From Bacteroidota bacterium (GTDB lineage: Bacteria > Bacteroidota > Bacteroidia > B-17B0 > Aurantibacillaceae): a stretch of 64,000 nucleotides of DNA. The stretch is taken from assembly GCA_021156365.1 (NCBI GenBank), contig JAJNDK010000008.1, forward strand, positions 290,823 through 354,822. The letters run 5' to 3'. A program made the position numbers and the translations under genes. Below, one piece after another: positions 1-64,000 of the stretch (position 1 is its first letter; every line of letters begins with the position of its first letter). Under the pieces are notes generated by a model, which had not been told where the DNA came from, did not search any database, and saw only the letters and a list, made by a program, of their open reading frames with translations.

Positions 1-109
1 TGAATTTTGTTTCGCCGGCAAATACGTAAGTCATCGCAGCGATCTGGACACCGTTCTCCTCTATATAGAAAACACCGTTCTTTTCATTTCCATTCTGTTT
101 TACTTCCAT
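1..109 (-). CDS. GNAT-type N-acetyltransferase, N-terminal part only
   Basis: Only the first 36 codons are inside the window; the gene continues past the left edge. The reading MEVKQNGNEKNGVFYIEENG, followed by a beta-strand ending MTYVFAGETKF, matches the start of the small (about 90-100 aa) COG2388-type GNAT acetyltransferases. The acetyl-CoA binding loop of that family would lie outside the window. The ATG at 109 is the only sensible start. A near-consensus -7 box (TATATTTA on the minus strand, 132-139) lies about 23 bases upstream. Family assignment rests on a short stretch; the substrate is unknown. Confidence 0.6.
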   Translation of the reverse strand, partial: MEVKQNGNEKNGVFYIEENGVQIAAMTYVFAGETKF

Positions 110-498
110 ATTCCGGTCTTTGTTTGGAGTAAATATAGTTTTTTCTGAAACAAAATAAAGCAGATACCCGTATATTCAGGCAGGCTATTATACCGTTTCA
201 AAAAAACGGAATGTTTTTGTTTTGTCTAATTATCATATTGAGAAAATATTCCCGGTTTGATAATATTTGTCTACACCTTTACTTTTTAATATTTTGATTT
301 TCAACTGAGTAAAATCGGGAATGAAATTCGATTATCAAAATGTGGACAAGCAAAAATTATATATATGAAAACCCCACAAAATACGGACTCATTTGTTGTA
401 GGAACATTAAGCGTTCTGCCTAATACGTCAAAATAGAAAGACAGGCTGTGTTTTTATTTGTGGCGTTAGTACCAACGCCTCATAAAAACTTAAGCCCC
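110..498. other. AT-rich intergenic region with an interrupted inverted repeat
   Basis: No gene is visible in these 389 bases between two divergent genes. The stretch holds TTTGATAAT at 256-264 and its exact complement ATTATCAAA at 331-339. A second nested pair is TTCCCGG (249-255) facing TCGGGAA (315-321). Together they form a loose dyad about 90 bases wide. It could be a regulatory site for the phosphorelay genes downstream or chance in AT-rich DNA. I see no clear TAnnTTTG promoter for the rightward gene. Confidence 0.3.
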
Positions 499-936
499 AT
501 GAAAATTTCCAAACCCGGTATTCCAAAATTCAAGATCGCAATTTTAGAAGACAATCTTTATTATAATAAGCTGATGAAAAATCAGATCTCCTGTTATTTT
601 GAAGATTTCGGCATGTACAATCATTGCTCTTTTTCTGTCAAATCATTTATCAATACCTCTGACTTCGTTTCCAATCTTTCCATTAATCCGGATGTAGTAT
701 TATTGGACTTTTATCTGCAGGACGGCGAGAACGCATTAGAGGTGATGGATAAGATCCAAAAGGCAAATGATAAATGTAAAATATTAATTATTTCAGGCAG
801 CCAGAACCTGGATACATATTATAAAACCTTCTGGAAAGGAGCGGCCGATTTTATCATGAAAGACAAGTTTGCTGCATTAAATGTATGCAGGATAATTGAA
901 GCCATCTGCACGGAAAAAATGACGAAAAAGTCATAG
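499..936 (+). CDS. Stand-alone receiver (REC) domain response regulator
   Basis: About 145 aa from the ATG at 499. An in-frame start at 448 would only add a tail unlike any receiver. The protein is one CheY-like REC domain: acidic pocket in ILEDN, phospho-acceptor Asp in VVLLDFYLQDG, the conserved hydroxyl residue in IISGS and the Lys in MKDK. There is no output domain. Its first strand and helix (LEDNLYYNKLM) closely resemble those of the sigma-54 regulator encoded at 3461 ([11 protein letters not shown]), so the two receivers look like paralogues. It lies 35 bases before the hybrid kinase gene on the same strand and probably belongs to the same phosphorelay, as a phosphate sink or second target. 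That role is inferred from position. Confidence 0.85.
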   Translation: MKISKPGIPKFKIAILEDNLYYNKLMKNQISCYFEDFGMYNHCSFSVKSFINTSDFVSNLSINPDVVLLDFYLQDGENALEVMDKIQKANDKCKILIISGSQNLDTYYKTFWKGAADFIMKDKFAALNVCRIIEAICTEKMTKKS

Positions 937-971
937 TGAAAGTCATAGATTATGACTATTTTTAGATACTT

Positions 972-3053
972 ATGAACCAACGAAAGATTGAGTGGATAAT
1001 CGTTTTTTTTACAGTCGTTCTTGTTTGTGCTGTGGTCACAGTGGGTTACATCACGTTTGGCAATCTCAAAAAGATAGAGCACCAGACCGAACGTATTTCC
1101 GAGCCCAACCGCACCATTCTCAATTTGAAACTGGTCATATCAGAGCTTCGCAATTCGGAAAGCAATGTATACTCTTATAATCTCTATAAAAATGAAGAAT
1201 ATCTGTTGTCCTATCACCATTCGCTGGAGCTGATAGATGAATATTTCGACAGCCTCTATTTTTATCAAAAAGATGAGAAGAACAGCCAGGCGATCATAGA
1301 CAGCATCCGGTTTTTGACAGAACAAAAATTCCTGCTGCTGAATGAGCATCTGAACCTGCGGAACGATGAAAAACTTTTAGGAGAGCTGAACAGGATCAAC
1401 GTAAAGTTGGACTCAATCAAACTGATCGATACGCTGAACTTACGCAAAACGAACGAAGCCATACCAAAAAAGAAAAAAGGTTTTTTTTCACGCTTGTTCA
1501 AAGCAAAACAAAAACCGGATACTACTAATTACAACAAACTACTCACCGACTCCATCAACGCCATCACAAAAAGATCGGTGAACGATGTGAAAACGGAAGT
1601 AAAACAAGTGAAAGTAACCCAGGCCCGGCAGCTGGACGAAATGAAATCGAAAGAGCTGGACCTGATCGCAAGAGACAACAGTGTAATGAGCCACCTGCTC
1701 TCCCTGATCAATGAGCTGGAAAAAAAACAAAATGAAAAATTGAAAACGATCGCCCGTGAAAATATAGATCAAACGGTGAAGACCAATAATTTCATCCGGA
1801 TCTTCGGCAGCCTTATCCTGCTGCTGATGTTATCACTGATCGCTTTTTCGCTCTTTTATCTATACCGCAGCAAACAATACCGCAATAAGCTGAAAGAAGC
1901 CGCTAAAGTAGCAAGAGAGCTTGCAAAGAGCAAAGAATACTTCCTCGCTACGATGAGCCATGAGATCCGTACGCCACTGAATGCTATCGTAGGCTTCAGC
2001 GAGCAGCTGTTACAATCACCCCTCAACGAAGAACAACAGAACCAGAGCAAGATCATCCATTCTTCTTCTAACCACCTGCTGGAGATTGTGAACGATGTGC
2101 TTGATTTCAGTAAGATAGAAGCGGAAAAGATCAGCCTCGAGGAAATACCTTTCAATCCAAGGAAACAAGTTTGGAAAGCGATACAGTTATTGAATCAAAA
2201 AGCCCTCGAAAAAAATCTTGAGGTCCGGTTTACGGAAAGTAAAGATATTCCGCATTATGTGATCGGCGATCCGCTCCGGCTGAGACAGATCATGCTTAAC
2301 CTGCTGAGCAACGCAATCAAATTCACACCCAAAGGACATATTTCGGTTACACTCGCTACCAAAAGCACCGGCGAAAAAAACAAGATCCTGTTAACTGCTT
2401 CGGTAGTGGATACCGGGATCGGGATCGCGCCTTCCCGCATCGAAACCATTTTTGAGAGCTTTACACAGGCCGATAACAGCATCACCCGCAAATACGGAGG
2501 AACAGGCCTTGGACTAAGCATTACCAAACGCCTGGTCGATCTTCAGAAAGGGACCATTTTTGTGAACAGTGAGCTCAACAAAGGTACTTCCATTGCGTTT
2601 GAGATCCCTTACCTCGTAGACACCAAAGGTACCATTCATTCACACAAGGGCAAGCTCCCGGTGGAAAACAAGCTGGCCGGAACCAAACTGCTGATCGCCG
2701 ACGATGAGGTGTTCAACCGTGTACTCATCAGTACCATTGCAAAAAAATACGGGATGGCCTATGATGAGGTGGAAAACGGAGCAGAAGCGCTGGAAATGAT
2801 CCGGAAGAATCAGTACGATGTGGTGCTCATGGATGTGCGAATGCCGGAAATAAGCGGAATGGATGCTGCCGTGCTCATCCGCCAGATGGCCGACAAAACA
2901 AAAGCAGGAGTGCCGATCATTGCGCTGACAGCAACTTCATCCCCGGAAAAAAAAGAAAAATATATACGGGCGGGCATGAACGAAGTACTTACCAAACCAT
3001 TCAAAGAACAGGACCTGCTTTCTACTATCGAAAACCTATTATTCAATGTATAA
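972..3053 (+). CDS. Membrane hybrid sensor histidine kinase with C-terminal receiver
   Basis: 693 aa. TM1 is at about residues 8-30, then a largely helical extracytoplasmic region of about 245 residues, then TM2 at 275-297. A short linker leads to the HisKA domain with phospho-acceptor His330 in SHEIRTP. The HATPase_c domain has its N box at 440-450 (Asn443, Asn447), G1 box DTGIG at 470-474 and G2 box GGTGLGL near 509-515. A receiver domain follows with Asp577/578, phospho-acceptor Asp621, Thr653 and Lys675. All catalytic residues are present. A basic patch with KKKK at about 166-169 interrupts the periplasmic helical region. The stop overlaps the next gene (Hpt) by 8 bases, implying translational coupling and a His-Asp-His-Asp relay. 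The signal sensed cannot be read from the sequence. Confidence 0.93.
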   Translation: MNQRKIEWIIVFFTVVLVCAVVTVGYITFGNLKKIEHQTERISEPNRTILNLKLVISELRNSESNVYSYNLYKNEEYLLSYHHSLELIDEYFDSLYFYQKDEKNSQAIIDSIRFLTEQKFLLLNEHLNLRNDEKLLGELNRINVKLDSIKLIDTLNLRKTNEAIPKKKKGFFSRLFKAKQKPDTTNYNKLLTDSINAITKRSVNDVKTEVKQVKVTQARQLDEMKSKELDLIARDNSVMSHLLSLINELEKKQNEKLKTIARENIDQTVKTNNFIRIFGSLILLLMLSLIAFSLFYLYRSKQYRNKLKEAAKVARELAKSKEYFLATMSHEIRTPLNAIVGFSEQLLQSPLNEEQQNQSKIIHSSSNHLLEIVNDVLDFSKIEAEKISLEEIPFNPRKQVWKAIQLLNQKALEKNLEVRFTESKDIPHYVIGDPLRLRQIMLNLLSNAIKFTPKGHISVTLATKSTGEKNKILLTASVVDTGIGIAPSRIETIFESFTQADNSITRKYGGTGLGLSITKRLVDLQKGTIFVNSELNKGTSIAFEIPYLVDTKGTIHSHKGKLPVENKLAGTKLLIADDEVFNRVLISTIAKKYGMAYDEVENGAEALEMIRKNQYDVVLMDVRMPEISGMDAAVLIRQMADKTKAGVPIIALTATSSPEKKEKYIRAGMNEVLTKPFKEQDLLSTIENLLFNV

Positions 3054-3423
3054 CTCAATGAAACCGAATATGCCAGGCATGAAAATTTCATATAACCTTT
3101 CAGGACTCGACGGACTCGAAGACAAACACGATCAGTTTATAAAAGAGATGATCCGCCTGTTCATCAAAGGCACTTCATCCGGAATGAAGGGAATGCAGGT
3201 AGCTGCAAAAGAAAAGGATTGGAATACAGTGGCTGAGCATGCACATAAGATCCTGGGGCCCTGTAAGCATCTCGAAGTAATGCCCTTAGCAAAAACACTC
3301 CGGTCGATCGAGAATACTATTTTCGATCTCAAAAAAACGGATGGTATCCCCGAGCTGGTGGAGCAGGCTGAAGAAGAAGCGAAAGAAACAATCAAAGTAT
3401 TTGAAAAACTAATTTCGGAGTAA
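3046..3423 (+). CDS. Hpt (histidine phosphotransfer) protein
   Basis: Up to 125 aa. Met5 (3058) and Met12 (3079) are alternative starts; the first ATG overlaps the kinase stop and is the coupled choice. The all-helical domain carries the Hpt motif AEHAHKILGPC, with His67 the likely phospho-acceptor (family consensus AHxLKGs). It should carry phosphate from the hybrid kinase receiver to the sigma-54 response regulator that follows 37 bases downstream. Usual Hpt length is 100-130 aa, so it is complete. The kinase-Hpt-regulator order is itself strong evidence for a multistep relay. Confidence 0.88.
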   Translation: MYNSMKPNMPGMKISYNLSGLDGLEDKHDQFIKEMIRLFIKGTSSGMKGMQVAAKEKDWNTVAEHAHKILGPCKHLEVMPLAKTLRSIENTIFDLKKTDGIPELVEQAEEEAKETIKVFEKLISE

Positions 3424-3460
3424 TTCCGTATATTAAGTACCGTGCGGAGCGGACAAGCCT

Positions 3461-4825
3461 ATGAAGGACAAAAAAACAGTAGCTGTGTGGATAGTAGAAG
3501 ACAATGAGTGGTATAATAAGCTGCTCAAACATACTATTTCACTCAACCCCGAATACAGTGTACGTACTTTTTTCAATGCACACGACTTCCTGAAAGAGCT
3601 CGAAGCCAAACCGGATATAGTGACCATCGATTACAGGCTCCCCGACATGGACGGCATCGAGCTATTGGCAAAGATCAAAAGCTTTGATGAGAATATTAAG
3701 GTGATCGTGATCTCCGAGCAGGACAAGATAGATACTGCTATTGAACTGCTGCGACTCGGCGCTTACGATTACATTGTGAAAGAAAAAGATGTGCGCAACA
3801 GGCTTCTCAACACGATCAACAACGCGATAAAGGAACAAAACCTCGTGACCAGGATCATGGCCCTGGAGCAGGAAGTGATCAATAAATATGATCTGAATAA
3901 AACCATCATCGGTGCGAGTCCTGCTATACAAACCTCGCTCAAACTGATCGAAAAAACATTAGAGAATAATATTACAGTGATCGTTACGGGGGAAACCGGA
4001 ACGGGTAAGGAAGTGGTAGCGAAAGCTATTCATTACAACTCCTCCCGCAAGCATAAGAATTTTGTAGCAGTGAATGTGGCTGCTATCCCGGGCGAGCTGA
4101 TAGAAGCGGAATTGTTCGGGCATGAGAAAGGCGCCTTCACAGGAGCCAATAACCGCCGGATCGGGAAGTTTGAAGAAGCCAATGGTGGCACGCTTTTTCT
4201 CGATGAGATAGGCGAACTCGATCATTCCCTGCAGGCAAAGCTATTGCGGGCCCTCCAGGAAAAAGAGATCGTACGCATAGGAAGCAATGCCCCGATAAAA
4301 TTCGACACCCGCATCATTGCGGCCACACACAGAAACCTGAAAGAAGAGGTGAAGAAAGGGAAATTCAGAGAAGATCTTTACTATCGCCTGATGGGATTCC
4401 CGATCGAGCTGCCACCGCTCCGTTCAAGAGGAAAGGATGTACTGATACTCGCCAAACATTTTATAGATGTGTTCTGCAAGGAAAACAAAGTCCCGTTGAA
4501 AACACTGAGTGAAGAAGCAAAAGCCAAATTACTGGGTTATCACTACCCGGGCAATATCCGTGAATTGCGCTCTACCATAGAGCTCGCCATTGTGATCGGT
4601 GATAAGAATGAGATCATGGCCAACGACATTACTTTCCTTTCGGATGAACTGAACCCTGAGAATGTAAGTGACGATCTTACCATGCGCGAATACGAACTAA
4701 AGATCGTGGAAACGTATCTGAAAAAATACAACAACGATATCAAGCTGATCGCCTCGAAGCTGGATATCGGGCAGGCTACGATCTACAGGATGATCAAGGA
4801 AATGAAGGAGAAAGGAACCGCTTAA
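3461..4825 (+). CDS. NtrC-family sigma-54-dependent response regulator
   Basis: 454 aa with three intact modules. The receiver has Asp57 in [11 protein letters not shown] and Lys107. The AAA+ sigma-54 interaction domain has Walker A GETGTGKE at 177-184, the sigma-54 contact loop GAFTGA at 224-229, Walker B LFLDE at 245-249 and arginine finger region FREDLYYRL at 302-310. A Fis-type helix-turn-helix lies at about 410-450. Once phosphorylated it should activate RpoN-dependent promoters; targets are not evident here. It ends the phosphorelay cluster. Its stop codon overlaps the convergent HNH nuclease stop by 4 bases. Confidence 0.95.
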
Positions 4826-5490
4826 TCAAAGTATTTTTCAAATTCTGCTTTCAAGTCAGGATTTTCCATAATTATTTCTCTTTTAAAAGCAGTAAAATTT
4901 GAAGATCGGTTCAATTGTCCTTTTATTCTAATCAAAAAATATTTTTTATCTTTTTTAGTATAAGTGTCATTAAAATAATCTAAGAGATTTTGTTGAAAAC
5001 TCAGAATTTCCTCTAAAAGTTTATTCCGCAAGTTGGAAGATTCTATAGTTTTCAATTTCGTAGTTCCATTATAAATATCCATGAGCAATGATTTTGTCAT
5101 CAATGTCTCTGCAGAGGTGTCGAGCTCTTCAATTTTCACCTTTTCAAGAGGGAAAGGCTTAAAGCCATATTTTAATCTATTTCCTATATTTTGTGTCTTA
5201 TCGGTACAATTAAGAATATTCTTATAATTTGCCAATTTAGTATTATTACAATGGCTACAAGCCCAAAACAAATTATTCCAATCAAATTTCAAATCAATAT
5301 TTCCCTCATGAGGAGTGAAATGCTCTACATTTATAGACGTAGGCTCTTTATATTCACATATATAGCATTTATTCTTAAAGTCATCTTTTATTCTATTTAA
5401 GACATTTAAGCATTTATAATCTCCACTTGTTTTAAGCTTTTCTTTTTCTAAACAATCCGGTGCCGGCTGTGATTTTTCGAAATAAACCAT
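4822..5490 (-). CDS. ptuB: HNH endonuclease, PtuB-like subunit of a Septu-type defence system
   Basis: 222 aa. The nuclease core is at residues 42-84: zinc ligands Cys42/Cys45 (CYIC), the VEHFTP motif with His57, a central WNNLFWAC with Asn72/Asn73, and CSHCN with Cys78, His80 and Cys81. This is the zinc-finger HNH fold of the TIGR02646/PtuB type, followed by a helical C-terminal region. The gene lies 6 bases after the ATPase gene on the same strand, so the two form an operon in the ptuA-ptuB order. In known Septu systems the ATPase and HNH protein act together against phage nucleic acid. The sequence is noticeably more AT-rich than its neighbours, suggesting acquisition. The pairing supports Septu; a retron-type association was considered, but no reverse transcriptase is present. 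Confidence 0.8.
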   Translation of the reverse strand: MVYFEKSQPAPDCLEKEKLKTSGDYKCLNVLNRIKDDFKNKCYICEYKEPTSINVEHFTPHEGNIDLKFDWNNLFWACSHCNNTKLANYKNILNCTDKTQNIGNRLKYGFKPFPLEKVKIEELDTSAETLMTKSLLMDIYNGTTKLKTIESSNLRNKLLEEILSFQQNLLDYFNDTYTKKDKKYFLIRIKGQLNRSSNFTAFKREIIMENPDLKAEFEKYFD

Positions 5491-5496
5491 TTGCCT

Positions 5497-6726
5497 TTAT
5501 TTTTTGTTATTTAACTCTATTAATTCTATTTGCTGTAATTTAACCAATAATTCTTTGGATAAATATTTCGGAGTATGAGCAAAATAATCACGTAAATATC
5601 TTAATCGCGCTGAATTTGGTTCTGATAAATCATTAGTATTTATTAGCATTTCAAACTCTCCGATTAGTGCTTTTACTTCTTCAGAGTATTTATCTGTATT
5701 AAAATAACTTTCTAATAAAGCATCATAGGAGTATGCAGATAAATCTGTAATGACAGTCTTAGATTCCAAATCACAAATGACAGTATTAGAAAGAGAGGAA
5801 AGTACAAATGGCGAATGAGTAGTTACAATAAATTGAATCCTTGGAAAAAAATCAGTCAGAAATGGTAAAATTTTTTTTTGTAAATCAACATGTAAATGCG
5901 TCTCAATTTCATCAATAATAACTATTCCTTCTAAATCATAAGATTTCACTTCGTGAGCTTCCATCCGTAACAACAACTCAGTTACAATACTAATTATAGC
6001 AGAATATCCATCAGACAAGTTATTAAAATTAAAAGGTTGCTTCCCTGGAGCTATGATATCGAAATTATATGTTTTTCTATCAAAAAGAAGCATAAGATCT
6101 TCCACATCAAATATTTCCTTAAGCCTATCTTCAAATTTACTAAACCAACTATCAATTTTATCAACTACACCCTGCTCGTTGTCGTCCCTTGCAAACGATC
6201 TATCTGCTTTAAGGTTTACAATATATTGAATGAAACCAATACTTGCCCTTTCCTTATAACCATACTTTTTCTTCAAATCAATTTTTTTTACGCCTGTTGG
6301 AATCGTTAAATTTGTATGCCTCTTAGAGTCAAAATAAGCCAAAATAAATTCTCCTTTTTGGCATTTGTCATAAATTCTATCTTCTGACAAGGAAAATGAT
6401 ATCTTGGTACCTCCAAAATTTTTGAACCATTCTAAAATGCCTTTATACTGATTATTAGAGTTTTGCCTTATTGTTTCTGGAAGATTGGTATTTGATATTT
6501 GATCTTCTAAATGCATTAAATTCCTTTTTTGGCTCTCATAATGCACAAAACTACCACCATCAATTTGAGTTAAATACTTATTTATTTCAATTAATAAACT
6601 GGTCTTTCCACTTCCGTTTTTTCCCGTTAGAATCAAATGCTTTCTTTTATCCTCCGAAAAAGGTATTTCCAAGTCTTTAACATTTCGAGACTCTTTAACC
6701 GTTATACTTGTTATAAAATTTTCCAT
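5497..6726 (-). CDS. ptuA: AAA/ABC-like ATPase, PtuA-like subunit of a Septu-type defence system
   Basis: 409 aa, soluble, SMC/ABC-type ATPase of the AAA_15/AAA_21 class. Walker A GKNGSGKT is at 35-42, an ABC-signature-like NLSDGYSA is near 236-243, Walker B IVIIDE is at 268-273 followed by ETHLH, and the switch histidine is in VTTHSP (His304). The insert between Walker A and the signature (about 190 aa) is the usual place for family-specific functions. It is the first gene of a two-gene operon with the HNH nuclease. A consensus -7 promoter box (6771-6778) lies upstream on the same strand. Other ATPase/nuclease defence pairs (Gabija-like, RloA-like) were considered; the HNH partner favours Septu. 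No phage specificity can be read. Confidence 0.8.
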   Translation of the reverse strand: MENFITSITVKESRNVKDLEIPFSEDKRKHLILTGKNGSGKTSLLIEINKYLTQIDGGSFVHYESQKRNLMHLEDQISNTNLPETIRQNSNNQYKGILEWFKNFGGTKISFSLSEDRIYDKCQKGEFILAYFDSKRHTNLTIPTGVKKIDLKKKYGYKERASIGFIQYIVNLKADRSFARDDNEQGVVDKIDSWFSKFEDRLKEIFDVEDLMLLFDRKTYNFDIIAPGKQPFNFNNLSDGYSAIISIVTELLLRMEAHEVKSYDLEGIVIIDEIETHLHVDLQKKILPFLTDFFPRIQFIVTTHSPFVLSSLSNTVICDLESKTVITDLSAYSYDALLESYFNTDKYSEEVKALIGEFEMLINTNDLSEPNSARLRYLRDYFAHTPKYLSKELLVKLQQIELIELNNKK

Positions 6727-6770
6727 TATTTTATAGGTTTTTCTAATTATAAGAAGCTAAATAGCTTATT

Positions 6771-6778
6771 CAAATTTA
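6771..6778 (-). promoter_or_regulatory. -7 promoter element for the Septu-like operon
   Basis: TAAATTTG on the minus strand matches the Bacteroidota TAnnTTTG -7 element and lies about 45 bases upstream of the ATPase ATG. I do not see a well-spaced TTG -33 element. It is divergent from the helicase promoter at 6830-6837. Confidence 0.5.
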
Positions 6779-6829
6779 GTCCATTTATTTCAATCCCTTA
6801 TCTCTTTCCCATAATTAGCCTACTTTTCC

Positions 6830-6837
6830 TATCTTTG
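6830..6837 (+). promoter_or_regulatory. -7 promoter element for the DEAD-box helicase gene
   Basis: TATCTTTG is an exact TAnnTTTG match ending 7 bases before the ATG at 6845. The transcript would therefore have almost no leader. Confidence 0.6.
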
Positions 6838-6844
6838 CAGTCTA

Positions 6845-8179
6845 ATGGCGAACTTCGAAGAACTTAACTTAAATAAACCACTGCAAAAGGCACTGGCTGA
6901 TATGGGCTTCGACAGCCCCACTCCTATCCAGGCAAAAGCATTCCCTACCATCATGTCGGGCAAAGACGTAGTAGCCATCGCACAAACCGGTACCGGGAAA
7001 ACATTCGCTTACCTGATGCCGATCCTGCGTCAGTTGGAATTTTCAGAAATCCGTCAACCCCGTGTGTTGATCGTGGTTCCTACACGTGAGCTGGTAGTGC
7101 AGGTAACCGGCGAGATCGAAAAGCTTACCAAATTCATGAATGTGCGCATCGGAGGTATTTACGGAGGTACTAACATCAATACACAAAAAACACTGGTTTA
7201 CAACGGACTTGATATATTGGTCGGAACACCGGGACGCATCAACGACCTGATACTGAGCCGCACCCTTCAATTGCACGCTGTAAAAAAATTCGTGATCGAT
7301 GAGATGGATGAATTACTGGCACTGGGATTCCGTCCGCAATTGCTCACACTGATGCAAACGCTGCCGGAACGCAGGCAAAACCTTCTGTTCTCCGCTACAC
7401 TGGATGAAGACGTAGAAAAGATCATAAAAGATTATTTTACAAAACCTGAGTACATAGAGCTGATCAGCCGCGGTACTCCTATCGAAAAGATCATTCAGAA
7501 AGGCTATACCGTTCCGAATTTTTATACCAAGATCAATTTGCTGGAGCATTTATTGCTGAAGAACGAGGACATGAGCAAGGTGCTGGTATTTACAAAGAAC
7601 AAAAAACTGGCCGACCTGCTGTTTGCAGCAATAGAGCCTGCTTTCCCTGGAACGATCGGCATCATTCATTCCAACAAATCACAGCCGCAGCGTTTTGCTG
7701 CATTGAATAGTTTCCAGGAGGGCAGCTATCGTGTGCTGGTGGCAACAGATATCATTTCACGCGGTCTGGACATTCCGGATGTAACACATGTGATCAATTT
7801 CGATACCCCGGCCGAACCCGAATCCTATATTCACCGGATCGGACGTACTGGCCGTGCAGATAAGATCGGACATGCCCTGGTATTCATCAGCCCGATGGAA
7901 AAAGAATTCCGGGTGCAGATCGAAGAGCTGATGAGAAAACCCATCCCGATGGAGAAAATGCCGAAAGAGGTGGAGGTGGTAGACAAGCTCATTCCCGACG
8001 AAAAGCCGGAGAAAAGAGACAAGAACATCGCCAAATTCAATAAGAAGCTTGAAGTAAAAGGCGGAGGTGCTTTCCACGAGAAAAGTGAAAAGAATAAACA
8101 GACTCCCAACATCGGTAAACGCAGGCAGGAAAGTCAGCGCCGGCAAAAACTGAAATTCATGCAAAAGAAAAAGAAATAA
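6845..8179 (+). CDS. DEAD-box-family ATP-dependent RNA helicase (DEMD variant)
   Basis: 444 aa superfamily 2 RNA helicase. Visible motifs: Q motif with SPTPIQ, motif I AQTGTGKT (46-53), Ia PTREL, Ib TPGR, motif II DEMD (152-155) in place of DEAD, III SAT (183-185), V ATDIISRGLD and VI HRIGRTGR. The last 70 residues are rich in Lys and Arg, as in RhlE-type proteins that bind structured RNA. The likely role is RNA remodelling in ribosome assembly, mRNA decay or cold adaptation. The Ala-to-Met change at the third position of motif II keeps the Asp-Glu needed for ATP hydrolysis. It is monocistronic with its own promoter. Confidence 0.92.
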   Translation: MANFEELNLNKPLQKALADMGFDSPTPIQAKAFPTIMSGKDVVAIAQTGTGKTFAYLMPILRQLEFSEIRQPRVLIVVPTRELVVQVTGEIEKLTKFMNVRIGGIYGGTNINTQKTLVYNGLDILVGTPGRINDLILSRTLQLHAVKKFVIDEMDELLALGFRPQLLTLMQTLPERRQNLLFSATLDEDVEKIIKDYFTKPEYIELISRGTPIEKIIQKGYTVPNFYTKINLLEHLLLKNEDMSKVLVFTKNKKLADLLFAAIEPAFPGTIGIIHSNKSQPQRFAALNSFQEGSYRVLVATDIISRGLDIPDVTHVINFDTPAEPESYIHRIGRTGRADKIGHALVFISPMEKEFRVQIEELMRKPIPMEKMPKEVEVVDKLIPDEKPEKRDKNIAKFNKKLEVKGGGAFHEKSEKNKQTPNIGKRRQESQRRQKLKFMQKKKK

Positions 8180-8278
8180 GGGAATTTAAAGAAAACAAAG
8201 CAATTTCGGTTCCTTAATATTATTTGCCATTGCTGCATTATTTCGCAATATTTGTGTTTTTGTAGCGTTATTGACCCC

Positions 8279-10795
8279 GTGAAGACCGTTCAATCCCATT
8301 TCATTGCCTGCTGCCTGTCTGCGTTATTCGCTTTTGCGGTATTTTTTTCGCAGGCGCAAACGGGTACTGTGCGTGGGAAGATAGCCGAGCTGGATGGGAA
8401 TACTCCTATACCCGGTGTTCAGGTATTTGTGGAAGGCACTTCCATTTCACCACAATTTACAGACAAAGATGGCTTGTATTCTATCGAAGTGCCGGCCGAC
8501 AGAGACCTCGTTATCGTCTTTGCCAACCTCAGTTATAAAACAATCAAAAAAAAGGTAAACCTGGATCCGGGAGAAGTACGGGTGATCAATCCCTTTCTGG
8601 ACATGAAAGCCGATCTGATAGAGATCGTTGTTACCGATAAGAATGAGAATGTAGACATTATAAAATTAAGCCATAAAGAGATCGTTCAGCTCCCCGGAGG
8701 TATGGATATCAACCGGTTGCTGCCATCGCAGGGCCTCGGTGTCAGCGTGAGCAATGAGTTAAGCTCGGGCTATTCCGTTCGGGGAGGTAATTTTGATGAG
8801 AATCTCGTGTATGTAAATGGCATTGAAGTATACCGTCCTTTCCTGGTGAGAAGCGGGCAGCAGGAAGGCTTGAGTTTTCCGAACCCTGATATGGTAGCTA
8901 ATATGGAATTTTCTGCAGGTGGATTTGAAGCCAGGTTCGGAGATAAATTATCGAGCGTGCTGGACATCAGCTATCGCAGACCCCGTAAATTCTCCGCTAC
9001 TACCTTCGTCAGCTTATTAGGTAGCAGTGCACACATAGAAGGGATATCGAAAAACAAGCTCGTAGCCTGGCAGGTAGGAGCCCGTTACAAAACCAATCAA
9101 TACATATTGAAAAGCATAGACACGAAAGGTGATTATAAATCTCATTTCTACGATGTACAATCACTGGTTAACTTTGCCATCAATCCGAAATTCAACATCG
9201 AACTTTTAGGTACTTTCTCCAGCAATAAATACCAGGTCGTTCCTTCCACACGTGAAACTACTTTCGGAACCTTCAACCAGGCTTTACAGTTCAAGGTATA
9301 CTTCGACGGGCAGGAAGTAAGTCAGTATGAAACGTATTTCGGGGCGATCTCTGCCACCTACAATCCGAATAAGAAAACCGAGCTCAAATTCATTACTTCC
9401 GCTTTTCATACCAAAGAAAGTGAAACCTTCACCGTACAGGGGCAATACTATATCAATGAGCTGGAAACCGACCTGGGAAGCTCCAATTTCGGGAACGTGG
9501 CCTTTAACAGGGGCATCGGTACTTTCCTGAACAATGGTCGGAATTATCTCGAAGCATGGGTAATGAACGCCGAGCACAAAGGGTCCTGGACGCCAAAAAA
9601 AGGTCAGCAGCTGCAATGGGGCGCACGCATTCAGCACGAGATCATTCATGACAAGCTGGGCGAATGGAATTACATCGACTCTGCAAGCTATTCGATTCCG
9701 CTGGGTAACCCAACCACCATCGATCTCAATGATGTTATAAAAACAAAAATAAACCTGGAATCGAACCGGGTGATGGGATATGCCCAGTACGTGATCCGCA
9801 AACAATTAAAAGATACATCAACACTTACTCTTACTGCAGGCATACGCAGCAATTACTGGACACTGAACCAGGATAATGTGATCAGTCCGCGTGCAACACT
9901 TGCCTTCAAACCCAACTGGAATTCGAACTGGGTATTCAAAGCATCGGCGGGGATGTATTATCAGCCTCCTTTCTACCGTGAAATGCGCGGGTTCGACGGA
10001 ACGGTGAATACCAACCTGAAAGCGCAGCAATCTATTCATTACATTCTTTCCGGCGACCTCGAATATATCATGTGGGGAAGGACGTTCCGTTTTATAACGG
10101 CCGCGTATTACAAACAGCTGAACAATCTCGTACCGTATGAGATCGACAATGTGCGGCTACGGTATTACGCCAACAACGACAGCAAGGGATTTGCTACAGG
10201 GATCGATCTTCGCCTGAACGGAGAATTTGTAAAAGGTGTGGAATCCTGGGTGAGCATGAGCGTCATGACGATCCAGGAAGATATCAAGAACGATTCTTAC
10301 ACCACTTATCGCGATTCGTTGGGAGATCCATGGTACAAAGGCTACAGCAACCTGCCCGTTCATGACAGTGCTGTACATTATCCGGGCTTCATCCCGCGAC
10401 CTACCGATCAGCGTGTTACCTTCAATTTATTTTTCCAGGATTACCTGCCAAAAATACCTTCCTGCAAAATGCATTTGAACATGATCTTTGGATCGGGCTT
10501 AACTTTCGGCCCGCCTTCACATGAAAAGTACCGCGACACACTGCGTATGCCTTCCTACAGACGCGTCGATATTGGTTTCTCTTACCAGTTATTGAAAGAA
10601 GATCGGGAAGTAAAAGCTAAAAGTATATTCAGGGTTCTCAAATCTGCCTGGCTCAGTCTCGAAGTGCTGAACCTGCTTGCTGTGAACAATACGGTTTCCT
10701 ATACCTGGATAAAAGATGTGACCAACCGGCAATATGCCATCCCGAATTACCTCACCAACCGGCAGCTGAATCTGAAGCTGCAATTGAAATTTTAG
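8279..10795 (+). CDS. TonB-dependent outer-membrane receptor with CarboxypepD_reg N-terminal domain
   Basis: 838 aa from a GTG at 8279. This start places a clean signal peptide (MKTVQSHFIACC, then a hydrophobic core ending SQAQ) at the N-terminus. A TTG nine codons earlier would spoil it. After the signal come a carboxypeptidase-regulatory-like beta domain (GTVRGKIAELDGNTPIPGV, about 30-115) and a plug domain (about 130-240, with VRGGNFDENLVYVNGIEV). A 22-strand barrel region follows, ending in an aromatic-rich C-terminus LNLKLQLKF. It probably imports a siderophore, glycan or other large ligand, but no SusD partner is adjacent, so the substrate is unknown. Standard length for the family. Confidence 0.9.
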   Translation: MKTVQSHFIACCLSALFAFAVFFSQAQTGTVRGKIAELDGNTPIPGVQVFVEGTSISPQFTDKDGLYSIEVPADRDLVIVFANLSYKTIKKKVNLDPGEVRVINPFLDMKADLIEIVVTDKNENVDIIKLSHKEIVQLPGGMDINRLLPSQGLGVSVSNELSSGYSVRGGNFDENLVYVNGIEVYRPFLVRSGQQEGLSFPNPDMVANMEFSAGGFEARFGDKLSSVLDISYRRPRKFSATTFVSLLGSSAHIEGISKNKLVAWQVGARYKTNQYILKSIDTKGDYKSHFYDVQSLVNFAINPKFNIELLGTFSSNKYQVVPSTRETTFGTFNQALQFKVYFDGQEVSQYETYFGAISATYNPNKKTELKFITSAFHTKESETFTVQGQYYINELETDLGSSNFGNVAFNRGIGTFLNNGRNYLEAWVMNAEHKGSWTPKKGQQLQWGARIQHEIIHDKLGEWNYIDSASYSIPLGNPTTIDLNDVIKTKINLESNRVMGYAQYVIRKQLKDTSTLTLTAGIRSNYWTLNQDNVISPRATLAFKPNWNSNWVFKASAGMYYQPPFYREMRGFDGTVNTNLKAQQSIHYILSGDLEYIMWGRTFRFITAAYYKQLNNLVPYEIDNVRLRYYANNDSKGFATGIDLRLNGEFVKGVESWVSMSVMTIQEDIKNDSYTTYRDSLGDPWYKGYSNLPVHDSAVHYPGFIPRPTDQRVTFNLFFQDYLPKIPSCKMHLNMIFGSGLTFGPPSHEKYRDTLRMPSYRRVDIGFSYQLLKEDREVKAKSIFRVLKSAWLSLEVLNLLAVNNTVSYTWIKDVTNRQYAIPNYLTNRQLNLKLQLKF

Positions 10796-10796
10796 A

Positions 10797-11007
10797 CTTA
10801 GGTAACCGCAGGGTTTCGCGCAAAGACGCAAAGGCCGCAGAGTTTGTATCTTAATGATTGTTCAAATTTATCTGTCCTTTACTATTCAAAATTAATTTCA
10901 TGCTATGTCTTTTGCGCTCTCCGTAGTTAAAAGCTGATCCCAAAGAAAACCTCTTTGCGCTCTCTGCGTCTCTGCGTGACACTTTACACATTCTTTGCGG
11001 TTGAAAC
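10797..11007. repeat. Intergenic repeat with GCAAAGACGCAAAG-type inverted ends
   Basis: The whole space between the convergent TonB receptor and glycosyltransferase genes is filled by an element. Its left end has CGCAAAGACGCAAAGGCCGC and its right end has CTTTGCGCTCTCTGCGTCTC then TTCTTTGCGG. The ends are imperfect inverted repeats around an AT-rich core of about 110 bases. It abuts both stop codons. Similar short GCAAAGACGC units are common between genes in several bacterial phyla; no transposase is present, so it would be non-autonomous. Confidence 0.55.
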
Positions 11008-12966
11008 TCAGTTCCCGAGCAGATTAAAACAATGAAAGATAATGCTCATATCATTCTCCAGCTTATAATCTTTCGAATAAACGATATTGAGCTTTTTAAG
11101 CGTCTCTTTGCTTAATTCCTTGTCCTGCAACTTATCGGCCGGAGACAGCACCGAGGGCTTGATCTTCGGCAATTCCTTTTCCATCGCTTTCCCATAGCCT
11201 ACCCAGGTTTTAATACCAATTAAAGTACTGAAGATATTGCTCAGGAAATGCAGCTTTCTTTTTTGGAACAAAATGATAATCGGGAAGAAAAGGAAAAGCA
11301 AAACAGAAACACAGATATCGAAGATCCTTTTCTTGCGTTTGTTGTGTGGCTTGTTCACCGAATTGGTATCGATCACATACAGGTCACCGGCCGTGTCGAT
11401 ACTGTTACTTCCAATGATCGATATACTCTCCGGCGGGGCTATCTTAAAATCGATATTGAGACTCACCAGCTTCAGCATGAAATCGATGATCGTTTGAGAA
11501 GGCAGGTCCTTGGCGCAAAAGATCACTTCATCAATGGAATAAACAAGAATGATCTCTTCCAGGTCTGCTATACTACCAGAATACGCGTGATGTTGTGTAT
11601 TGTTCCCCGTTATATCCACATACCCGATAAAATCAGGATGTACATTCGACATTTTTACCAGCTTGCTCACCCGTTCGAATTCCTCCTCACTGCCGACAAT
11701 AAGGATATTCTTTGTTTTTTCCGTACGCAGATTATATCCGCGTGCCTTACCAATATGCAGGACCAGACGCAAAAGCAGGTAACTGACCGTTGTCCATAAG
11801 GCGCCAAACAGGATCAGGGCCCTCGAAAAACGATAGGCTTCAGGTAATAGGGAATAGATGATCAGGATCAATCCGGTTCCGACTACAATCCCACGAATGA
11901 TACGATACAAGCGTACGGGTTTATCATAGCCGCCGCTCAGGTAGATCATCAGTTGCCAGATCAATACATACGCAGGAAAGGCTATAGAAATAAGCGCTTC
12001 GGAGTAGTTCCCGCCTTCTTTAAAAACAACGTTCTTCTCATAGAAGAATTTCATTACGAATAACCCTGCCAGCACCAGCGCAAAATCAAGTGCCGGGACA
12101 AATATGGCTTTCACAAACCGGAAAAAGACCGCTATAAAAGCACGCAGATAGATCGCCATATTGATAAGCAGCGAGAATGTTTTGGCATTGCGTTGCGAAA
12201 AATGTTTGCGTGCAAAGATCACCATGGCCTTGTAAAAAACGAACACATAGTTGACGCTGCTTTTTTTTGTGCTCTCCCCTTTGTAGTGAATGATACGGGT
12301 TTCGGGGAAATAATAATTTTTGTAACCGCCTTTCACGATCCGGTAAGAAAGATCGATATCCTCTCCGTACATAAAAAACTCTTCATCCAGCAAACCCACT
12401 TTGTCCAGCGTTTCTTTACGCATCAGCATAAATGCGCCACTCAGCACATCCACCTCGTGCGTTTTTTCTTTATCAAGGAATCCAAGATGATATTTTCCAA
12501 AAGCCCGGGATTTCGGGAACAAGGCCGAGAGCCCGAATATCTTGTAGAAAGCCACAGACGGTGTAGGTAAACCGCGTTTCGACTCCGGCAGAAAAACACC
12601 TTTTCCATCCAGCATCATCACTCCCAGTCCGCCGGCATCTGCATGGGCATCCATAAATCCGATCACCTTTGTAAAAGTGTCTTCCTGCACCACCGTATCC
12701 GGATTCAGGAGCAGCACATATTTCCCTTTGCTTTCGCGGATCGCCTGGTTATTGGCCTTCGAGAACCCGACGTTCTGCTTATTGGCGATCAGGTGTACCT
12801 GCGGGAATTTCTCCCGGATCAGCTCCACAGAACCATCCACCGAATTGTTATCTACCACAAATACTTCGCAGGAACAGTTTTTGGCTGCATTGAATACGGA
12901 ATGCAAACATTGCTCTACGAAATGCTTGACATTATAATTCACTATGACGATTGACAGTTGCAGCAC
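11008..12966 (-). CDS. Family 2 glycosyltransferase fused to a degenerate WcaJ/PglC-like sugar-transferase module
   Basis: 652 aa from a GTG start; no in-frame ATG lies ahead of the conserved first strand LSIVIVNYNV. Residues 1-250 are a GT2 (GT-A) domain of rhamnosyltransferase type: NYN near 10, VDNNS near 38-42, LNPDT at 87-91 and GEDIDLSYR at 201-209. About 265-400 is a block of membrane helices. 418-535 is a Rossmann-like domain (NILIVGSEEEF) resembling the CoA_binding_3 domain of polyprenyl-phosphate sugar transferases. 546-652 begins like PF02397 (KRIFDICVSVLLF) and ends like it (YKLENDMSIIFHCFNLL), but the catalytic core with KFRSM is absent. The GT2 part is probably active; the rest may only anchor it at the inner membrane. 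Divergent from the CapD-like gene. Confidence 0.82.
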   Translation of the reverse strand: MLQLSIVIVNYNVKHFVEQCLHSVFNAAKNCSCEVFVVDNNSVDGSVELIREKFPQVHLIANKQNVGFSKANNQAIRESKGKYVLLLNPDTVVQEDTFTKVIGFMDAHADAGGLGVMMLDGKGVFLPESKRGLPTPSVAFYKIFGLSALFPKSRAFGKYHLGFLDKEKTHEVDVLSGAFMLMRKETLDKVGLLDEEFFMYGEDIDLSYRIVKGGYKNYYFPETRIIHYKGESTKKSSVNYVFVFYKAMVIFARKHFSQRNAKTFSLLINMAIYLRAFIAVFFRFVKAIFVPALDFALVLAGLFVMKFFYEKNVVFKEGGNYSEALISIAFPAYVLIWQLMIYLSGGYDKPVRLYRIIRGIVVGTGLILIIYSLLPEAYRFSRALILFGALWTTVSYLLLRLVLHIGKARGYNLRTEKTKNILIVGSEEEFERVSKLVKMSNVHPDFIGYVDITGNNTQHHAYSGSIADLEEIILVYSIDEVIFCAKDLPSQTIIDFMLKLVSLNIDFKIAPPESISIIGSNSIDTAGDLYVIDTNSVNKPHNKRKKRIFDICVSVLLFLFFPIIILFQKRKLHFLSNIFSTLIGIKTWVGYGKAMEKELPKIKPSVLSPADKLQDKELSKETLKKLNIVYSKDYKLENDMSIIFHCFNLLGN

Positions 12967-13125
12967 AAAAAAATACGGGTAAAGATACCATTTTTGCGTT
13001 ATTCTCCGTATGTTGTAATAAACGTGGAAATCAGGGTAATATTATCCGGATTTTCCTCAATTGTCCTTTATAATCAGTGGTACGGTGCTGTCCTGAATAA
13101 GCCAAAATTTGTATCTTTATCGCCA

Positions 13126-15009
13126 ATGTACAAATTGCTTTCTTTTTTCTGGCAGAACAATATTCCCCGCTGGACGATCCTGCTGATCGACATCCTGATC
13201 TGTGCATTCTCCCTCACCCTTGCTTTTTTTCTGCGTTTCAATTTTGCCAACATCCCGGAAGCCGATCTCAAAACATTTCCCGTGGCCTATACAGCTACAC
13301 TATTGATCCGTGTAGCTACCTTTTTTGTTTCCAAAACCTACAAAGGTGTAGTGCGATACACCGGTTCGCGGGATGCTATCCGGATCCTGCTGGTGATCAT
13401 GATCGGCAGCGCTTTCCTGTTTTTGTTCGATATTATAACGCGTTTCACAGTTGGGATGTATTACATACCTCTTTCCGTGATCGTGATCGATGCACTCGTG
13501 ACCATGTTCATCATGATCTGCTCACGCCTTGCCATCAAAGCAGTCTATTTTGAAAGCAAAAATCCGGAACGGCAAAAGACCAATATCATTATCTACGGTG
13601 CCGGCGAATCGGGCCTCATCACCAAACGGACACTCGACAGGGATGCCGCTGTAAAATACAAGGTCGTAGGTTTTATTGATGACGATGAAAAGAAAAAGGG
13701 ACGGAGCCTCGAAGGTATATTTATCTACCCGCCTTCTAAATTAGAAGAGCTGATCAAAGAAAAAGAAGTGGAATCTGTGATCATCAGTATCCTCAATATC
13801 TCCGGCCAGCGCAAGAACGAGATCGTGGAAACCTGTATCAATTACAATACAAAAGTATTGACGGTGCCTCCCGTTACCAAATGGATCAACGGAGAGCTCA
13901 GTTTCAACCAGCTCCGCAGCATCAATATCGAAAGCCTGTTGGAGCGTGATGCCATTAAACTGGATGTGGAACGGATCCAATACCAGGTCGAAAAAAAGGT
14001 TGTGCTCATTACAGGAGCTGCAGGTTCCATCGGAAGTGAAATGGCAAGGCAGATCATGCTTTATGCCCCCGAAAAGTTGATCCTGCTGGATTCTGCCGAA
14101 AGTCCTTTATACGAGCTGGAGATGGAGCTCGCCGAAAAACTGCCTCACTCCCGTTTTGAAGTGGTGATCGGCGATATCCGCAATAAGGAACGACTGGCCA
14201 ATGTATTCAAAACATTCAGGCCTCAGCTGGTTTATCATGCCGCCGCATATAAACACGTGCCGATGATGGAGAACAATCCTTCCGAATCCATACTCACCAA
14301 TATATTCGGGACAAAGAATGTAGCAGATCTGGCAGTTGAGTACAAAGTGGAAAAATTCGTGATGGTCTCTACCGACAAAGCCGTGAACCCTACCAATGTA
14401 ATGGGTGCCTCGAAACGCATCGCAGAGATCTATATCCAGTCGCTCGGAAAAACAGTGGACACCAAATTCATCACCACCCGTTTCGGAAATGTGCTGGGCT
14501 CAAATGGCTCGGTGATACCGCGTTTCAAGAAGCAGATCGGGAACGGCGGACCTGTTACGATCACGCATCCCGATATCACCCGCTTTTTCATGACCATTCC
14601 CGAAGCCTGCCAGCTGGTGCTGGAAGCGGGCTGCATGGGCAATGGCGGTGAGATCTATGTATTCGATATGGGCAAATCGGTAAAGATCGTAGACCTTGCA
14701 AGGAAAATGATCCGTCTCTCCGGTTTGCAGGAAGGAAAAGACATCCAGATCGTATACACCGGATTGCGCCCGGGAGAAAAATTGTACGAAGAATTGCTGG
14801 CCGATAGCGAGAATACACTACCGACGCATCATTCGCAGATCCTTGTAGGCAAAGTGAAGGAATATGACTTTACAGAGATCAAACAAAAAATTAACGCTTT
14901 GATAGAATTATTCGATACACAAAATAACGTGGAGATCGTTACTTTGATGAAATCCATTGTTCCCGAATACATCAGCAATAACAGTGAATTCGAAAAACTC
15001 GACAAATGA
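13126..15009 (+). CDS. Membrane nucleotide-sugar 4,6-dehydratase/epimerase, CapD/WbpM/PglF family
   Basis: 627 aa from the ATG at 13126. The reading frame is open further upstream to 12958, but the family starts at MYKLLSFF, and a near-consensus -7 box TATCTTTA sits at 13112-13119. Four membrane helices occupy about residues 15-130, followed by a Rossmann domain (IIIYGAGESG, about 145-155) and an SDR domain beginning VLITGAAGSIGSE near 293. The active-site region is STDKAVNPTNVMGASKR at about 414-430. It has Met where most SDRs have Tyr, as in WbpM/PglF UDP-GlcNAc dehydratases. It makes a keto-deoxy nucleotide sugar for polysaccharide or protein glycans. Its stop overlaps the next gene by 4 bases. 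Confidence 0.92.
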   Translation: MYKLLSFFWQNNIPRWTILLIDILICAFSLTLAFFLRFNFANIPEADLKTFPVAYTATLLIRVATFFVSKTYKGVVRYTGSRDAIRILLVIMIGSAFLFLFDIITRFTVGMYYIPLSVIVIDALVTMFIMICSRLAIKAVYFESKNPERQKTNIIIYGAGESGLITKRTLDRDAAVKYKVVGFIDDDEKKKGRSLEGIFIYPPSKLEELIKEKEVESVIISILNISGQRKNEIVETCINYNTKVLTVPPVTKWINGELSFNQLRSINIESLLERDAIKLDVERIQYQVEKKVVLITGAAGSIGSEMARQIMLYAPEKLILLDSAESPLYELEMELAEKLPHSRFEVVIGDIRNKERLANVFKTFRPQLVYHAAAYKHVPMMENNPSESILTNIFGTKNVADLAVEYKVEKFVMVSTDKAVNPTNVMGASKRIAEIYIQSLGKTVDTKFITTRFGNVLGSNGSVIPRFKKQIGNGGPVTITHPDITRFFMTIPEACQLVLEAGCMGNGGEIYVFDMGKSVKIVDLARKMIRLSGLQEGKDIQIVYTGLRPGEKLYEELLADSENTLPTHHSQILVGKVKEYDFTEIKQKINALIELFDTQNNVEIVTLMKSIVPEYISNNSEFEKLDK

Positions 15010-16676
15010 CAAAAAAGACCTTACTCCTGCTTCTGCTCATTCCCATTCTTATTCTCCTGATCATCAAATTCTCCGTCAGTCCGAAAGCGGAGAAAGTTAT
15101 TTCCGTTAGCCTGCCAAAACCAAAGTTAGTAGTAGGCATCGTAGTAGATCAGATGCGGTACGATTATATTTTCAGGTACTGGGATAAGCTGAGCGAAGGC
15201 GGTTTTAAACGTTTGGTGAACAAAGGCTTTTTCTGCAAGAATACAAATTACAACTACGTACCCACCTACACAGGCCCTGGGCATACTTCCATCTACACAG
15301 GCACATTTCCTGCAGTCCACGGAATTATTTCGAATGACTGGTATGATAAAAAAAGTGGTAAGACCATTTATTGCACCGATGACAGCACTGTGACCGGAGT
15401 TGGCAGCTCTTCAAAAGCAGGGATCATGTCGCCGAAGAACATGCTCGTTACAACGATCGGTGATGAATTGCGTTTACATACGATCCAACAGTCGAAAGTG
15501 ATCGGCATCGCATTGAAAGACAGGGCTTCCATCCTACCCGCCGGCCATAGCGCCAATGCAGCCTATTGGTTCGATGGCAGCACCGGTAGTTTCATTTCCT
15601 CCAGCCACTATATGAAAGCGCTGCCGGCCTGGCTGAATGAGTTCAATGCAAAGAGATCAGCTGTTTCCTACCTGCAGAAAGGCTGGAACACGATGTTACC
15701 GATAGAGGCGTATACGGAAAGTACAGCAGACAATATGCCTTACGAATCTGTGCCTAATAAAAAAGAGCAGCCGGTATTTCCGTATAGTTATGAGAAACAA
15801 TTAAAAGAGAACAATTACGAAATTATAAAAGCAACACCCTACGGTAATAGCATCACAAAAGACCTTGCCATTGCAGCCCTGAAAGGTGAACAAATGGGAA
15901 AAGGCAAATTCACCGACATGCTCTGCATTAGTTTTTCTTCTACCGATTATGTAGGACATAGTTATGGTCCGAAATCAGTAGAGATCGAAGACACTTACCT
16001 GCGCCTCGACCTTGACCTGCAGGAGCTTTTTAATACACTGGACGCAGAAGCAGGAGAAGGCAATTACCTGCTTTTCCTTACGGCAGATCATGGAGCAGCC
16101 GAAGTGCCTGCTTATTTGCAACAGCAAAAGATCCCAGCCGGCCTGGTGAGTGAATCTAAAATAGAGAAAGAGCTGAAAACCTATTTATACAAAGAGTTCG
16201 GCGATTCACTCGTTTTGAGTATTAGCAACCAACAGGTCTTTATCAACCACAAAGTGATAGAAAAAAAGGACCTGGCATTACACCTTGTGGAAAAAAAGAT
16301 CGCTTATTTTCTCCTCGACATAGACGGAATTGCAGAAACATATTGCGCAGAAGACATTAAGATCCAATCCTATACCGGCAACAGCTTTAAGGCGCTGCTG
16401 CAAAACGGCTACAATTTTAAACGCAGTGGTGATGTCCTCTTCCGCTACAATGTGGCTTACTTTGAAGACTACATGAAAAAGGGAACTACACACGGAGCAG
16501 AATTCAGCTACGATACCCACGTTCCTTTATTGTTCTACGGATGGAATATTAATGCCGGATCTACTGTGGATCCGGTAAACATCACCGATATTGCACCAAC
16601 TATCTGCAGTTTGCTAAACATCCCGTTCACCAATGGCTGCAGCGGAAAACCCATAAAAGCTGTCTTGGATAAATAG
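15006..16676 (+). CDS. PafA-like alkaline phosphatase (nucleotide pyrophosphatase/phosphodiesterase superfamily)
   Basis: 556 aa. An N-terminal hydrophobic segment (5-23) serves as signal or anchor, so it acts in the periplasm. Metal and catalytic residues are easy to place: Asp48 in VVDQMRYD, probable nucleophile Thr89 in PTYTGPGHTS, Asn110 in ISNDWYD, the KDRASILPAGH segment matching the Lys/Arg substrate clamp of PafA, Asp and His in STDYVGHS, Asp-His in LTADHGA, and the late His in THGAEFSYDTHVP. The clamp residues favour phosphomonoesterase over diesterase activity. Start and upstream stop overlap as ATGA, so it is translated with the dehydratase gene; the functional link is unclear and could be coincidental. 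Confidence 0.9.
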   Translation: MTKKTLLLLLLIPILILLIIKFSVSPKAEKVISVSLPKPKLVVGIVVDQMRYDYIFRYWDKLSEGGFKRLVNKGFFCKNTNYNYVPTYTGPGHTSIYTGTFPAVHGIISNDWYDKKSGKTIYCTDDSTVTGVGSSSKAGIMSPKNMLVTTIGDELRLHTIQQSKVIGIALKDRASILPAGHSANAAYWFDGSTGSFISSSHYMKALPAWLNEFNAKRSAVSYLQKGWNTMLPIEAYTESTADNMPYESVPNKKEQPVFPYSYEKQLKENNYEIIKATPYGNSITKDLAIAALKGEQMGKGKFTDMLCISFSSTDYVGHSYGPKSVEIEDTYLRLDLDLQELFNTLDAEAGEGNYLLFLTADHGAAEVPAYLQQQKIPAGLVSESKIEKELKTYLYKEFGDSLVLSISNQQVFINHKVIEKKDLALHLVEKKIAYFLLDIDGIAETYCAEDIKIQSYTGNSFKALLQNGYNFKRSGDVLFRYNVAYFEDYMKKGTTHGAEFSYDTHVPLLFYGWNINAGSTVDPVNITDIAPTICSLLNIPFTNGCSGKPIKAVLDK

Positions 16677-16685
16677 ATCGCCGGA

Positions 16686-17786
16686 TCAGTTAAAGCGAAC
16701 GAAATTAGACATGCCGGTGGAGGTGTTCCGTTCAATACCGTATAGCATTCCCCCGAAGCTAAGAATCCTATCCAGTCGGTACACGCTCACTCCTGTGCTT
16801 AAGCAATTCACCCAAAGATCTTCCGCAGGATCATAGCAGGACAAATACCCGTCATTACCATTGTTACATGCCGCGATAAGTACACCGTTATGCGCTTTCA
16901 GACTTCTGCAAATAGCAGGCGGGTTATTCGATCCCACTTTCTGCCAGGTAGCGTTGTATCCCGATAATGAGTTCACACGGTTGAGTGGTGAGCCTGCTGC
17001 ACTGGTCGACATATTGCCGCCGGCGTATAATTTCCCATTGAATACTTCCATGTCATACACGATGCTATTGAAGCCACCGCCAGCCATCGTCCAGTTGGAT
17101 CCGTTATAGAATACACTGTTTTTTTCACCCGAATTGCCCAAATTACCGCCAAGGAAAAGCCGTCCGTCAAACGACTGTATAGCATTTACTGCGGGGGATA
17201 CGCTGTATAAAGGAGCATGCGAATACAGCGTATACGATGAACTATAATACCCGCAACTTGTAGCATTGGAATTTACAGAATTTACAGATCCGCCGAAGTA
17301 ACAATCTCCCTGGTGATCCTCCAGTTGGCTAACAGTACCCGTCACGCCGGTGATACCGGTCACGGTGCTTCCTGATAAATATCCTAAATAGCGGGTAGTT
17401 CCGCTGACAAGAGTCGTAAAAACACCCCCGATCATCAGACGGTTATTGAAATACCCGGCAGAATAAATATTAGAGCCGCTGCTCAGGTTATTACTTAAAT
17501 TAGTAATGGTATTTCCGTCATACCTCACAATGCAGCGGGAAGAACCCGATCCCAAACTGCTGAAATTACCAACCAGGTAGATCTGGTTGTTGATCACATA
17601 CATATTATTGATGGTAGACGTAGTACTGGCTAAAATAGTTTTGCTGGTCACCGAAAAGGGAATGGAAGGCGATTTAGTTCCGGATACTACTTCAAGCTGC
17701 TTAAGCGGATCAGCTTTTTTGCAGGAAAATACTCCGGCAAGGATAAAAACAAATAGAAAGGAAAGAGGTAATAGTTTGGTTTTCAT
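16686..17786 (-). CDS. Lipoprotein with beta-propeller-like repeats, function unknown
   Basis: 366 aa from the ATG at 17786. A TTG two codons earlier is inside the promoter and is unlikely. The signal sequence ends in a lipobox-like AGVFSC with Cys24, followed by KKAD, so it is a surface or periplasmic lipoprotein. The body has repeated units of about 45-50 residues of the form YFNNRLMIGGVFT, QSFDGRLFLGGNLG, VFNGKLYAGGNMS and LSFGGMLYGIERN, as in beta-propeller or galactose-oxidase-like repeats. Ser, Gly and Asn are abundant. I do not recognise a named family. The stop lies 9 bases from the convergent phosphatase gene. Confidence 0.75.
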   Translation of the reverse strand: MKTKLLPLSFLFVFILAGVFSCKKADPLKQLEVVSGTKSPSIPFSVTSKTILASTTSTINNMYVINNQIYLVGNFSSLGSGSSRCIVRYDGNTITNLSNNLSSGSNIYSAGYFNNRLMIGGVFTTLVSGTTRYLGYLSGSTVTGITGVTGTVSQLEDHQGDCYFGGSVNSVNSNATSCGYYSSSYTLYSHAPLYSVSPAVNAIQSFDGRLFLGGNLGNSGEKNSVFYNGSNWTMAGGGFNSIVYDMEVFNGKLYAGGNMSTSAAGSPLNRVNSLSGYNATWQKVGSNNPPAICRSLKAHNGVLIAACNNGNDGYLSCYDPAEDLWVNCLSTGVSVYRLDRILSFGGMLYGIERNTSTGMSNFVRFN

Positions 17787-17789
17787 AAT

Positions 17790-17797
17790 CAAATATA
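17790..17797 (-). promoter_or_regulatory. -7 promoter element for the propeller lipoprotein gene
   Basis: TATATTTG on the minus strand is a perfect TAnnTTTG match. It ends 3 bases before the ATG at 17786, implying a leaderless or nearly leaderless mRNA. Confidence 0.6.
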
Positions 17798-17826
17798 AGA
17801 AATATCTATGAAATGAATTGCCCTGT

Positions 17827-18438
17827 TCAGGCCTTTATACGGTCAAACTCAAACCCTTTGTCAAGCAGCTGGTCAATAGCACGCGGCAAAGCATAGGTCA
17901 CGTTTTTTTCGGCCTTTATATTATCATGGAACACAATGATAGAGCCGGGGCGTGTATACTTCACTGCATTCTGCAAACATTTTTCGGGTGTGATACTATG
18001 CGAATAATCGTAGCTAAGAATATCCCACATGATGATCTTGTATTTTTTAGCAAGAATACGCTGTTGCGAAAACTTAAGCTGGCCGTATGGAGGACGGAAC
18101 AGTTTTGTCTGCATCACGGCATTGCAGGCTTCCACATTCTCAAAATAGGCTTCGTTGCCGGTGTAGAATCCCTTGATGTGATTGTGTGTATGATTTCCCA
18201 GGCTGTGGCCCGCATCCTGAAGGCGCTTGTATATGGCCGGGTTCTTCACCACGTTGTCACCTACACAAAAAAAGGTTGCCTTGATATTGTAGGTAGCCAA
18301 CTGACCGGCGATCCAATCCGTTAATTCGGGAATAGGTCCGTCATCGAATGTAAGATAGATCTTCTTTCCGGAAGAAGGCATCCGCCAAACGCATTGTTTG
18401 TACATGTTCCGTAATACGTTTGGCGGGCTGACTATCAT
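17827..18438 (-). CDS. Polysaccharide deacetylase (NodB/carbohydrate esterase 4)
   Basis: 203 aa, single NodB homology domain. Motif 1 is TFDDGP (30-35, metal Asp33 and base Asp32), motif 2 is HTHNH (83-87, metal His83/His87), motif 3 is RPPYG and motif 4 is the MWDILSYD stretch; a late IIVFHDN supplies the final histidine. It removes N-acetyl groups from a glycan such as peptidoglycan or an N-acetylhexosamine polymer. No signal peptide is obvious; the N-terminus is short and may interact with the membrane. It starts 10 bases after the DUF2723 stop on the same strand, so they are co-transcribed. Confidence 0.9.
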   Translation of the reverse strand: MIVSPPNVLRNMYKQCVWRMPSSGKKIYLTFDDGPIPELTDWIAGQLATYNIKATFFCVGDNVVKNPAIYKRLQDAGHSLGNHTHNHIKGFYTGNEAYFENVEACNAVMQTKLFRPPYGQLKFSQQRILAKKYKIIMWDILSYDYSHSITPEKCLQNAVKYTRPGSIIVFHDNIKAEKNVTYALPRAIDQLLDKGFEFDRIKA

Positions 18439-18448
18439 TCAATACTTA

Positions 18449-21400
18449 TTATGGGTTCACCGGCATACCCGGAGCCTGGATCTCTTCCTCAGGCACCACA
18501 TTCTTCAATCGTGTCGTAAGCTGGGCCGATAGCTCCTTGGAACCGAAAGCACCGGTAATAGTGGCAAGACGGCTTAATATATCAGATGCCTGGCGGATCT
18601 CACGTCCATATGCATTCCTGTTATCAGGTTTCATTTTATTGTAGACCATCAGGTCACGCTCAAAAATATCGAACAGGCGTTTTGCGATCTCCGACGCTTT
18701 CTGCACATTACCTGCCTGGTAATAGGCAAGACAGATAGAATACATGGTAGCATCATACGGCACATTCTTCTCCGGCATATCTGCCATTGCTTTGTCCAGT
18801 ACTTTCAGTGCCTGTGCTTTTTTGCCCTTATCGGATAAAGTAGAAGCTAACTGGCCGATCTGGATACGCATATTGGAAGCCATACGCAGACAGTTCTCAT
18901 CCAGGTAAACACCATCCTGGTTCATACCACCGTTTGCAAATCCCATCACATTTTTGTACATGATATCTTCCGCAATACGCGGGCCGCCGCTTGCCATCTC
19001 CTGAGGAGTGGATTCGATCGGTACCAGTCGGAACGCGAGACCTTCCAGCTGAAGGAACTTATCCAGGTTCAGGTACGAATCAGCACCTGTGGTTACTGCA
19101 AAATAAACCGGACGTTTCCAGTCATTGGCAGCCAACAGATCCAGGATCATCAGGTCATTCTTCAACACATAATTTTTACGTACTTCCCAGTTCAGGCTTT
19201 TCAGCATACGGCCGGCCATTTCCTTCGGCACCGTTCCGTTGTTTACCACTAATGCTGAATCCACGCTTATTTTCATTTTCTTGCTCGGCAGGATATCAAT
19301 TGGTTTTTCTCTGCCCGGAGCCAGCCACTTATCTTTCGGATCATCGCTGGCAACGAATTTCATCAGCTCTTTGATATCCACATATCCAAGGTTCTGATCA
19401 TTGAAATACACTACATCGCGTGTTCCCTGAATATATTTTTCAGGAGCCAGGGTAAACGGAACAGGATCCGAATCATAGGCCTTGCGACGCATCTGGTTGA
19501 TATACCAGTCCGTCTGCAATAAGCTCAGGTTCACTACACGGATGTCCGTACGGATACCTTCTACTTCCTGTGCATACCACAATGGGAACGTATCGTTATC
19601 ACCGTTCGTAAACAGGATCGCATTTTTTGCACAGCTGTTCAGGTAATTCACTGCAAAGTCACGCGACATCGTTCTTTTTGCACGGGTATGATCATCCCAG
19701 CCTTCGGAAGCCATGAGACAAGGTATCGACAGTGTTACGATCGTTGCAATGATCCCTGCAGATCTTGCATTTCCTTTTTTTGCGATCATTTCAAAAATAG
19801 CGAGCACACCGAAGCCTATCCAGATGGCCCAGGCATAGAACGAGGCTGCGTAGGCATAATCCCGCTCACGTGGCTGGAATGGATACTGGTTCAGGTAGAT
19901 CACAATGGCAAATCCCGTAAGGAGGAACAGGGCCGACACCACGAATGCCGAAGACCGGTGCTTCCGTATATGGTACACCATTCCTATCAAACCAAGGATC
20001 AGTGGCAGTCCGTAGAATTTATTGGTTGCCTTATTATTCATCACATTGCTTGGAACATTTTCCGTATCGATGCTGTAAAGCTTATCATCAAGGCCTTTGA
20101 AACCCGTAATTACGTTACCTTCCGTAGGGTTGCCCGTAAGTCCCTGCACGTCATTCTGCCGGCCGATAAAATTCCAGCCGAAGTAACGCAGGTACATATA
20201 GCCGATCTGGTATTTCCGGAAGTAACGAAGGTTCTCGGCGAAAGTCGGAACATATACCGTTTCATCTTCTCCGTTACCGCTTGATTTTCGCATCGCCCTG
20301 CCTTTCACATCACCCCAGTATCTGTAAGCCGCCTCGTGGTTGCTTTGCGTGCTCCACATACGCGGGAACACCGTACAAAATTCAGGATCATAATTCGGGA
20401 TCGACTCTTTACGGTCATCCGTGATCACATATTTTCCTGTTTTTTCATTGCGTGCATACACCGGATTACCGTCTTTATATGGCTTTTGTGCATCGAGCGG
20501 TGCATTGTAATAATTTCCGTATCCGATCGGCCAGTCGCCATACTGCTCACGATTGAGGTACGACAGGAGCGTGATCGCATTTTCCGGATCGTTCTCATCC
20601 ATTGGTGTGTTGGCTTGTGAACGGATAACGAGTACGAAGAACGAAGAGTAACCGATCAGGATCATGGCAAAGCTTAGCGCTACCGTATTCAGGATCTCAC
20701 GTTTGTTTTTCAGATAATAAAGTGCTGCTACCATACCTCCCATAATGATCAAACGTACAACGATAGCACCGAATCCCTGTCCGGTAGCTGCACTGATCAC
20801 TGCAAAAAGAATAGATGAATAAAAAGCGATCTTGAATTGGCTTTCCTTACCACTGAGTGAGTACATAATGGTAGATACCAGGAAGCTTAACAGGAGAATG
20901 AAATAAAGGATGGTACCGGTGTTGAAGCCCATACCCAATTTATTAGTGAAATACAGCTCATAATCCGCGGAAAGCTTCACAATGCCGGGAATAACGCCCG
21001 CCTGGATACCACCTAAGATAATAAGCGAAAGGATCCCCGTGATGATCCAGCCTCCCCAGCTGAATTTGTATTTTTTGTAGTAGAAAATAAAACAGATAGC
21101 AGGGATCACCAGTAAGTTCAGTAAATGGACCCCAATGGAAAGCCCCATCAGGTAAGCGATCAGGATCAGCCAGCGGGTAGCGCCGGTTCCGTCCGATTCT
21201 TCTTCCCATTTCAAAATAGCCCAGAAAACAATAGCCGTGAAGAAAGAAGACATCGCGTATACCTCGCCTTCTACTGCCGAGAACCAAAACGAATCAGAGA
21301 ACGTATAGGCAAGAGCGCCTACAGCACCCGCACCTAAGATCGCATACATTTTACCGTCTGTGATCTGCTCCCCCGCTTTGATCATCACTTTGCGCGCCAG

Positions 21401-21700
21401 GCGGGTGATAGACCAGAAAAGGAATAAAATAGAGAAAGAGCTGCAAAGGGCGCTCATCACGTTTACCCACATGGCGGCTTTTGCTGCATCACCAAACGAA
21501 AACAAGGAGAAGAATTTGGCGATCAGCAGGAATAGCGGGGCTCCCGGAGGGTGACCAACTTCTAACTTCTGCGCACAGGCGATATATTCCCCGCAATCCC
21601 AAAAACTGGCGGTTGGTTCTATCGTGGCACAATAGGTGAACGTGGCGATCGCAAAAACCAGCCATCCGACAATGTTGTTTAAGTTTTTATAATTCAGCAT
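18449..21700 (-). CDS. DUF2723 multi-pass membrane protein, GT-C-like
   Basis: 1083 aa from the ATG at 21700. An upstream in-frame start at 21742 adds 14 residues not expected in the family, which begins MxNxKxxNNxxGWxVF. At least a dozen membrane helices fill residues 1-680. The first loop carries the acidic motif WDCGEY (Asp35, Glu38) and GHPPG (His50), like the catalytic loop of GT-C protein O-mannosyltransferases. A soluble C-terminal part (about 690-1083) has a conserved INGDNDTFPLW-type motif (here FTNGDNDTFPLWY) and TPR-like helices near the end. The family is abundant in Bacteroidota; glycosyl transfer is inferred from topology only. Operon with the deacetylase. Confidence 0.88.
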   Translation of the reverse strand: MLNYKNLNNIVGWLVFAIATFTYCATIEPTASFWDCGEYIACAQKLEVGHPPGAPLFLLIAKFFSLFSFGDAAKAAMWVNVMSALCSSFSILFLFWSITRLARKVMIKAGEQITDGKMYAILGAGAVGALAYTFSDSFWFSAVEGEVYAMSSFFTAIVFWAILKWEEESDGTGATRWLILIAYLMGLSIGVHLLNLLVIPAICFIFYYKKYKFSWGGWIITGILSLIILGGIQAGVIPGIVKLSADYELYFTNKLGMGFNTGTILYFILLLSFLVSTIMYSLSGKESQFKIAFYSSILFAVISAATGQGFGAIVVRLIIMGGMVAALYYLKNKREILNTVALSFAMILIGYSSFFVLVIRSQANTPMDENDPENAITLLSYLNREQYGDWPIGYGNYYNAPLDAQKPYKDGNPVYARNEKTGKYVITDDRKESIPNYDPEFCTVFPRMWSTQSNHEAAYRYWGDVKGRAMRKSSGNGEDETVYVPTFAENLRYFRKYQIGYMYLRYFGWNFIGRQNDVQGLTGNPTEGNVITGFKGLDDKLYSIDTENVPSNVMNNKATNKFYGLPLILGLIGMVYHIRKHRSSAFVVSALFLLTGFAIVIYLNQYPFQPRERDYAYAASFYAWAIWIGFGVLAIFEMIAKKGNARSAGIIATIVTLSIPCLMASEGWDDHTRAKRTMSRDFAVNYLNSCAKNAILFTNGDNDTFPLWYAQEVEGIRTDIRVVNLSLLQTDWYINQMRRKAYDSDPVPFTLAPEKYIQGTRDVVYFNDQNLGYVDIKELMKFVASDDPKDKWLAPGREKPIDILPSKKMKISVDSALVVNNGTVPKEMAGRMLKSLNWEVRKNYVLKNDLMILDLLAANDWKRPVYFAVTTGADSYLNLDKFLQLEGLAFRLVPIESTPQEMASGGPRIAEDIMYKNVMGFANGGMNQDGVYLDENCLRMASNMRIQIGQLASTLSDKGKKAQALKVLDKAMADMPEKNVPYDATMYSICLAYYQAGNVQKASEIAKRLFDIFERDLMVYNKMKPDNRNAYGREIRQASDILSRLATITGAFGSKELSAQLTTRLKNVVPEEEIQAPGMPVNP

Positions 21701-21813
21701 AATAAATTTTAGAATAGCTGCGAATTTAACGAAAAAAGGCAACTTCGGGAGCTTTTTTTGGTTGTTAATTAAAAAAAATAAATGTTAATACTGGACAGAA
21801 CAAAAAAAATTAT

Positions 21814-21821
21814 TATTTTTG
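21814..21821 (+). promoter_or_regulatory. -7 promoter element for tRNA-Gln
   Basis: TATTTTTG matches TAnnTTTG and lies 27 bases before the mature tRNA 5-prime end. No clear TTG -33 element is seen. Confidence 0.5.
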
Positions 21822-21848
21822 CAGCCCGTTACAATGATGAACGTTTTT

Positions 21849-21921
21849 TGTCCGATGGTGTAACTGGCAACACGCTTGATTTTGATTCAAGAAAGTCCAG
21901 GTTCGAGCCCTGGTCGGACAA
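21849..21921 (+). tRNA. tRNA-Gln (anticodon TTG)
   Basis: 73 bases. The acceptor stem TGTCCGA (21849-21855) pairs fully with TCGGACA (21914-21920), with discriminator A. The anticodon stem is CTTGA/TCAAG around loop TTTTGAT, giving anticodon TTG for glutamine. The T arm reads CCAGG TTCGAGC CCTGG. CCA is not encoded. A strong terminator follows within 10 bases. Confidence 0.95.
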
Positions 21922-21929
21922 CAGAAAAG

Positions 21930-21965
21930 AAAACCCCTGATACTATAGCATCAGGGGTTTTCTGC
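21930..21965 (+). terminator. Rho-independent terminator after tRNA-Gln
   Basis: A 12-bp stem AAAACCCCTGAT / ATCAGGGGTTTT with an 8-base loop. Positioned directly after the tRNA. Confidence 0.8.
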
Positions 21966-22069
21966 TTTTATAGACTTAACATTGGTCCGATTCACCAACA
22001 AACACATTAAAATGGCCCTATTGGAAGCTTTTCTGCCCTTTTCCGCAACGATTTCATAAATAATATAGC

Positions 22070-22097
22070 TTGCAAGAGCTTTTCCTTCGTAAGTTTG
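22070..22097 (+). promoter_or_regulatory. Promoter for the lysine-rich protein gene
   Basis: TTG (22070-22072), 17-base spacer, TAAGTTTG (22090-22097): the best full -33/-7 match to the Bacteroidota consensus that I found in the window. It predicts a leader of about 90 bases before the ATG at 22189. Confidence 0.6.
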
Positions 22098-22188
22098 TAT
22101 GGATCCTTAAACAAGCAATGAATTAAAAGAATAGATACGGAGAGCATTAACGCATACGTAACAGTTTCAATCACATTATAAAAACAAC

Positions 22189-22647
22189 ATGAAAAAACAA
22201 ACAACAAAGAAAACAGCCCCTAAAAAAGCAGCAGCTAAAAAATCACGCCCTGGCGTGGCTAAAAAGACTGCGGCCCCGGCAAGCGGAAAGACTGCATCAA
22301 AAAAACCGGCTTCCAAACCTGCCGCTAAACCCGAAAAAAAACAAAACAAAGTAGATGAAAAACTGATCCACCAGATCGATTGGCTCACACAGGATGTAGT
22401 GAATGGATATTTTTCCGGTGTTGACAGCGATATCCTTTCCAAATCCGATATTAAAGAACTAATAAAAACCACCAACAATCACCAGGAGATCTTTGATTAC
22501 CTCTCGGTAGAAAAACAAACATCAGCTGATTTTGCAGAATTCATGTTATTCTATATGCACACCATCGCATTCACAGGCGCCGCTGATGCCATCTACAAAG
22601 AATGGAAAGAAGATTATAAAAAAGCCGGTAAGAAAAAGAAAAAATAA
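22189..22647 (+). CDS. Histone H1-like basic-tailed protein with conserved C-terminal helical domain
   Basis: 152 aa. Residues 1-55 are a low-complexity tail of Lys, Ala, Pro and Thr (KKTAPKKAAAKKSRPG, KKTAAP, KKPASKPAAK), resembling bacterial histone H1-like/HctA tails. Residues 56-145 form a compact helical domain (LIHQIDWLTQDVVNGYFSG to TGAADAIYKEWKEDY), and the protein ends in a Lys run. The tail suggests nucleic acid binding, in the nucleoid or with RNA; I do not recognise the C-terminal domain. Single gene with its own promoter and terminator. A strong full promoter suggests high expression. Confidence 0.75.
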   Translation: MKKQTTKKTAPKKAAAKKSRPGVAKKTAAPASGKTASKKPASKPAAKPEKKQNKVDEKLIHQIDWLTQDVVNGYFSGVDSDILSKSDIKELIKTTNNHQEIFDYLSVEKQTSADFAEFMLFYMHTIAFTGAADAIYKEWKEDYKKAGKKKKK

Positions 22648-22667
22648 GCTCAATACATTTTCTATTG

Positions 22668-22692
22668 AAGGGGACTAATGGTCCCCTTTTTT
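22668..22692 (+). terminator. Rho-independent terminator
   Basis: Stem AAGGGGAC / GTCCCCTT with a 5-base loop followed by TTTT, 21 bases after the basic-tailed protein gene. Confidence 0.8.
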
Positions 22693-22727
22693 GTTTTCTA
22701 TACTTTACGTTCGTAATAATTCCCTTC

Positions 22728-22793
22728 CGAAGCCCGGCCCCGTGCGTTCCCTCTCCCCCCGGGAGAGGGCTGCCCGTGCGAAAGGGTGAGGGC
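22728..22793. repeat. 66-bp palindromic dispersed element, copy 1
   Basis: G+C-rich unit with the palindrome CCCTCTCCCCCCGGGAGAGGG (central part) and the tail GTGCGAAAGGGTGAGGG. A second copy of equal length lies at 24221-24286, with about nine differences and two compensating single-base indels. The stem-loop core is conserved, including both arms CCCTCTCCC and GGGAGAGGG. It is much richer in G+C than its surroundings, like REP/BIME-type elements. Apart from this element and a terminator, the 323 bases between 22648 and 22970 hold nothing I can identify. Confidence 0.75.
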
Positions 22794-22970
22794 CTTCATC
22801 ATCCCGACCCCGCCGAATAACCACTTATTCCCAAATTCCTGCCACTTACAAACTCATCCCGGCATTTTACAATTTTTCTATGCTTATAGCGCAACAATTT
22901 TAAAATCACTTGCGTTCTATAGTTAAATAAACAAATGGCACATAGCGGCCACACTTAAAAACTTAACAAC

Positions 22971-23753
22971 ATGTATACTACAGAAAGCGGCCATGCCAAA
23001 AATGTCGCAAACTTCGAACAGCTGCTTACCGTGCTGGCATCATACGGTAGCACCTACTCACCTTCCAAACCGGAGCTTTCAATCTCCAATCTGCAAACGG
23101 TTTTGCAAAATTCAAAGCAGGCCTTGCTCACAGTCCACAACACTTTCACCACCTGGAAAAACGCGACCAACGATCGGGAAATAGACTTCCTTGTTCTTCG
23201 CCCCCTTTCCACCCGCCTGCTGAGCGCTCTCATTGCTTGCGGTGCAACAGAGCAAACAGTTAATGACCTCCGCACCATCAACAGGAAGATTCAGGGTTCT
23301 CACTCCAAATTAACAAAAGCAGATGCAGGCAGGATGGCTGGTGGAGATACTGCACTTCCAACCACACCTGGCGAAGAAGCCGGAGAGATTCCGAAACACA
23401 TTTCCGTTTCCCAGAGAAGTTTCGACAGCCAGATAGATCATTTCGAAAAGCTCATTATTCTGCTTAATTCAGAAGCCCGGTACACGCCTGCCGAATCCGA
23501 CCTGCAGGTAACCACTTTACAGTCACACCTTACTTCATTTAAAACGCGTAATACAGCTGCTTTTTCAGCCTACACAGCTCTTTCCAATGCACGTATTGCC
23601 CGTAACAAAATTCTGTATCACGAAACCGATGGATTGGTTATTCTCGTACGCGCTGTCAAAGCCTACATCAAATCACAGTACGGATCATACTCGCAGGAGT
23701 ATGAGCTCGTCAACCGCATCAAATTTGTCAAAGTCGTCCGGAAGATCAGGTAA
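22971..23753 (+). CDS. Unknown protein with two internal repeats
   Basis: 260 aa, soluble, no signal peptide. I do not recognise a named family. The two halves are diverged copies of one helical unit. Residues 12-50 (NFEQLLTVLASYGSTYSPS, then ELSISNLQTVL) align with about 157-195 (HFEKLIILLNSEARYTPAE, then DLQVTTLQSHL). Each is followed by a helix with a small-residue run, then RPLSTRLLSAL or LVRAVKAYIKS. A polar linker (about 110-145) joins them. The ending FVKVVRKIR is basic. It looks like a four-helix-type duplication. The gene lies between the two 66-bp palindromic elements and is followed by a strong terminator. Confidence 0.7.
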   Translation: MYTTESGHAKNVANFEQLLTVLASYGSTYSPSKPELSISNLQTVLQNSKQALLTVHNTFTTWKNATNDREIDFLVLRPLSTRLLSALIACGATEQTVNDLRTINRKIQGSHSKLTKADAGRMAGGDTALPTTPGEEAGEIPKHISVSQRSFDSQIDHFEKLIILLNSEARYTPAESDLQVTTLQSHLTSFKTRNTAAFSAYTALSNARIARNKILYHETDGLVILVRAVKAYIKSQYGSYSQEYELVNRIKFVKVVRKIR

Positions 23754-23768
23754 AAATCCATGGTTCAG

Positions 23769-23798
23769 AAAGGAGTCGCTCAACAGACTCCTTTTTTT
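23769..23798 (+). terminator. Rho-independent terminator
   Basis: Stem AAAGGAGTC / GACTCCTTT with an 8-base loop and a T-rich tail, 16 bases after the two-repeat protein gene. The T-tract end overlaps the stop of the possible minus-strand ORF at 23797. Confidence 0.8.
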
Positions 23799-24198
23799 AT
23801 GTCCTGGCTCTTACTTCCTTTTTTATAGCATGAAGACTGCCATCAGTAGCACTTCCAACACCATCGGTAGCACTTCCAACACCATTAATAGCACTCGCTA
23901 TACCATCGGTAGCACTTGCAACACCATTAACAGATTTAACAATACTATTGATAGCACTCGCTATACCATCGCTGGCACTCCTAACACCATTAACAGATTT
24001 AACAACACCATTAATAGCACTCGCTATACCATCGGTAGCACTTGCAACACCATTAACAGATTTAACAATACTATTGATAGCATCCGCTATACCATCGCAG
24101 GCACTCGCTATACCGTTAACAGATTTAAGAAAATAATTGATAGCATTTCCGGCACTTATGGCAAACCACCCCACAGGAAAAAAACATGAATCAACCAA
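23797..24198 (-). CDS. Possible heptad-repeat protein encoded by the 21-bp tandem repeats
   Basis: The minus strand is open for 133 codons and reads as continuous heptads: GIASATD, GIASAIN, GVVKSVN, GVRSASD, SIVKSVN. Gly or Ser starts each unit, with Ile/Val, Ala, Ser and Asp/Asn at fixed places, as in an amphipathic helix. The N-terminal 20 residues (SCFFPVGWFAISAG) are hydrophobic. Against a real gene: the only starts are TTG (24198) or GTG, no promoter is seen, and a 21-bp period keeps other frames open too. On the plus strand an ATG at 23830 opens a 119-codon frame (STRYTIG, STCNTIN, RFNNTID). I favour the minus frame on composition but cannot prove coding. Confidence 0.35.
   Translation of the reverse strand: MVDSCFFPVGWFAISAGNAINYFLKSVNGIASACDGIADAINSIVKSVNGVASATDGIASAINGVVKSVNGVRSASDGIASAINSIVKSVNGVASATDGIASAINGVGSATDGVGSATDGSLHAIKKEVRART
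23827..24162. repeat. Tandem array of 21-bp units with 63-bp higher-order period
   Basis: About 16 contiguous units, unit n starting at 23827+21n. Three unit types alternate: AGCACTCGCTATACCATCGG plus T, AGCACTTGCAACACCATTAA plus C, and AGATTTAACAATACTATTGA plus T. The trio recurs as a 63-bp block at 23890, 23953 and 24016, and more loosely at 24079. Units diverge toward both ends. There are no spacers, so it is not a CRISPR array. The period is a multiple of three, consistent with coding or with coding ancestry. Confidence 0.9.
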
Positions 24199-24220
24199 AA
24201 TTCCTCGCGATGTTTCGCGA

Positions 24221-24286
24221 CGAAGCTACGGCCCCGTGTGTTCCCTCTCCCAAGGGAGAGGGCAGCCTGTGCGAAAGGGTGAGGGC
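24221..24286. repeat. 66-bp palindromic dispersed element, copy 2
   Basis: Same element as 22728-22793, with palindrome CCCTCTCCCAAGGGAGAGGG and tail GTGCGAAAGGGTGAGGG. Its last base is shared with the stop codon (TAG, minus strand, 24286-24288) of the aminotransferase gene, so the element sits exactly at the 3-prime end of that gene. Confidence 0.75.
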
Positions 24287-25143
24287 TACTCCGTTATCAC
24301 CTGGTTCAGCTTATCCAGAAAGAAAAGCGACTGCTTATTCGTATAAGTCTTCGTTTTGTATTGTTCCACCCAGCGGATCCCTTTTACTGCATTCGTCAGG
24401 AACACTTCATCCGCATTCATCATCGTATTGAACACGATCGGGATCTCGTAACAAAGAATACGGTTCTCCTGCGCGATCCGGATGATCTGTTTGCGTAATA
24501 CGCCTTCCACACAACCTTCAGTCAGTGCGGGTGTGTATAGCGCACCATTCTTCACAATGAAAATATTCGAGCTGATCGTTTCGCAGATATTGCCCTCATC
24601 GTTGATGATGATGCAATCGTCCATCTTGATGTCTTTTTTGTAGATCCCCGCCAGTACATACAACAGGGCATTTCCCGTTTTCAGGTTAGAAAGCTTGTTC
24701 CTGTGCTTTTTAATATCGTGGAACACCTCCATCTCGTAACCTTTGTCATTCATGGTATAGCCACCTTTTTCTTCCAGGTCTTCTGTTTCGATGAGGAAAG
24801 AAATATCATTCACTTTCGGCGTATAGAATCCACCTTCATTGCGGAAGATCGTCAGGCGAACGCGCACATCGTTCTCTATATTGTTATGAGAGATCAGCTC
24901 GGTGATCAGTCTCGAAATATTGTCTGTATTAAAATCCCCAGGCACATTCATTCGCAGCACCGTCATGCTTAGTTTGATCCTGCGCAGGTGATCATTGAGG
25001 AACATCGCCTTTCCGTTGATCACACGGATCGTTTCGAACAAAGCATCGCCATAGCGGAATGCCCGGTTGGCAAACGATACTACGGGTTCGTAAATACTGA
25101 TCAGGTGTCCGTTATAATTGCAGAAGTAATCTTTGATTTCCAT
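24286..25143 (-). CDS. PLP-dependent class IV aminotransferase (IlvE/PabC-like)
   Basis: 285 aa, fold type IV. Signature segments: AFRYGDALFETIRV near 28-41, the Schiff-base Lys in SNLKTGNALLYVLA, the cofactor-binding ICETISSNIF and PALTEGCVEGVLR, and MMNADEVFLTNAVKGI near the C-terminus. The family includes branched-chain aminotransferases, D-amino-acid aminotransferase and 4-amino-4-deoxychorismate lyase. The GDALFETIR motif and length are compatible with PabC, but the residues seen do not separate the options. It lies 3 bases after the SiaC-like gene on the same strand. The gene ends inside the flank of a 66-bp repeat, so its last residues may have been altered by the insertion. Confidence 0.82.
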   Translation of the reverse strand: MEIKDYFCNYNGHLISIYEPVVSFANRAFRYGDALFETIRVINGKAMFLNDHLRRIKLSMTVLRMNVPGDFNTDNISRLITELISHNNIENDVRVRLTIFRNEGGFYTPKVNDISFLIETEDLEEKGGYTMNDKGYEMEVFHDIKKHRNKLSNLKTGNALLYVLAGIYKKDIKMDDCIIINDEGNICETISSNIFIVKNGALYTPALTEGCVEGVLRKQIIRIAQENRILCYEIPIVFNTMMNADEVFLTNAVKGIRWVEQYKTKTYTNKQSLFFLDKLNQVITE

Positions 25144-25146
25144 TTT

Positions 25147-25539
25147 CTATTTTACAAGGTATTCTTTAGAGGTTTTCACAAAAACGAAATCAAGCCGGGA
25201 AATGTACTCATAATCCTGACCTGCTTCAAAAAGGTCTTCGTCGTTGTAGAACCATTTTACTTTTACTTTTTTTCCCATGCTTTCGATCTCCTGCAATTTG
25301 TACAAAACAAACAGTATCATTTTAGAAGAGGAAATATTAAAGTAATCGAGGTTAAATACAAACACGGTTTCTTCAAGAGGAGCTTCAGCATATTTTTTCA
25401 TCCAGTCTAAAACCGGTTGATAAAATTCTTTGCCATCGGTCGGAACCGAAACACCGATCAGCTCAAAACGCGCTTTTTCTTTATCAAGAATGACCAGTGG
25501 AGTTTTTTCCGTAGGATCTTTAAAGAAGAGTTTAGGCAT
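25147..25539 (-). CDS. SiaC-like (DUF1987) regulatory phosphoprotein
   Basis: 130 aa. Family landmarks: FELIGVSVPTDG, a central LDYFNISSSKMILFVL and KVKWFYNDEDLFEAGQDYE. In Pseudomonas, SiaC is switched by SiaA phosphatase and SiaB kinase and controls the SiaD diguanylate cyclase. The known phosphorylated Thr lies in the YFNT(S/A) motif; here the position appears to be Ile (YFNISSSK), so if phosphorylation occurs it may use a neighbouring Ser. That residue comparison is from memory. No SiaA, SiaB or cyclase gene is adjacent. Probable two-gene operon with the class IV aminotransferase, 3 bases apart. Confidence 0.8.
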   Translation of the reverse strand: MPKLFFKDPTEKTPLVILDKEKARFELIGVSVPTDGKEFYQPVLDWMKKYAEAPLEETVFVFNLDYFNISSSKMILFVLYKLQEIESMGKKVKVKWFYNDEDLFEAGQDYEYISRLDFVFVKTSKEYLVK

Positions 25540-25651
25540 AGAGTTCCGTTTCCGCAGGCTGATTAGCCCCCATTGTTAAGGGATAAAAATACTAAAACAA
25601 ATGTAATTTCCTAATTGTAAAAAATTAACAACATTCAAACTCTTTTATTCG

Positions 25652-25659
25652 TATTTTTG
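25652..25659 (+). promoter_or_regulatory. -7 promoter element for the metal module
   Basis: TATTTTTG matches TAnnTTTG and ends 7 bases before the ATG of the HYC_CC_PP gene at 25667. Confidence 0.55.
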
Positions 25660-25666
25660 GTAGAGA

Positions 25667-26068
25667 ATGAAACGGCTCAAAAACATACTCATCCTGTCTT
25701 TCCTGTTCCTGTTTGCAACGGAGACATTTGGAGTATACAAATTCGTTCATTTCTGCGGAGAAGAAAAAACAGCCGAAAGTTTTTACATCGAAAAAAATGA
25801 TTGCTGCTGCGGCGATGACGAAGATGAATCCGATGATTGCTGTACCGATCAAACCGCGGTGATCCAGCTAAAAGAAGAAACCTCCCTCGTTTCAGCCGGC
25901 TTCCTCAAAACTCCTGACAATATTGCTACCGAGCTGTTTTACGATCCGACTGAAAAAACAGAATTTGCATCACAATCCTGGTTCAGTACCATTTCCAAAG
26001 TTGTGTATCAACACAGTCTTTATTCCAAACCACCGCTTCTTATCAAACACTGCATTTTTTTAATTTGA
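25667..26068 (+). CDS. HYC_CC_PP family secreted protein, metal module
   Basis: 133 aa with a signal peptide (MKRLKNILILSFLFLFATET). The family name describes its conserved features, all present: HFC at 28-30 (family H-[YF]-C), CCC at 46-48 and CC at 58-59 in a very acidic stretch (GDDEDESDD), and PP late in SKPPLL. The Cys/His/acidic composition suggests metal binding in the periplasm. Members usually sit upstream of HMA proteins and TonB receptors, as here. Function not established experimentally as far as I know. First gene of a three-gene unit. Confidence 0.82.
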   Translation: MKRLKNILILSFLFLFATETFGVYKFVHFCGEEKTAESFYIEKNDCCCGDDEDESDDCCTDQTAVIQLKEETSLVSAGFLKTPDNIATELFYDPTEKTEFASQSWFSTISKVVYQHSLYSKPPLLIKHCIFLI

Positions 26069-26127
26069 TCCGGCACATTGTTACCACTTTGTGTTCTTAT
26101 TTAGTATACCCGTAAATCAAATTAAAA

Positions 26128-26487
26128 ATGAAAAAATCAATCATCATATTCCTGCTGATAGCCTTCAGTCAGGCCCTCAGTGCCCAGCAAAAGCCGGCAA
26201 AAGAAGTTAAAACAGCCGAATTTAAAGTACAGGGCAATTGCGAACAATGCCGGAAACGCATTGAAAATGCAGCTTATATAAAAGGAGTAAAATCAACTTC
26301 CTGGGACGAAACCACCAAAATGCTGAAAGTTACCTATCGCACCGATAAGGTTACCGAAATGCAGATCCAGGAAGCTGTCGCCAAATCAGGCCACCAGACC
26401 GAAAAAGTGGCAGTGGACAAAGCCGCATACGCAGAGCTCCCTGACTGCTGCAAATACCAGGATAAAGACTGCACCAATAAGAAATAA
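26128..26487 (+). CDS. Secreted heavy-metal-associated (HMA) domain protein
   Basis: 119 aa. Signal peptide to about residue 19 (SQALSAQ). A ferredoxin-like HMA domain at about 30-95 has the metal-binding GNCEQC motif (Cys38, Cys41), as in copper chaperones such as CopZ and Atx1. The C-terminal tail has extra cysteines (DCCKYQDKDC). It lies 59 bases after the HYC_CC_PP gene and 19 bases before the TonB receptor gene. It probably binds Cu(I) or another soft metal in the periplasm and hands it to or from the receptor system. The metal is inferred, not shown. Confidence 0.88.
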   Translation: MKKSIIIFLLIAFSQALSAQQKPAKEVKTAEFKVQGNCEQCRKRIENAAYIKGVKSTSWDETTKMLKVTYRTDKVTEMQIQEAVAKSGHQTEKVAVDKAAYAELPDCCKYQDKDCTNKK

Positions 26488-26506
26488 GTAGCCAAACAAA
26501 AACGTG

Positions 26507-28750
26507 ATGAAACCAACACTCTTCATTACGCTTTTTTCTTTTATCTGCCTCGGGTTGTTTTCACAAAACCAGATCGAAGGCAAGGTATTTGAAATAACGG
26601 GCAAAGGCGATACCAGCGCTTTACCGGGCGTACTTATTAAATGGCTGCATACCGGCAAGGCAAATATTTCCGATGAAAAGGGATATTTCCGGCTTGCTGT
26701 TGACCCCTCCACCGACACATTGGTATATACAAATGTCGGTTATAAAAGCGATACGATACAGATCGACACCACACAGCGCTATATTGTTCTATACCTCTCG
26801 GAGATCAAAACCCTGCAGGAAGTACAGATCAAATACAAAACAACAGGCACTGAATTCTCGATGCTCAACCCGATAAAAGTGGAAACACTCGGGCAACGGG
26901 AGCTTATGAAGGCTGCCTGTTGCAACCTTTCCGAAAGTTTCGAGACCAATCCTTCTATCGACGTAAATTTCTCGGATGCAGTTACCGGTACCAAACAGAT
27001 CCAGATGCTGGGGCTTTCAGGTTCCTATGCACTGATCACCAAAGAGAACATGCCCTACCTGCGGGGACTCGCAAGTATTTATGGTCTGTCTTTTATTCCC
27101 GGAAGTTGGATCCAGTCGATCCAGCTGAGCAAAGGTGCAGGAACTGTTATCAATGGATATGAAAGCTTTACCGGGCAGATCAATACCGAGTTACAGAATC
27201 CGCGAAACAGTGAGCGTTTGTTTTTCAATGCCTATGTAAATGCAAATGCACGTAACGAATACAACCTGAATCTCTCGCACAAGCTCAATGATGTATGGAG
27301 TACAGGGCTCTTATTGCATGCAAGCTCCAATCCCCTGAAACAGGACATGAACCACGATGGTTTCCTCGACATCCCTACGGGCTCACAATTAAATGTAGCC
27401 AATAAATGGGCCTACGAAACAAAGAAAGGATTCGAAGGTCAGTTCGGAGCCAGTTATGTAACAGACAAACGCGAAGGCGGACAGGCCCGGCAATTCCTGC
27501 ATCATGCAGACACCCTGCCCATGTATACCATCGGTATCAATACAGAGCGCGTGGATGTATTTGCAAAGAATGGTTTTGTATTCAAGAAAAGACCTGCTAC
27601 CAGCATGGGATTGCAACTGAATTATTCTTCACACACACAGGATAATTTCTACGGCAATACAATTTACACAGGAACGCAGAATACAGCTTATGCAAATCTC
27701 ATTTTCGAAAGTTATATCGGCAACACCAATCACAAATACAAAACGGGACTGAGCTTCCTGAACGACAATGTAAAAGAGCGTTTCAAAGACCTTGACTACA
27801 AACGGAATGAGATCGTGCCGGGCGCATTTGTGGAATACACCTACAACTATCTCACAAAATTCAATCTCGTGGCAGGGCTTCGTGCCGATCAGCACAACTA
27901 CTACGGTTTGTTCTTTACTCCGCGTCTTCACATGCGTTACGAAATGAACAAGGGACAATCGGTACTGCGTGCTTCAGGAGGGCGCGCACTGAAAACAGCG
28001 AACATCTTCGCAGAGAATACCAACCTGATGGCCAGCTCCCGCGCTTTTGTGATCATGCCGGCAGATTTTGCCATGCCATACGGATTGGATCCCGAAACCG
28101 CATGGAACTACGGACTCAACTTCACACAGAAATTCAAAATAGATTTTCGTGAGGCTTACGTAACGATAGATGCTTACCGTACCGATTTTGAGAACCAGGT
28201 AGTGATCGATCTTGACGACAATACGCAGCAAGTCCTGTTCTACAATCTGAAAGGAGTTTCCTTTTCCAATACTGCACAGTTCGAGTTCGGCTGGGAAGCA
28301 TGGAAAAACCTGAACATAAAAGCAGCCTATCGTTTTGTGGACAACCGCACTTCTTTCACAAAAGGATTGTTGGAAAAAGCCCTGGTATCACAGCATCGTG
28401 CATTTATCTACGCCGGTTATGAAACCAAAGACGAGCACTGGATGTTCGATGCCACCCTGCAATGGTTCGGTTCCAAACGTTTGCCGACAACAGAAAGCAA
28501 TCCTCCCGGGTACAGACGTGCAGATCGCTCACCCGATTATTTCAACCTGAACGGGCAGATCACCTATGCTATTAAAAAGAAACAGGAGTGGAATTTTTAC
28601 ATAGGTGTAGAGAATGCATTAAACTTCAAACAACGTAGCCCGATCGTTTCGGCTTATTATCCTTTCGGTCCTTACTTCGATGCATCGATGATCTGGGGAT
28701 CAGTGTATGGCAGGATGTTATACGGAGGATTGAGGTTTAAAATTAAATAA
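26507..28750 (+). CDS. TonB-dependent receptor linked to metal proteins
   Basis: 747 aa from the ATG at 26507 (a GTG one codon earlier is not needed). Signal peptide MKPTLFITLFSFICLGLFS, a short carboxypeptidase-regulatory-like domain (about 23-105), plug (about 125-235) and barrel to the C-terminus GGLRFKIK. The start of the plug has the cysteine pair KAACCNLSESFE, characteristic of receptors found with HMA and HYC_CC_PP proteins, and QIQMLGLSGSYALITKE follows. It likely moves a copper- or other metal-containing ligand across the outer membrane. Followed by a hairpin terminator at 28756. Confidence 0.9.
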   Translation: MKPTLFITLFSFICLGLFSQNQIEGKVFEITGKGDTSALPGVLIKWLHTGKANISDEKGYFRLAVDPSTDTLVYTNVGYKSDTIQIDTTQRYIVLYLSEIKTLQEVQIKYKTTGTEFSMLNPIKVETLGQRELMKAACCNLSESFETNPSIDVNFSDAVTGTKQIQMLGLSGSYALITKENMPYLRGLASIYGLSFIPGSWIQSIQLSKGAGTVINGYESFTGQINTELQNPRNSERLFFNAYVNANARNEYNLNLSHKLNDVWSTGLLLHASSNPLKQDMNHDGFLDIPTGSQLNVANKWAYETKKGFEGQFGASYVTDKREGGQARQFLHHADTLPMYTIGINTERVDVFAKNGFVFKKRPATSMGLQLNYSSHTQDNFYGNTIYTGTQNTAYANLIFESYIGNTNHKYKTGLSFLNDNVKERFKDLDYKRNEIVPGAFVEYTYNYLTKFNLVAGLRADQHNYYGLFFTPRLHMRYEMNKGQSVLRASGGRALKTANIFAENTNLMASSRAFVIMPADFAMPYGLDPETAWNYGLNFTQKFKIDFREAYVTIDAYRTDFENQVVIDLDDNTQQVLFYNLKGVSFSNTAQFEFGWEAWKNLNIKAAYRFVDNRTSFTKGLLEKALVSQHRAFIYAGYETKDEHWMFDATLQWFGSKRLPTTESNPPGYRRADRSPDYFNLNGQITYAIKKKQEWNFYIGVENALNFKQRSPIVSAYYPFGPYFDASMIWGSVYGRMLYGGLRFKIK

Positions 28751-28755
28751 CGATG

Positions 28756-28790
28756 GTCCGGGAAGATCAAAGAACCTTCCCGGACTAATT
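28756..28790 (+). terminator. Hairpin terminator after the metal module
   Basis: A perfect 10-bp stem GTCCGGGAAG / CTTCCCGGAC with a 10-base loop; the tail is AT-rich (TAATTATTTA) rather than a pure T run. Confidence 0.6.
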
Positions 28791-28858
28791 ATTTATACCG
28801 TTCACCGACTCTGGCCTGCCTTTCCCCTATTTTTCCCTGTAGTCCTCCTTTGCTTCTG

Positions 28859-28866
28859 TATCTTTG
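28859..28866 (+). promoter_or_regulatory. -7 promoter element for a small ORF
   Basis: TATCTTTG, exact TAnnTTTG match, 19 bases before the ATG at 28885. Confidence 0.5.
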
Positions 28867-28884
28867 TTACATCAAAACAAGACC

Positions 28885-29022
28885 ATGAAACTCATTAAAT
28901 ACCTGCCTCCTTCCATTGCCCTGTTTATCTTCAGTCTTTTTCTTTCCCGCAGCAAGGCTAAACAGGCACCGAAAAAAAACACCAGGTGTTTGGCATTGAT
29001 CCCCGCCCGTATCTGTAAGTAA
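28885..29022 (+). CDS. Small hydrophobic-then-basic peptide, unknown
   Basis: 45 codons. The first 22 residues (MKLIKYLPPSIALFIFSLFL) look like a signal peptide or single membrane helix, followed by SRSKAKQAPKKNTR and a short tail with two Cys. The perfect -7 box at 28859-28866 at the usual distance is the main support. It could be a small membrane peptide, or the broken start of a longer gene whose remainder was lost to the repeat at 29080. No family recognised. Confidence 0.4.
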   Translation: MKLIKYLPPSIALFIFSLFLSRSKAKQAPKKNTRCLALIPARICK

Positions 29023-29079
29023 TCTCTTTAAAGACATACTACTTAAATGTAGACGATGAATCCGGAAGCTTAAAGCTCG

Positions 29080-29179
29080 CCACAGATTCACGCCGATTCT
29101 GCAGATATAATGCATAAATCATGCATCCTGATATAACGACAATTAAAAAATCCGCGTGATCTGCGCAAATCTGCGGCAA
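29080..29179. repeat. Intergenic element with CGCAGATT-type inverted ends, copy A
   Basis: Left arm CACAGATTCACGCCGATTCT; right arm TCCGCGTGATCTGCGCAAAT followed by CTGCGG. The two arms are imperfect inverted repeats around an AT-rich core. A related element lies at 61627-61772. Units of the form CGCAGATTnnCGCAGATT are common intergenic repeats in Bacteroidota. It fills the space before the antiporter stop. Confidence 0.55.
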
Positions 29180-29183
29180 AGAC

Positions 29184-31460
29184 TCAGGGCTTAATGATCA
29201 GTATCGAAGGTGAGTTGGAAAGCCATACACTCTGTGTTTCCACTGCTTTTTTCCAGCTCTCCATGCTGATGATCATAAGGTCCTGCTGCTGAAGAAAATC
29301 CCTGTCAATTTTATTCTCATTGAAGAGCGCGATGTGATTAGGCGCCGTCTGCTCAATGGAACGGATCGTTTCCTTTAGTTCCGGATTTTGTTTGATCACT
29401 CCGCCTGCATCTAATATAATGATCTGTGCATCATTGTTCTGGATCAGCTTTTGGGCATAGATCAGCAGGAAGCTATCACTTATAGAAAATACCGGGATGA
29501 ATACACGCTCTACTTTTTCGAGCTCCTTGTCTACAAAGATTCCAACAGGCACTTTGGCCGACTTGATGATCTGCCGGGTGCGCTCATCGAACAGCGCTTC
29601 CTCGAATAGTTTTTCTTTACCAGTGATCGTTCCGTAGAGTCGCTCCGGAGTAATGATACGGGTAGTAAATCCAAGTACCCTTCCTAACAGAGTACCCTCA
29701 AACACCGAATTACCAAGGCCTACAAGCAGCATATCAAAATTACCGGTGTTGGCTGTTTCCGTGATCTCTTTTTCAATATCCTGCGAAGGCTTGAACAGGG
29801 TAACAAGCGGAAGTTCCAGTTTTTTTGCTTCTGTTTTCACCGGAAGGAAATTCTCCCGTTCGTATTCATTCCGGTTGAACTGGTTGATTTCGTTACTTGG
29901 TGAAAGATGCATTGCCGTAACACTCGATTTGTTCATCGATTTTTTGATCAAGCTGTTGGCAAGACGAAGCATGGATTTCCCTTTCTTAGGATTGGCAAAA
30001 GAGATCAGGATCTTGTACTTCCCGGCATTCCCGACCTCTTCCGGAACAATTGGTGCCTTTTTTTCTTTGAACAGCTTATTGATCAGTGTCAATGCCGGCC
30101 CGGTCATGAATGTAGTGACGAGCGCCATGATCACCATCATGGTAAAAACCTGCGGGCTCAGTACACCAAGGTCGTACCCGATATTCAACACTACCAGCTC
30201 CATCAAGCCGCGTGTGTTCATTAGTGCACCGATAACAAGACTGTCTTTCCAGTTCTGCCCTACAAATTTTGCAGAGAGTGTACTGCCAAAGAATTTGCCC
30301 GTAACCGCCACCGCAATGATCAGGAAACAGATCTCCCAGAGATACGGCTCATTCAGTAAGCCTACCTGCGTTCGCAAACCTGTGAACACAAAGAACAAAG
30401 GAAGCAGAAGCACCAGTGAAATATCTTCTACCTTTTCGATGAAGATGCTCCGGAAACTTACATTGCTTGGCATGATCACGCCTGCCATAAATGCACCGAA
30501 CAAAGCATGGATCCCGATCAGCTCAGCCGTATACGCTGAAACAAGCAGGGTTACAAAAAACACGGCTACGACCGGTTTGCTAAGGCTTTCACGATTGGAA
30601 TAAATATCGCCGATCCGTTTTAAGAAAGGTCGCACTACCTGCCACATAACAAACACATACATTACTGCCAATACGATCGTATAAACGGAGCTCCCCACCG
30701 ATCCTGCTTTCACGATGGCGATCACCGCTGCGAGGATACACCAGGCTGTGATGTCATCAGCCGCAGCACAGGTGATCACAATATTTCCCACTTTTGTCTT
30801 CGAAAGACCGCGCTCCTGCACGATCCTGGCGAGCACCGGGAAGGCCGTAATGCTCATTGCAATTCCCATGAACAAAGCAAAAGATAAGAAACCGATCCCC
30901 TGCGGTGCAAATTGTTCGTAGGTGAAATAAGCAAGACCGATCCCTAATGTAAACGGAAAAACGATACTGGCATGACTGATCACAACCGCCTCATGCGCCT
31001 GGTTCCGCAATACTTTCAGATCGAGCTCCATCCCAACGATGAACATAAAAAGGATAAGTCCGATCTGACTGAGGAACTGCAGATTGCCGAGCGATTCCTT
31101 CGGGAATAAAAAGCCTGAAAATTCAGGAAAGTACATTCCTATGAGAGAAGGTCCCAGCACAATACCTGCCACGATCTCTCCGATCACACTTGGCTGCCCG
31201 ATCTTCTTGAACAGGAAACCGCAGAGCCTTGCCGTAACAATGATCGTTATGATCTGCAGCAGAAGGATCGCAAGCGGATGTTTCAGATTGTGTGCATAGG
31301 TTTCTTTGAAATGATCCCAGGTAGAGCCTGTGAACTTCGGAGTGTTATTGATCGCTTTTCCTGTTTCGAGAGAACCACCGTTTCGTACGATCAGGTATAC
31401 CAGAACAGAAAACCCGCCGATCAATAAAATATAGAAAAAAAGGGGTTTCAGTTTTTTCAT
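29184..31460 (-). CDS. CPA2-type cation:proton antiporter with C-terminal universal-stress-like domain
   Basis: 758 aa from the ATG at 31460; an upstream in-frame start at 31544 precedes the promoter at 31479 and is rejected. TM0 is at about 8-25. A Na/H exchanger domain of about 12 helices follows (70-480), with the CPA2 landmarks GEIVAGIVLGPSL, the paired acids in CAAADDITAW and GALMNTRGLMELVVLNIG. Residues about 500-758 are soluble and resemble tandem USP domains (ILISFANPKKGKSMLRLANS, MLLVGLGNSV), which in other antiporters bind nucleotide. Role: exchange of Na+ or K+ for H+ at the inner membrane. Transcribed alone. Confidence 0.9.
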   Translation of the reverse strand: MKKLKPLFFYILLIGGFSVLVYLIVRNGGSLETGKAINNTPKFTGSTWDHFKETYAHNLKHPLAILLLQIITIIVTARLCGFLFKKIGQPSVIGEIVAGIVLGPSLIGMYFPEFSGFLFPKESLGNLQFLSQIGLILFMFIVGMELDLKVLRNQAHEAVVISHASIVFPFTLGIGLAYFTYEQFAPQGIGFLSFALFMGIAMSITAFPVLARIVQERGLSKTKVGNIVITCAAADDITAWCILAAVIAIVKAGSVGSSVYTIVLAVMYVFVMWQVVRPFLKRIGDIYSNRESLSKPVVAVFFVTLLVSAYTAELIGIHALFGAFMAGVIMPSNVSFRSIFIEKVEDISLVLLLPLFFVFTGLRTQVGLLNEPYLWEICFLIIAVAVTGKFFGSTLSAKFVGQNWKDSLVIGALMNTRGLMELVVLNIGYDLGVLSPQVFTMMVIMALVTTFMTGPALTLINKLFKEKKAPIVPEEVGNAGKYKILISFANPKKGKSMLRLANSLIKKSMNKSSVTAMHLSPSNEINQFNRNEYERENFLPVKTEAKKLELPLVTLFKPSQDIEKEITETANTGNFDMLLVGLGNSVFEGTLLGRVLGFTTRIITPERLYGTITGKEKLFEEALFDERTRQIIKSAKVPVGIFVDKELEKVERVFIPVFSISDSFLLIYAQKLIQNNDAQIIILDAGGVIKQNPELKETIRSIEQTAPNHIALFNENKIDRDFLQQQDLMIISMESWKKAVETQSVWLSNSPSILIIKP

Positions 31461-31478
31461 AAAAGGCTGATTTTTGCA

Positions 31479-31486
31479 CAAAAATA
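31479..31486 (-). promoter_or_regulatory. -7 promoter element for the antiporter gene
   Basis: TATTTTTG on the minus strand, 18 bases upstream of the ATG at 31460. It decides between the two possible starts. Confidence 0.6.
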
Positions 31487-31567
31487 CGATCCTTTTATGC
31501 GCAGATCGCACATCAAATGCCGTAAACAGGGGAATTTGTAACAAAACAGGAAAATTTTGTAATGAAA

Positions 31568-32281
31568 TTAACGGCTCGCTTTTGCAAGGAATTCGTTGCG
31601 GTAATTTTCGCCAAGGGAGAGCTTTTTTTCGCCATTTGTTGCCAGTGAAACCATTATTTCATCGTGCACAAAAAAGCGCACTGCCTGCAGGGAAATAATT
31701 TCCTTTTTATTGACACGGCAAAACTGCTTGGCAGGAAGCTGCTGCAGCAAAAAATCAAAAGAAACATTCTTTACCAGGATCTTTTGGCCTTCCTGCATAA
31801 AAAATTCCTTGTCTCTTTTATCTGTATCGGAAGTAGTAATATAAAGTACCTGGTCGAAAAACACCAGTGCCCTGCCCTTGCTGGTATTTAGCTGTATGAA
31901 CTGTTTTTCTTCCTCCGGTTTACTGAGTGCCTGGGTGGCTTTATTAATGGCCTTTTCCAGCCGTTCACGGGTGATAGGTTTACGAATATAGTCGATCGCC
32001 TCGAGATCAAAGGCTTCTGCCGCATATTCTTTATAGGCAGTAGTAAAGATCACCGGCTTTCCTTTCAATTGTCGGGCTACTTCCAGGCCGCTCATACCTG
32101 GCATTTCGATATCGAGGATACAAAAATCGAAGTCGAGCGTTCCCGCATCCGCTACGAATTTTGCAGGATCGTTGAAGGACTTTACCACTTCCAGGTTCGA
32201 AAACTGCTCACACAACATGCGCAGGTACGTAAGCCCCGGTAGCTCATCATCCAATAGCAAGCATTTTAGCTTTGTGTTCAA
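31568..32281 (-). CDS. LytTR-family response regulator
   Basis: 237 aa. The receiver domain has LLLDDE (Asp11, Asp12), phospho-acceptor Asp57 in CILDIEMPGMSG and Lys in YIRKPI. A LytTR DNA-binding domain spans about 125-230 (QLNTSKGRALVFFDQVLYI, CRVNKKEIISLQAV). Such regulators bind direct repeats upstream of target genes as dimers. Its start lies 35 bases inside the histidine kinase gene, so the two are translationally coupled and form a matched pair. Targets are not visible. Confidence 0.92.
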   Translation of the reverse strand: MNTKLKCLLLDDELPGLTYLRMLCEQFSNLEVVKSFNDPAKFVADAGTLDFDFCILDIEMPGMSGLEVARQLKGKPVIFTTAYKEYAAEAFDLEAIDYIRKPITRERLEKAINKATQALSKPEEEKQFIQLNTSKGRALVFFDQVLYITTSDTDKRDKEFFMQEGQKILVKNVSFDFLLQQLPAKQFCRVNKKEIISLQAVRFFVHDEIMVSLATNGEKKLSLGENYRNEFLAKASR

Positions 32282-32996
32282 GCAGATCGATTTTTAAATG
32301 TGCAATATAAATATCCTTCTCTACAAACTGGTCGAAGGTATAATTCTCTTTGTAAATAATATCAAGACGCTTTTTGAAATTTTCCTTTCCAAAGCCGCCC
32401 TTTTCTTTTTTGAAAGCCGGTTTCTGGCTGATCTTATTGGAAACCGTAAGAAAGAATTTATTGTCTTTAAACTCAAACACCACGGAAATAAACGATTCCG
32501 GGCTTTGCAGGTCAGCGTGTTTGAATGCATTCTCGATCAGGTCTACCGTGATCAATGGAGCGATCAGCTTTTGTTCATACAGCGGCTCATTGGGCTCCAC
32601 TTTATTCTTGATCCGGAGATCGAACAGCGGACTGATCTTTAAACGATTGATCTCGATCAGGTTCAGTGCAAACTCTGTTTCTTCTTTTAAGGAAACCAAA
32701 CCCTGGTCTGTTTCATACAGAATGTAATCCAGTACATTGGCAAGTTTATCTAAGGAGTAATAAGTTTGGTAAGCGTGGGATTGTATCGAGTTCAGTACAT
32801 TTTTGAACAGGTGTGGATTCAGCTTGTATTTTATACTTTCGAGCTCCAGACCATGCACTTTCATTTCCAGTTCTTTGTACTTGTTTTCAAAGACCGTTTT
32901 TTTATCCTTCTCCCGCAAATACTTCACTGCCATCAACACAGCAAAAGCTGCAAGAAGAATAAAAAGTAAAATAATGATGAGAATCTGGCTGTTCAT
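32247..32996 (-). CDS. LytS/YehU-type sensor histidine kinase, short form
   Basis: 249 aa. One N-terminal membrane helix (4-24), a coiled-coil segment (28-55), then a PF06580 kinase domain. The H box reads KLNPHLFKNVLNSI; the family norm is LNPHFLFNxLNxI, so the central Phe-Leu-Phe-Asn is altered to Leu-Phe-Lys-Asn while the His is kept. The N box is TVDLIENAFKHA. The nucleotide lid is short (GGFGKENFKKRLDIIY). With a single helix and no extracytoplasmic domain it must sense inside the membrane or cytoplasm. Upstream, TAAATTTA is a near-consensus -7 box. Partner of the overlapping LytTR regulator. Confidence 0.88.
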   Translation of the reverse strand: MNSQILIIILLFILLAAFAVLMAVKYLREKDKKTVFENKYKELEMKVHGLELESIKYKLNPHLFKNVLNSIQSHAYQTYYSLDKLANVLDYILYETDQGLVSLKEETEFALNLIEINRLKISPLFDLRIKNKVEPNEPLYEQKLIAPLITVDLIENAFKHADLQSPESFISVVFEFKDNKFFLTVSNKISQKPAFKKEKGGFGKENFKKRLDIIYKENYTFDQFVEKDIYIAHLKIDLLEHKAKMLAIG

Positions 32997-33056
32997 GAAA
33001 GATCGTGAACTGTAAATTTACGAATTATCCGCTTAAGCATCTATCAGCCTTACGAA

Positions 33057-33518
33057 TTAACCTTCGCAGATCATTTTTTCTATTTTTCTCGCTTCTATCT
33101 CCAGTGCCCCGAAAGGATAACCATGCGAAAGGCATTCAAGAATGTACCGCTCGAGGAAGACATCAATACCTCCCAGTCTTTCATACTGCATAGTATGAGC
33201 TAATTCATGCACAAGTATCCGTCGGTTATTCCAAAATTCAGCTTTGATATAAATCCCATGCCGGAGACAAAGTCCGGAAACGTTATCACCCAAAAGTCCG
33301 ATATCCCTTAGCTTGGTTCTCAGTGCCGGAACTTCCGGCAAAGGGATTTGATCTGTTTTCAAAAGCCTTATTTTTAAAGGATCCTTCACTCCTGCGAGGT
33401 AAGCATCGATCTGTTGGTCGGCATTCAATTCAATCCCTTTCGCCAGAATAATGGATTCCTGTTCTTCCACCCATTGACTGGCTAAAGGCAATAATATACT
33501 AATATCCGCTTTCGTCAT
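33057..33518 (-). CDS. Putative HExxH metallopeptidase-like protein
   Basis: 153 aa from the ATG at 33518. A longer frame to 33590 runs through a terminator and the neighbouring gene, and is rejected. The HELAH motif followed by TMQYERLGG (near residues 103-116) is the zinc site of gluzincin-like peptidases, and ECLSHGYPFGALEIEA is a conserved following helix with a candidate third ligand Glu. No signal peptide, so cytoplasmic. The N-terminal 80 residues are helical. The substrate is unknown; proteins of this kind are common in bacteria as short stand-alone predicted peptidases. Confidence 0.7.
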   Translation of the reverse strand: MTKADISILLPLASQWVEEQESIILAKGIELNADQQIDAYLAGVKDPLKIRLLKTDQIPLPEVPALRTKLRDIGLLGDNVSGLCLRHGIYIKAEFWNNRRILVHELAHTMQYERLGGIDVFLERYILECLSHGYPFGALEIEARKIEKMICEG

Positions 33519-33533
33519 GAGGCGTAAACATAC

Positions 33534-33560
33534 AAAAAAGGCTGCTCTTTCGAACAGCCT
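33534..33560 (-). terminator. Rho-independent terminator for the Gly/Tyr-rich protein gene
   Basis: Read on the minus strand: AGGCTG, 10-base loop, CAGCCT, then TTTTTG. It lies 20 bases beyond the stop at 33580. Confidence 0.75.
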
Positions 33561-33579
33561 CTCTTGCTTTGTTTGTTGT

Positions 33580-34374
33580 TTACTGAACATCCAGGTCGGA
33601 TAGCTTAAGACCTTTCATTTCATCCTTCGTGAAATTCTTCTTCTGGATCTGCTTATCCAGCTCGTCGTTGGAAGGAGTTTTAACGTTCGGATCTGTGGCC
33701 GCCTGTTTTTGACCGGGTTGTGCGCCACCGTTACCGTTCTTTTTATAATAGTCGTCGTTGTAATAACCACCGCCGCCACCATTATAATTTCCACCATACA
33801 TATCATCGTCCCAGCCATCATAACCTGGATTCGGGATCATGCTGTAATTAAAATTGATCGACTGCCAGGCCAGGTAACCCGCTCTCCGCGAATGATACAG
33901 GGAACCCATAAAATCACCACAATTGTACAGGTATTTTGCAAAACGCTGATGCTGCACTGCATCGGAAAGAACCGGGTTATACATTCCATTCCAATTGGCT
34001 TGCTGTATGGCATTGTATATTACATAGGCTGTATTACGAATGGTTTTGCGGGCCGCTTTACGATAGGAGTAATTATTTCCACCACCGTAATAATAATTGT
34101 TGTAACCCGGGTTGTTGTAATAACCGCCACCATAATATCCGTAGTTTGGAGGAGGTGGAGGCCCGTAATGAGGTCCGCCATTTCCACCGCCGATCGTGAT
34201 CCACCATTTCTCATTCGCATTGCCGTTTTTAGGTTGCTGAGGATTGTTCGGGCCTTTCCCGTGATCCAATTGTTTGGGTTGGGTAGGCTGTGAAAGAACT
34301 TTTTGGGCTGATGCCGTATATACGGCTATACCTGCAAGCGCCCAGAACATTGCGAGGCGGATCTTTGTTTTCAT
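33580..34374 (-). CDS. Secreted Gly/Tyr/Asn-rich protein, unknown
   Basis: 264 aa from the ATG at 34374. The frame runs upstream to 34446, but that start lacks a signal peptide. MKTKIRLAMFWALAGIAVYT to ASAQ is a clear signal sequence. A low-complexity stretch (YGYYGGGYYNNPGYNNYYYG) follows, then a folded helical centre (RKAARKTIRNTAYVIYNAIQ to GSLYHSRRAGYLAW), a second Gly/Tyr run and a charged C-terminus (KNFTKDEMKGLKLSDLDVQ). Such compositions occur in extracellular matrix or cell-surface proteins. No named family recognised. Confidence 0.72.
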   Translation of the reverse strand: MKTKIRLAMFWALAGIAVYTASAQKVLSQPTQPKQLDHGKGPNNPQQPKNGNANEKWWITIGGGNGGPHYGPPPPPNYGYYGGGYYNNPGYNNYYYGGGNNYSYRKAARKTIRNTAYVIYNAIQQANWNGMYNPVLSDAVQHQRFAKYLYNCGDFMGSLYHSRRAGYLAWQSINFNYSMIPNPGYDGWDDDMYGGNYNGGGGGYYNDDYYKKNGNGGAQPGQKQAATDPNVKTPSNDELDKQIQKKNFTKDEMKGLKLSDLDVQ

Positions 34375-34527
34375 ATATTTTTTGTTACACCTTTCGGCTG
34401 CCCTACAATTACCAATAGCAATGCCAAAGTACCGGTGTGAAGCCACCGTTTGGTAAGTGGTCGGTTTTAACGATTAAGTGGTTTACTAAACCGATTATTG
34501 CTAATTTTACAGCTTTAGACCGGACAC

Positions 34528-35751
34528 TTGAAATTACTTATACTCACACAATATTTCCCTCCGGAAGTCGGAGCACCTCAAAACCGTCTGTTTGAACTGG
34601 CAGTTCGTTTGAAAAAAGCAGGTGTGGATGTTACCGTGCTTACCGCCATGCCAAACTATCCGCAGATGAAGATCTACGCGGGTTATGAAAACAAAAAATA
34701 TCATTTCGAAGAAATAGAAGGGATCCCGGTTCACCGTTCTTCGATCTATATCCCAAGAAGTAAATCGATCGTACAGCGTTTGCTGAATTATTTTTCTTTT
34801 GTATACTCATCTGCACGGACAGGAAGGAAAAAGGTAGGATCCGTAGACCTTATTCTTTGCGAATCACCGCCTTTATTCCTGGGCTGGTCGGCACTGTACC
34901 TGAAACGAAAAAAGAAAGCAAAGCTTATTTTTAATGTATCGGATCTATGGCCGGAAAGCGCCGAGAAATTAGGAGTGGTTACCAACAAATGGATGCTGAA
35001 GCTGGCCTACAACCTCGAAGCAAAACTTTATAAAAAGTCCGTACTCGTTTCCGGGCAAACACAGGGCATCTGCAAAAGCGTTTCTACCCGATTTCCCGGG
35101 GTGCCTACCTACTGGCTTCCAAACGGAGTGGATCTGAATTACTACAATCCTGCTGAAATTGCTGCGACCGACTGGAGAAAACGAAATGGGTTTTCAGAGA
35201 ACGATGTATTGTTCCTGTATGCCGGGATCATCGGATTGGCACAGGGACTGGAAGTTATTTTATCCGCTGCTGAAAAAGTAAAAGATCAGACACGCATTCA
35301 TTTCATCCTCTTAGGCAGTGGCCCGGAAAAAGAAAAGCTGATCCGTTTAAAAGAAGAAAAAGATCTTTCCAACGTTCTGTTCCTGGATGCAGTAGGCAAA
35401 AAAGAAATGCCGGAAATAGTTAACTCGATCGATGTGTCGGTGATCCCCTTAAAAAAGATGGATCTGTTCTTAGGAGCGATCCCTTCCAAGATCTTCGAAA
35501 ATCTTGCGATGCAGAAACCCATCCTCTTAGGTGTGGACGGTGAAGCACGGGAGCTGTTCATACAACAAGGGAATTGCGGCTTGTATTTCGAGCCTGAGAA
35601 TGCTGATGAACTGGCTAAGCAGGTTATTCTTCTTTCCGAAGACAAAGAATTACGCAAGAAATTTGGAGAAAACGGCCGAAACTATGTGCGGGAAAATTTC
35701 AACAGGGATACGATCGCGATGAAATTCTACGATCGGATCAAAAATCTATGA
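34528..35751 (+). CDS. Glycosyltransferase family 4, WbuB-like
   Basis: 407 aa starting at a TTG (34528). No in-frame ATG or GTG lies upstream that fits, and the family begins exactly at KLLILTQYFPPEVGAPQNR. GT-B fold: the N-terminal acceptor domain has FPPEVGAPQNR and NVSDLWPESAEKLG. The C-terminal nucleotide-sugar domain has YAGIIGLAQGLE, LLGSGPEKEKL and the E(x7)E-like region IPSKIFENLAMQKPIL. It resembles WbuB/fucosamine-type transferases of O-antigen and capsule pathways. Transferred sugar unknown. Stands alone with its stop touching the convergent dusB stop. Confidence 0.88.
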   Translation: MKLLILTQYFPPEVGAPQNRLFELAVRLKKAGVDVTVLTAMPNYPQMKIYAGYENKKYHFEEIEGIPVHRSSIYIPRSKSIVQRLLNYFSFVYSSARTGRKKVGSVDLILCESPPLFLGWSALYLKRKKKAKLIFNVSDLWPESAEKLGVVTNKWMLKLAYNLEAKLYKKSVLVSGQTQGICKSVSTRFPGVPTYWLPNGVDLNYYNPAEIAATDWRKRNGFSENDVLFLYAGIIGLAQGLEVILSAAEKVKDQTRIHFILLGSGPEKEKLIRLKEEKDLSNVLFLDAVGKKEMPEIVNSIDVSVIPLKKMDLFLGAIPSKIFENLAMQKPILLGVDGEARELFIQQGNCGLYFEPENADELAKQVILLSEDKELRKKFGENGRNYVRENFNRDTIAMKFYDRIKNL

Positions 35752-36744
35752 TCAACCTGCCAAAACAGGATTAAACTTCTCCGAAATGCTATCGAGGATC
35801 TCAACTATATCACTCAGATGATCTAAAGTAACCAGCTTCAAACGTGTTTCTTTAAAGTGATTGATGCCTTTGAAATAATTGGTATAATGCCTGCGCATTT
35901 CGACCACACCTAACTTCTCCCCTTTCCATTCGCAGGATTTCAGCAAATGTGTTTTGCACACTTCCACTTTCTGCTCAATCGTTGGAGGTGCCAGTTTTTC
36001 GCCGGTTTTAAAAAAATGTTTTACTTCGTTGAAGAACCATGGATTCCCAATCGTAGCACGACCGATCATAATTCCATCCACTCCATACCGGTTCTTCATT
36101 TCCAGTGCTTTCTCCGGACTGTCCACATCTCCGTTACCAAAGATCGGGATCTGAATACGCGGATTATTTTTAACCTCCGCTATTTTGGTCCAATCGGCAG
36201 ACCCTTTGTACATCTGCGCTCTTGTGCGTCCGTGTATGCTCAATGCTTTTATGCCCACGTCCTGCAAACGTTCGGCTACTTCCATGATATTGATGCTTTT
36301 TTCATCCCAGCCCAAACGGGTTTTTACCGTTACCGGGAGGGAAGTAGATCTGACCACGGCTTTTGTAAGACGCACCATCAATTCCACATCTTTCAGTACG
36401 CCTGCTCCTGCTCCTTTGCATACCACTTTTTTTACCGGGCAGCCAAAATTGATGTCCAGCAGATCCGGCTGAGTGGCATCCACGATCCTTGCAGACATAG
36501 CCATTGCTTCTTCGTCACCACCAAAGATCTGAATACCGATGGGGCGTTCGTAATCAAAAATATCAAGCTTCTGGCGGCTTTTGATCGCATCGCGGATAAG
36601 TCCTTCGCTCGAAATGAATTCGGTATACATCAGATCAGCCCCGTTTTGCTTGCAGACATAACGGAAAGGCGGATCGCTCACATCCTCCATAGGAGCAAGC
36701 AACAAAGGAAAATCAGGGAGCTCTATGTCGGCAATTTTTACCAC
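35752..36744 (-). CDS. dusB: tRNA-dihydrouridine synthase (DusB-like)
   Basis: 330 aa from a GTG start at 36744, the only start between the promoter at 36759 and the conserved LLLAPMEDVSDPPFR. FMN-dependent TIM barrel that reduces uridine to dihydrouridine in tRNA. Seen: LAPMEDVSD (16-24), the catalytic Cys102 in NFGCPVKKVVCKGAGAGVL (a second Cys at 109), VKTRLGWD, SIHGRTRAQMYKG and GNGDV / MIGRATIGNPW for phosphate binding. Length and motifs match the DusB/NifR3 group, though several Bacteroidota have only one Dus gene and the name is by similarity. Confidence 0.92.
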   Translation of the reverse strand: MVKIADIELPDFPLLLAPMEDVSDPPFRYVCKQNGADLMYTEFISSEGLIRDAIKSRQKLDIFDYERPIGIQIFGGDEEAMAMSARIVDATQPDLLDINFGCPVKKVVCKGAGAGVLKDVELMVRLTKAVVRSTSLPVTVKTRLGWDEKSINIMEVAERLQDVGIKALSIHGRTRAQMYKGSADWTKIAEVKNNPRIQIPIFGNGDVDSPEKALEMKNRYGVDGIMIGRATIGNPWFFNEVKHFFKTGEKLAPPTIEQKVEVCKTHLLKSCEWKGEKLGVVEMRRHYTNYFKGINHFKETRLKLVTLDHLSDIVEILDSISEKFNPVLAG

Positions 36745-36758
36745 TGTTTTTGAGAGGG

Positions 36759-36766
36759 CAAAGATA
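36759..36766 (-). promoter_or_regulatory. -7 promoter element for dusB
   Basis: TATCTTTG on the minus strand, exact TAnnTTTG match, 14 bases upstream of the GTG start. Confidence 0.6.
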
Positions 36767-36869
36767 GGACAAAAAGTGCTTGATTTGAAGGATTTTAGAC
36801 GAAGCGGAGTTGTTAAGAATGTAAAATAAAAGAATCCGTCTGCGGTAGATCTTTGTGAAAAGATACAAC

Positions 36870-36940
36870 ATGTCGCTCCTCCGGAGCTTAAAAACTATTG
36901 GATGATCTTATTTCTATTGATACCACCCCTCTGGGGCTAT
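36870..36940. repeat. Pair of short palindromes of the intergenic GCTCCTnCGGAGC type
   Basis: GCTCCTCCGGAGC (36875-36887) and CCCCTCTGGGG (36926-36936) lie about 40 bases apart, each after a similar lead (ATACAACATGTC and GATACCACC). Repeated units of this kind, a GATACnACxTGTC-like lead followed by a G+C palindrome, occur in many Bacteroidota intergenic regions. The rest of the gap 36767-36964 holds nothing I can identify. Confidence 0.45.
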
Positions 36941-36964
36941 AGCACTGATCTATGAAGAAACACA

Positions 36965-37432
36965 TTACATCGTTGCCAGCTCTTTGTCTGTGAACTTGCA
37001 ATTGATCCATTCTCCATCGAAATGTGCGGGATATTTTTTGTAGAAAGAGATACCCGTTTCGTTCCAGTCGAGCACCTGCCATTCCATTCTGCGTACTTTT
37101 TCGGTTCGGGCTACTTTTATCACCTCAGCAAAAAGCAATTTACCGATCCCCTGACCGCGCATACTTTCTGTTACAATGATATCTTCAAGAAAAAGGCATT
37201 TGCCCTTCCAGGTAGAGTATTTGTAATAATACAAAGCGATCCCGACAATCCCTGTTTCCGCATGGGCCACAAAAAAATCGAATTGCTTGTCGGCGCCAAA
37301 GCCCCATTCCTGCATTTCTTCCAGCGTTACTTCCACCTCATCCGGGGCTTTTTCAAATGCGGCAAGCTCTTTTACCAGCGCCAGCACCTCCGGCAGATCT
37401 CCCTGTTCTCCTACACGTATATTAATCTTCAT
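36965..37432 (-). CDS. GNAT acetyltransferase, SSAT/diamine-acetyltransferase-like
   Basis: 155 aa, complete GNAT fold. YYYKYSTWKGKCLFLEDIIV is the hallmark strand of the spermidine/spermine N1-acetyltransferase (SAT1) group, followed by the acetyl-CoA loop RGQGIGKLL (about 110-118) and EWQVLDWNETGISFYKKYPA with the conserved Asn and Tyr. It probably acetylates polyamines or another small amine, for example thialysine. Last gene of a three-gene minus-strand unit, overlapping the preceding small gene by 11 bases. Confidence 0.88.
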   Translation of the reverse strand: MKINIRVGEQGDLPEVLALVKELAAFEKAPDEVEVTLEEMQEWGFGADKQFDFFVAHAETGIVGIALYYYKYSTWKGKCLFLEDIIVTESMRGQGIGKLLFAEVIKVARTEKVRRMEWQVLDWNETGISFYKKYPAHFDGEWINCKFTDKELATM

Positions 37433-37790
37433 GTGGTTTGGTTTTAAAATAATTTCGGTAAACTATCTTTTGCAATTCACGTTTCATGATCAGCTGTGCT
37501 AATACTTCTGCTTCATCACCTTCCTGGCCGGGCTTTTCAAATTCCTTTTTGAGCTGCTGTTCACTGATGTCGATCTTATACAAGGTATTTTGCAAGGCAC
37601 CAAAGTCTTTGTCCATCAATCGTCTTACTTCTTTGCATACCATCGGAAAGACTTCTTCCGGCTTCAATGAATGTATGTCCAGCGATTGTACAGGCTCCGA
37701 AAAATAAAAATCCTTTTGCAGCTGCTCGATAAATTGCCGCAGCAGATCGGGATTAATAAAGTGCTTTTCTATATCAGCTGTAGTTTCCAT
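37422..37790 (-). CDS. Small conserved-looking protein, unknown
   Basis: 122 aa, no signal peptide or membrane helix, helical and charged (SLKPEEVFPMVCKEVRRLMD, QNTLYKIDISEQQLKKEFE, AQLIMKRELQKIVYRNYF). I do not recognise the family. It is locked into an operon: its ATG at 37790 shares a base with the stop of the ferredoxin-like gene (TAATG arrangement), and its end overlaps the acetyltransferase start by 11 bases. The tight coupling to the [2Fe-2S] protein suggests a shared process. Confidence 0.7.
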   Translation of the reverse strand: METTADIEKHFINPDLLRQFIEQLQKDFYFSEPVQSLDIHSLKPEEVFPMVCKEVRRLMDKDFGALQNTLYKIDISEQQLKKEFEKPGQEGDEAEVLAQLIMKRELQKIVYRNYFKTKPHED

Positions 37791-38122
37791 TATTGCTTTA
37801 ATGCATTTTGCAGCAACAGGCGTTCCACCGGCTTGTTACCGGCAATATGCGAGTCGATGATCTCGTTTACATCGGATACTTCTACCCCTACGTAAAAGGT
37901 TCCTTCGGGATATACCGCAACTGTGGGGCCAAAGGTGCAGATACCAAGGCAAGCTGTTTTTTGGGCGCGTGTACGTATCGGCAGGTTCTTTTCTTTCAAT
38001 CCCTTTTTAAATGCTTCCACGAGATCAGTCCCATGCTGCAATCCGCAGCTGCGTTTCTCTCCCGGTTTCCGCTCATTCGTACATACAAAAATGTGCTTGT
38101 CGTATACATTGGTATTTTCCAT
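37790..38122 (-). CDS. Thioredoxin-like [2Fe-2S] ferredoxin
   Basis: 110 aa from the ATG at 38122. A longer frame to 38143 would begin inside the promoter at 38141-38148. Cys ligands are laid out as in NuoE-like and (2Fe-2S) ferredoxin domain proteins: Cys in FVCTNERKPGEKRSCG, then CLGICTFGPTVAVYPEG. The thioredoxin-like fold binds one [2Fe-2S] cluster. It is an electron carrier or sensor of unknown partner, first gene of a three-gene operon. Confidence 0.88.
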   Translation of the reverse strand: MENTNVYDKHIFVCTNERKPGEKRSCGLQHGTDLVEAFKKGLKEKNLPIRTRAQKTACLGICTFGPTVAVYPEGTFYVGVEVSDVNEIIDSHIAGNKPVERLLLQNALKQ

Positions 38123-38140
38123 ACATTCGTTTCTTTGAAA

Positions 38141-38148
38141 CAAAAGTA
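38141..38148 (-). promoter_or_regulatory. -7 promoter element for the ferredoxin operon
   Basis: TACTTTTG on the minus strand, TAnnTTTG match, 18 bases upstream of the ATG at 38122. Divergent from the epimerase gene at 38165. Confidence 0.55.
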
Positions 38149-38164
38149 CCTTATTCTTACAACT

Positions 38165-39070
38165 ATGGCAAACGTATTGATAACAGGCGCTTCCGGTCTC
38201 TTAGGCCAACCGCTCAGCGAATTGCTCATGAAAAACGGGCATTCGGTAACACACATCGGGAGGAAAGAAAAACTGCAGGGAAAGATCAAATGTTATCAGT
38301 GGGACATCGGTAAAGGAACCATCGATCCACGGGCTTTTGAGAACATCGATACGGTTGTACATCTTGCCGGAGCCGGAATTGCCGACAGCCGCTGGACGGA
38401 TGAAAGAAAAAAAGAGATCATCGACAGCCGGGTACAATCGGGAAAAATGCTCATCAATGCTATCAATGAACGTAAAGGTCAGATACGAACATTCATAGGC
38501 GCTTCTGCTATCGGGTATTACGGAGCTATCACCAATGAAACCATCTATACGGAAACAATGCCTCCACATACGGACTTTATGGCAAGCGTATGCACACTTT
38601 GGGAAGAAAGCTATAACGGGGATGCACAAACCCGAAAAGTCATTGTACGCATAGGAGTTGTGTTGAGCCACGAAGGAGGAGCTTTCTTAAAGCTCAGTAA
38701 AACCGCAAAAATGGGAATTGCATCACCATTGGGAAGTGGAAAACAATACATGCCCTGGATCCATATTGATGATATGGCAGGTGTGATCTTCGAGGCCATT
38801 ACGAATACAGCTTATACCGGAATTTATAATGCTGTCACTCCTCAGCATATCAACAATACCGAATTTACAAGAGAATTGGCAAAAGCCTACGGAAAACCTA
38901 TGTTCATGCCGAAAGTGCCTGCTTTTCTATTAAAGCTGATGTTAGGTGAAATGGCAAACATAGTGCTGGAAGGCTCGCGGGTAAGTTGTGAAAAACTACA
39001 GAAACAGGGCTTTACTTTTCAATTCCCGGAGATAACAGGCGCTTTTGCTAACCTTAGTAAAAGGGCATAA
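38165..39070 (+). CDS. TIGR01777 family NAD(P)-dependent epimerase-like protein
   Basis: 301 aa from the ATG at 38165. The frame is open to 37808, but that part overlaps the ferredoxin gene. Extended SDR: VLITGASGLLGQPL (Rossmann GxxGxxG), VHLAGAGIADSRWTDERKKEI, which is the TIGR01777 signature, then ASAIGYYG in place of the catalytic Tyr region, MPWIHIDDMAGVI and a C-terminal DUF1731 segment (FMPKVPAFLLKLMLGEMA). The relatives YfcH/SDR39U1 have no firmly known substrate. Monocistronic. Confidence 0.9.
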   Translation: MANVLITGASGLLGQPLSELLMKNGHSVTHIGRKEKLQGKIKCYQWDIGKGTIDPRAFENIDTVVHLAGAGIADSRWTDERKKEIIDSRVQSGKMLINAINERKGQIRTFIGASAIGYYGAITNETIYTETMPPHTDFMASVCTLWEESYNGDAQTRKVIVRIGVVLSHEGGAFLKLSKTAKMGIASPLGSGKQYMPWIHIDDMAGVIFEAITNTAYTGIYNAVTPQHINNTEFTRELAKAYGKPMFMPKVPAFLLKLMLGEMANIVLEGSRVSCEKLQKQGFTFQFPEITGAFANLSKRA

Positions 39071-39107
39071 AAAAAACCCTCCGGTTCAAAAAGAACAGAA
39101 GGGCTTT
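39071..39107 (-). terminator. Imperfect bidirectional terminator
   Basis: CCCTCCGGTTC and GAACAGAAGGG form an interrupted hairpin with A and T runs on the two sides. Read on the minus strand it ends in eight T after the stem, so it best serves the T9SS cargo gene; it also lies directly after the epimerase stop. Confidence 0.5.
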
Positions 39108-39127
39108 TACCCGATTTAAAACAAAAT

Positions 39128-39883
39128 CTATTTGGAAACGATCAAACGTTTGGTTGAAACAACTTTATCGTTAACAGTAAGCGAATAAAAATATACACCA
39201 TCGGTAAGGTTGGAAACATCGAACTGCGCTTTTCCTTCTACTCCCTCTACTTTGATCTCTTTCACCATCACACCCACCATATTGTACACTTTGATGGAAG
39301 ATGTTTTCGGCAATGCATTGAAGTTATATTTTACGGAAACTGCATTTGCAGAAGGGTTCGGCATTGGGTTCGACATATTGAAGTTTTTTGCATCAATTTT
39401 CGACAATCCTACTGCATTCACTTCATAGGTAATTTCTACTGCAACCGAATCATTCACATTATTCACATCATATATAACATACAGTGCTTTAGAAACTCCA
39501 TATGTCATAAAATCATCAAAATAAGGTGCCAGACCATAAGTTCCCTGACCATTTGGAATGGATCCTCCGGCTGCTATCACTGATGTATGTGTTGGTGAAT
39601 AAAAGGCGTTGGACGTATAGCTGAAACATAGCGTTCCAAAACAGTAATAGGGCTCCTGACCGCTTGTATTCGTTATAAGATAACGTTTTGATCTTACAGT
39701 AATCGGACTTCCGCTGTTATTATGTATGTCAAAATGTGAAGTAAAAGTCGGGCTTCCCGGAGTTACTTCATACGTGTATGAAGTGGCGGCAGGCAATCCG
39801 TTATCAGCATCAATAATCGAAAGCTGCGCAAATCCTGCAAGGGACATCAGAACCAGGGAAAGTGATAAATAGATCTTTTTCAT
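39128..39883 (-). CDS. Secreted protein with type IX secretion (Por) C-terminal sorting domain
   Basis: 251 aa. Signal peptide MKKIYLSLSLVLMSLAGFAQ. The middle (20-165) is a beta-rich domain with two Cys in YYCFGTLCFSYTS and no recognised enzyme motif. The last 80 residues are a T9SS type A sorting domain: MPNPSANAVSVKYNF, IKVYNMVGVMVKE, FDVSNLTDGVYFYSL, and the ending KRLIVSK. The protein would be exported across the outer membrane by the Por machinery and released or anchored at the surface. The presence of such a domain implies that the organism has a type IX secretion system. Confidence 0.88.
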   Translation of the reverse strand: MKKIYLSLSLVLMSLAGFAQLSIIDADNGLPAATSYTYEVTPGSPTFTSHFDIHNNSGSPITVRSKRYLITNTSGQEPYYCFGTLCFSYTSNAFYSPTHTSVIAAGGSIPNGQGTYGLAPYFDDFMTYGVSKALYVIYDVNNVNDSVAVEITYEVNAVGLSKIDAKNFNMSNPMPNPSANAVSVKYNFNALPKTSSIKVYNMVGVMVKEIKVEGVEGKAQFDVSNLTDGVYFYSLTVNDKVVSTKRLIVSK

Positions 39884-40026
39884 GTTGTGTTTTTACTGTA
39901 CTTTAATCAACTGTTATACCAAAAATCGGCAAAAAAGTTACCTTTTGCAAGCTACTAAGGTAAAAAAACCTAAAAAGCCTCTTCCTTATATTTCAACAAA
40001 GGATTAGGTTTCGGCCTTAAAGTTTC

Positions 40027-41031
40027 TTAAACCGGGTATTTTACCATAAATTCCATGACTTTTTCCACCATTTCCGGCGATCCAATGAACAAAGGTGTAC
40101 GCTGGTGAAGCTCCGTGATAGGTATATCCAGGATACGTTTCCTGCCGTCTGTAGCTTTACCTCCTGCCTGTTCGATGATAAATGCGAGAGGATTGCACTC
40201 ATACAGGAGACGCAGCTTCCCTTTCGGTGATTTAGTGGTGGTCGGATAGATAAAGATACCGCCTTTCAGCAGGTTCCTGTGAAAATCTGCCACACCACTG
40301 CCAATATAGCGGGATGAATACGGACGATTGGTTGCTTTGTCTTCTTCCTGGCAATATTTGATGTATTTTTTTACACCTTCCGGGAAATGGAGGTGATTTC
40401 CTTCATTCAGGGAATAAATAGCTCCGTCCGAAGGTGTTTTAATGTTCGGGTGAGACAGGCAAAACTCTCCGATGCTCGGATCCAGTGTAAAACCATTCAC
40501 ACCTTTCCCGGTGGTATACATCAGCATAGTAGAAGATCCGTAAATTACATAACCCGCAGCTACCAGCTCGGTGCCCGGCTGCAGAAAATCCTCGAGGGTT
40601 CCCGGACCACTCAGCGACAAACGACGGTAGATGGAAAAGATCGTACCTACAGAGACATTTACATCGATATTACTGGAGCCATCCAATGGATCAAAAGCTA
40701 CAACGTATCTGGCACCTTTGGAGGAAACCGTATCGATAGGGATGATATCTTCATTCTCTTCGGAAGCGATCGCACAACATTCGCCACCTGCTTTGAGTGC
40801 AGCAATGAATTGATTATTGGCAAATACATCAAGCTTCTTTACGGCTTCTCCCTGCACATTGATATCCCCGGTTTCTCCGAGTATCTCTACCAGGCCTGCT
40901 TTGTTCACTTCCCGGTGAACGATCTTGGCAGCAATGCCGATATCTCTCAGTAAACGGGATAGTTCGCCTTTTGAATAAGGAAAATCTTTTTGCTTCTCAA
41001 TAATAAATTGTCCTAATGTTTGTGTCTGCAT
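40027..41031 (-). CDS. fbp: Class I fructose-1,6-bisphosphatase
   Basis: 334 aa, complete. Metal and phosphate site [10 protein letters not shown] at 114-123, upstream acids in ASEENED (89-95), and substrate-binding [22 protein letters not shown] and [17 protein letters not shown] near the C-terminus. It hydrolyses fructose-1,6-bisphosphate to fructose-6-phosphate in gluconeogenesis. Single-copy style gene in its own unit, separated from the upstream PpiD-like gene by a terminator (41059-41085). Confidence 0.96.
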
Positions 41032-41058
41032 ACTATGATTAAAAATTATGGTATAAAA

Positions 41059-41085
41059 AAAACGGTCAGAGTATCCGACCGTTTT
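41059..41085 (-). terminator. Rho-independent terminator after the PpiD-like gene
   Basis: On the minus strand: AAAACGGTC, 9-base loop, GACCGTTTT, then a run of T. It lies 18 bases beyond the stop of the isomerase gene. Confidence 0.8.
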
Positions 41086-41102
41086 ATATTGATTTGATTT
41101 TT

Positions 41103-43325
41103 TTAGAAATCGCGTTGAGCTTTGTGATCCTCGATGTTGGCCAGCTTTTTCAGCGCTTCATACACTTCGTATTCTGCGCGACCACCAATGGCAAGGTTCC
41201 CTGATTTTTTGTTCTCTTTGTAATCTTTTGCTTTAGGGAAATTTTCGCTTTCCACTTTCACCACAAATACACCGATCTGTCCTTTGAATGGTTTGGAAGT
41301 ACTTCCTGTTTTGGTAGCTGCAATAACTCCCATGAAGTTATCATCACGTCCCATGTTCGGAATGGAATAGCCACTGAAGTTTACATTGTCAGCAGTCATT
41401 ACCTGCAGGCCAAGCTTGGAAGCATATTCATCCGGTGTTTTTGCTCCGGCTGCTTTGCCTGTGAACTCTGCCATAAATTGCTCTGCTTTTTTCTCCTGCT
41501 TTGCTTTCAGGGTTACTTCCTCCTTCACTTGTTCCAATGGAGCAGGACCTTTTTCTTTGATCTCGGCAACTTTCACTACTACAAAGCGGTTCCCGAATGT
41601 AAATACCTGCCCGTTTTTCTCATCTGCAACGATCTCTCCTGCATTGGCTCTGTAAATAGCCCTGATCAGCTCTTTTGGATTCTCCAATCCCGGGATGCTC
41701 TTGTCGTTCTCTTTGATATTATCAGCAATACGTTTGTTGATCTTCTCTGTTTCTATAGCCTTGTCGAACAAAGCACCGGTATTGTTTTTACCTGCAAATT
41801 CCCCTGCCTGTGCGTAATACATATCAGTGGTTGTTTTGCTCGGAGCGATCGCAGCAGAAACAGTTCCCAGTGTATAACGGTTTTGTTTGCCTTTGCTAAC
41901 ATCCATTACTTCCATGATATGGTAACCGAATTGCGATTCCACTACTCCAACATCACCTTTTTTACCATCCAGACCGTAACGTTTGAAAGGCTCTACAAAT
42001 CCGCTGCTTTCGTTCAGCCAGCCGTAGTTACCATCTTTACCCATCCAGTCTTCGTTCTCTTTTTTGTTAGGAGGCATTTTCTTTCCGCCGTCATCCGAAT
42101 ACATTTTTACAAGATCAGCGAATTTTCCGCCTTTTTTGAGCACCGCTGTTAAGCTGTCTGCCATTCTCTTAGCCTGTTCTTTGGTACGCACTACGTCCTG
42201 AGCTGCGCCCGAACCTGCATAAGCGATCAGGATGTGACGAACTTTGGCAGAATCCAGAGAGGAAGAAACATTCATCAGCTTGGATACTTTAATGCTGTTG
42301 TTATCCATATACGGCCCAAAAACAGTTCCCACAGGAGCTGTATAAATGGAAGAGTCGATGTTCGGATTGATCATACCTTTCTTGAAAGTAGCAATATCCA
42401 TATTCTGGTTATCATTGGAGTTGGCAATGAACATGCTGTCTTCCACCGGGCTTTTTCCATCTGCATTTTTTTCACGGAAATCCACCGCCACTGTTTCCAT
42501 GGATTTATTCAGGTCAATGATATCTTCTTTGGAAGGAACTGATTCCCATACAACGTATTCGATCTTGCGTGTCGTTTCGTCGTTGGTATACATATACGAA
42601 TGCTCGTTGTAATATTTCTGGATCTCTTCATCCGTAACTTTAATAGCTGAATCAGGCACAGAAGAATACGGTTTGTAAACGAATTTTGTATTCACCAAAC
42701 GTTTCTGAGCGTTGTAATCGTTCATTGCTTCATTCTCCGTGGTGTAAAGTCCTTTTTTGATCAGGTTAAAGTATTTTTCGTTCATGCGGATATCACGGAT
42801 CTGCTCTTCGAGCTGTACCCAGAATTTGATCTGTTCCGGTTTCATTTCCGCTACAAACTTGTTCAGCTTTTTGATATCCAGATTACCCATCGGATCTGCA
42901 AACTGCTCATACACTTTATTGGTTTGCCTGTCGGTAAAGTAAGAAACCACATACTGATGCGGGTGCACCAACATCAGGTCACTCAGCTCTTTCTCGCCTA
43001 CCTCGATCCCTAACTCTTTCCATTGGGTTTTCAATACTCTTTCATTCACAAGGGAAGTCCAGGCCTGATCTATGATCGACTGGCGGGTTGCATCATCGAT
43101 CTGCTGTCCGTTTGCTGCATAATTAGCAACATATTCATCTACTTTGCTTTTCAGCTCCATGTAATCCACATCTTTTCCGGCAATTTCACCAATGGAATTG
43201 GCATTGCTTCCGAAAAGGGAACCATTTGAACTTAATGCAGACTGCAAAATGAAAATAACAAGGGCCAAACCTACGATCCCTATTAGTAAACCTGATTTAC
43301 TGCGAATTTTTTCTAAAACGCTCAT
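41103..43325 (-). CDS. PpiD/SurA-like membrane-anchored peptidyl-prolyl isomerase
   Basis: 740 aa. One membrane helix (12-28) anchors a large periplasmic part. The SurA_N-like chaperone region covers about 45-330. A parvulin rotamase domain at about 355-475 starts [10 protein letters not shown], includes [14 protein letters not shown], then GYGWLNE-like (here [18 protein letters not shown]) and ends [11 protein letters not shown] second, degenerate parvulin-like helical/beta region follows to the C-terminus. The PpiD family helps newly exported proteins fold at the Sec exit. The gene is transcribed from a perfect -7 box (43345-43352) and closed by a terminator. Confidence 0.92.
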
Positions 43326-43344
43326 ATCTAATTTTTAAAGTTTG

Positions 43345-43352
43345 CAAATATA
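43345..43352 (-). promoter_or_regulatory. -7 promoter element for the PpiD-like gene
   Basis: TATATTTG on the minus strand, exact match, about 19 bases upstream of the ATG; a TTG lies 16 bases further upstream as a plausible -33 element. Confidence 0.6.
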
Positions 43353-43476
43353 AGAGATTTTGTGCAAACAAGAAATTAAGTAGACTTATTCAATAATCTG
43401 AAAATCAGGTAGATAATAAAATTATGCGTTTTTAAGGGGATATGTACCTGAAAATGGGGCGGACCTGTGAAACAGC

Positions 43477-43944
43477 TCAATTAAGTATCACAATGAAATA
43501 ATTGAGAATGGCTTCATACGAAACCCAAAGGATGTAGGGAAGCAATAACAAGGCTGCAGGTCTTGAGAATTTATAAAACATAAAAATAGTCAATGCAATA
43601 AAGATCAATAGAATCACCATGTCGAGCAAGGCATAGAAAGGATTGTGAAGCCCGAAAAAGAGAAGTGACCATGTCGAGTTGAGGAGCAGTTGAACAAAAA
43701 ACACGATAATGCTCAACCTGTTTGCTTTATTAACTCCATGCTGCCAGGCCAGCCATAAAGAAATTCCCATCAGAATGTAGAGAATTGTCCACACCGGAAC
43801 ATAAAGTGTGGAAGCAGGATAAAAAGAGGGTTTTACAAGATCGGCATACCATGCGGTTTGAATACCTTCTGCCGTAGGGAAGTATGCCAGCAGACCAAAC
43901 TGCAGGGGAATTAATACCGTTGCGATGATCTTTAATACTCTCAT
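43477..43944 (-). CDS. TspO/MBR family tryptophan-rich sensory protein
   Basis: 155 aa with five membrane helices. Family motifs are present: WYADLVKPSFYPASTLYVPVW in the TM1-TM2 loop, LYILMGISLWLAW, QLLLNSTWSLLFFGLHNPF and the final helix LPYILWVSYEAILN. TspO proteins bind porphyrins, cholesterol-like or other hydrophobic ligands in membranes, and in bacteria link to tetrapyrrole or stress responses. It lies 12 bases after hutU on the same strand, so probably co-transcribed with it. No functional link is known. Confidence 0.92.
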   Translation of the reverse strand: MRVLKIIATVLIPLQFGLLAYFPTAEGIQTAWYADLVKPSFYPASTLYVPVWTILYILMGISLWLAWQHGVNKANRLSIIVFFVQLLLNSTWSLLFFGLHNPFYALLDMVILLIFIALTIFMFYKFSRPAALLLLPYILWVSYEAILNYFIVILN

Positions 43945-43956
43945 ATGTCTGATTGT

Positions 43957-45969
43957 TTAGAACAAATCCTTCAAAATATGTTCCTCAACCAGGTTAGGCA
44001 ATGTTACCTTCAGGTTCGGGCTTCGCTGCATTTCGCGTTTGATGGCAAATAAAGCTTCTTCGTTCCTTGCCCAGCCTCTGCGTGCAATCCCGTTGTTCAC
44101 ATCCCAGAAAAGCATTTGTTTCAATCGCCGGTCTGCATCAGCGCTGCCATCGAGCACCAATCCAAATCCACCGTTGACCACTTCTCCCCAGCCTACTCCG
44201 CCGCCGTTGTGAAGGCTGATCCATGTAGCGCCCCGGAAACCATCTCCCACAAAATTCTGTACGGCCATGTCGGCAGTAAAAGAAGAGCCATCGTAAATAT
44301 TACTTGTTTCACGATACGGCGAATCGGTGCCACTCACATCGTGATGATCTCTTCCCAATACAACGGGAGCAGAGATCCTTCCTGCGGCAATAGCTTTGTT
44401 CATCGCTTCCGCAATACGGATACGCGCTTCACTGTCGGCATATAAGATACGTGCCTGTGATCCCACTACAAGGTTGTTCTTCATGGCATCCCGGATCCAG
44501 GTAATGTTGTCCTGCAATTGTTGTTTGATCTCATCGGGAGCGGTTTTGTACATATCCTCCAACACGCCGAGTGCAATGCTGTCGGTAAGTGCGAGATCTT
44601 CCGGCTTCGCACTTGTGCATACCCAGCGGAAAGGCCCGAAGCCATAATCGAAGCACATCGGACCGAGGATGTCCTGCACATAACTTTTGTATTTGAATGT
44701 TCCGTCTTTATTTACGATGTCTGCTCCTGCCCTGCTCGCTTCCAGCAAAAAGGCGTTCCCGTAATCAAAGAAGTACATGCCGTTTGCAGCAAGTGTGTTC
44801 ACTGCGTTTGCATGGCGCACAAGTGTGGACTGTACTTCTTTTTTGAAGCGTGCAGGATCTTCGGCCATCAGCTTATTCGATTCTTCGAGCGAAATACCAA
44901 CGGGATAATATCCGCCTGCCCATGGGTTGTGCAGAGAAGTCTGATCGGAACCGATATCTACTTTTATCTTTTCTTTTGCGAGGCGTTCCCAAAGATCCAC
45001 TACATTGCCCTGATAGGCAAGCGATACGGCTTCTTTCGCCGCCGTTGCTTTTTTGATCCGTGCGATCAGCTCTCCGAGGTCTTCATGCACTTCGTCCACC
45101 CATCCCTGTTTGAAACGTGTTTGTGTGGCTTTCGGATTGATCTCCGCCACTACCGCCACTAATCCTGCTATCTTTCCTGCTTTTGGCTGCGCCCCGCTCA
45201 TTCCACCCAGACCGCAGGTAACAAATAGTTTTCCCTGGCGATCGTTTTCATCCTTGGAAATTTTTCGTGCTGCATTCATTACCGTGATCGTTGTTCCATG
45301 CACAATCCCCTGCGGGCCAATGTACATAAAGCTTCCGGCGGTCATCTGCCCGTATTGTGTTACACCTAAAGCATTGAATTTTTCCCAGTCGTCCGGCTTG
45401 CTGTAATTCGGGATCATCATGCCGTTGGTAACTACCACACGCGGCGCATCCCTGTGAGAAGGGAACAAACCCATCGGATGGCCGCTATACAAGGTAAGCG
45501 TTTGCTCATCCGTCATCACAGCTAAGTACTGCATGGTGAGCAGGTATTGCGCCCAGTTCTGGAAAACCGCTCCGTTTCCACCATAAGTGATCAGCTCATG
45601 CGGATGCTGCGCCACGGCATAATCGAGATTATTACTCAGCATGTGCATAATGGCTGCAGCCTGTACCGACTGATGCGGATACTCTGCAATAGGCCGTGCA
45701 AAGATCTTGTAATCGGGGCGGAAACGATACATGTAAATACGCCCGTAGGTTTTCAGCTCCTCTGCAAATTCTTTTGCCAACACCGCATGATGTTTTTTAT
45801 CGAAATAACGTAAGGCATTTTTGATAGCCAGCTTTTTTTCTTCGGTGTTCAGAATGTCTTTGCGTTTAGGCGCATGGTTGATCGTGGATTCGTATGGTTT
45901 GGCAGGAGGCAGCTCGGAAGGGATCCCCTGAAGTACCAATGCGCTGAAATCAATTTGTGTAAGCTCCAT
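43957..45969 (-). CDS. hutU: Urocanate hydratase
   Basis: 670 aa. Catalyses hydration of urocanate to imidazolonepropionate in histidine degradation, with NAD+ as an electrophilic cofactor. Seen: YGGNGAVFQNWAQYLL, GLFPSHRDAPRVVVTNG, NAD-binding CGLGGMSGAQP, VDIGSDQTSLHNPWAGGYYP and the active-site Cys region MCFDYGFGPFRWVCTS. It is about 110 residues longer than the 550-560 aa proteobacterial enzyme, typical of the long Bacteroidota form with an N-terminal extension and an insert. Other hut genes are not in the window. Confidence 0.95.
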   Translation of the reverse strand: MELTQIDFSALVLQGIPSELPPAKPYESTINHAPKRKDILNTEEKKLAIKNALRYFDKKHHAVLAKEFAEELKTYGRIYMYRFRPDYKIFARPIAEYPHQSVQAAAIMHMLSNNLDYAVAQHPHELITYGGNGAVFQNWAQYLLTMQYLAVMTDEQTLTLYSGHPMGLFPSHRDAPRVVVTNGMMIPNYSKPDDWEKFNALGVTQYGQMTAGSFMYIGPQGIVHGTTITVMNAARKISKDENDRQGKLFVTCGLGGMSGAQPKAGKIAGLVAVVAEINPKATQTRFKQGWVDEVHEDLGELIARIKKATAAKEAVSLAYQGNVVDLWERLAKEKIKVDIGSDQTSLHNPWAGGYYPVGISLEESNKLMAEDPARFKKEVQSTLVRHANAVNTLAANGMYFFDYGNAFLLEASRAGADIVNKDGTFKYKSYVQDILGPMCFDYGFGPFRWVCTSAKPEDLALTDSIALGVLEDMYKTAPDEIKQQLQDNITWIRDAMKNNLVVGSQARILYADSEARIRIAEAMNKAIAAGRISAPVVLGRDHHDVSGTDSPYRETSNIYDGSSFTADMAVQNFVGDGFRGATWISLHNGGGVGWGEVVNGGFGLVLDGSADADRRLKQMLFWDVNNGIARRGWARNEEALFAIKREMQRSPNLKVTLPNLVEEHILKDLF

Positions 45970-46001
45970 ATTCTTTCGTATTTAATTGCAGGATGGCCTG
46001 C

Positions 46002-46607
46002 CTATATTTTATTATCCGGGAAATTTTTACTGAACCATTCCTGCGCACTGTCGGCCGGCAGAAAAGAGGATGAATGTTCTTCTATTTTTTTTTGTGATTT
46101 GGTAACCGATTCCGCGATGATCCGGTGTTCGACCAGCTCGCCTTCTTTCATTCCCATTCGTTTCATCAGAACGAGAATCCTGTCGCCGCCAAAGATCTTA
46201 AACAGCGGTTCATCAAGACCGGCATATACATGCAGGTCGGCCTTCGGGTTCACAAGAGCCAGATGTCGCTGGAGCTTGTTAAATTCGAAATGAGAAGGGA
46301 AATAATCAATGCAATAAAAAGTCCATTCGGCTGCCGGGGCAGATGAGCTGAATTTAGTAGCATCATGCAGGTAAACAGCATCTGTCTTGTCCAGCGGTGC
46401 GGCTTCTTCGTGATATGTTATGCCGTGTTGCTGCAGGTAATTGATAAACTGATTTTTCGTCTCCCTGAAAAACCAGAACACATGTCCGGGTTTCTGCTTC
46501 AGCTTTATTGCAAGGGCGTTCAATGCTTCCGCCCGCGAGGCTGCAATGTGGCTCATTACTTTAGCTTCCGCTATCTTATCTTCCTTTTTTCCGAATAATC
46601 CGAACAT
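46002..46607 (-). CDS. Short orphan protein derived from the SecA NBD2/scaffold region
   Basis: 201 aa, cytoplasmic. The second half parallels full-length SecA. LHVYAGLDEPLFKIFGGDRI corresponds to SecA FYLSLEDDLMRIFGSDRI. MKRMGMKEGELVEHRIIAESVTKSQKKIE corresponds to the SecA scaffold segment MDRLGxxEGExIxHxxITKSIxxAQKKVE. The first half (VFWFFRETKNQFINYLQQHGI) resembles the start of NBD2. The helicase motifs V and VI (GRGTDI, GRAGRQGDPG) are missing, so it cannot hydrolyse ATP as SecA does. It could be a SecA-binding regulator or dominant partner. The parallel is from memory of SecA sequences and needs an alignment. Directly preceded by a DUF5522 gene. Confidence 0.65.
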   Translation of the reverse strand: MFGLFGKKEDKIAEAKVMSHIAASRAEALNALAIKLKQKPGHVFWFFRETKNQFINYLQQHGITYHEEAAPLDKTDAVYLHDATKFSSSAPAAEWTFYCIDYFPSHFEFNKLQRHLALVNPKADLHVYAGLDEPLFKIFGGDRILVLMKRMGMKEGELVEHRIIAESVTKSQKKIEEHSSSFLPADSAQEWFSKNFPDNKI

Positions 46608-46608
46608 C

Positions 46609-46788
46609 TCAATTTGTTTTAGGCGGTTCCTTATCCCATTTACCTGTTTTCTTATTAAATCCGTATGGACAGTGTTTACAACCGTTTTTGCAGCAATATC
46701 CGCGTTTTAACAAATATTTCTCTGTAAAAATGATATAACCTTCGGGGCTGTAATAAAAATCCTCGGGATCTAATTCTTTCTTGAACAC
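46609..46788 (-). CDS. DUF5522 small Cys-rich protein
   Basis: 59 aa from a GTG at 46788; stop at 46609-46611, one base before the ATG of the SecA-related gene, so the two are coupled. The sequence carries the family core: DPEDFYYSPEGYIIFTEKYL, then LKRGYCCKNGCKHCPYGFNK with the four-Cys CCxxxCxxC arrangement plus His, which looks like a metal or zinc-knuckle site. No catalytic role is known to me. The frame stays open upstream on the minus strand without a good start, so the GTG is a best guess. A real gene despite its size. Confidence 0.75.
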   Translation of the reverse strand: MFKKELDPEDFYYSPEGYIIFTEKYLLKRGYCCKNGCKHCPYGFNKKTGKWDKEPPKTN

Positions 46789-46845
46789 GGTACTTTGATT
46801 ATTGTCTACAAAAGTATAATTTAGTTGCTTAATATACTCTAACCC

Positions 46846-47778
46846 ATGAAAAAGATCCTTTTATTAACAGCCTTGTCTGCTTTGGTCTTCGCTTCCTGCA
46901 AAAAGAAAGACAAAGATGAAGATCCTGTGCAACCTCAAACAGCACCGCGCCTGATCTTTAAATTCAAATTCGATTCGACACAGGTTCGCTTAAATAATTT
47001 CGGACAGCCCGCCGCTTTGCCTTCTGATCACAGGGGACAATCACCTAAATTCAATAAAATGAGCGGGCATTATATTGAAATGACCAGCAATGACCACACT
47101 GCAGTTGGCGGAGGTGTTGTACTCTACAGGGCACCGGAAGTAACGACGGGTGGAGCTACTGCTATCGACTTTAATCAATCAGTGCGCGTGGGGCAGGACC
47201 AGGAGTTTTTCTCTGTACCCCTGAGCTCTGTGGCCGCGGGAACATATAAGTGGTTACGTGTTTCTCTGGCGTATCAGAATTATGATATTACCTATAAAAA
47301 CAGCCTGATCCCGGGCAATGGATTGGGAACGGGAACGATCGCATCTTTTATCGGTTTCAAAACTTATATCACCAATTATACTATTAAAACGCAGGTAGAA
47401 ACCATAAATGCCAACAGACTTCAGGGCTACTGGGGTTTTGAAACAACCGTGTTCGGAACGACCTACAAAACGACCGGGCAGGCACCTGCAACTACTGTAG
47501 TGAACCCAAATCCGGATCCAAATGCAGCTATTCCTCCCGGCTCCTGTCTTGTAACCGCTCAGTTCGTCGCAGCTAACGGAAGCAATTCACCCCTGATCAT
47601 TACCGGCAATGAAACGAAAGATATTACTGTAACGGTTTCTTTGTCTACCAACAAAAGCTTCGAATGGGTAGAGCATGGCGGGGATAATTATTATGAACCC
47701 GTAAATGCTTCCAATCCTTCTGTGCAGGATACGGTTGTTGATATGGGGATCCGCGGAATGATCCCGAAATGGGAGTAA
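46846..47778 (+). CDS. Lipoprotein, unknown
   Basis: 310 aa. Signal peptide ends in the lipobox ALVFASC (Cys18) followed by KKKDKDEDP, a typical Bacteroidota lipoprotein start whose charged tail often marks surface export. The body is beta-rich: PRLIFKFKFDSTQVRLNNFG, a metal-site-like NDHTAVGGGVVLYRAPE, LQGYWGFETTVFGTTYKTTG and FEWVEHGGDNYYEP, with a Pro/Asn linker (NPNPDPNAAIPPG). Similar lipoproteins are widespread in the phylum as uncharacterised proteins. Divergent from the DUF5522 gene. Confidence 0.78.
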   Translation: MKKILLLTALSALVFASCKKKDKDEDPVQPQTAPRLIFKFKFDSTQVRLNNFGQPAALPSDHRGQSPKFNKMSGHYIEMTSNDHTAVGGGVVLYRAPEVTTGGATAIDFNQSVRVGQDQEFFSVPLSSVAAGTYKWLRVSLAYQNYDITYKNSLIPGNGLGTGTIASFIGFKTYITNYTIKTQVETINANRLQGYWGFETTVFGTTYKTTGQAPATTVVNPNPDPNAAIPPGSCLVTAQFVAANGSNSPLIITGNETKDITVTVSLSTNKSFEWVEHGGDNYYEPVNASNPSVQDTVVDMGIRGMIPKWE

Positions 47779-47849
47779 TTGTTAAAAGGCCTTATACGAT
47801 CAAACTCCTGAAGATTTTGAAGTATCTTAGTATTTAAAATTTAAAGTTT

Positions 47850-48110
47850 ATGCCTTCAATCGCAAAAAAACACAAAGATGCCGCTCATACAATTGAAGAG
47901 AATAAAAATGAGCTGGCTATTAAATTGCTTTCTTTAAAAGATGAAGAAAGTGTTCAGATGCTCAAAGTTATTTTTGAAGACATTACCTCAAATTCAAAAA
48001 AAATCTCTAAAGTCCGCTATAATAAAGAAATAGATGCCGCGGTAAAACGTGTTCGCAATGGAAAATCCATCCCTAACCAACAGGTTATGGATGAAATGGA
48101 TACCTGGTAA
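47850..48110 (+). CDS. Antitoxin of a RelE/ParE-type toxin-antitoxin pair
   Basis: 86 aa. Charged and helical: HTIEENKNELAIKLLSLKDE, then the C-terminal YNKEIDAAVKRVRNGKSIPNQQVMDEMDTW, which is the typical toxin-binding tail of Bacteroidota antitoxins (short basic helix, NGK/KGE turn, ending MDxW). No clear DNA-binding motif, though the N-terminus could fold on binding. It lies 1 base before the toxin start. In such pairs the antitoxin neutralises the toxin and represses the operon. Confidence 0.8.
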   Translation: MPSIAKKHKDAAHTIEENKNELAIKLLSLKDEESVQMLKVIFEDITSNSKKISKVRYNKEIDAAVKRVRNGKSIPNQQVMDEMDTW

Positions 48111-48111
48111 G

Positions 48112-48423
48112 ATGTCAAAAGGCAAAAGACATTTTCAGATTGAATGGGACATTAATGAACAGGAACGCCTAAAAGATCTCATAAAAGATATCAAGAGGCG
48201 TTCCGTCCATTTATCCCGATTTATCAGGGACAAAATCAAGGAGAATATTTCTTTGATCGAGCAAAACCCATACTTATTTGAAAAAGATACTTTTAAGACT
48301 AATAATGACGGGAGCTATAGAAAGTTTACCGCAATTCATATACGTATTGTATATAAAATAGATACTGATAAAATAATTATCGTTCGCGTACGATATGCAA
48401 CAAGCGAACCGACGAGCTATTAA
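48112..48423 (+). CDS. RelE/ParE superfamily toxin
   Basis: 103 aa from the ATG at 48112; an upstream in-frame start at 48049 lies inside the antitoxin gene. RelE/ParE fold: N-terminal strand FQIEWDINEQER, two helices (LIKDIKRRSVHLSRFIRDKIKE, ISLIEQNPYLF), then strands SYRKFTAIHIRIVYKIDTDKIIIVRVRYAT. Basic and aromatic residues in the C-terminal strands are placed as in ribosome-dependent RNases of the family, but the ParE gyrase-poison group looks similar. The cellular target is therefore open. Confidence 0.82.
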   Translation: MSKGKRHFQIEWDINEQERLKDLIKDIKRRSVHLSRFIRDKIKENISLIEQNPYLFEKDTFKTNNDGSYRKFTAIHIRIVYKIDTDKIIIVRVRYATSEPTSY

Positions 48424-48822
48424 ATGACAAGACAACTTATTATACTCCTGATCCTGTTTTTCTATACAGCTTCCCTTTCCGCACAAAAGGGAGACCAGGG
48501 ATCGTATAAGATCAGCAGGGCGAAAAGAAACAAACAGGTGCAGGAAGGAAAAGCGAAACTGATCGTTCAGTTCATTGGCCCTAACGGCAAACCTGTTACC
48601 AGCCAGATCAAATTTGCCATGAACACCGATTCGGTCGTTCCTGTAATTGATGAAACAGGGACGTACTCGATGCAGCTGAAAGCAGCCAAATACAAATTCA
48701 ATTTTGTAGCTCCTACCTGGTGGTACAGTGTTCCCACCGATTCGATCCGTTTTAAAGCAGGGAAAGTGCGAACACTGCAGGTGCGATTCGAAGCAAAGGA
48801 ATACCCGCTGAAGGGTTTTTGA
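48424..48822 (+). CDS. Secreted small beta-domain protein, unknown
   Basis: 132 aa. Signal peptide MTRQLIILLILFFYTASLSAQ. The mature part has a basic helix (SRAKRNKQVQEGKAK) and a carboxypeptidase-regulatory/transthyretin-like beta sandwich (LIVQFIGPNGKPVTSQIKFA, VIDETGTYSMQLKAAKYKF). Its ATG follows the toxin stop with zero spacing, so it appears to share the transcript of the toxin-antitoxin pair, an unusual partner. It is convergent with rlmD. Confidence 0.7.
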   Translation: MTRQLIILLILFFYTASLSAQKGDQGSYKISRAKRNKQVQEGKAKLIVQFIGPNGKPVTSQIKFAMNTDSVVPVIDETGTYSMQLKAAKYKFNFVAPTWWYSVPTDSIRFKAGKVRTLQVRFEAKEYPLKGF

Positions 48823-48836
48823 GTCAGCTGACCAGA

Positions 48837-50246
48837 CTATTTACGTTTCTCAAGTAAAACTACATTCTCCACGTGATGCGTTTGCGGGAACATATCGACT
48901 GCCTGCACCCTCGTTACTTTGTACATATGATCCATCGCAGCCAAATCACGGGCCTGGGTAGCGGGATTACAGCTTACATACACTACTTTTTCCGGGGCCG
49001 CTTCACAAATTACCTGCACCACTTTTTCATCCATACCTGCACGCGGCGGATCGGTGATGATCACGTCCGGCTTGCCATGCTTTTCGATAAATTCTTTTGT
49101 CAAAACGTTTTTCATATCACCTGCATAGAAATCCGTATTGTTTAAATTGTTCAGTGCAGCGTTCACTTTTGCATCTGCTATCGATGCTTCCACGTACTCT
49201 ACGCCTACTACCTTTTTCGCCTGACGTGCTACAAAGCAGGCAATGGTACCGGTACCGGTATAAAGATCGTATACATTTTCATTTCCGGTAAGTCCGGCAA
49301 AATCGCGTGCTACTTTGTACAAAGTATACGCCTGTTCCGAATTGGTCTGGTAAAAAGATTTCGGACCGATCTTGAAACGCAGTCCTTCCATCTCTTCAAA
49401 AATATGATCACGTCCGTGGAAACAATGTACATCAAGGTCGTTGAAGGTTTCGTTTCCTTTCGGGTTGATGATATACAGCAGGGAAGTGATCTGCGGGAAT
49501 GTATCTTTCAAATGGTTCAACAGTGCTTCGCGGTTCTCTTTTTCTTCACGGAAACAGGAAAGGATCACCATCACCTCTCCGATAGAAGTAGTGCGGATAA
49601 TGAGATTCCGTAAAAATCCTTCTTTCTCTTTAATTAGCATAAAGGAAAGATCATTCTTTAACGCAAAATCCCTTACTGCATTCCGGATCTGGTTGGAAGG
49701 ATCCTGCTGCAGGTGACATTCTTCGATATCGAGGATCTTATCGAAGAGGCCGGGAATATGAAAGCCGAGTGCGTTTCTGTTACCGAAATTCTCTCCGCTT
49801 TTTATTTCTTCTTCAGTGAGCCATTTTTTTGCAGAGAAGGTAAACTCTAACTTGTTACGATATCTGTATTCATTGGCAGAAGCAAGGATCGGCATCATCT
49901 CCGGGAAATCTACTTTTGCCAATCGTGTCAATGCATCGAAGACTGTTTTTTGTTTGAAACGCAATTGTGCTTCGTAGCTCAGGTGTTGCCATTTGCAACC
50001 GCCACAGGTACCAAAATGCTTGCACACTGCCGGGATCCTGTCGGGAGAAGGCTGCTCGAGCTTTAGCACTTTTGCTTCGCCGAATTTTTTCTTTACGCGG
50101 TAGATGTTAATGGTGCATATATCTCCGGGCACAGCGCCTTCCACAAACACTACCATTTCATCCACACGCGCCACTGCCAGTCCTTCGGAGGAAGTATCGA
50201 GGATCTTTACGCCTTCTACAATTTTATTCGGTCTTTTGATTTTCAT
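48837..50246 (-). CDS. rlmD: 23S rRNA (uracil-5-)-methyltransferase, RlmD/RumA family
   Basis: 469 aa. TRAM RNA-binding domain at about 3-60. [4Fe-4S] ligands Cys75, Cys81 and Cys84 in CKHFGTCGGCKWQ, plus a fourth Cys near 177 (DIEECHLQ). SAM-binding methyltransferase domain with YDLYTGTGTIACFVA, then TDPPRAGMDEKVV and the catalytic Cys in YVSCNPATQARDLA. It methylates C5 of a uridine in 23S rRNA (U1939 or U747 class); Bacteroidota enzymes are often named RlmD without proof of the site. Own promoter at 50254. Confidence 0.92.
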   Translation of the reverse strand: MKIKRPNKIVEGVKILDTSSEGLAVARVDEMVVFVEGAVPGDICTINIYRVKKKFGEAKVLKLEQPSPDRIPAVCKHFGTCGGCKWQHLSYEAQLRFKQKTVFDALTRLAKVDFPEMMPILASANEYRYRNKLEFTFSAKKWLTEEEIKSGENFGNRNALGFHIPGLFDKILDIEECHLQQDPSNQIRNAVRDFALKNDLSFMLIKEKEGFLRNLIIRTTSIGEVMVILSCFREEKENREALLNHLKDTFPQITSLLYIINPKGNETFNDLDVHCFHGRDHIFEEMEGLRFKIGPKSFYQTNSEQAYTLYKVARDFAGLTGNENVYDLYTGTGTIACFVARQAKKVVGVEYVEASIADAKVNAALNNLNNTDFYAGDMKNVLTKEFIEKHGKPDVIITDPPRAGMDEKVVQVICEAAPEKVVYVSCNPATQARDLAAMDHMYKVTRVQAVDMFPQTHHVENVVLLEKRK

Positions 50247-50253
50247 GAGGGCG

Positions 50254-50261
50254 CAAAAATA
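50254..50261 (-). promoter_or_regulatory. -7 promoter element for rlmD
   Basis: TATTTTTG on the minus strand, ending 7 bases before the ATG at 50246. Confidence 0.6.
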
Positions 50262-50285
50262 CGGATTTTCGGCTAATGCGAACTT

Positions 50286-51035
50286 TTATGGCCGGATCAT
50301 TCTTGCTGAACCGGAAATAGAAACGCCGCCGGAAACAGGTGAAAACGTTGCCGGACAAAGAGTGGTTGCCGTTTGTGTGCCTGTTTTCACTACAAACACT
50401 CTGCTGTCTGTCGCCTGGTAAGTACCTGATGGCGACCCGGAATTAAATGTAACCAGCACCCGGACTTCATTGGCAGCCAAAGCTCCTGAAGCGCCTGCAT
50501 TCACGTTGTAAATTCCGGATGCGGGTTCGGTTGTGGTACCAAATTCTATCGTAATAACTCTTGACGTAAAAGTACTTGTCAGCGCGTAATTACCATTGGG
50601 GAGCGTGCTGTTACTCACGCTTTGCAGAAACTCTGTACTACCATTTGTAAACGTACTTGTATTGTCACCCACTCCACAAGCAGGACCTACATTCACAAGA
50701 AAAGTGCCGGCGGCACTTGTACACCCACTTACATTAACCGTCAACGAATAAGTACCTGCATTGGCTGCGGAAAAATTAGCAATAATAACGCTGTCGTTTG
50801 AAGAACTGAATCCATTGGGCCCTGTCCACTGATAACTTGCATTGGCTACGGCTGCCGTTGTCAACGTCATCGTACCACCTTCAGGTGTCTCATTATAACC
50901 GGTAATTACCGGAGTAGCAGGCGTCGTACAGGCAGGTGTGGTGGGCTTGGGATCTTCTTTCTTTTTCTTACAATCAGTCAACAGGAAACCGGCAAGAATC
51001 AGCAAAATGGAAAGAGGGTAATAAATAGTTTTCAT
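50286..51035 (-). CDS. Lipoprotein with Ig-like domain
   Basis: 249 aa. Signal peptide with lipobox-like GFLLTDC (Cys22) and then KKKKEDP, so outer-membrane or surface lipoprotein. Residues 40-115 form an immunoglobulin/PKD-like domain: SYQWTGPNGFSSSNDSVIIA then NAGTYSLTVNVSGC. The remaining 130 residues are a second beta domain (ITIEFGTTTEPASGIYNV, VLVTFNSGSPSGTYQATDSR). Rich in Thr, Ser and Gly. Role unknown; such modules are usual in Bacteroidota surface proteins. Confidence 0.78.
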   Translation of the reverse strand: MKTIYYPLSILLILAGFLLTDCKKKKEDPKPTTPACTTPATPVITGYNETPEGGTMTLTTAAVANASYQWTGPNGFSSSNDSVIIANFSAANAGTYSLTVNVSGCTSAAGTFLVNVGPACGVGDNTSTFTNGSTEFLQSVSNSTLPNGNYALTSTFTSRVITIEFGTTTEPASGIYNVNAGASGALAANEVRVLVTFNSGSPSGTYQATDSRVFVVKTGTQTATTLCPATFSPVSGGVSISGSARMIRP

Positions 51036-51054
51036 AGTTATTTGTTTCTGAGAG

Positions 51055-51062
51055 CAAAGATA
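51055..51062 (-). promoter_or_regulatory. -7 promoter element for the Ig-like lipoprotein gene
   Basis: TATCTTTG on the minus strand, 19 bases upstream of the ATG at 51035. Confidence 0.6.
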
Positions 51063-51134
51063 ATAAATCTTAACAAAGGCAGGAACAGGGGCTTACGCAT
51101 ACCTTATTCGGCAAAAAATGCGTAAACTTGCAGG

Positions 51135-51671
51135 ATGAACAAAACGGTTCTTAAGATCAAACTACTCAATATTGATAACGACGGCTACCACCTTAGTATC
51201 AAAGCTAAATTGAATGGCAAGCTTGCTCACCTGCTGATCGACACCGGTGCATCGCGTACGGTATTCGACCTGAACAGGATGAGCAAATTCATCAAAACAG
51301 CAGATATGCAGGAGAATGAGCGGCTCTCGACCGGTCTTGGTACCAACACCATGAAAAGCCAGGTAGCACAACTGAAGAAAATGGAATTGGGCGACCTGGT
51401 CATTCCCGATTACAAAGCTATTTTCCTCGATCTTTCGCACGTAAATATATCGTATGTAAATGCCGGACTGAACCCGATAGACGGTGTGGTGGGCAGCGAT
51501 ATCCTGCACGATCATAAAGCCGTATTGGATTACGACAAACTGGAACTGGTGCTGAGATCAATTGAGAAGAAAAATTTGTCTCCCCGCAAGGCAGCAAAGA
51601 AAAGTGTAAAAAGGACAGCAAAGAAAACAACAGCAAAAACAAAAAAGAAAAATGACTCCAAACGAAGATAA
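51135..51671 (+). CDS. Retropepsin-like (clan AA) aspartic protease with basic tail
   Basis: 178 aa. Single aspartic protease half-domain with active-site LLIDTGASRTVFD (Asp36-Thr37-Gly38), the psi-loop DGVVGSDILHDHKAVLDYD and flap-region strands between; it would act as a homodimer. The last 30 residues are a Lys/Arg/Ala/Thr run (KAAKKSVKRTAKKTTAKTKK), as in histone tails, suggesting nucleic acid or membrane association. No signal peptide. The 3-prime end overlaps the LOG gene by 20 bases, so they are coupled. Confidence 0.82.
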   Translation: MNKTVLKIKLLNIDNDGYHLSIKAKLNGKLAHLLIDTGASRTVFDLNRMSKFIKTADMQENERLSTGLGTNTMKSQVAQLKKMELGDLVIPDYKAIFLDLSHVNISYVNAGLNPIDGVVGSDILHDHKAVLDYDKLELVLRSIEKKNLSPRKAAKKSVKRTAKKTTAKTKKKNDSKRR

Positions 51672-52362
51672 GATCCGGAAAGCATTTGAAACAAAAGACT
51701 GGAACGATATAAAAGCCTCCGATAGCTGGCAGCTTTTCAAAATAATGGGTGAATTTGTAGAAGGATTCGAGCGCATGTCGAAGATCGGTCCCTGTGTTTC
51801 CATATTTGGTAGCGCACGCACCAAGCCCGATAATATTTATTACAAGTTAGCAGAAGAGATCGCTTTCAAACTCGTGAAAGAAGGATACGGTGTGATCTCG
51901 GGTGGTGGTCCGGGTATTATGGAAGCGGCTAACAAAGGTGCAAAAGAAGGTGGGGGAAAATCAGTAGGTCTGAACATCGAATTACCTTTCGAACAGGAGC
52001 CGAATAAATACATCGACCGTGACAAGAGCATCGATTTCAATTATTTCTTTGTGCGCAAAACTATCTTCCTGAAATACTCACAGGGTTTCATCGGTATGCC
52101 GGGAGGTTTCGGTACCATCGATGAATTGTTCGAAGCGCTTACACTTGTTCAAACGAATAAGATCGCACAATTTCCGGTTGTATTGGTTGGGAAAACGTAT
52201 TGGGAAGGTCTGATCGCATGGATCCGTACCACTATGCTGGACCAGGAACACAATATCCATGCGAAAGACCTGGATCTTTTTAAGATCGTGGATACAGCCG
52301 ATGAAGCAGTGAAACACATTGTTGATTTTTACTCCAAGTATTTGCTCAAACCGAACTTCTAA
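51652..52362 (+). CDS. LOG family protein (TIGR00730), nucleotide 5-prime-monophosphate nucleosidase-like
   Basis: 236 aa. Rossmann-like fold with the LOG signature PGGFGTIDE and the preceding GGGPGIMEAANKGAKEGGG; SIFGSARTKPD forms the first loop. Relatives release the base from cytokinin riboside monophosphates or AMP-type nucleotides (LOG, PpnN). In bacteria without plant hosts the physiological role is usually nucleotide turnover. Operon: overlaps the aspartic protease upstream and is followed 2 bases later by the lipid acyltransferase. Confidence 0.92.
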   Translation: MTPNEDKIRKAFETKDWNDIKASDSWQLFKIMGEFVEGFERMSKIGPCVSIFGSARTKPDNIYYKLAEEIAFKLVKEGYGVISGGGPGIMEAANKGAKEGGGKSVGLNIELPFEQEPNKYIDRDKSIDFNYFFVRKTIFLKYSQGFIGMPGGFGTIDELFEALTLVQTNKIAQFPVVLVGKTYWEGLIAWIRTTMLDQEHNIHAKDLDLFKIVDTADEAVKHIVDFYSKYLLKPNF

Positions 52363-52364
52363 AC

Positions 52365-53255
52365 ATGGGAGCAGTACTGTATTACATATTCGTACTTCCG
52401 TTCCTGTATTTTATTTCCATCCTTCCATTCTGGATCCTGTATGGAATAGCCGATGTGTTTTATGTGCTGATGTACTATGTGATCGGCTATCGGAAAAAGG
52501 TGGTGTATGAAAACTTAAAAAATTCCTTTCCGGAAAAAAGTCATGCAGAGTTGAAAAAGATCGAACGTAAATTTTTTCGCTACTTATGCGATCTGTTCTT
52601 AGAAACACTGAAAACACTCACCATCAGTAAACGTGCAGCAATAAAACATTGTGCATTCAGCCCGGAAACAATACGGATCTTCCAATTGCTGAACGAACAA
52701 AAAAAAAGCTGCATTATCGTGATGGGGCATTTCGGTAACTGGGAATGGGCAGGCAACAGTTTTAGCTTATTGCTGGAACAACAGCTCTATGTCATCTATC
52801 ACCCGCTCACCAATAAACAATTCGACAAGCTGATGTATAACATGCGCACCCGCTTCGGCAACAAGCTGTATGCAATGAAAGATACCATGCGCGAAATGAT
52901 CCGGAACAGGCATGAGGTAAATGTTACCGCATTTATTGCCGACCAGACACCCTCACCGGAAGGAGCCTACTGGACTACCTTCCTGCACCAGGATACGCCT
53001 GTATTTTGGGGGACAGAAAAGATCGCGCAGAAATTAAATTTCCCGGTAGTATATGTAACCGTGAACCGCCCGAAAAGAGGCTATTATGTAGTACATGCCG
53101 AAATACTGGTAGAAATTCCGAAAGACACAAAAGAAGGAGAGATCAGTGAGCTGCATACCCGCAAGCTGGAAAAAGACATCCTGCATCAGCCGGAGATCTG
53201 GCTCTGGAGCCACAGGAGGTGGAAACATAAACGTAAAAAACCGGCGGATGTTTAA
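52365..53255 (+). CDS. Lipid A-type lysophospholipid acyltransferase (LpxL/HtrB family)
   Basis: 296 aa. N-terminal membrane helix (MGAVLYYIFVLPFLYFISIL) and the catalytic H-x4-E motif GHFGNWEW (His122, Glu127). Further family landmarks: FIADQTPSPEGAYWTTFLHQ and PVFWGTEKIAQKLNFPVVYV, and a C-terminal PEIWLWSHRRWKHK with the conserved HRRW. It transfers a secondary acyl chain from acyl-ACP to lipid A, or to related lipids such as ornithine or glycine lipids of Bacteroidota. It acts on the inner side of the inner membrane. Confidence 0.9.
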   Translation: MGAVLYYIFVLPFLYFISILPFWILYGIADVFYVLMYYVIGYRKKVVYENLKNSFPEKSHAELKKIERKFFRYLCDLFLETLKTLTISKRAAIKHCAFSPETIRIFQLLNEQKKSCIIVMGHFGNWEWAGNSFSLLLEQQLYVIYHPLTNKQFDKLMYNMRTRFGNKLYAMKDTMREMIRNRHEVNVTAFIADQTPSPEGAYWTTFLHQDTPVFWGTEKIAQKLNFPVVYVTVNRPKRGYYVVHAEILVEIPKDTKEGEISELHTRKLEKDILHQPEIWLWSHRRWKHKRKKPADV

Positions 53256-53342
53256 CTACTGAACAGGCCATTGTTTGTTAATTTCCCCACTTTCAGCACT
53301 CTTTTTGGTCGAAAAAGGCCTTTATTTTTTACAGAACATTCT

Positions 53343-53350
53343 TACCTTTG
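53343..53350 (+). promoter_or_regulatory. -7 promoter element for the desaturase gene
   Basis: TACCTTTG, exact TAnnTTTG match, ending 6 bases before the ATG at 53357. Confidence 0.55.
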
Positions 53351-53356
53351 CATACA

Positions 53357-54322
53357 ATGCTTTCAGGAAAAGAACTTATTATGGCTACCCGCAAGTATGC
53401 CAAAGAAGACAGGGCCAAAAGCTGGCTGCTTACCATCAGCACGCTTGTTATTCTCATTGCGCTACTTTTCGGGACCGTTTTCAATTTTCATATTTCATTA
53501 CGAATAGCCTGTAGCATCCTCGCCGGCCTCGTGATCGTTCGTATGTTCGTAATCTACCACGATTATGAGCATCATACCATCTTACAGAAATCAAAGCTGG
53601 CAGAGATCATCTTTACCATATTCGGTGCCTATGTACTGGCTCCTACCAGTATCTGGAAACGTTCGCACGATTACCACCACGTGAACAACTCGAAGCTCTT
53701 CAGTGCGAGCATCGGTTCCTATCCTATTTACACCAAAGAAAAATTCCGTAAATCGCCCAAAAGCGAACGCGCAATGTATCTGTTCATCCGCCATCCGCTT
53801 ACGATCACATTCGGGTACATCTTCGCTTTTCTGTATGGGATGTGTATAAAATCCATTATCAATAGTTTCAAAAAGCACATCGATTCGTTGATAGCACTTA
53901 TTTTTCACTTTGCTTACCAGATCGTCGTATTTTATTTCCTGGGCTGGCAAACCTGGGTCCTTCTGTGTGCGATCCCGCATTTCATTTCAGGGGCAATGGG
54001 AGCTTACCTGTTCTATGCACAGCACAATTTTCCGGGCGTTACCTTCAAAGGAAACATCGAATGGAGCTACGATAATGCTGCACTGGAATCATCCAGCTAT
54101 ATGGATCTCAACCCGTTTATGCATTGGGTAACTGCCAATATCGGTTATCATCACATTCATCATTTGAATGCACGGATCCCTTTCTACCGTTTACCGGAAG
54201 TGATGCGGGATTTCCCTGAATTGCAAACACCGAAAAAAACTTCCCTGAAACCCTGGGATATAGCTGCCTGCTTTCGCCTGAAAGTATGGGATCCGGAGCA
54301 GAACCGGATGGTGGGGGTTTGA
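53357..54322 (+). CDS. Membrane fatty acid desaturase
   Basis: 321 aa from the ATG at 53357, or 313 aa from 53381, which would allow a short leader; a TTG at 53348 lies inside the promoter. Di-iron desaturase with three histidine boxes: HDYEHH (68-73), HDYHH in KRSHDYHHVNNS, and HHIHH in GYHHIHHLNARIPFY. About four membrane helices surround them. It introduces a double bond into acyl chains of membrane lipids, adjusting fluidity. The final residues (PWDIAACFRLKVWDPEQNRM) are cytoplasmic. Monocistronic, following the lipid acyltransferase gene. Confidence 0.9.
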   Translation: MLSGKELIMATRKYAKEDRAKSWLLTISTLVILIALLFGTVFNFHISLRIACSILAGLVIVRMFVIYHDYEHHTILQKSKLAEIIFTIFGAYVLAPTSIWKRSHDYHHVNNSKLFSASIGSYPIYTKEKFRKSPKSERAMYLFIRHPLTITFGYIFAFLYGMCIKSIINSFKKHIDSLIALIFHFAYQIVVFYFLGWQTWVLLCAIPHFISGAMGAYLFYAQHNFPGVTFKGNIEWSYDNAALESSSYMDLNPFMHWVTANIGYHHIHHLNARIPFYRLPEVMRDFPELQTPKKTSLKPWDIAACFRLKVWDPEQNRMVGV

Positions 54323-54400
54323 TCATCTCCATTTAAAAGATCATATTATTTGTGATATTTTTTCCTTTCCTGCGAATAATAGGTAAACAATATCTATCGC

Positions 54401-54556
54401 ATGAAAACAAAAAGTATGATGATTATAGTCCTTGCTACCCTCCTGGTATGCAGCTCCTGCAGTATAACAACGAATTTTATTTTCAGTTCTTCCAAAAGAA
54501 AAGACGTGAGCGTAGCTGACAAATCGGGTTCGGATCCTTCTAAAAAGGCACAATAA
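54401..54556 (+). CDS. Small putative lipoprotein
   Basis: 51 aa. MKTKSMMIIVLATLLVCSSC is a good lipoprotein signal peptide with Cys20 (or Cys17) as the lipidated residue. A short polar tail SITTNFIFSSSKRKDVSVAD, rich in Ser and Lys, follows. TATCTATC just upstream is only a partial -7 match. Small lipoproteins of this kind are common but poorly annotated in Bacteroidota. No function is suggested by neighbours. Confidence 0.5.
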   Translation: MKTKSMMIIVLATLLVCSSCSITTNFIFSSSKRKDVSVADKSGSDPSKKAQ

Positions 54557-54622
54557 GCAAGGGTTCTGAACTGTTGCTGATCCCATCAACAAAACCTATC
54601 TTAGCGCCCTTATCCGGTGTAT

Positions 54623-55192
54623 ATGAGCAATACGTTTATTAAGCAAGCTTTCAATGGGGCTGACTATACAAAAGAGGCTTTCAGAAAAGGTGAATACGAG
54701 AACTGCAGCTTTTCGAACTGTAATTTATCGAATGCGGATCTGATGAATACAACGTTTATTGATTGTGCTTTCGATAATTGCAATTTCAGTACAGCCAAGC
54801 TAAAGAATACCGCTTTAAAAACAGTGAGCTTCAAAAACTGTAAGCTGCTTGGCGTCAATTTCAGCGATTGTAATCCTTTCCTGCTTGCATTTACGTTCGA
54901 GAGCTGTATGCTGAGCCTTGCTTCTTTTTACAAACTGAAAATAAAAGGAACGAAGTTTAAAAACTGTAATCTGCAGGAAGCGGATCTGACGGGAGCAGAC
55001 CTGAGCGGTTCCGTATTTGACAACTGCGACCTGAGCGGAGTGATGTTTGAAAGCACGGTACTTGAAAAAGCCGATCTGCGGACTGCTGTCCACTACTCCA
55101 TCGATCCGGAGCTAAACAAAATAAAGAAAGCGAAATTCTCAAGAGAAGGAATAGCGGGCCTGCTACACCGTTACCAGATAGAGATCGAATAA
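54623..55192 (+). CDS. Pentapeptide repeat protein
   Basis: 189 aa from the ATG at 54623 (a GTG two codons earlier is also open). Residues about 20-150 are pentapeptide repeats A(D/N)LxX forming a right-handed quadrilateral beta helix: CSFSNCNLSNADLMNTTFID, FKNCNLQEADLTGADLSGSV. Asn/Cys is frequent at the i+2/i+3 places (NCNL). The C-terminal SREGIAGLLHRYQIEIE is the usual capping helix. Related Qnr/MfpA proteins mimic DNA and bind gyrase, but the length and lack of loops do not prove that function here. Convergent with the 55196 gene, 3 bases apart. Confidence 0.88.
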   Translation: MSNTFIKQAFNGADYTKEAFRKGEYENCSFSNCNLSNADLMNTTFIDCAFDNCNFSTAKLKNTALKTVSFKNCKLLGVNFSDCNPFLLAFTFESCMLSLASFYKLKIKGTKFKNCNLQEADLTGADLSGSVFDNCDLSGVMFESTVLEKADLRTAVHYSIDPELNKIKKAKFSREGIAGLLHRYQIEIE

Positions 55193-55195
55193 AAC

Positions 55196-55666
55196 TTATA
55201 AACTCTGAAGCTCATCGGATTCCGGAAGTGCTTTTATCTGCTCCTGTAATTCGTCACGAAGCGTTTGATTTCCTTTACCCACTATGGCAGCGCGGATGGA
55301 TTGCGGATCATCAATTTTGATTTGTGCTACCGTATTGAACAGCCAGAAGATCCTTCCATCAAACTCCGTTTCCAGCTCTGAGATAAATTCTTCAAAATCA
55401 GTGGCCAGTTTGCGCAGCATCACATCCGTAAAAGGATTGTTTACTTTGAAATAAAGGGATGAATTCAAATGGCCTTCTATCTGTGTTACCTTCACTTCGT
55501 ATGCATTCAGAAATCCAAGTATACGTCCTTTCAATCCCGCAGCATGCAGCTCTTCGCTCGCTTCATAGATCAGTAGCAATTGTCTTTGTGTGCCGATCTC
55601 AGGTAAAGACATCCTGTTTTCCGCATCGTTCTTTACTGCATGTCTCTCGTTCAATAGTGCTGTCAT
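55196..55666 (-). CDS. Unknown cytoplasmic protein
   Basis: 156 aa, no signal peptide or membrane helix, acidic. Alternating strands and helices: QRQLLLIYEASEELHAAGL, LNAYEVKVTQIEGHLNSSLY, MLRKLATDFEEFISELETEF, IFWLFNTVAQIKIDDPQSIR. The middle could be a small ferredoxin-like or swapped beta domain. I do not recognise a family. It lies 41 bases upstream of the rimO stop-side neighbourhood on the same strand (rimO is upstream in transcription), so it could be the second gene of a rimO operon. Confidence 0.65.
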   Translation of the reverse strand: MTALLNERHAVKNDAENRMSLPEIGTQRQLLLIYEASEELHAAGLKGRILGFLNAYEVKVTQIEGHLNSSLYFKVNNPFTDVMLRKLATDFEEFISELETEFDGRIFWLFNTVAQIKIDDPQSIRAAIVGKGNQTLRDELQEQIKALPESDELQSL

Positions 55667-55707
55667 TGTATAATAATAAGATGAGATTTTTGTTTTTCGG
55701 GAAACTA

Positions 55708-57024
55708 CTAAGCTACTACGTCTCCATACAGGTCAAAATCATTCGCATCATTGATCTTAATGTTTACGAAATCTCCCTGTCTTAAATACGTGTCCGATCC
55801 GGCTTTCACCAATACTTCGTTGTCCACATCCGGACTATCGAACTCGGTGCGGCCTACAAAATATTCGCCTTCCTTTCGGTCGATCAGTGTTTTGAAGGTC
55901 ATTCCGATCTTTTCCTGGTTCAGGTTATACGAAATTTCCTGCTGGATCTTCATCACGGCATCCGCACGCTGTTTCTTCACTTTTTCGCTCACATCATCGT
56001 TCAATAAATGTGCGTGCGTATTTTCTTCGTGTGAATAGGTGAAAATCCCAAGACGCTCGAATTTTGTTTCCTGTACCCATTCCAGCATTTCCTCGTGATC
56101 CTTTTCCGTTTCGCCGGGATACCCAGCGATAAGTGTAGTCCGTAAAGCAATGCCCGGTACCTTGTCTCTGATCTGTTTCACGAGGTCGAGGCTTTTTTGT
56201 TTGGTGATCCCGCGGCGCATGCTCTTCAGCATATTATCGCTGATGTGCTGCAAGGGCATATCGAGGTACTTGCAGACATTCGGATATTGTTTCATCACAT
56301 CTAACACTTCCATAGGGAAACCGCTCGGGAATGCGTAATGCAGGCGGATCCAATCGATCCCTTCTACCTGTGCCACGCTTTCGATCAGCTTCGCCAGCTC
56401 TCTTTTCTTGTATAGGTCTAATCCGTAATAAGTAAGATCCTGCGCTATCAAAAGCAATTCCCTGGTTCCTTTAGCACTCAGGTTCTTTGCGCGCTGCACC
56501 AGTTCTTCAATGGGAACCGAAATATGTGTGCCACGCATGAGCGGGATTGCACAAAAGCTGCAGGGACGATCGCAGCCTTCGGATATTTTAAAATAAGCAT
56601 AGTGGTTCGGCGTTGTCAATAAACGTTCGCCCACCAGTTCATGTTTGTAATCTGCTTTTAAGGTCTTTAATAAACGTGGCAGCTCGCGGGTACCGAAATA
56701 AGCATCCACTTCCGGGATCTCTTTTTCGAGATCGCTTTTGTAACGCTCGCTCAGGCACCCCGTTACGTATACTTTCTCCACTTCCCCGTCTTTCTTTGCC
56801 TCCACATATTTCAGGATCATATCGATACTCTCCTGTTTGGCATTGTCCACAAAGCCGCAGGTATTTATAATAACGATCTGGTTATCCTCATCTTCACGTT
56901 CGTGCGCCACATCAAAATTATTGGCTTTCAACTGCCCCATCAGCACTTCACTGTCTACCAGGTTTTTGCTGCAGCCCAGTGTCACTACATTTACCTTATT
57001 TTTCTTTAAAGTCTTTGTTTTCAT
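55708..57024 (-). CDS. rimO: Ribosomal protein S12 methylthiotransferase
   Basis: 438 aa. N-terminal UPF0004 domain with auxiliary cluster ligands Cys18 (LGCSKNLVDSEVL), Cys56 and Cys90; the LGCSKNLVDSE motif separates RimO from MiaB. Radical SAM CxxxCxxC at 151-158 (CDRPCSFC), followed by MRGTHISVPIEELVQRA. C-terminal TRAM domain ends DFDLYGDVVA. It adds a methylthio group to an aspartate of S12 using SAM and sulfide. Own promoter at 57033. Confidence 0.96.
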   Translation of the reverse strand: MKTKTLKKNKVNVVTLGCSKNLVDSEVLMGQLKANNFDVAHEREDEDNQIVIINTCGFVDNAKQESIDMILKYVEAKKDGEVEKVYVTGCLSERYKSDLEKEIPEVDAYFGTRELPRLLKTLKADYKHELVGERLLTTPNHYAYFKISEGCDRPCSFCAIPLMRGTHISVPIEELVQRAKNLSAKGTRELLLIAQDLTYYGLDLYKKRELAKLIESVAQVEGIDWIRLHYAFPSGFPMEVLDVMKQYPNVCKYLDMPLQHISDNMLKSMRRGITKQKSLDLVKQIRDKVPGIALRTTLIAGYPGETEKDHEEMLEWVQETKFERLGIFTYSHEENTHAHLLNDDVSEKVKKQRADAVMKIQQEISYNLNQEKIGMTFKTLIDRKEGEYFVGRTEFDSPDVDNEVLVKAGSDTYLRQGDFVNIKINDANDFDLYGDVVA

Positions 57025-57032
57025 TTGCGCTG

Positions 57033-57040
57033 CAAAGATA
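57033..57040 (-). promoter_or_regulatory. -7 promoter element for rimO
   Basis: TATCTTTG on the minus strand, ending 8 bases before the ATG at 57024. Confidence 0.6.
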
Positions 57041-57133
57041 CCTAAATATTTGTAAGCCCCTGATTTTTAATGCAAGGCAGCTTTGTTTGTTATGTTAAAA
57101 TAACTTGTTACTTTAGTTTCTGCTGATTTATAC

Positions 57134-59098
57134 ATGCTTATGAAATTCACCAGTACGCTTCTCCGCTTTATCTGTCTTTTTTTACTATCCATCACCAGCT
57201 TTTTGCAGGCCCAAACGAGGGAAATCGACAGCTTAAAGACACTTCTTAAGAAAGCTCCTAACGATTCCGTTAAGGTCGCGATCATGAACAATCTCAGCTT
57301 CCAGTTGGGCACTGTAGACGCCGCACAAGGATACAGCTATGCAAAACAAGCGGTAGAACTGGCCGAAAAAAGCGGGCTGAAAAGCAGGCTCGGACTTTCT
57401 TACAATAATTTAGGCATCATATACGATCAGCGCGGACAAGGTGATTCAGCCCTCATTTATTATAATAAAGCGCTGAAAGTGTCTAAAAAGATCAAAAATA
57501 TTTACATTGAAGCCAGTGCACTTGGCAATATCGGTTATGTTTACTGGAGCCAGGGTGATTTCAATAAAGCGCTCGATTACACGCTGAAAGGGCTTGCGAT
57601 CCTGGATACAGGAAGGAACTATACATCAACGGCTAATTCACTGGAACACGTGGCGATGATCTATTACGACCTGAAGGATTATAAAAATTCCGTTAAATAC
57701 CATCGCCTGGCCATTCCTATTTACCTGATGGCAAAAGCGGAACCCGAGCTCGGAGGCCTGTATTGCAATATGGCGCTCAATTATCTCGAATCGAGCAAAG
57801 ACAGCATGATCTTTTACCTGAAAAAAGCCGAAGCGATACTCCTGAAATATGAGGAACACTGGGGACTTGGCCATGTTTACAATAACATAGGCGGGGTGTA
57901 TATTGAAATAAAAAATGCGGACCTTGCATTGCTCTACCTGAACAAGGCAATAAACGAACGCAGACTGGTAGGCGATGACAGGGGCATGTGCTCTACTCAT
58001 TCGAGCTTCGGGATGGCCTGGCTGATGAAAGGCAGAACGGAGCTGGCAAAGGCTCACCTGGATACAGCTGTAACAATGGCAAAAGCGATGGATATGCAGG
58101 ATATTCTTGCTGAAGCCTACCGCAACTATGCACTGGTGTATGCAAAATTAGGCCTGCTCGATTCCGTTACCAGTTATCTGCAAAAAGAAAGTGATATCCA
58201 GGACACCATCTTCAGCAGCGAAAAAACAACAGCCATTGCCGATATGCAAACAAAATACGACACGGAGAAAAAAGACCTCGAGATCGCCAAACAAAAAGCA
58301 GAACTGGAAGCGAAAGAGATCGAAAAAAAACGCCAGCAAACCTTTATCGCAGCTTTGATCGGCCTGGTAATATTGATCATATTGCTTGGGTATTTCATTT
58401 ATTCCCGAAATAAGATCAGGCAGAAAGCGCGCATGGATGCGGAACTTGCCAACCAGCGGGAGATCCGTTCGAAAGCCGTAATAGAAGCGGAAGAGAAAGA
58501 ACGCAGGCGCATTGCCCAGGACCTGCATGACGGTGTGGGGCAAATATTATCGGCTGCCAAGCTCAACCTGAGCGGGCTGGAAGACAAGCTGAAACTTACC
58601 AACCCCGAACAATCTGCCTTGCTTACCAATGCACTCGACCTGGTGAACGACTCCGTGAAAGAAGTAAGGGAGGTTTCACACAACATGATGCCGAACACAT
58701 TGATCAAATTAGGATTGGCCAGTGCGGTACGTGAGTTCATTACCAAAATAAGCTCCGTTCCTAATTTAAAGATCGATCTGCAGATAGTAGGAATGGAAGA
58801 ACGTCTTGACAATACGGTGGAAACAGTGCTGTATCGTGTGATCCAGGAAGTGGTTTCCAATATCATTAAACACGCGAAAGCCAATGTGATCAGCATGCAG
58901 CTGATCCGGCATGAGAACGAGCTTACTATTATGATCGAAGACAACGGGGTGGGTTTTGATAAGAAAAAGGTCACACAGTTTGAAGGGATCGGTTTGAAAA
59001 ATATCATTTCGAGGGTTGAGTTCCTGAGCGGGAATGTGGATTTTGATACGACTCCCGGGCAGGGAACGACTGTGGTCATTGAGATCCCACTCACATAA
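57134..59098 (+). CDS. TPR sensor histidine kinase 1 (HisKA_3 type)
   Basis: 654 aa. Signal peptide to about residue 27 (LQAQT), then a periplasmic series of tetratricopeptide repeats (about 50-360: SYNNLGIIYDQRGQGDSALI, ALGNIGYVYWSQGDFNKALD). A coiled coil (TKYDTEKKDLEIAKQKAELE) leads to one membrane helix (402-424). The NarL/ComP-type kinase core follows: phospho-acceptor His465 in RRRIAQDLHDGVGQ, HATPase N box VVSNIIKHAKAN and lids EDNGVGFD / GIGLKNI. Such kinases normally act on LuxR-type regulators, none of which is complete in the window. The last 260 codons are nearly identical to those of the kinase at 59601, while the TPR parts differ. Confidence 0.92.
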   Translation: MLMKFTSTLLRFICLFLLSITSFLQAQTREIDSLKTLLKKAPNDSVKVAIMNNLSFQLGTVDAAQGYSYAKQAVELAEKSGLKSRLGLSYNNLGIIYDQRGQGDSALIYYNKALKVSKKIKNIYIEASALGNIGYVYWSQGDFNKALDYTLKGLAILDTGRNYTSTANSLEHVAMIYYDLKDYKNSVKYHRLAIPIYLMAKAEPELGGLYCNMALNYLESSKDSMIFYLKKAEAILLKYEEHWGLGHVYNNIGGVYIEIKNADLALLYLNKAINERRLVGDDRGMCSTHSSFGMAWLMKGRTELAKAHLDTAVTMAKAMDMQDILAEAYRNYALVYAKLGLLDSVTSYLQKESDIQDTIFSSEKTTAIADMQTKYDTEKKDLEIAKQKAELEAKEIEKKRQQTFIAALIGLVILIILLGYFIYSRNKIRQKARMDAELANQREIRSKAVIEAEEKERRRIAQDLHDGVGQILSAAKLNLSGLEDKLKLTNPEQSALLTNALDLVNDSVKEVREVSHNMMPNTLIKLGLASAVREFITKISSVPNLKIDLQIVGMEERLDNTVETVLYRVIQEVVSNIIKHAKANVISMQLIRHENELTIMIEDNGVGFDKKKVTQFEGIGLKNIISRVEFLSGNVDFDTTPGQGTTVVIEIPLT

Positions 59099-59105
59099 AA
59101 TTTTT

Positions 59106-59534
59106 ATGGCACACGATGACACCCGTATAAATCCTGCGAGCGGTTACCCTTTTTTCGGACCGCCTGTTACTTTATATAGCACTCTTTCCGCTATTGCCAT
59201 TGTCCTGCTTATTTTTTATTGCAGTCGCCGGCATACCATTAAAAGTGGCAGGCAGGCGGTTGCCGTGATAAGTGACACTGCTTTGTACACCGGTAACCGG
59301 GTAAATATCTATTATACATTTACCGCCGGCGAACGATCCCGGACCGACTCGAAGGTATACGACAAGCTGGATCACAAAGATGCTGCCTGCCTGATGCACA
59401 AAAGATTCGTGGTGCTTTACAATCCGTCCAACCCGAAAAAAAATGAGCTGCTGATGAATAAGGAGGATTTTGAGGATGCCGGAAGGAAGCAGCCGGACAG
59501 CCTGAAATGCTTCAATCCCTTATTTGATTTTTGA
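59106..59534 (+). CDS. Small membrane protein, DUF3592-like
   Basis: 142 aa from the ATG at 59106; the open frame further upstream lies inside the kinase gene. One membrane helix (about 22-40, LYSTLSAIAIVLLIFYC), then a beta-rich soluble domain: GRQAVAVISDTALYTGNRVN, NIYYTFTAGERSRTDSKVYD and RFVVLYNPSNPKKNELLMNK. The last matches the DUF3592-type pattern V-x-YNPxNPxxxxL. Wedged between two paralogous kinases, 7 bases after the first; it may be part of their transcript. Function unknown. Confidence 0.7.
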   Translation: MAHDDTRINPASGYPFFGPPVTLYSTLSAIAIVLLIFYCSRRHTIKSGRQAVAVISDTALYTGNRVNIYYTFTAGERSRTDSKVYDKLDHKDAACLMHKRFVVLYNPSNPKKNELLMNKEDFEDAGRKQPDSLKCFNPLFDF

Positions 59535-59600
59535 ACTCTCTTCTTTCTCCAATCAGCTGAAAAACCGTATCTTTAATGCCTGTAAAGCGTTACTGATAGT

Positions 59601-61607
59601 ATGAATTACCGAAAAACACTTGTTTCAATACTCTTCTTCCTGCTTTTTCCTCCTGCTTTTTCTTTTGCTCAAAATTCGCTTGCCGACAGCCTGATCAAAG
59701 TTGTTCAAAAACCGGGCATCCATGATTCCGTTAAGATCAAGCTGTACGGCGATATTGCCTGGGAATTATTGGCCAGTGATATCAACCAGGCTTTGGACTA
59801 TGCCAACAAAGAGCTGGAGCTTGCCACCAAAACAAACCGGAAGGCTGATATAGCCCAGGCCGAAAGCGATATCGGGAATATCTATAACCGGAAAAGCAGT
59901 TACGATACTGCACTCATTCATTACAACAAAGCACTGGAATTGCGGAAAGCCCTGAAACAGGATGTAAAGGTTGCAGGTGTGTATTCGAACATTGCAACGG
60001 TGTACACACGCCAGAGTATGTTTGAAGAAGCACTCGATATCAGTTTCAAATCACTTAAACTATTCGAGCAGGTAGGCGATGAACAGAAACAGTGCATATT
60101 GTTAGGCAATATCGGTTATTTGTATTACGACCTGGAACAAAATAAATCCGCCGAGGTCTTTTATCAAAAAGGGTTGGCACTGGCCCGGAAGAACAAGCTC
60201 CGGGTATTGGAAGGCAGCCTCCTGATCAGTGTGGGAGGAATTAAATTTGATGAAGGTGTGGTGAATGACTCCATCGTCAATGTAAGTAAAATGGATTCCG
60301 CCCTGTATTATTTCCTCGAAGCAGAAAAAATACTGGTAGCTAATAATGTCATTTACAACCTTGGAGTTGTATACAATAATATCGGGCGTATTTATACACA
60401 AAAAGGAAAGTATGATCTCGCCGTTTCTTTTTACGAGAAAGGTCTGAAGAACAGGGAAGCTGTTGAAGATCTTCTTGGTGTAGCACTTTCTTATATGAAC
60501 CTGGCAACAACAGAACTGCTGAGAGGCAATGCAGATAAGAGCATAAGCTACCTGGAGAAAAGCGCGAGGATCTTTCACTCCCTGAAAAACTACCTCAATC
60601 TGAAACAGGCATATGGCAAGCTGGCCGAGGCATATAAAGTAAAAGGGAATTACCCGGAAAGCTTAAAATACTTCGAGCTCTATGCCAAATATAAAGATTC
60701 GGTGTATACGGAATCCAACGCCGAAAAAATGGCGGAGATGCAAACCAAATACGATACAGAGAAAAAAGATCTTGAGATCGCCAAACAAAAAGCCGAGCTG
60801 GAAGCCAGAGAGATCGAGAAAAAGCGTCAGCAAACCTTTATCACTGCTTTGATCGGACTGGTGATACTGATCATATTGCTTGGCTATTTTATCTATTCCC
60901 GCAATAAGATCAAACAAAAAGCCCGTATGGATAAGGAGATCGCTAATCAGCGGGAGATCCGTTCGAAGGCAGTGATCGAAGCGGAAGAAAAAGAGCGAAG
61001 ACGTATTGCCCAGGACCTGCATGACGGTGTGGGACAAATACTATCGGCAGCCAAGCTGAACCTGAGCGGACTGGAAGATAAGATGAAGCTGATCCCCGAT
61101 AATTATCAGGACCCGGAACGCTCTTCCCTGCTTAGCAATGCATTGGAGCTTGTGAACGACTCGGTGAAAGAAGTACGCGCCGTTTCGCACAACATGATGC
61201 CGAACACATTGATCAAATTAGGATTGGCCAGTGCGGTACGTGAGTTTATTACCAAAATAAGCTCCGTTCCTAATTTAAAGATCGATCTGCAGATCGTAGG
61301 AATGGAAGAGCGCCTGGACAATACGGTGGAAACAGTGCTGTATCGGGTAATCCAGGAAGTGGTTGCCAATATCATCAAACACGCGAAAGCCAATGTGATC
61401 AGTATGCAGCTGATCCGGCACGAGAACGAGCTCACCATTATGATCGAAGATAACGGGGTTGGTTTTGATAAGAACAAGGTCACACAGTTTGAAGGCATCG
61501 GTTTGAAAAATATTATCTCGAGGGTTGAGTTTCTGAACGGACAGGTAGAGTTCGATTCTACACCCGGACAGGGAACCACAGTAGTGATCGAAGTTCCTTT
61601 GGTCTAA
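59601..61607 (+). CDS. TPR sensor histidine kinase 2 (HisKA_3 type)
   Basis: 668 aa with the same layout as its neighbours: signal peptide (FSFAQ), periplasmic TPRs (ESDIGNIYNRKSSYDTALIH, YNNIGRIYTQKGKYDLAVSF), coiled coil, one membrane helix near 410-433, His474 in RRRIAQDLHDGVGQ and a complete HATPase domain. Compared with the first kinase, the region from the coiled coil onward is nearly the same protein and, in the HATPase part, DNA with only scattered silent changes. A short insert (IPDNYQDPERSS) distinguishes it. TATCTTTA just upstream is a near-consensus -7 box. Confidence 0.92.
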   Translation: MNYRKTLVSILFFLLFPPAFSFAQNSLADSLIKVVQKPGIHDSVKIKLYGDIAWELLASDINQALDYANKELELATKTNRKADIAQAESDIGNIYNRKSSYDTALIHYNKALELRKALKQDVKVAGVYSNIATVYTRQSMFEEALDISFKSLKLFEQVGDEQKQCILLGNIGYLYYDLEQNKSAEVFYQKGLALARKNKLRVLEGSLLISVGGIKFDEGVVNDSIVNVSKMDSALYYFLEAEKILVANNVIYNLGVVYNNIGRIYTQKGKYDLAVSFYEKGLKNREAVEDLLGVALSYMNLATTELLRGNADKSISYLEKSARIFHSLKNYLNLKQAYGKLAEAYKVKGNYPESLKYFELYAKYKDSVYTESNAEKMAEMQTKYDTEKKDLEIAKQKAELEAREIEKKRQQTFITALIGLVILIILLGYFIYSRNKIKQKARMDKEIANQREIRSKAVIEAEEKERRRIAQDLHDGVGQILSAAKLNLSGLEDKMKLIPDNYQDPERSSLLSNALELVNDSVKEVRAVSHNMMPNTLIKLGLASAVREFITKISSVPNLKIDLQIVGMEERLDNTVETVLYRVIQEVVANIIKHAKANVISMQLIRHENELTIMIEDNGVGFDKNKVTQFEGIGLKNIISRVEFLNGQVEFDSTPGQGTTVVIEVPLV

Positions 61608-61626
61608 ACCGGAGTTTGAAAAACAG

Positions 61627-61772
61627 CCGCAGATTTGCCCAGATTTCGCGGATTATTCCACTACACTTGTGCGACCGTTAAAACTATAGGCGATATATAA
61701 CTGCTTAAAACATAGTTAATTCTTAATTTTTCCAAATTTATATCTGCGTAATCTGCGCTAATCCGCGGCCGG
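61627..61772. repeat. Intergenic element with CGCAGATT-type inverted ends, copy B
   Basis: Left arm CCGCAGATTTGCCCAGATTT then CGCGGATTA; right arm TATCTGCGTAATCTGCGCTA then ATCCGCGG. The arms are inverted repeats around about 85 bases of AT-rich DNA. Related to 29080-29179. It fills most of the gap between the second and third kinase genes (61608-61858); nothing else is seen there. Confidence 0.6.
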
Positions 61773-61858
61773 CCAGTTAAATCACACCGGTTCCCTTCCT
61801 AAATTTCGTATATCTTACTCAAACGTTTTTTGTTTTTTAAAACGCAGTATTTTTAACC

Positions 61859-63799
61859 ATGCACCTGCGTGTCCTCATTTTATTCCTGTTGCTGACGCTC
61901 CCGTTTTTATCTCCTGCACAAAACGGGGAGATCGACTCGTTGAAAAAGGTCCTTGCTTCCTCCGCTTCAGATACTCTGAAATTGATGGCCTACAGCGATC
62001 TCAACTGGTTGTATTCACAAAACGATTACGAGCTCTCCAAAAAATATGCTATGGACGAGCTCGCACTGGCTCAAAAGATCAATAATACCAAGTGGATCGC
62101 ACAGGCCTATAATGATATGGCCATCTCGTATTACCGCCTGAACCAGGTAGAGAGTGCACTCGTATATAATTACAAAGCGCTTGCCATACGCAAAGACCTG
62201 AAAGATCAAAAGCTGATCGCATCCTCGCTTAGCAAAATAGGTGTGCTTCAGATAGAGACCGGTGAATATGCCGCTGCCCTGAAAAGCCAGTTCGAAACCC
62301 TGAAGATATTCGAATCCGTGAACGACCAGCGAAGCACAGCGATCACACTCAACAATATTTCACAGACCTTCCACAAGCTGAAAAATTACGATAAAGAGAT
62401 CGAGTACGGAGAAAAAGCCATTGCCATCGATCTTAAAAACAATTTCGAATACAACCTTGCCGAATGTTATGGCAATCTCGGGGCTGCTTACAAAATGAAA
62501 AAGCAGATCTCCCTGTCGAATGATTACCTGCAAAAAGCGCTCGCCATCTTTCATAAATACGGAGATAAAGCCAACGAAGCGAGTGTACTGAACAGTATGG
62601 GCCTCAATTATAAACTGGAGCTCAACCATAAAATGGCCTATGAATATTATAAAAAAGCATACGATCTGGCAATGGAAGCCGGCGACAGATCGGGAGTAGC
62701 GATATATGGTCATAATATCAGCTGTTCACTGACTGATTTTGGCAAATATGCAGAAGCAGAAAAACACAGCCTCGAGGTATTGAAAATGACCGAAACAAAG
62801 AACAGGAACCAATTGATCCTTACCTACCGGCAGCTGGCTACTATTTACGGATACATGAATGAGGGTGAAAAAGCCCGCTTCTGGCTCAATAAGTTCTCGG
62901 ATCTCAAAGACACTTTGTTTACCCGGGAAAGCGCTGCTGCGGTAGCAGAAATGGAAGTGAAATACCTGTCGGAGAAAAAAGACCTGGAGCTGGCGAAGAA
63001 CAAAGCGGACCTGGAAGCGAAAGACCGGCAGAATTTCATTAAGAATATGATCATTGTTTCTATTCTTGTGGTGATGATACTGCTGAGCCTTCTCGTTTTC
63101 TCCATCTACAAACGCAGGCAGATCAAACAAAAAGCGGACGTAGCCGCCGAGCTCGCCAGGCAAAAAGAGATCCGTTCCATAGCCGTGATAGAAGCAGAAG
63201 AAAAAGAGCGGAGGCGTATTGCCCAGGATCTCCATGATGGCGTAGGACAGATCCTGTCTGCCGCCAAGCTCAATCTCAGCGGGCTGGAATCGAAATTGAA
63301 ATTACAGGACCCGGAACAATCTGCCTTATTATATAACTCGCTCGATCTGGTGAATGATTCGATAAAAGAGGTGCGCGTGGTCTCGCACAACATGATGCCG
63401 AATATCCTGATTAAACTTGGACTTGCCAGTGCGATCCGTGAATTCATTTCCAAAATGGGGGCTGTGGCCAATCTCCGGATCGACTTAGAGATCATCGGGC
63501 TGGATGAGCGCCTGGACAGTACCGTTGAAACCATTCTCTACCGGGTGATCCAGGAGGCGGTATCCAATATCATCAAACATGCGAAAGCCAATCACATCAG
63601 TCTGCAATTGATCCGTCACGACAGGGAGCTTACTGTGATGATAGAGGACAATGGTGTAGGCTTCGACAGATCGGCAGAGTTTGAAGGTATCGGATTAAAG
63701 AACATCACTTCCCGCGTCGAGTTCCTGAACGGCCATGTGGATTTCGATACTACACCAGGGCAGGGAACTACAGTCGTGATCGAGGTGCCTTTGGTTTAG
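61859..63799 (+). CDS. TPR sensor histidine kinase 3 (HisKA_3 type)
   Basis: 646 aa. Signal peptide MHLRVLILFLLLTLPFLSPA, TPR array (YNDMAISYYRLNQVESALVY, LNNISQTFHKLKNYDKEIEY, YGNLGAAYKMKKQISLSNDY), coiled coil (KKDLELAKNKADLEAKDRQ), membrane helix near 398-420 and His459 in RRRIAQDLHDGVGQ. HATPase boxes are VSNIIKHAKAN, EDNGVGFD and GIGLKNI. It is a clear paralogue of the two upstream kinases but has drifted further at the DNA level across the whole gene, so it was not part of the recent exchange between them. Confidence 0.92.
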   Translation: MHLRVLILFLLLTLPFLSPAQNGEIDSLKKVLASSASDTLKLMAYSDLNWLYSQNDYELSKKYAMDELALAQKINNTKWIAQAYNDMAISYYRLNQVESALVYNYKALAIRKDLKDQKLIASSLSKIGVLQIETGEYAAALKSQFETLKIFESVNDQRSTAITLNNISQTFHKLKNYDKEIEYGEKAIAIDLKNNFEYNLAECYGNLGAAYKMKKQISLSNDYLQKALAIFHKYGDKANEASVLNSMGLNYKLELNHKMAYEYYKKAYDLAMEAGDRSGVAIYGHNISCSLTDFGKYAEAEKHSLEVLKMTETKNRNQLILTYRQLATIYGYMNEGEKARFWLNKFSDLKDTLFTRESAAAVAEMEVKYLSEKKDLELAKNKADLEAKDRQNFIKNMIIVSILVVMILLSLLVFSIYKRRQIKQKADVAAELARQKEIRSIAVIEAEEKERRRIAQDLHDGVGQILSAAKLNLSGLESKLKLQDPEQSALLYNSLDLVNDSIKEVRVVSHNMMPNILIKLGLASAIREFISKMGAVANLRIDLEIIGLDERLDSTVETILYRVIQEAVSNIIKHAKANHISLQLIRHDRELTVMIEDNGVGFDRSAEFEGIGLKNITSRVEFLNGHVDFDTTPGQGTTVVIEVPLV

Positions 63800-63969
63800 A
63801 TCAATTTGGATGTAGTGCGATTCGATTTGAATGCTTCGTAATTAATTCAATTGAAATTGCAATACGATTCAACACGTTTTCAATCAATTTTGATATCTGC
63901 GAGGGAGTGTAAATAAAACTGTGTAAATGGTTAATTAAATAAATAGTAATAATTTAACCAAACAATTTT

Positions 63970-64000
63970 ATGAGTAAAGATCAGGAAGCAATTGTAAAAA
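63970..64000 (+). CDS. Start of a gene cut by the window edge
   Basis: ATG at 63970 opens MSKDQEAIVK before the sequence ends. Position after three orphan kinases makes a partner response regulator possible, but ten residues are too few to tell. The 170 bases between 63800 and 63969 are AT-rich with no feature I can support. Confidence 0.35.
   Translation, partial: MSKDQEAIVK

Follow-up and report, generated by a model that had tools for sequence, protein, structure and literature searches.

The adjacent genes ptuA and ptuB, located within a 64,000-nucleotide stretch of a Bacteroidota bacterium genome (contig JAJNDK010000008.1, positions 290,823 to 354,822; hereafter the window), very probably form an intact stand-alone Septu system (PADLOC type I), a likely horizontal acquisition with a predicted role in defending its Bacteroidia host against phage. 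Both genes lie on the minus strand, with ptuA (5497..6726) encoding a 409-aa ABC-type ATPase and ptuB (4822..5490) a 222-aa nuclease of the HNH type that carries two CxxC pairs. The ptuA stop and the ptuB start are separated by a 6-base spacer (5491..5496), as had been described in an earlier reading of the window made without database searches (the sequence-only reading), which reported two AT-rich genes 6 bases apart.

Identity and conserved residues of PtuA and PtuB

Among PADLOC profiles, the PtuA and PtuB models scored highest, with all non-Ptu models far behind. PtuA scored 404 bits with PDLC00268, its residues 1-403 of 409 aligning to model positions 1-402 of 411, whilst PtuB matched PDLC00331 (residues 1-221) and PDLC00321 (residues 1-222) at 199 bits each. 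Both proteins were thus covered nearly whole, upholding the earlier assignment to the Septu gene pair. Pfam matches above cut-off comprised AAA_21 and AAA_15 for PtuA and HNH for PtuB; SMC_N also matched PtuA, though under its cut-off, as did NCBIfam TIGR02646 for PtuB (32.5 bits against a cut-off of 52.15). Relative to solved retron and Septu PtuAs in the PDB, PtuA gave E values of 2.1e-18 as a single sequence and 4.3e-26 as a profile, and PtuB matched solved PtuBs weakly (E 0.15 as a single sequence, which is not significant, and 1.6e-05 as a profile). Solved Septu and retron PtuA and PtuB chains were the best matches of the predicted structures among the listed proteins, with identities in these structural matches of 20-24% for PtuA and 14-17% for PtuB. 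The PtuAs of the window and of 13 named relatives have 370-413 residues, compared with 456-552 in the solved chains. In a large protein collection searched at E up to 0.001, at least 6092 PtuA relatives (7989 candidates scored) and 1184 PtuB relatives were found.

The complete Walker A, signature and Walker B motifs attributed to the ATPase by the sequence-only reading are all present in PtuA (GKNGSGKT at 35-42, including K41; LSDG at 237-240; D272-E273), together with TTHSP at 302-306. PtuB likewise has the features of the zinc-HNH nuclease that had been recognised, namely the CxxC pairs C42/C45 and C78/C81 along with H57 and N73, the latter two being its predicted catalytic residues. The Walker A lysine, the Walker B aspartate and glutamate, and THSP were invariant in 52 aligned PtuAs, and C42, C45, H57, N73, C78 and C81 in 42 aligned PtuBs. 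The 16-residue spacing of H57 and N73 equals that of H75 and N91 in the E. coli Septu EcB88, for which PMC13096335 reports that substitutions of PtuB H75 or N91, or of PtuA K43 or D316, abolish defence.

An insert of roughly 190 residues between Walker A and the signature had also been suggested to mark a subtype, which was not borne out. The 196-residue span from K41 to L237 forms the usual ATPase body, with strands and helices throughout in the predicted model, and window PtuA has no extra domain. The distance from K41 to D272 is 231 residues, shorter than the 273 between K43 and D316 in EcB88. Equivalent Walker A to Walker B distances were 190-235 in the 13 named relatives, some of which are about 35 residues shorter than window PtuA within this span, and 251 in the PtuA-like ATPase of a Magnetococcales MAG (L046).

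Gene pairing, retron components and alternative roles

PtuB was found to adjoin PtuA, on its downstream side, in 15 of 16 named genome loci. Across 13 named relatives, the spacing of the two genes varied between -14 and +38 bases, which, along with the 6-base spacer in the window, suggests that ptuA and ptuB probably constitute one operon. Distances among PtuAs correlated with those among PtuBs (r = 0.884), with none of 5000 permutations as high, although this count is not a strict probability because related sequences are not independent. The correlation was calculated from the window and 13 of the 16 loci, with those having ptuA in two frames (L041), a cut locus (L044) or no PtuB (L046) being dropped.

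The exception to the pairing, L046 (2870-4870), encodes a PtuA-like ATPase of 44% identity without a PtuB after it, and genes named by eye as AbrB-type antitoxin-like and PIN-domain toxin-like occupy the place of ptuB. In Hymenobacter daecheongensis (L041, 7995-9226), ptuA is encoded in two overlapping frames of 157 and 253 aa alongside a full-length ptuB, the split being a frameshift or sequence error. Tyrosine-recombinase-like ORFs, also recognised by eye, are situated 70-170 bases upstream of ptuA at two loci, one being a short fragment (L036, 7655-7930) and the other XerC/D-like (L038, 2260-3195). At a further locus (L047, 3807-5749), genes judged by eye to encode an AAA ATPase and a RloB-like protein are found directly upstream of ptuAB and are possibly a second defence pair.

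PADLOC designates Septu systems with a reverse transcriptase as type II and the remainder as type I, according to PMC8565338. The window pair could on this scheme be the effector part of a type I-A retron (Septu type II) that has lost its reverse transcriptase and msr-msd or has them at another place, given that the best-scoring solved relatives of PtuA, both by sequence and by structure, are retron proteins, and that the genome has one RVT_1 match. This match, the only one in the genome, is however located on contig C1, whilst ptuAB is on contig C10. Pfam scans at E up to 1e-5 identified neither an integrase nor a reverse transcriptase among 10 flanking genes (4 left, 6 right), one of which had no Pfam match of any kind, in agreement with the sequence-only reading that neither accompanies the pair. 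Scores against the NCBIfam retron Ec78 models were far under their cut-offs (PtuA 118.9 bits against 500, PtuB 21 against 150), and Rfam, which need not cover every msr, returned no match in 3400-8300 at E up to 1. In addition, residue 1 of the PtuA model aligned by structure at chain residue 59-62 of Ec83 and Ec78, and from 43 in the 9n69 group, such that window PtuA lacks the N-terminal stretch of about 60 residues found in Ec83 and Ec78. A retron origin is thus considered very improbable. We instead classify the pair as stand-alone Septu, PADLOC type I, since no reverse transcriptase was found beside it and PtuA is without the retron-type N-terminal stretch. A reverse transcriptase match was present somewhere in the genome of 11 of the 16 named relatives.

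Another explanation, which we regard as improbable, is that the ATPase and HNH nuclease serve a non-defence role, either in DNA repair or as a toxin-antitoxin-like addiction unit. The AAA_21, AAA_15 and SMC_N matches to PtuA would be compatible with such a role, as would the growth arrest reported in PMC11555353 upon co-expression of retron-Eco7 PtuA and PtuB, but the PADLOC ranking favours Septu, and the restricted presence and deviating composition of the pair (see below) poorly suit a core repair function. Least probable of all is that the pair is a degenerate and inactive remnant. We infer its expression, which leaves some room for this explanation, yet both frames are full length and retain the motif residues invariant in the alignments.

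The window pair resembles the E. coli Septu type I systems (PtuAB, PDB 8eea and 8ee4; EcB88) in having two genes for an ATPase and an HNH nuclease with the same motifs and predicted folds, and in a PtuA whose N-terminus is already part of the ATPase domain (chain residue 1 aligns with model residue 3). It differs in its low sequence identity and in the length of PtuA, which has 409 residues against 465 in 8ee4. In contrast to the type I-A retrons Ec78 (Eco7) and Ec83, neither an adjacent reverse transcriptase nor an msr-msd was found here, and PARIS is set apart by the Toprim nuclease AriB that partners AriA, for which the score was under those of the PtuA rows. The window pair is a well-formed but ordinary example of an already known system.

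Composition, distribution and probable insertion site

Composition was compared across 54 window ORFs of at least 100 residues, filtered for overlaps and drawn from a mechanical ORF list rather than curated genes. ptuB (28.4%) and ptuA (29.6%) had the lowest G+C contents in the window. The 52 other ORFs averaged 43.8% (sd 3.0), and none was as low. Third-position G+C of the two genes was also low (1 of 52 other ORFs as low), and codon use was unusual in ptuA (0 of 52 as low), ptuB being less extreme (4 of 52). The AT-rich character of the two genes, as given in the sequence-only reading, was thus confirmed.

A search of 87 genomes of the family, with up to 18 candidates scored per genome, gave 404 bits in the genome of origin and 119 bits for the next best. 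At E up to 0.001, 53 of the 87 genomes were matched, mostly with low scores that we read as reflecting the general ATPase fold; the two congeners, one with a genome only 66% complete, gave no PtuA match. The pair thus has no close match in the 86 other family genomes, and this restricted presence, together with its being the most AT-rich pair in the window, fits horizontal gain.

The pair is flanked by a sigma-54 regulator ORF (3461-4825, plus strand) and a DEAD-box helicase ORF starting at 6845, divergent from ptuA. These neighbours were correctly named by the sequence-only reading, but the term housekeeping does not strictly apply to the former, a two-component regulator. The left flank (448-4825) constitutes a two-component cluster encoding a response regulator, a CHASE3 hybrid histidine kinase, an Hpt protein and the sigma-54 response regulator. 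The ptuB and regulator ORFs overlap at their stops by 4 bases, as first noted, through a common TTAA (4822-4825).

The closest homologue of the regulator (P0241, two sequences; 44,528-base contig) is identical at 450 of 452 residues and ends in KEKG, two residues earlier than the window regulator, which extends past KEKG with Thr-Ala before terminating in the TTAA common to the ptuB stop. Two further homologues, P0242 (38 differences) and P0243 (57 differences), stop at the length of P0241. The clusters of window PtuA and PtuB contain one sequence each, that of the window's own contig. Since a near-identical homologue ends two residues earlier, the regulator's stop codon is the probable point of entry of the cassette. 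The probable left junction, 4817..4825 (plus strand), comprises the two final codons and the stop of the regulator (ACC GCT TAA), beyond the end of the 452-residue homologue. A plain shift of the stop could also account for the longer end, as the 120 regulator homologues listed span 432 to 465 residues. In seven related genomes (G002, G003, G008, G029, G035, G036 and G037), regulator and helicase homologues of at least 50% identity were both present but always on different contigs, so that synteny yields no empty site. Insertion at this locus, as originally proposed, is favoured by the restricted presence of the pair and the altered end of the regulator, with an empty site not readable in these seven genomes.

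The AT-rich intergenic stretch between ptuA and the DEAD-box gene (6727..6844, 27% G+C) is predicted to be a promoter region and is probably also the right junction of the cassette. TAnnTTTG-like candidate promoter elements occur on the minus strand (6771-6778) and on the plus strand (6830-6837), and neither has a -33 element at the distance expected. A perfect inverted repeat with 6-base arms (AAGCTA and TAGCTT, 2 bases apart; 6754-6767) near the predicted ptuA promoter region is possibly an operator, or due to chance.

Proposed mechanism and significance

By analogy with characterised homologues, PtuA would bind ATP and form a multimer carrying PtuB, which would be kept inactive. Phage infection may then change the nucleotide state or assembly of PtuA, whereupon the HNH site of PtuB (H57, N73) would cleave a nucleic acid needed by the phage; phage growth would stop, and cell growth may stop with it. 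A review describes a 6:2 PtuA-PtuB complex and degradation of the phage genome. According to PMC11555353, retron-Eco7 PtuAB depletes tRNA-Tyr, whilst nicked DNA is the target of the Septu system from E. coli ATCC 25922. We lean slightly towards host tRNA, by analogy with EcB88 and retron-Eco7, over phage DNA as in ATCC 25922, but the target is not safely transferable owing to the low identity to solved pairs, the PtuB E value in the PDB search and its TIGR02646 score. For the window pair we infer complex, trigger, target and protection alike, and a literature search on Septu and retrons, not aimed at this pair or its close Bacteroidota relatives, returned no experiment on them.

It is conceivable, though unlikely, that a compact Septu lineage spreads in and beyond the Bacteroidota as a cassette of just two genes that lacks its own recombinase, that it can insert precisely at a host gene's stop codon and substitute its own stop, and that its short PtuA may operate in a less elaborate assembly than the 6:2 complex of E. 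coli. With its short PtuA and PtuB, the pair represents a further clean example of stand-alone Septu, here from a Bacteroidia genome. Since reports on the Septu systems of E. coli give either DNA or tRNA as the target, such a distant, compact and retron-free pair would be a useful test of the ancestral target, and its probable stop-codon junction offers a concrete site for asking how recombinase-less cassettes move.
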